In this document: positions 1 to 20,055 of the stretch, piece by piece
Numbering within the stretch: position 1 is the first letter of the stretch
How the letters are laid out: the number at the start of each line of letters is the position of its first letter
Source of the DNA: a virus
DNA length: 20,055 nucleotides
Reading direction: 5' to 3' (one strand)
Virus record (IMG/VR): IMGVR_UViG_3300025133_005215
Span: 1 to 20,055 of that record
Made by a program: the position numbers and the translations under genes
Notes under the pieces: generated by a model
Seen by the model: the letters and a program-made list of their open reading frames with translations, nothing else
Told to the model about the DNA's origin: nothing
The model's database searches: none

Positions 1-7689: not shown

Positions 7690-9708
7690 TTACCTCGACG
7701 TGTAGGGGTTCACGCGCCCGGTGACGCCTCCGCCGGTAGCACGCCGGAGGGTACTCGACGCGCGAAGGTGATCCTTCACGAAGGCGTCGAAGATCCGGTG
7801 CGTCTGACGGTAGGACGGCCCACCGCCTCCGCCCATGCCGCCGATCTGCCGGGCGAGGCCCTCGGGCGTCTGGGATGCGACGACGAGATCGCCCTCGGAG
7901 AAGGTCGCAGTCGCGCCGCCGCCGCCGGCCTGGACGACGCCGGGCGTGTCGCTGAAGAAGTTCCCGATCGCCTCGCCGGTGCGAGAGACGAGCCCGTCGT
8001 CGCCGAAGAGCTCTCCCATGTCGAACATGTCCTTTACGCCCTGCCACAGGTCGCGGACGAAGTCGCCGATCCCGCGCTTGATCGATGCCCAGAGCTCTTT
8101 CGCGGTCGTGTCCGCGAGGGCGTTTAGCCCGTCGATCGCCTTCTCCCAAAGCGCCTTGACGAAGGCGACCGCCATCTCGGGCGCGCCGAGCACCATGCGC
8201 TTTTGCATCTCGAAGGCCAGTTTGATCACGGCGCCTATGAACTCCGGATCGGTGAGCATGTCGGCGAGCGCCGTACCGAGCTCGTCGAGGCTGTCGACCA
8301 ACGCCGGGATCACCTCCTCGACCAGGCTCACGACGAAGTCCTTCACGGCGTCAGGCGCGTCGGCGAGGCCGGTCGCGAAGGCGAGGATCTCGTCGCGGAG
8401 CCCTTCGAGGGTGCCGCGGAGGTTCGTGATCAGGTCGACGGCGGCGGCGACGAGAGCGCCCTGCGGTCCCAGCATCGACAGCACGGACGACAGGCCACCC
8501 TGGAACGTGTAGATCCCCTCGGTCACCCGATCGAAGGTGCTCGGCACATCGACTGCGACCTCCCCGAGCGCCTCGACGAGCTCCTCGACTTCCTCGGCCG
8601 ACTTCTTCGCCGCGGGCGCGACCTTCGCGACCTCCTCGGCGACCTCTTCGGCGTTCTCAGCGACCGCGGGGAGGCCGCCGCCGGAACCGCTGCCCTGGTT
8701 CGCGGCCTTCGACAGCTTCACGAAGCTGTCCATTGCGTCGGTCGCGCGCTCGGCCATCTCGTCGAGGTCGAGGATCACCGGCGACAGGGCGGCGCCGACG
8801 AACGTGAACGCCTCGCCGAACTCGCCCTTAAGCACCAGGTCGACAGCCTTCCCGAGGAACTTGATCCGTTCGAGCACGGCGTCGATCGCTGCGCTGGCGA
8901 TCTCCTTCAGGAACACGAAGCCCGCGGTGAAGTCGTTCAGGAGCTCCGCGCCGCCCACGAAGTCGGTCAAGTCGGCGAGCGCGCCGACCAGTACGGTCTT
9001 GAAGGTCGCGAGCTCCCGTTGCCAGGACGCCGCCGCCGCCGCCGCCGCTGGACCGACGCCGACGCCGAACCGGTCGGAGAGCTCGACGAAGGCGTCGAGG
9101 GCCTCCTTTTCGCCGAGGGCCTGGAGAAGCTTCGTCCCGTTCGCGCCGAAGAGCGCCGTCGCCGCCGCCGCGCGCTGGGTTGGGTCCTCGGTCGCATAGA
9201 TCGCGTCGGTGATCTTCCGGATCGCCTGCTCGCCGGTGACGTTCGCCGCCGTCATGTCCTCGGTCGAGATGCCCAGCAGGTCGAGGCCCTTCGTCGCTCT
9301 CGAGGAGCCCTTCTCGACATCCGACATGATCTTCGGGATCTGGGTCACGATCCCGGCCATGTCCGCGGCCTTCAGTCCGGAGCCCTCGAAGGCGAGGCGG
9401 AGCCCGCCGAGCGTCTCCGCGGTGATCCCGGTTCGCGTTTCGAGGTCAACGAGCTCGTTCCGAAGGTCCGCGACCTTCTGGAGCGCCTTGCCGACGCCGA
9501 CGACGAAGGCCAGTACCGCGACCTTCGCCGCCTTGAACGAGGCGGTCGCCGACTTGCCGGCGGTGAGGCTCGAGGTGCCGACCTTGTCGACCGAGCCGGA
9601 CGCCTTGCCGGCGGCGCTCTTCATGTCGTCCAGCCCGTCGACCATGGCGTCGCGGGCGCGCTCGATCCCGCGGGTGTCTTCGACGAACTCGATCGGGATC
9701 TGTGCCAT
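7690..9708 (-). CDS. Tail tape measure protein (672 aa)
   Basis: This protein sets tail length and leaves through the tail during DNA ejection. Typical features are the N-terminal block ETRTGITAETLGGLRLAFEG (about 89-108) and ATALFGANGTKLLQALGE (about 183-200). Helical, Ala/Glu-rich segments run through the middle (AEEVAEEVAKVAPAAKKSAE), and hydrophobic patches lie at about 62-75 and 412-428. Near the C-terminus TFSEGDLVVASQTPEGLAR (about 602-620) matches the conserved end motif of many tape measures. A poly-Ala run at 221-227 is encoded by a GCC repeat. It lies right after the tail assembly chaperone with its frameshift, the standard siphophage order. By the rule of roughly 0.15 nm per residue the tail would be near 100 nm (inference). 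Confidence 0.93.
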   Translation of the reverse strand: MAQIPIEFVEDTRGIERARDAMVDGLDDMKSAAGKASGSVDKVGTSSLTAGKSATASFKAAKVAVLAFVVGVGKALQKVADLRNELVDLETRTGITAETLGGLRLAFEGSGLKAADMAGIVTQIPKIMSDVEKGSSRATKGLDLLGISTEDMTAANVTGEQAIRKITDAIYATEDPTQRAAAATALFGANGTKLLQALGEKEALDAFVELSDRFGVGVGPAAAAAAASWQRELATFKTVLVGALADLTDFVGGAELLNDFTAGFVFLKEIASAAIDAVLERIKFLGKAVDLVLKGEFGEAFTFVGAALSPVILDLDEMAERATDAMDSFVKLSKAANQGSGSGGGLPAVAENAEEVAEEVAKVAPAAKKSAEEVEELVEALGEVAVDVPSTFDRVTEGIYTFQGGLSSVLSMLGPQGALVAAAVDLITNLRGTLEGLRDEILAFATGLADAPDAVKDFVVSLVEEVIPALVDSLDELGTALADMLTDPEFIGAVIKLAFEMQKRMVLGAPEMAVAFVKALWEKAIDGLNALADTTAKELWASIKRGIGDFVRDLWQGVKDMFDMGELFGDDGLVSRTGEAIGNFFSDTPGVVQAGGGGATATFSEGDLVVASQTPEGLARQIGGMGGGGGPSYRQTHRIFDAFVKDHLRASSTLRRATGGGVTGRVNPYTSR

Positions 9709-9734
9709 GGGTGGAGTTTAACCCCGTCCTGGTC

Positions 9735-10040
9735 CTACCCGAACACGTCCTCGAGCCCGGCCAGTTGCGGAGGAAGGGCCGCCTCCGAGCCCTGGGAGGC
9801 CCCAGGACCGCCCGAGGGCACTCCGGCGACGAACGATGCCACGTCGATCGCCGAGAGGCCCTGAAGGGTGATCCCTGCGCTCTCCGGTGCACGTCGCCAG
9901 AGCCACCACGCGAGCCACTCGACCCGGGCCTCGGAGGGAAGGTCGAGGAACGACGACTCTCCGCGCCCGTCGAGATGGAAGAGGCCGACCTCGAGCGCGA
10001 CCGCGGCAAGCGTCCTCAGGAGGTCTTGCGGGCTCGGCCC
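9735..10040 (-). CDS. T-part of the tail assembly chaperone, reached by -1 frameshift
   Basis: This open frame has no ATG, GTG or TTG that would start a protein of useful length, so it is easily missed. It reads on from the end of the upstream chaperone gene in the -1 frame. It encodes GPSPQDLLRTLAAVALEVGL, then a Trp-rich stretch (ARVEWLAWWLWRRA) and ends LAGLEDVFG at a TAG. In lambda-like tail phages, gene G ribosomes slip back one base in a minority of cases to make the fusion gpGT, which chaperones the tape measure. Position (before the tape measure), direction of shift and protein-like sequence all fit. The start given here (10040) assumes slippage at the second AAG AAG pair. The real slip may be some codons upstream. 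The fused product would have about 246 residues. Confidence 0.78.
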   Translation of the reverse strand, partial: GPSPQDLLRTLAAVALEVGLFHLDGRGESSFLDLPSEARVEWLAWWLWRRAPESAGITLQGLSAIDVASFVAGVPSGGPGASQGSEAALPPQLAGLEDVFG

Positions 10041-10474
10041 TTCTTGCGGCTCTTCTTCGTCGTCGCCGGTGCGCCGCTCACGGCCGACGAGAAAGACGCC
10101 TTGCGCGACGCCTGGGAGAGCTCGCCGAACAGGCCCTGGATCCCCTCCATGAAGCCGCCGACCAACCCCATGATCTGGGGGAAGGTGTAGTACGACTCGA
10201 GGAGCTCGTCGACGACGTCGGCCTCGCCGACCAGGTCGAGGTGCTCGTGATGCCAGGCACCGGCGAACACGCCGCCGACCAGGTCGAGGGTCGCCTTCAG
10301 GCCAGCGATCCCGTCGGGCGCCTCGAAGCCCTCGAGCGTATCGAGGAGCTCGATCACCTCGACGAGCGGCGGAAGGCGGAAGGCGTGCGCGTCGTGTCCG
10401 TGCGGCGCGTCCTCGACGGTGACGACGAAGACGCGACCGCCGGAGAGGTCGCGAGGGGTGGGGCGTTCGATCAT
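10016..10474 (-). CDS. Tail assembly chaperone, G-like product (152 aa)
   Basis: This is the unshifted chaperone that binds the tape measure during tail building. The ATG overlaps the TGA of the preceding gene (ATGA) and has the ribosome site GGAGGACCACC. The longer upstream frame is a shadow. The N-terminus is MIERPTPRDLSGGRVFVVTV; the middle is helical with many hydrophobic residues (FPQIMGLVGGFMEGIQGLFG). The C-terminus is very basic (TTKKSRKKGRARKTS). In the -1 frame the same bases give the acidic stretch GDDEEEPQEGPSP, followed by the T-part. No recognisable motif identifies the family; the call rests on order, length and the overlapping -1 frame, which together are characteristic. Confidence 0.82.
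   Translation of the reverse strand: MIERPTPRDLSGGRVFVVTVEDAPHGHDAHAFRLPPLVEVIELLDTLEGFEAPDGIAGLKATLDLVGGVFAGAWHHEHLDLVGEADVVDELLESYYTFPQIMGLVGGFMEGIQGLFGELSQASRKASFSSAVSGAPATTKKSRKKGRARKTS
10030..10060 (-). promoter_or_regulatory. Probable -1 programmed frameshift region
   Basis: Near the 3' end of the G-like gene, frame 0 contains two tandem lysine pairs, AAG AAG at 10057-10052 and at 10045-10040. Slippage back one base at either leads directly into the T-part. No perfect X XXY YYZ heptamer (such as GGGAAAG) is present in this stretch, so the exact slip point is not settled. The AAG AAG GGC CGA pair is my preferred candidate. Confidence 0.45.
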
Positions 10475-10956
10475 GCGGGTGGTCCTCCGCGCTTGTGGTA
10501 GGCCCGGATCCATTCGTCGACGTCGGTCGTACCGTCGGGCATGTGGTAGAGGGCGGCCTTCACGCCGTCGACAGGGACGTCGAGCCGGCGCGAGAAGGTG
10601 CCGAAGATCACCTCGGCTTGTACGTCGCCGACGACGCCGGCGACGCCCTTCCCGCGGTCGTTCCTGCGGAGCCGGGGGTCGTCGGCAATGGCGACCAGGC
10701 GCCGGGCGGAATGCACGAGGATCTTCACCTGCCAGTCGCGCCCTTTCAGGAGGAGATCGCGCCGCTTCAGGCAGTACTTGATCTCTGCCTTCTGGGGCGG
10801 CGGAGCTCGGCGGAATGGCTTCTTCTGGCGCCACAAGGGGTGTACCAGGTCGAGGCGGTGCTCGAGCTCGGCGATCTCGTGTCGGTATGGGTGGCCCGGG
10901 TGCCGCTCGTCGTCGAGGGTGAGCGGCGTCCCCCGGTGGCCCGCGGGGGAGAACAT
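10471..10956 (-). CDS. Unknown protein between tail tube and tail chaperone (161 aa)
   Basis: The ATG is preceded by GAGGTAGCGC, a good ribosome site, and lies 11 nt after the tail tube stop. The protein is basic and mainly helical: HEIAELEHRLDLVHPLWRQK near residues 26-45, then KAEIKYCLKRRDLLLKGRDW and ILVHSARRLVAIADDPRLRR. The C-terminus has VDEWIRAYHKRGGPPA. I do not recognise a family. A gene at this place, between tail tube and G/GT chaperone, is common in siphophages and is often an unnamed tail protein or a virion accessory. It is coupled to the chaperone gene by an ATGA overlap. Confidence 0.75.
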   Translation of the reverse strand: MFSPAGHRGTPLTLDDERHPGHPYRHEIAELEHRLDLVHPLWRQKKPFRRAPPPQKAEIKYCLKRRDLLLKGRDWQVKILVHSARRLVAIADDPRLRRNDRGKGVAGVVGDVQAEVIFGTFSRRLDVPVDGVKAALYHMPDGTTDVDEWIRAYHKRGGPPA

Positions 10957-10967
10957 GCGCTACCTCG

Positions 10968-11474
10968 TCAGGAGATGACCGGCGCGACCGCGTAGCTTGT
11001 GCCGGTGGTCGGGATCGTGAGCGGCGAGCCGTCGCCCATGCCGCCGCGGAGCGCGGAGAAGGGCAGCGCGATCGTCTTGTCGCTCTCGCCGAAGGCGTCG
11101 CCGTCGATCACGACGTTCGTGGTGAACGTGTACGTGTCCGTGTTCGCGCCGAGGGTGCTCGCCCAATTGTCCAGGGTGTAGCCGCCGGCGTACATGAAGA
11201 GGATGTCAGGGAGGGTCTGGTACGTCTCGGGCTCGGCGGTGTCGCCGAGGTCGCGGAGGTTCGTCGTCCACCCGTAGGTCATGGGCTGATCGTCGACGTT
11301 CCGGACGTCCGGCGTCGCGCCGAACGCGCCGCGGTCGAGGTACGCCTCGACGGACACGCCCGGGACGGTAAGCGAGAAGTCACCGGGCTCCTTCGAGATC
11401 GTGTACGTCTCGGAACCGTCGGTGATGCTGAGGACGACGTCGCGCTTGTTGCGGACGGTGCCGGATTCGGCCAT
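10968..11474 (-). CDS. Major tail (tube) protein (168 aa)
   Basis: The protein likely stacks in rings to form the tail tube. The start at 11474 has a strong Shine-Dalgarno, TAGGAG, 6 nt upstream. The frame extends further but that part is an Arg/Pro-rich shadow of the neighbouring gene. The sequence is beta-rich and Gly/Thr-rich as tail tubes are: RDVVLSITDGSETYTISKEP near the start, then PMTYGWTTNLRDL and a conserved-looking middle DTYTFTTNVVIDGDAFGESD (about 116-135). The end is GGMGDGSPLTIPTTGTSYAV. Position after the tail completion genes and before the chaperone and tape measure supports the call. It is based on fold type and order rather than a signature motif. Confidence 0.82.
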   Translation of the reverse strand: MAESGTVRNKRDVVLSITDGSETYTISKEPGDFSLTVPGVSVEAYLDRGAFGATPDVRNVDDQPMTYGWTTNLRDLGDTAEPETYQTLPDILFMYAGGYTLDNWASTLGANTDTYTFTTNVVIDGDAFGESDKTIALPFSALRGGMGDGSPLTIPTTGTSYAVAPVIS

Positions 11475-11482
11475 GAGAGCTC

Positions 11483-11827
11483 CTAGAGGTTGCGCTCTAC
11501 CACGGTGGGCAGGATCTCGGTGAGGCGGGTGTCGGTGTCTGCGAGGATCGGGTCGACGACCTGGTCCGCGGCGAGCTCTCCCGAGCCGGCGATCGTCACG
11601 TCGGAAGCATAGCCGACCCGGTTGTCGATCTGGGTCGTGGAACCGTCGGAGACGACCTCCCACCCGTCCGCGCTCGTTCCGGTCTTCCTCGGCCACGCGG
11701 CGCGGATCTCCGCGACGGCGACCCGGGCCTCTTCGTCGACGACGAACCGCGTCTCGTCGATCACGCGGCGCGCGCCAGCGTCGAAGGCGGCGAGCACCTC
11801 GGCGGCGTCGACCTGAATGTCGATCAC
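11483..11827 (-). CDS. HK97 gp10-like neck/tail completion protein (114 aa)
   Basis: The start is a GTG overlapping the stop of the upstream gene (GTGA). The longer frame upstream is a shadow. The protein begins VIDIQVDAAEVLAAFDAGAR, a helix followed by EEARVAVAEIRAAWPRKTGT and SADGWEVVSDG. The pattern of an N-terminal helix, then P-x-K-T-G-x-S and a beta strand is typical of HK97 gp10-like proteins (the TG-R/S turn after a Pro), which join head and tail. The remainder is acidic and ends LPTVVERNL. It lies between the tail terminator and the tail tube genes. In many phages the gp10-like gene comes before the terminator, so the order here is slightly different or the two calls may be swapped. 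Confidence 0.75.
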   Translation of the reverse strand: MIDIQVDAAEVLAAFDAGARRVIDETRFVVDEEARVAVAEIRAAWPRKTGTSADGWEVVSDGSTTQIDNRVGYASDVTIAGSGELAADQVVDPILADTDTRLTEILPTVVERNL

Positions 11828-12276
11828 AGGTACGACCCGATCGTGAAGTCGTGCGACACCTTGAAGAGCAGATCGGCGGCGATGCGCTCGCCGTGCGTGT
11901 CGGTGCCGTAGAGCGCCTTGACGAAGGTCACGTCGTAGTCTGCGACGTCGTCGCCCTTGTCGAGGAGCGCGTCGACGAGCTTCAGCGCGTAGGTGTCGAC
12001 GAAGCCCTCCCACGACGACACCGCGTCGTGGATGTTGAACCGGTACAGGATCGACGCGCGCACCTGGTGCTCGAGCCGCATCTCGTCCGAGCCGCGGTAG
12101 TTCACGTTCCTGCTCTCGTCGATCGCGAGCGCGTAGACGTTACCGGCGTTCGCGAGGGTGTCGGGCACCTTGCGCGCGCTGAAGAGCACCGGCGCCGCCG
12201 TGAAGCCCTCCGCGGTGATCGCCGTCGCCAGGTTCCCGAGGACCGTGCCGAGGCTGTCGTTCGGCGCGCTTGCCAT
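11824..12276 (-). CDS. Tail terminator-like protein (150 aa)
   Basis: This probably caps the growing tail tube and joins it to the head, as lambda gpU does. The N-terminal helix (GTVLGNLATAITAEG) is followed by a beta strand region and the block HQVRASILYRFNIHDAVSSW, then a helix EGFVDTYALKLVDALLDKGD. The alternation of a beta strand and a helix of this size is typical for the terminator family. The ATG lies one base after the upstream stop; the ribosome site is weak. It overlaps the next gene by 4 bases. No signature residue clinches the call, so it relies on secondary structure pattern and order. Confidence 0.68.
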   Translation of the reverse strand: MASAPNDSLGTVLGNLATAITAEGFTAAPVLFSARKVPDTLANAGNVYALAIDESRNVNYRGSDEMRLEHQVRASILYRFNIHDAVSSWEGFVDTYALKLVDALLDKGDDVADYDVTFVKALYGTDTHGERIAADLLFKVSHDFTIGSYL

Positions 12277-12277
12277 G

Positions 12278-13021
12278 TCAGATCCAGCGCGAGCGGTTCG
12301 AGTCGGAGCTCGTCAGGAACAGGACACCGACGCCGGGTTCGCCGCGGTCGGCGTCGGCCTGCTTCCCGCTCTCGACCAGGTCGAGATCAAGACGGAGCGC
12401 GGCGAAGTCGGCCTCGTGCTCCTCTTCGTAATGCTCGGCCTGGGAGATGTACGACCCGCCGCCGCGGGCGTTCGTGGCCATGCCCCGGAAACCCATCGCG
12501 AGCGCCTTCGAGACGTGCGCGTCGACGACCTGGGAGGCGTCGAGCACCAGATCGGGCCGGAGCCCTTCGCGGATCAGGCGCCGGACGACCGTCTCGAACG
12601 CCTTGTCCCGTACTTCGGCCCAATCGGACCAGGCCGCGGGCTTGAGGTTCGTGATCCCAGGGTGGCGCGCTTCGAGGTCGGAGTCGTCGATCGCCGGGCG
12701 GAGGGAGAAGCGGACGAGCCAACAGGGACGGCGCACGACGTGGGTGTCGCCGTCGACGGTGAGCGTCCATCGCTCCTCGTACGCCTGGGAGAAGTCCAGG
12801 GTCGCCGGGACGTCGCCCGCGACCAGGGCCACGGTCGCGGTGTAGGGACCAGAGCCGGCGACGGTCGCCGCGCGGTCGTCGACGATCGCCGTCTGCTCGT
12901 GGTCGAGGAGGTCGTAGGTCGCAGCGGTGAGCGTCCCACCGCCCACACGGAGCACCGTGTCGACGGCGCGCGCGCGCTCGACGAAGACAGGGTGCGGGGT
13001 GCGGACGGTGAGCGTCGCCAT
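12278..13021 (-). CDS. Probable head-tail adaptor/connector protein (247 aa)
   Basis: The gene lies 3 nt after the stop of the fiber-like gene. The N-terminal part (residues about 1-110) is beta-rich with repeated Thr/Val strands, for example TATVALVAGDVPATLDFSQA. The C-terminal half is helical: SDWAEVRDKAFETVVRRLIR, VLDASQVVDAHVSKALAMGF and HYEEEHEADFAALRLDLDLV. The helical part resembles head-tail adaptor proteins (HK97 gp6 type) that bind the portal. The position between head and tail completion genes supports this. Fusion of a beta domain to such an adaptor is a less usual layout, and no precise family could be named. Confidence 0.66.
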   Translation of the reverse strand: MATLTVRTPHPVFVERARAVDTVLRVGGGTLTAATYDLLDHEQTAIVDDRAATVAGSGPYTATVALVAGDVPATLDFSQAYEERWTLTVDGDTHVVRRPCWLVRFSLRPAIDDSDLEARHPGITNLKPAAWSDWAEVRDKAFETVVRRLIREGLRPDLVLDASQVVDAHVSKALAMGFRGMATNARGGGSYISQAEHYEEEHEADFAALRLDLDLVESGKQADADRGEPGVGVLFLTSSDSNRSRWI

Positions 13022-13024
13022 GGT

Positions 13025-13660
13025 CTACGCCGCCGGGTCGATGCTGCGGATCCGGTAGATGACTTCGTACTTCACCGGCGAGTCGCCGGCGGCGGAGAAC
13101 CAGTCGTTGGATGCGTGCGCGACGATCGCGGCGTTCGCGACTGGGACACAGTCGATCCCGTGGGTGACGGCATGGGTGTCCGCGGTCTGGTCCATGAAGC
13201 CCGTTTCAGCGACCTGACCGACGACCTCGTCTCCGGAGCCGTTCGTGTACTTCGCCATGAGGTTTCCGGTCTTCGTGCCGTCGTAGGCGGCGGTCGCGTA
13301 GTCCAGGAACCAGTGAATGCTCTGCACCTCGACGTACTTCCCAGCGCCGGGCGCCGCGACGATCGTCTGGGGGGCACTGTTCAGGTTCCCGGCGGTCGCG
13401 CCGGCTGCGATGGTGCCGGAGGCGGCGAACACGCCGTCGAGGGCGAGCCACGTCCCGCCGCCCGCGGTCGCATAGAGGCCGGTGTTCTGGTCGCCGTCGG
13501 TGCGGAGGTAGAGGGAGCCGCCCGGGTCGGTCGCCGAGGGCGCGCCGGCGCCGCTGGAGATCATGGGGACAAGGCTGTCGTCCTGCCCCTTCGCGGAGCG
13601 GACGCCAAAACCGACGGCGGCGGTCGCCTTCAAGAGGCGCTGTACGAACTTGGAAGCCAT
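13025..13660 (-). CDS. Head fiber or decoration-like protein (211 aa)
   Basis: The ATG has GGAG 7 nt upstream. Near residues 30-75 the protein reads LVPMISSGAGAPSATDPGGS, then LYLRTDGDQNTGLYAT and GGGTWLALDG. This G-x-P-S...GSLYLRTDG...W pattern is seen in short trimeric fiber and head-fiber proteins. The C-terminal 110 residues are beta-rich and carry an aromatic core (VQSIHWFLDY, YEVIYRIRSIDPAA). An N-terminal basic helix (SKFVQRLLKATAAVGFGVR) could bind the capsid. A location among head genes favours a capsid decoration or head fiber over a tail fiber. This is inference from motif and context. Confidence 0.65.
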   Translation of the reverse strand: MASKFVQRLLKATAAVGFGVRSAKGQDDSLVPMISSGAGAPSATDPGGSLYLRTDGDQNTGLYATAGGGTWLALDGVFAASGTIAAGATAGNLNSAPQTIVAAPGAGKYVEVQSIHWFLDYATAAYDGTKTGNLMAKYTNGSGDEVVGQVAETGFMDQTADTHAVTHGIDCVPVANAAIVAHASNDWFSAAGDSPVKYEVIYRIRSIDPAA

Positions 13661-13672
13661 GGAGGATCTCCA

Positions 13673-13688
13673 TACGCCCGCGGGCGTA
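13673..13688. repeat. 16-nt perfect palindrome TACGCCCGCGGGCGTA
   Basis: The palindrome lies in the 40-nt gap between the 64-aa gene and the fiber-like gene, 13 nt before the latter's ATG. It has no loop, so as RNA it would need a small loop opened in the middle. The inner 14 bases also occur at 4785-4798 inside the large tail gene. It may be a chance product of high GC or a protein binding site. Confidence 0.4.
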
Positions 13689-13700
13689 GCTTGGGGGTGT

Positions 13701-13895
13701 TCAGGGGTCGCGCTTCAGGGGAGGCGGGAGCCGGCCCGTCCGCACGCCTCGATCATAGCGCTTTCGCGCCCGGGCGATCTTCTTCTCGACCCAGGCGTCG
13801 TAGCCGGCGCGCTTCTCTCGTGGCACGTCTTCGCGCCGTGCTTGCTCTCTGAGCTTCTCCGAGGTGTCTCGGACGCCTGGGAGCTCACCCGGCAT
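13701..13895 (-). CDS. 64-aa basic protein of unknown function
   Basis: The protein reads MPGELPGVRDTSEKLREQAR, then EDVPREKRAGYDAWVEKKIA and RARKRYDRGVRTGRLPPP. It is strongly basic and helical and has no membrane segment. Its ATG overlaps the end of the upstream 254-aa gene by 11 bases, as expected in a compact operon. Its position among head genes suggests a small virion or assembly protein, but nothing specific can be said. A basic, helical small protein could also bind nucleic acid. Confidence 0.66.
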   Translation of the reverse strand: MPGELPGVRDTSEKLREQARREDVPREKRAGYDAWVEKKIARARKRYDRGVRTGRLPPPLKRDP

Positions 13896-14649
13896 CGACG
13901 GCGGCCTCCACGCGCTTCCTGGCGCGCTTGCGGGTGGGCCGCGGGCTCTCGACCGGGACGGGCTCGAGGTCCACCGGCGCCGCCGGGCTCTCGCCGGCGT
14001 CGAGTTCGACGGGCGCGCCGTGCTTCGCGCGCACCGCTTCGAGGCTCTTCTCTGTCTTCGCGGCGCGCCGCGCCGCCGCCGGGTTGTGGTCGGCCTTCTG
14101 TTCGTTCCTGTTCAGGCGCTGGCCGAACTTCGCCTCGACCGCGGCGAGCACCTCGGGCGACACGTCGCCGAGGAGGTCGACGACGCGTTCGAGGAAGCGG
14201 AAGTAGCCGTCGCCGTCGCGCTTCATGTAGACCTGATTCCCGACCGTGACCGGCCTCGACCAGGCGTCATAGTGAGCCGCGCCGCGGCGGCCGTTGTACT
14301 TCCGACAGAAGCACGGGAGCACCTCGCCGAACGCCTCAACCTCGCCGATGTGCTCCCAGCGGATCACGATCCAGCCGCGGCGCTCCTTCGCTGCGATCGC
14401 CTGGTGTGGCGACCCTTGCGCGGAGACGCCGTCGACGCCGGGCGCGAACCGGAGCGGACGAAGGAGGGGCAGAAGGCGCCGCGTCCCGTCGCTGTGCTCG
14501 AAGACGTCCCAAGACGTCGGATGCACCATGAAGTAGAACGCGGGCGAGGGGAGCAGGTTCGGAAGGTTCGTTGCCGCCGCCGGCATGTCCGGAGACTCGC
14601 CGGCGCTCGCCGCGTGCGTGATCAGGTTGCGCGATCCGAGGTGCTTCAT
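13885..14649 (-). CDS. Unknown protein next to the capsid gene (254 aa)
   Basis: The ATG carries the ribosome site TAGGACCACACC, a motif shared with other genes of this phage. The N-terminal half includes PAFYFMVHPTSWDVFEHSDG and FAPGVDGVSAQGSP, then RGWIVIRWEHIGEV; it looks like a compact alpha/beta domain. A pair of Cys (113 and 115, in LPCFCRK) is present. Residues about 195-254 are low complexity, rich in Ala, Pro and Lys/Arg, ending in PTRKRARKR; this tail may bind nucleic acid. It follows the capsid gene after an 87-nt structured gap. I do not recognise the family. Confidence 0.75.
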   Translation of the reverse strand: MKHLGSRNLITHAASAGESPDMPAAATNLPNLLPSPAFYFMVHPTSWDVFEHSDGTRRLLPLLRPLRFAPGVDGVSAQGSPHQAIAAKERRGWIVIRWEHIGEVEAFGEVLPCFCRKYNGRRGAAHYDAWSRPVTVGNQVYMKRDGDGYFRFLERVVDLLGDVSPEVLAAVEAKFGQRLNRNEQKADHNPAAARRAAKTEKSLEAVRAKHGAPVELDAGESPAAPVDLEPVPVESPRPTRKRARKRVEAAVDAG

Positions 14650-14652
14650 GGT

Positions 14653-14660
14653 GTGGTCCT
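14653..14660 (-). promoter_or_regulatory. AGGACCAC ribosome binding site
   Basis: AGGACCAC stands a few bases before the ATG of the 254-aa gene and supports this start. The same octamer, or a close match, precedes the genes at 10474, 16344, 18178 and 18598. Confidence 0.6.
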
Positions 14661-14670
14661 AGTGGGGGGT

Positions 14671-14725
14671 GGGGCGCCGCCGGGAGCCGGTAGGGACCAC
14701 GCTACGTAGCCCCCAACGGCGCCCC
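14671..14725 (-). promoter_or_regulatory. Large stem-loop in the gap after the capsid gene
   Basis: GGGGCGCCG at 14671-14679 pairs perfectly with CGGCGCCCC at 14717-14725. The loop holds the perfect 10-nt palindrome GCTACGTAGC (14701-14710). It starts 12 nt after the capsid stop in the direction of transcription and lacks a U run. It may limit transcription past the capsid gene or protect the capsid mRNA from decay (inference). Confidence 0.5.
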
Positions 14726-14736
14726 GGAGGTCTGGT

Positions 14737-15657
14737 CTACTGCGCGCCGAGCTCGATGGTTCCGCGCGCGTCTTCGATGATCGCGGCGCCGAGCGGGTAG
14801 TGTCCGACCACGGACACCGAGCGGCCCTTCGCGTCGCGCTCTTCCTCGACCAGGATGGGCCCGGCGCGGAGGAGCTCGATGATCGAGCGGCTCGGAGGCA
14901 CGACGCCTTCCTTGACGCCGATGGCGCCACGACCGAAGACGAAGTTCCCCCAGTCGGCGCTGCTGTTGAGGCCCTGCACCTGGTCGCTCGTCACGAAGTC
15001 GCAGCCGAGGAACGAGCCCTTGAAGCCGGGACCGCGGAGAACTGCCATGCTGGCGCCGGCCGCCTGGAACTGCACCCAGCCGCCCTCGGCGCGCATGGAG
15101 TCGACCCAGTCGGTGTAGCTCTTCGGCTTCAGCACGCGGAGGTAGGGGCCCGGAACGAGAGCCTGTTCGAGGGCGAAGTTCCCTTCGAACATCACGTCGA
15201 CGTCGTACGCCTCGGTGGTCGTGCCGGCGGAGGCCGCGAACCCGTCGCCGACCTTCGCGATCACCTCGGAGAACGTCACCATGGCCGACCGGAAGATCGA
15301 CGCGGCGAACCGGGGGCCGTTCAGGACGGAGAGCGCATCGACCATGCGGGCCACGTCGCTCATCTCGTAGGCGAGGCCCTGCTCGGCCACGGTGATCGTG
15401 CTCGAGGCGTCGGTCAGCGCGGTGTTCGAGATCGCGGTCGACTCACCGGCCAGGGTGGCCATGTTGTCGTAGCCGTCGAGGCCGATCTGAGGCACCTGCT
15501 CGACGGTCGACCCGGCGGCGTTGATCATGCCGAGATCGACGATCGCGGGATGGTTGCGGAGGCTGGTCCGGTCGGCGAGGAGGAGTAGGGCCTCCTTGTG
15601 CAGGACCTCGGCGAGGGTGAGATCGCCGATGCCGGTGTAACGAATTTCATTAGCCAT
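14737..15657 (-). CDS. Major capsid protein, HK97-fold type (306 aa)
   Basis: The protein forms the head shell. The ATG has AGGAG about 10 nt upstream. Residues about 50-110 (AGSTVEQVPQIGLDGYDNMA, then STAISNTALTDASSTITVAE and GLAYEMSDVARMVD) match the usual capsid E-loop/spine region, where beta strands with Thr/Ser alternate. The later part EGNFALEQALVPGPYLRVLK and WVQFQAAGASMAVLRGPGF also fits. The C-terminal strand is SVVGHYPLGAAIIEDARGTI. A separate scaffold gene precedes it and no protease domain is seen, so the capsid probably follows the separate-scaffold mode. The gene order portal, scaffold, capsid supports the call strongly. Confidence 0.9.
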   Translation of the reverse strand: MANEIRYTGIGDLTLAEVLHKEALLLLADRTSLRNHPAIVDLGMINAAGSTVEQVPQIGLDGYDNMATLAGESTAISNTALTDASSTITVAEQGLAYEMSDVARMVDALSVLNGPRFAASIFRSAMVTFSEVIAKVGDGFAASAGTTTEAYDVDVMFEGNFALEQALVPGPYLRVLKPKSYTDWVDSMRAEGGWVQFQAAGASMAVLRGPGFKGSFLGCDFVTSDQVQGLNSSADWGNFVFGRGAIGVKEGVVPPSRSIIELLRAGPILVEEERDAKGRSVSVVGHYPLGAAIIEDARGTIELGAQ

Positions 15658-15697
15658 GAGAGGGCGCTCCTGTTCTGGCTCCGCTCTCCGCTGGTAT

Positions 15698-15710
15698 CGG
15701 GTGCGACCCG
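15698..15710. repeat. Small hairpin in the scaffold-capsid gap
   Basis: CGGGT GCG ACCCG is a perfect 5-bp stem with a 3-nt loop in the 108-nt gap before the capsid gene. It has no U run. I see no clear sigma70 promoter in this gap, although such a gap before the capsid gene is a common place for one or for an mRNA processing site. Confidence 0.35.
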
Positions 15711-15765
15711 GAAGCCTGTCGTCGGGGGGGTTTCGCGATCAAGGTCGCACGGCGATCCTACCCCG

Positions 15766-16344
15766 TCAACCCTGGTCCGGCATGGGAGAGAGCGGCGCGA
15801 CCGCCGCCGACTTGAGGATCTGCTCTCGGTGTCGGGCGTACTCGGCGAGCGACATTTTCGCGATCGCGTCGTGGCTGAAGGGTTCGCCGGTGGGCGTTGC
15901 GTTCGGCGTCGGCTGCGGGTTCCCGCTCGGCGGCGGCGTCTTCGGAGCGTCGGCCGGTGGAGCGAGGAAGGGCTTCAGGACGCCGGGCGCGTTCTCCAGG
16001 TCAGCGCGGAGGCCCTCGACGTAGCCCTTCAGGCCAGCGGCCTGGTCCTTCGCGGAGAGCGCGTCGAACTTCGACCCGACGAGCTCGGCGACGTCCGGGT
16101 CGGTGATCCCGACCTCGCCGAGCTCGACACGGCGGTCGAGGCTCCGCTTCGAGGCGTTCACCTCGGCGAGACTCCCCTCGAGCTCCTTCACCTTGTCGGC
16201 GAGGTTGCCAGCCATCGCGGCCTCAGCCTTCGCGGTACGGAGCGCGGCGTCGGCCGTCTTCCTCTTCGCCGCCTCTTCGTCGAGGCGGCTCTTCGGGATC
16301 GCGTCGGGGTTGTCGGCCTGGCACGACGGACACTTGTAGCTCAT
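15766..16344 (-). CDS. Capsid scaffolding protein (192 aa)
   Basis: It probably guides capsid assembly and is then lost from the head. The gene precedes the capsid gene and follows the portal, the usual place. Residues about 15-80 (IPKSRLDEEAAKRKTADAAL, then AMAGNLADKVKELEGSLAEV) are a charged coiled coil. Residues about 130-160 are Pro-rich and disordered (PKTPPPSGNPQPTPNATPTG). The C-terminus, AKMSLAEYARHREQILKS, is a basic amphipathic helix as in capsid-binding ends of scaffolds. Unusually, the N-terminus has CPSC at residues 5-8 (MSYKCPSCQADN), which looks like half a zinc ribbon. Ribosome site AGAGGACCACC. Confidence 0.82.
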   Translation of the reverse strand: MSYKCPSCQADNPDAIPKSRLDEEAAKRKTADAALRTAKAEAAMAGNLADKVKELEGSLAEVNASKRSLDRRVELGEVGITDPDVAELVGSKFDALSAKDQAAGLKGYVEGLRADLENAPGVLKPFLAPPADAPKTPPPSGNPQPTPNATPTGEPFSHDAIAKMSLAEYARHREQILKSAAVAPLSPMPDQG

Positions 16345-16349
16345 GTTCG

Positions 16350-16372
16350 GTGGTCCTCTCTCGGGTGGTCCT
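16350..16372 (-). promoter_or_regulatory. Doubled GGACCACC ribosome binding region before the scaffold
   Basis: On the minus strand AGGACCAC appears twice in the short portal-scaffold gap, once overlapping the portal stop codon (TAGGACCACC) and once as AGAGGACCACC just before the scaffold ATG. Only the second is well placed to act as ribosome site. The duplicate is 15 bases away. Confidence 0.5.
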
Positions 16373-17753
16373 ACTTCGCCGCGGCGACTTCTTCGACCGG
16401 CGCGACCTCGGGCTCGTCGGCGGAGCGGATCGGGCTTCCGGCGTTGTAGAACGTGTAGTACCCGCTCTCTGGCCAGGCCGAAGACGTCGCGCGGTTCACG
16501 ATCGCCGCCGACTTGCCGAGGAGCTCCTGATCGCTCCGCTGGAACTGCGGCTCGAACCGGGCCTGTGCCTTCTCGACGCCGCTCTTCGACACCGCCAGCG
16601 CGTAGCCGCTCCGGGGGTCGCCGGTGGTCCGGATCAGGTCGCCAGGGTCAACGCCCGCGTACTCGGCGAGGCTCTGCTCGTAGGCGGTCAGGGCGCGCTG
16701 AAGGCTCTCGGGCTCGCACCCGGGCTCCCATTGCCCGATCTGGCCTTGGAACTTCGAGCCGCGCGACGTGCGGAAGCCGACCGCGCTCGAGGGGTCCGTC
16801 TCCATGGTCATCCGGTGCGATGTGCCGCGGCTGACGCCGGCGGCGATCGGCTCAGAGTCGAGGAAGTACCGCTGGGGCCAGCCCGCGTCGCGGACGCCGT
16901 GCATCCAAAAGGACCAGAGGACGCCAACGGTGAGGGTGCCATCGACCGCCTCACGGCCCTCCCAGGGGTCCCAGAGGCTCCCGTGTCGCTCCCGGTGGTA
17001 CATCACATGGGGGACGAACGCAGAGCCGTCCTGGTAGCGCCAGCGGTACTCGCCGGCGGCCTCGCCGAGCACGGCGCCGGTGATCTCCTCGCCTTCGAGG
17101 TGCCCCTTACCGTCGGCGGCGATCCGGATCGTGTAGGTCGGCGCCGCGGCGTCGGAGACGTCCCAGGTATCCCAACACCAGACCATCTCGTCGGTGCCGG
17201 GCTTCTGGCGCGGTCGCGCCCACGAGAGCCGGAGCGGCATGTCGGGCGCGTCTGGGTGGCCCTCGGCGACGACCATGTCGGGGGGCACGATCTGGAAGAG
17301 GAGCCCGTGATCCGCCGAGTACGACGGGTAGAGCAGGCTCTCGTTCAGGGCGAGTGTCTGCGCCTCGTTCCGTTGGGCGAGTTGCCAGAGCCCGGCGTTG
17401 TCGAGCAGACCGGGACGGCGTGCGATCCCGGTGTCGCCGCTCGGGAGCCGCACCTCGTCCCAGGTGCCGAGGAAGCCTTCGAGGTCGCCGTCGGCATGGT
17501 GTACGAAGGGGATCGCGTCGTACCGCTTCGACAGTTGCCGCGTGATGTTCCGGAGCACGTTTCGGGACAGGTCACGGGGCCCAACGACGTCGGAGCGCAC
17601 CGGCCCGAGGTGGGCGAAGAGCCAATCTTCGAGGTCCTGGCTCCAGACACCCGCCATGATCCGGCGACGAAGGCGCGTGTGCGAATGCCGCTGCACCTCC
17701 CAGGTGTCGAGAGGGATCGGAGGCAGCTTGGACGGACTCATGGGGCGGAGCAT
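16371..17753 (-). CDS. Portal protein (460 aa)
   Basis: This would form the dodecameric ring through which DNA enters and leaves the head. The usual portal marks are: a basic N-terminal part (RHSHTRLRRRIMAGVW), the helical block RDLSRNVLRNITRQLSKRYD (about 61-80), the beta wing region with many Trp residues, and the C-terminal helical crown. In the crown LTAYEQSLAEYAGVDPGDLI and GDPRSGYALAVSKSGVEKAQ are typical, as in portals of tailed phages where ribosome-like GD-x-x-SG-Y-A turns precede the long helix. It lies between the small upstream genes and the scaffold, as expected. An ATG at 17741 (MSPSK) is an alternative start; neither has a clear ribosome site. The C-terminal tail is acidic and Ala-rich (APVEEVAAAK). 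Confidence 0.88.
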   Translation of the reverse strand: MLRPMSPSKLPPIPLDTWEVQRHSHTRLRRRIMAGVWSQDLEDWLFAHLGPVRSDVVGPRDLSRNVLRNITRQLSKRYDAIPFVHHADGDLEGFLGTWDEVRLPSGDTGIARRPGLLDNAGLWQLAQRNEAQTLALNESLLYPSYSADHGLLFQIVPPDMVVAEGHPDAPDMPLRLSWARPRQKPGTDEMVWCWDTWDVSDAAAPTYTIRIAADGKGHLEGEEITGAVLGEAAGEYRWRYQDGSAFVPHVMYHRERHGSLWDPWEGREAVDGTLTVGVLWSFWMHGVRDAGWPQRYFLDSEPIAAGVSRGTSHRMTMETDPSSAVGFRTSRGSKFQGQIGQWEPGCEPESLQRALTAYEQSLAEYAGVDPGDLIRTTGDPRSGYALAVSKSGVEKAQARFEPQFQRSDQELLGKSAAIVNRATSSAWPESGYYTFYNAGSPIRSADEPEVAPVEEVAAAK

Positions 17754-17768
17754 ACCCCGTTCGGCCCG

Positions 17769-17945
17769 CTACGCGCCCTCGGTCGCTTCGTGCGCTGCAT
17801 AGAGCGCCTCTTCGCGGATCCATCGGGCCAGCGGTCGCCCGGCGGCCTTCGCGCCAGCCTGAAGCCGCTGGAGCTCCGCGCCGGTGAGGCGGAGCCGCAC
17901 CTCGTGAGAACGCTTCTCCTCGGGCGGGAGTGCTCGCCGGCCCAT
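17769..17945 (-). CDS. 58-aa ribbon-helix-helix (RHH) protein
   Basis: This short gene lies just before the portal gene. Its ATG shares a base with the upstream TGA (TGATG), so it is coupled. The product is MGRRALPPEEKRSHEVRLRL followed by TGAELQRLQAGAKAAGRPLA, RWIREEALYAAHEATEGA. This matches the RHH fold: a short basic beta strand (HEVRLRLT) that would contact DNA, helix A (GAELQRLQAGAKAAG), turn, and helix B (PLARWIREEALYAA). The Arg-Trp-Ile/Leu-Arg-Glu pattern in helix B is like that of MobC- and CopG-type proteins. It is thus probably a small DNA-binding dimer, perhaps a regulator of late genes or a packaging accessory. No small terminase was found otherwise. Confidence 0.75.
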   Translation of the reverse strand: MGRRALPPEEKRSHEVRLRLTGAELQRLQAGAKAAGRPLARWIREEALYAAHEATEGA

Positions 17946-18178
17946 CAGTTGAGCTCGATGTCGGCGGGGTTGCAGTCCACGGCCCAGAGGCCGTGCATGT
18001 CACCGACCAGCACCAAGCCGCCGTTCGGGCGCTGGTAGATGGCCACGTCGCGGTCGGTGCGGGCGTCCTGCACCAGCACCGCGGCGAGATCGTCGGTGCT
18101 GTCGATGCTGTAGCCATCGCCCGCGGCGGCGGTGAAGTAGTTGGCGGCGGCGGCGGCGGTCTTGGCGGTGATGGTCAT
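17945..18178 (-). CDS. 77-aa unknown protein, first gene after the late promoter
   Basis: The product is MTITAKTAAAAANYFTAAAG followed by DGYSIDSTDDLAAVLVQDAR, TDRDVAIYQRPNGGLVLVGD and MHGLWAVDCNPADIELN. It looks like a small alpha/beta protein without a known motif. The start at 18178 is chosen because AAGGACCACACC stands before it, as for other genes here. An in-frame ATG at 18274 with AGGGAG upstream would add 32 Pro/Arg/Thr-rich residues and remains possible; an ATG at 18328 overlaps the promoter and is excluded. It is coupled to the RHH gene. Confidence 0.65.
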   Translation of the reverse strand: MTITAKTAAAAANYFTAAAGDGYSIDSTDDLAAVLVQDARTDRDVAIYQRPNGGLVLVGDMHGLWAVDCNPADIELN

Positions 18179-18181
18179 GGT

Positions 18182-18189
18182 GTGGTCCT
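18182..18189 (-). promoter_or_regulatory. AGGACCAC ribosome binding site deciding the 18178 start
   Basis: The site is GCAAGGACCACACC directly before ATG, almost identical to that of the 58-aa gene at 18598 (GCAAGGACCACC). This favours the short form of the 77-aa protein over a longer one. Confidence 0.6.
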
Positions 18190-18299
18190 TGCGTGAGTTG
18201 GGGAGGGGTGTCGGCGTCTCCATCTCGCCCCGCGTGCGCCGTGGCGCGGGGTGGCTGGGTCTGGTGTGGGTCATGGTGACCGGCTCCCTTGATGAATAG

Positions 18300-18328
18300 A
18301 GAGTACTCCGGCAATCATGGGGGGTCAA
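18300..18328 (-). promoter_or_regulatory. Sigma70-like promoter for the head and tail genes
   Basis: On the minus strand TTGACC is followed after 17 nt by TACTCT, good -35 and -10 boxes. An A/T run (TTAAAAAAG, 18342-18350) lies upstream and may act as an UP element. Directly after the -10 box comes CTATTCA, and GGAG stands before it; both are shared with the second promoter at 18666-18694. It would start RNA near 18292, before the 77-aa gene, RHH gene and portal. Confidence 0.72.
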
Positions 18329-18360
18329 GGGTAATCGGGCACTTTTTTAACCCCCAACGA

Positions 18361-18390
18361 AGAGCGCCCGCCGGGTAGGGCGGGCGCTTT
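18361..18390 (-). terminator. Strong GC hairpin between the terminase unit and the next promoter
   Basis: AGCGCCCGCC at 18363-18372 pairs perfectly with GGCGGGCGCT at 18379-18388 around a 6-nt loop; outer G-U and A-U pairs extend it to 12 bp. It stands about 30 nt downstream of the 58-aa gene on the minus strand and upstream of the next promoter, so it probably ends the first transcript. The tail after the hairpin (CTTCGTT on minus, TTTCGGGG on plus) is only weakly U-rich, so it may be an incomplete or two-way terminator. Confidence 0.65.
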
Positions 18391-18421
18391 CGGGGCGGCG
18401 GCGGGTGGTTCGTGGGGCTCC

Positions 18422-18598
18422 TTAGATGTTGATTCCGTTCCGGCGGCGGCGGTCGATCTCGCGCCAGATGGCTTCCAGATTCGCGTCGAGCCGCCCGAAG
18501 GCGCGCGCGTCGCGCATCTGGTTAGCGTTCCAGCGGAGCGCCTTAGTGGCGGTTTCCGCTTCCTTGAGGCCGCGGTTCGTGAGGGTCGTGAGGTCCAT
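18422..18598 (-). CDS. 58-aa basic helical protein downstream of the large terminase
   Basis: The product runs MDLTTLTNRGLKEAETATKA, LRWNANQMRDARAFGRLDAN, LEAIWREIDRRRRNGINI. It is mainly helical and basic (RRRR near the end) and carries no membrane segment. The ATG has the ribosome site AAGGACCACC. The open frame extends further upstream, but that part covers the promoter and is not protein-like. It lies between terminase and the hairpin terminator. It could be a DNA-binding or packaging accessory, but there is no recognised motif. Confidence 0.62.
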   Translation of the reverse strand: MDLTTLTNRGLKEAETATKALRWNANQMRDARAFGRLDANLEAIWREIDRRRRNGINI

Positions 18599-18610
18599 GG
18601 TGGTCCTTGC

Positions 18611-18667
18611 TTCTATTCGTATGGGGGGGCTGTCAAGGTGGGCCGCTGTCGCTTCCCGTGAATAGAA
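18611..18667. repeat. Inverted TTCTATTC / GAATAGAA pair at the second promoter
   Basis: TTCTATTC at 18611-18618 and its exact reverse complement GAATAGAA at 18660-18667 flank 41 nt. The second copy overlaps the -10 region of the promoter at 18666-18694. Almost the same sequence (GAATAGA, 18294-18300) lies at the other promoter. Such spaced inverted elements can bind a dimeric or looping regulator (inference). Confidence 0.45.
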
Positions 18668-18694
18668 CGTACTCCCGCTAAACCACCCTGTCCA
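18666..18694 (-). promoter_or_regulatory. Second promoter of the same type
   Basis: On the minus strand TGGACA is followed after 17 nt by TACGTT, then CTATTCA, with GGAG before the -10 box. The layout matches the promoter at 18300-18328 almost base for base around the -10 region. It would drive the 58-aa gene, starting just after the terminase stop. Confidence 0.62.
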
Positions 18695-18726
18695 CAACTT
18701 TCTTAGGGAACTTTCTCGCGGAACGA

Positions 18727-20055
18727 TCACCGGTAGAGAGGCACGGAAGGCGGAACCTGAATCCGCCCTTCGTCGTGGAGCTTCTCCACCGCGTAGCGCC
18801 CCGCGTCGAGGACGTGCTTCAAGGGATCATCGTTCCCGCCCTCCCAGTACTTGCACCCGTTCGCGAACCACTCCGCCCGCGGGTGCACGTGGAAGCGGCC
18901 CTCGATCATGAGGCCGGACATGAGGCGCGTCCCGTAGAGGACCGAGCCCTCGAACTTCGACGGCGTGACGATCTTACAGGGGAAGTCGTAGCCGTCCGCG
19001 TCGAGCCCCAGGGCGTCGGCGAGCGCGTCCTCGAGCAGGGCGTTCGACTTCTCCGCGTCGGCGTTCCGGCCGACCGGGCGGTCGCCGACCCACACGTCGA
19101 CCTCTTCGACCCTGACGCCGTTCCTCGCGAGCATGCGGAGGACAGACCGGGCGTCGTCGGCCGAGCTCGTGCGCCCAGAGCCGCGGTATTCGTCCACGAC
19201 GTGCACGCGGCTGTAGCCCTTGAAGTCTTGAACGTAGACCAGGACGGCGGCCTGTGAGCCCGGCGTCGTGCCATGGTCGATCCCGACACCGATCCAGACC
19301 TCGCCGACCGGCAGATCCGCGGAGAGCACCTCGTCGGCCCACCCGGTGACCCACCGGCCATCGGCGACGCCGTCCCAGGCGCCGAACATCCGTTGATCGC
19401 GCTCCGCCGGAACGTACATCCGGCCGACGCGATCGATCTGCTCCTGGCGAAGGAGGGCGCGACCGCCGAGCGGTGTCACGTTCCGGAGGGTGAGCCCGGC
19501 GACGACCTCCGCGACCTCGCCGGCGTCGACGAGCTTCCGGAGGTAGTCGACCGGGCGCCCGATCGGCGTCAGGGAGAGCACGACACGCCCTCCGCGCCGC
19601 AACACGCGCGCCTGGAGCTCTGAGAAGACGTCCGGCGGCGGCGGCTCGTCGATCCCGACGTAGTCGATGGTCGCGCTTGCCAGGTTCAGGGTGCCCTGAC
19701 GGGTCGTCTTGAAGCGGACGATCGACCCGTTCCGGTAGTACACCGTCGGGTGCTTGCCACGGAAGCCAGCGCCGGCGACGTAGCGGGTACGGACCTGGTC
19801 GATCTCGACGCGGTCGCACCACTCCCAGAACTTTTGCTGGATCGCCAGGCTCTGGGACCAGGATTCACAGACGATCCACGCTTCGATCGGCGGCGACCTG
19901 ACGCGCTTGTAGGGGTGCTTCCCCGTGCACGCCCAATCCGCCTCCTTCACGTTCGCGATCGTCTTGCCGACCTGGTTCGCGGCGCGGAGGAGGCAGGACG
20001 GCGCTGTGAGCTCGTGTAGGGCAAGCTGCGGGGGGCAAGGCCGGTAGAGACTCCC
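18727..20055 (-). CDS. Large terminase subunit (DNA packaging motor), 5' partial
   Basis: The enzyme packs phage DNA into the head using ATP and cuts it with a C-terminal nuclease. The frame stays open to the window edge (at least 442 residues), so the GTG at 19950 is not the true start. The part before it holds the Walker A motif RAANQVGKT (codons 19986-19960), a deviant form known for terminases. Walker B follows as TIDYVGIDEPPPPD (hydrophobic residues, then Asp-Glu). The arginine-rich ATPase core and coupling region (TLNLASATIDYVG, VVLSLTPIGRP) are typical. The nuclease part shows three Asp sites: VGIDHGTTPGSQA, VGDRPVGRNAD and HVLDAGRYAVEKL, as in RNase H-like terminase nucleases. The stop is just upstream of the second promoter. 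Confidence 0.93.
   Translation of the reverse strand, partial: GSLYRPCPPQLALHELTAPSCLLRAANQVGKTIANVKEADWACTGKHPYKRVRSPPIEAWIVCESWSQSLAIQQKFWEWCDRVEIDQVRTRYVAGAGFRGKHPTVYYRNGSIVRFKTTRQGTLNLASATIDYVGIDEPPPPDVFSELQARVLRRGGRVVLSLTPIGRPVDYLRKLVDAGEVAEVVAGLTLRNVTPLGGRALLRQEQIDRVGRMYVPAERDQRMFGAWDGVADGRWVTGWADEVLSADLPVGEVWIGVGIDHGTTPGSQAAVLVYVQDFKGYSRVHVVDEYRGSGRTSSADDARSVLRMLARNGVRVEEVDVWVGDRPVGRNADAEKSNALLEDALADALGLDADGYDFPCKIVTPSKFEGSVLYGTRLMSGLMIEGRFHVHPRAEWFANGCKYWEGGNDDPLKHVLDAGRYAVEKLHDEGRIQVPPSVPLYR

What the first reader, a model, noticed from the sequence alone, without database searches (positions are those of the whole stretch)
9735..10060. Hidden -1 frame extension of the tail assembly chaperone
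Between the chaperone stop (10016) and the tape measure start lies a protein-like frame with no usable start codon. It is aligned -1 to the chaperone, exactly as lambda G/GT requires. Its Trp-rich block ARVEWLAWWLWRRA and the acidic GDDEEEP segment in the overlap look selected. No classic heptamer is present; two AAG AAG pairs are the best slip candidates, so the signal may be a less usual one.
Basis: partly seen in the sequence, partly recalled or inferred. Interest (0 to 1): 0.7.

Follow-up and report, generated by a model that had tools for sequence, protein, structure and literature searches.

The report
Frameshifted tail chaperone of uncultured phage
The hidden reading frame is real: as in phage lambda, some ribosomes very probably slip back one base near the end of the tail-chaperone gene to make a longer version, a known trick found here in a divergent phage from a large group of uncultured viruses, with an unusual and still unproven slip site.

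Summary
On the minus strand the chaperone (10016-10474) is followed by a frame open to 9735, exactly -1 to it, with no ATG/GTG/TTG before its conserved core. Codon statistics switch to that frame within the chaperone's last codons. About 270 related loci were fetched from uncultured viruses. In 97 distinct ones the same domain lies -1 to the chaperone, behind a slip site (AAATTTT, GGGTTTT, GGATTTT, GGGAAAT, GGGTTTC, GGATTTC). In 32 of these a -1 stop lies within ten codons upstream, so the shift cannot lie further up. A profile of the relatives' extensions, built without the window, ranks the window's -1 frame first among its 323 six-frame ORFs. So this is a lambda G/GT-type -1 frameshifted chaperone, in a group whose chaperones match no Pfam or PHROG family convincingly. 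The best candidate is G TCT TTC (10097-10091): it aligns with the family's slip column and re-pairs UUC to UUU, but its P-site pairing is poor and it lacks the family's upstream Shine-Dalgarno-like element. The exact site in the window is likely, not settled. No experiment has been done.

The parts
10016..10474 (-). Tail assembly chaperone, zero frame, 152 aa
   Evidence: ORF, position before the tape measure, alignment with the chaperones of 28 relatives; profile similarity alone is weak
9735..10094 (-). -1 frame extension from the proposed slip codon to its stop, 119 aa; fusion of 246 aa
   Evidence: Codon statistics; homology to relatives' extensions
9882..10007 (-). Conserved core of the extension domain (two predicted helices)
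   Evidence: HMM alignment to residues 41-82 of P0002; AlphaFold model, pLDDT about 82-92 in the core
10091..10097 (-). Best slip-site candidate, G TCT TTC (zero-frame codons TCT TTC)
   Evidence: Aligns with the family's slip column; T_TTY occurs only 6 times in 5248 codons; A-site UUC to UUU as in the TTC relatives
10037..10043 (-). Rival slip-site candidate, G AAG GGC
   Evidence: Re-pairing and geometry only; no relative uses it
7690..9708 (-). Tape measure protein
   Evidence: PHROG 8462 tape measure, E 1.8e-13
10968..11477 (-). Tail tube protein (major tail protein)
   Evidence: Homologous to and syntenic with the protein upstream of the chaperone in relatives; function inferred from position

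Best explanation
The window carries a lambda G/GT-type programmed -1 ribosomal frameshift in its tail assembly chaperone gene. Most ribosomes make the 152-aa chaperone. A few slip back one base near its end and make a 246-aa fusion whose added C-terminal domain is the frame ending at 9735. The slip most likely happens at U_UUC in G TCT TTC (10097-10091), where tRNA-Phe re-pairs from UUC to UUU. By analogy with lambda, the chaperone part would bind the tape measure and the added domain would recruit the tail tube protein. Shown here: the frame is coding, is homologous to the relatives' extensions, and those lie -1 to the chaperone at conserved slip sites. Inferred: the slip in the window itself, its exact site, its efficiency and the function.
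For: Exact -1 frame, no start codon before the core. Coding switch at 10100-10050. Extension profile built without the window finds it first of 323 ORFs, E 0.0014, and above all 5000 shuffles. 97 distinct relatives have the extension in the -1 frame with the chaperone frame open at least 90 codons; 67 of 97 heptamer cases are canonical or near-canonical XXXYYYZ of the AAATTTT, GGGTTTT or related kinds, and 32 have a -1 stop within ten codons upstream. Slip column aligns with the window's TTC. Lambda mechanism: PMC5009743.
Against: No expression data. The window's own site is not a canonical heptamer: the P-site TCT re-pairs poorly to GTC. The Shine-Dalgarno-like element seen in most relatives is absent in the window, and its downstream structure is not above dinucleotide shuffles. 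The window's chaperone matches the relatives' chaperone profile only weakly, and a broader extension profile no longer lists the window at E 0.001.
Confidence: 0.9

Rival explanations
1. The shift is real but happens further downstream, at G AAG GGC (10043-10037) or at one of the AAG AAG pairs (10057-10052, 10045-10040).
For: G AAG GGC re-pairs better at the P-site than G TCT TTC, and leaves a 7-aa zero-frame tail and a short linker to the core, as in most relatives.
Against: All 97 relatives have TTT, TTC or AAT in the A-site, none GGC or AAG. The 17 codons between the two sites already look -1 coding, 0.6% of control pieces as high. Long zero-frame tails also occur in relatives: 28-29 aa in three and 45 aa in L198.
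Confidence: 0.3
2. The extension is a separate protein started at the near-cognate CTG at 10019, which overlaps the chaperone's stop, by coupled reinitiation.
For: CTG overlaps TGA (CTGA), and a weak Shine-Dalgarno-like stretch lies about 20 nt upstream.
Against: CTG starts are rare and the spacing is wrong. In 59 of 97 relatives no ATG/GTG/TTG exists from the upstream -1 stop to the core, while slip heptamers are conserved.
Confidence: 0.04
3. The frame is an accidental open frame in G+C-rich DNA, not a gene.
For: Many frames are open for long stretches in this window, and the codon score of 0.55 bits per codon is modest.
Against: Match to the family profile in the expected frame and place; codon signal switches frame near the chaperone's end.
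Confidence: 0.03

Closest known systems
Phage lambda G/GT tail assembly chaperone (-1 frameshift)
   Same: Position before the tape measure gene, -1 direction, short chaperone plus longer fusion, added domain without a start of its own
   Different: No sequence match was found to known chaperone families; the window's slip site is not a canonical XXXYYYZ heptamer
Frameshifted chaperones of the about 97 uncultured relatives found here
   Same: Gene neighbourhood, homologous extension, -1 frame, Phe codon at the slip column
   Different: Relatives mostly have GGGTTTT, AAATTTT, GGATTTT or GGGAAAT and an upstream Shine-Dalgarno-like element; the window has GTCTTTC and lacks the element. The window also has an extra ORF between tail tube and chaperone
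YqbN (PDB 3klu), a Bacillus prophage protein
   Same: Highest TM-scores in the PDB list for the window's chaperone model, 0.40/0.49 over 108 columns; from memory it belongs to a phage tail chaperone family
   Different: Foldseek E 5.1, probability 0.12, so a hint only

Membership tests
Lambda-type -1 frameshifted tail assembly chaperone (G/GT) | Two overlapping frames directly upstream of the tape measure gene, the second -1 to the first | tested here: met
   tape measure by PHROG 8462
Lambda-type -1 frameshifted tail assembly chaperone (G/GT) | Second frame codes for protein and has no start of its own | tested here: met
   Codon statistics and family profile; no ATG/GTG/TTG before the core
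Lambda-type -1 frameshifted tail assembly chaperone (G/GT) | Slippery site conserved in relatives | tested here: met
   97 relatives; located through a conserved -1 residue, so partly protein-level conservation
Lambda-type -1 frameshifted tail assembly chaperone (G/GT) | Canonical slippery heptamer in the window itself | tested here: not met
   No canonical XXXYYYZ in the window's chaperone zero frame; best candidate G TCT TTC. Not a strict requirement: unusual motifs are on record (PMC10885494)
Lambda-type -1 frameshifted tail assembly chaperone (G/GT) | Fusion protein made at a low, fixed ratio and needed for tail assembly | not testable with these tools
   Needs expression and phage experiments
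Known Pfam or PHROG tail chaperone families | Significant profile match of the chaperone or the extension | tested here: not met
   Window proteins: none with support. Eight relatives' proteins: no Pfam match above cut-off; one weak PHROG match labelled major head protein, E 0.0008

The most novel reading that the evidence does not exclude
The window has drifted from its family's canonical heptamer and Shine-Dalgarno-like stimulator and shifts frame by a minimal signal, single-tRNA slippage on U_UUC with an imperfect P-site, so that a programmed frameshift persists after loss of its usual signal.
Probability: 0.35. Interest if true: 0.45.

Novelty: new member of a known kind. Interest (0 to 1): 0.3.

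Why it matters
It shows that about 120 residues of an assembly protein, which a gene finder would miss, are coded in this phage and in a large uncultured group whose chaperones match no Pfam or PHROG family with support. The 97 relatives give a comparative set of slip sites with an apparent Shine-Dalgarno-like stimulator, in which the window is an informative outlier for asking how little signal a programmed frameshift needs.

Tried and rejected
Single-protein scans for the chaperone, tape measure and capsid found only the near-identical record, and the terminase scan found none. tblastn in INPHARED found nothing for chaperone, capsid and terminase and only weak matches for the tape measure. 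I began a wider terminase search by printing four randomly mutated copies of a terminase fragment as decoy rows, stopped before using them, and used an IUPAC pattern instead. A direct pairwise match of the window's extension to L198's was not above shuffles. Downstream RNA structure in the window was not above dinucleotide shuffles. A pattern for the Trp-rich block found only the near-identical record and an unrelated contig. Structure comparisons gave no confident match. One genome scan found no relative of a chaperone; a capsid-profile scan found one contig binned as Chloroflexi. A +1 or -2 reading was rejected because that frame is not coding-like. I did not count the NNT P-site codon in relatives as independent evidence, because the -1 Phe codon forces that T.

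Full report
Observation. On the minus strand the window reads tail tube (10968-11477), an extra ORF (10471-10956), chaperone (10016-10474) and tape measure (7690-9708). The frame that ends at 9735 is open to 10559 and is exactly -1 to the chaperone. It has no ATG, GTG or TTG before the core domain; CTG at 10019 is the only near-cognate start in reach.

Is it coding? With codon tables from the phage's own genes, 9735-10015 scores +50.7 bits in the -1 frame and -64.5 and -91.0 in the other two minus frames. In sliding windows the chaperone frame fades and the -1 frame rises at about 10100-10050. Against the -1 frame of the phage's other genes, the 24 codons from the proposed site score +2.1 against -33.5 +- 10.4, 0 of 787 as high. 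A second record, identical from 6019 to 14474 and differing at 16 places elsewhere in 14,016 aligned bases, has the same frame.

Relatives. Single-protein searches found only that record. An IUPAC pattern for two terminase motifs, a capsid profile and a tape measure profile brought in about 270 loci of uncultured viruses; capsid identity to the window is up to 49%. Many share the order tail tube, chaperone, extension, a further gene, tape measure. Relatives' extensions read like GFYRxxxGGLDAVALEIGL...FYxWxxExQERVLGWWR, and the window's LAAVALEVGL...FLDLPSEARVEWLAWWLWRRAP matches them. An HMM from 66 loci, without the window, scores the window's frame 15.6 bits (E 9e-7 for one sequence). Among the window's 323 six-frame ORFs the -1 frame is first (13.4 bits, E 0.0014; next 7.9 bits); the real core scores 16.4 bits and the best of 5000 shuffles 8.8. 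A broader HMM from the enlarged set no longer lists the window at E 0.001, so the homology is clear in context but distant.

Slip sites. In all 97 distinct relatives the extension is -1 to a chaperone frame open for at least 90 codons. The heptamers are AAATTTT 29, GGGTTTT 27, GGATTTT 16, GGGAAAT 8, GGGTTTC 6, GGATTTC 4 and seven singletons. Two cautions: the sites were located through a conserved residue in the -1 frame (Phe in most), so part of the conservation is protein-level; and the 97 are related (33 clusters at 60% identity). The -1 Phe codon is TTT in all 89 Phe cases, although TTC makes up 79 of 98 Phe codons in the rest of the chaperone genes of G+C-rich relatives. In 32 of 97 a -1 stop lies within ten codons upstream, and 59 have no ATG/GTG/TTG from that stop to the core. 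A Shine-Dalgarno-like stretch sits about 12-21 nt upstream of the heptamer in most relatives, as in dnaX-type frameshifting (from memory). L198, the relative with the closest tape measure (43%), has G GGA AAC, a 45-aa zero-frame tail and a G+C phase switch there.

The window's own site. Its chaperone has no canonical heptamer in the zero frame. T_TTY occurs six times in 5248 codons of its genes, once in the chaperone: TCT TTC at 10096-10091, 26 codons before the end. An automatic alignment with 28 relatives puts this Phe in the family's slip column, and hhalign aligns the same residues, though weakly (E 0.019). tRNA-Phe on UUC re-pairs fully to UUU; the P-site TCT to GTC does not, so a single-tRNA slip is the likelier version (inference). 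The rival G AAG GGC (10043-10037) gives more family-like geometry, but no relative uses such an A-site, and the 17 codons between the two sites already look -1 coding, 0.6% of control pieces as high. That test cannot fully exclude a loosely constrained tail. I put about 0.6 on TCT TTC, 0.3 on a downstream AAG site and 0.1 on another site.

Structure. AlphaFold gives the extension core two helices with pLDDT about 82-92 and the chaperone a beta hairpin followed by helices (mean pLDDT 72). No confident structural match was found; YqbN (3klu) had the highest TM-scores in the PDB list, with E 5.1.

Known or new. Frameshifted tail chaperones are textbook (PMC5009743), and unusual slip motifs are on record in phage chaperones (PMC10885494). 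This is a new member of that kind, in a group whose chaperones match no Pfam or PHROG family with support, and with a slip site in the window that departs from its relatives. Nothing here measures expression.

Noticed in passing
window 10471-10956 (-): A coding-like 161-aa ORF lies between tail tube and chaperone; in the relatives read, the chaperone follows the tail tube directly. It has no supported Pfam or PHROG match.
   Followed up: partly
window 4350-7685 (-): The 1111-aa tail protein downstream of the tape measure holds Asp-box-like repeats (such as SSDGGATFDL), as do relatives' counterparts (STDQGSTWTL), suggestive of a sialidase-type propeller; by eye only.
   Followed up: no
window 3026-3146: Fifteen of the 16 differences between the window and its near-identical record cluster in 121 bases inside the ORF 2702-4348, a possible recombination or variable patch.
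   Followed up: no
L200, L202, L204, L208: Phages with related tape measures but unrelated chaperone genes show overlapping frames in another register (+1 or -2 by frame number), perhaps another type of frameshift.
   Followed up: no
L277: A 4-kb contig binned as Chloroflexi carries this virus group's capsid, neck and chaperone region with a GGGTTTT site; a possible host hint, but bins of viral contigs are unreliable.
   Followed up: partly
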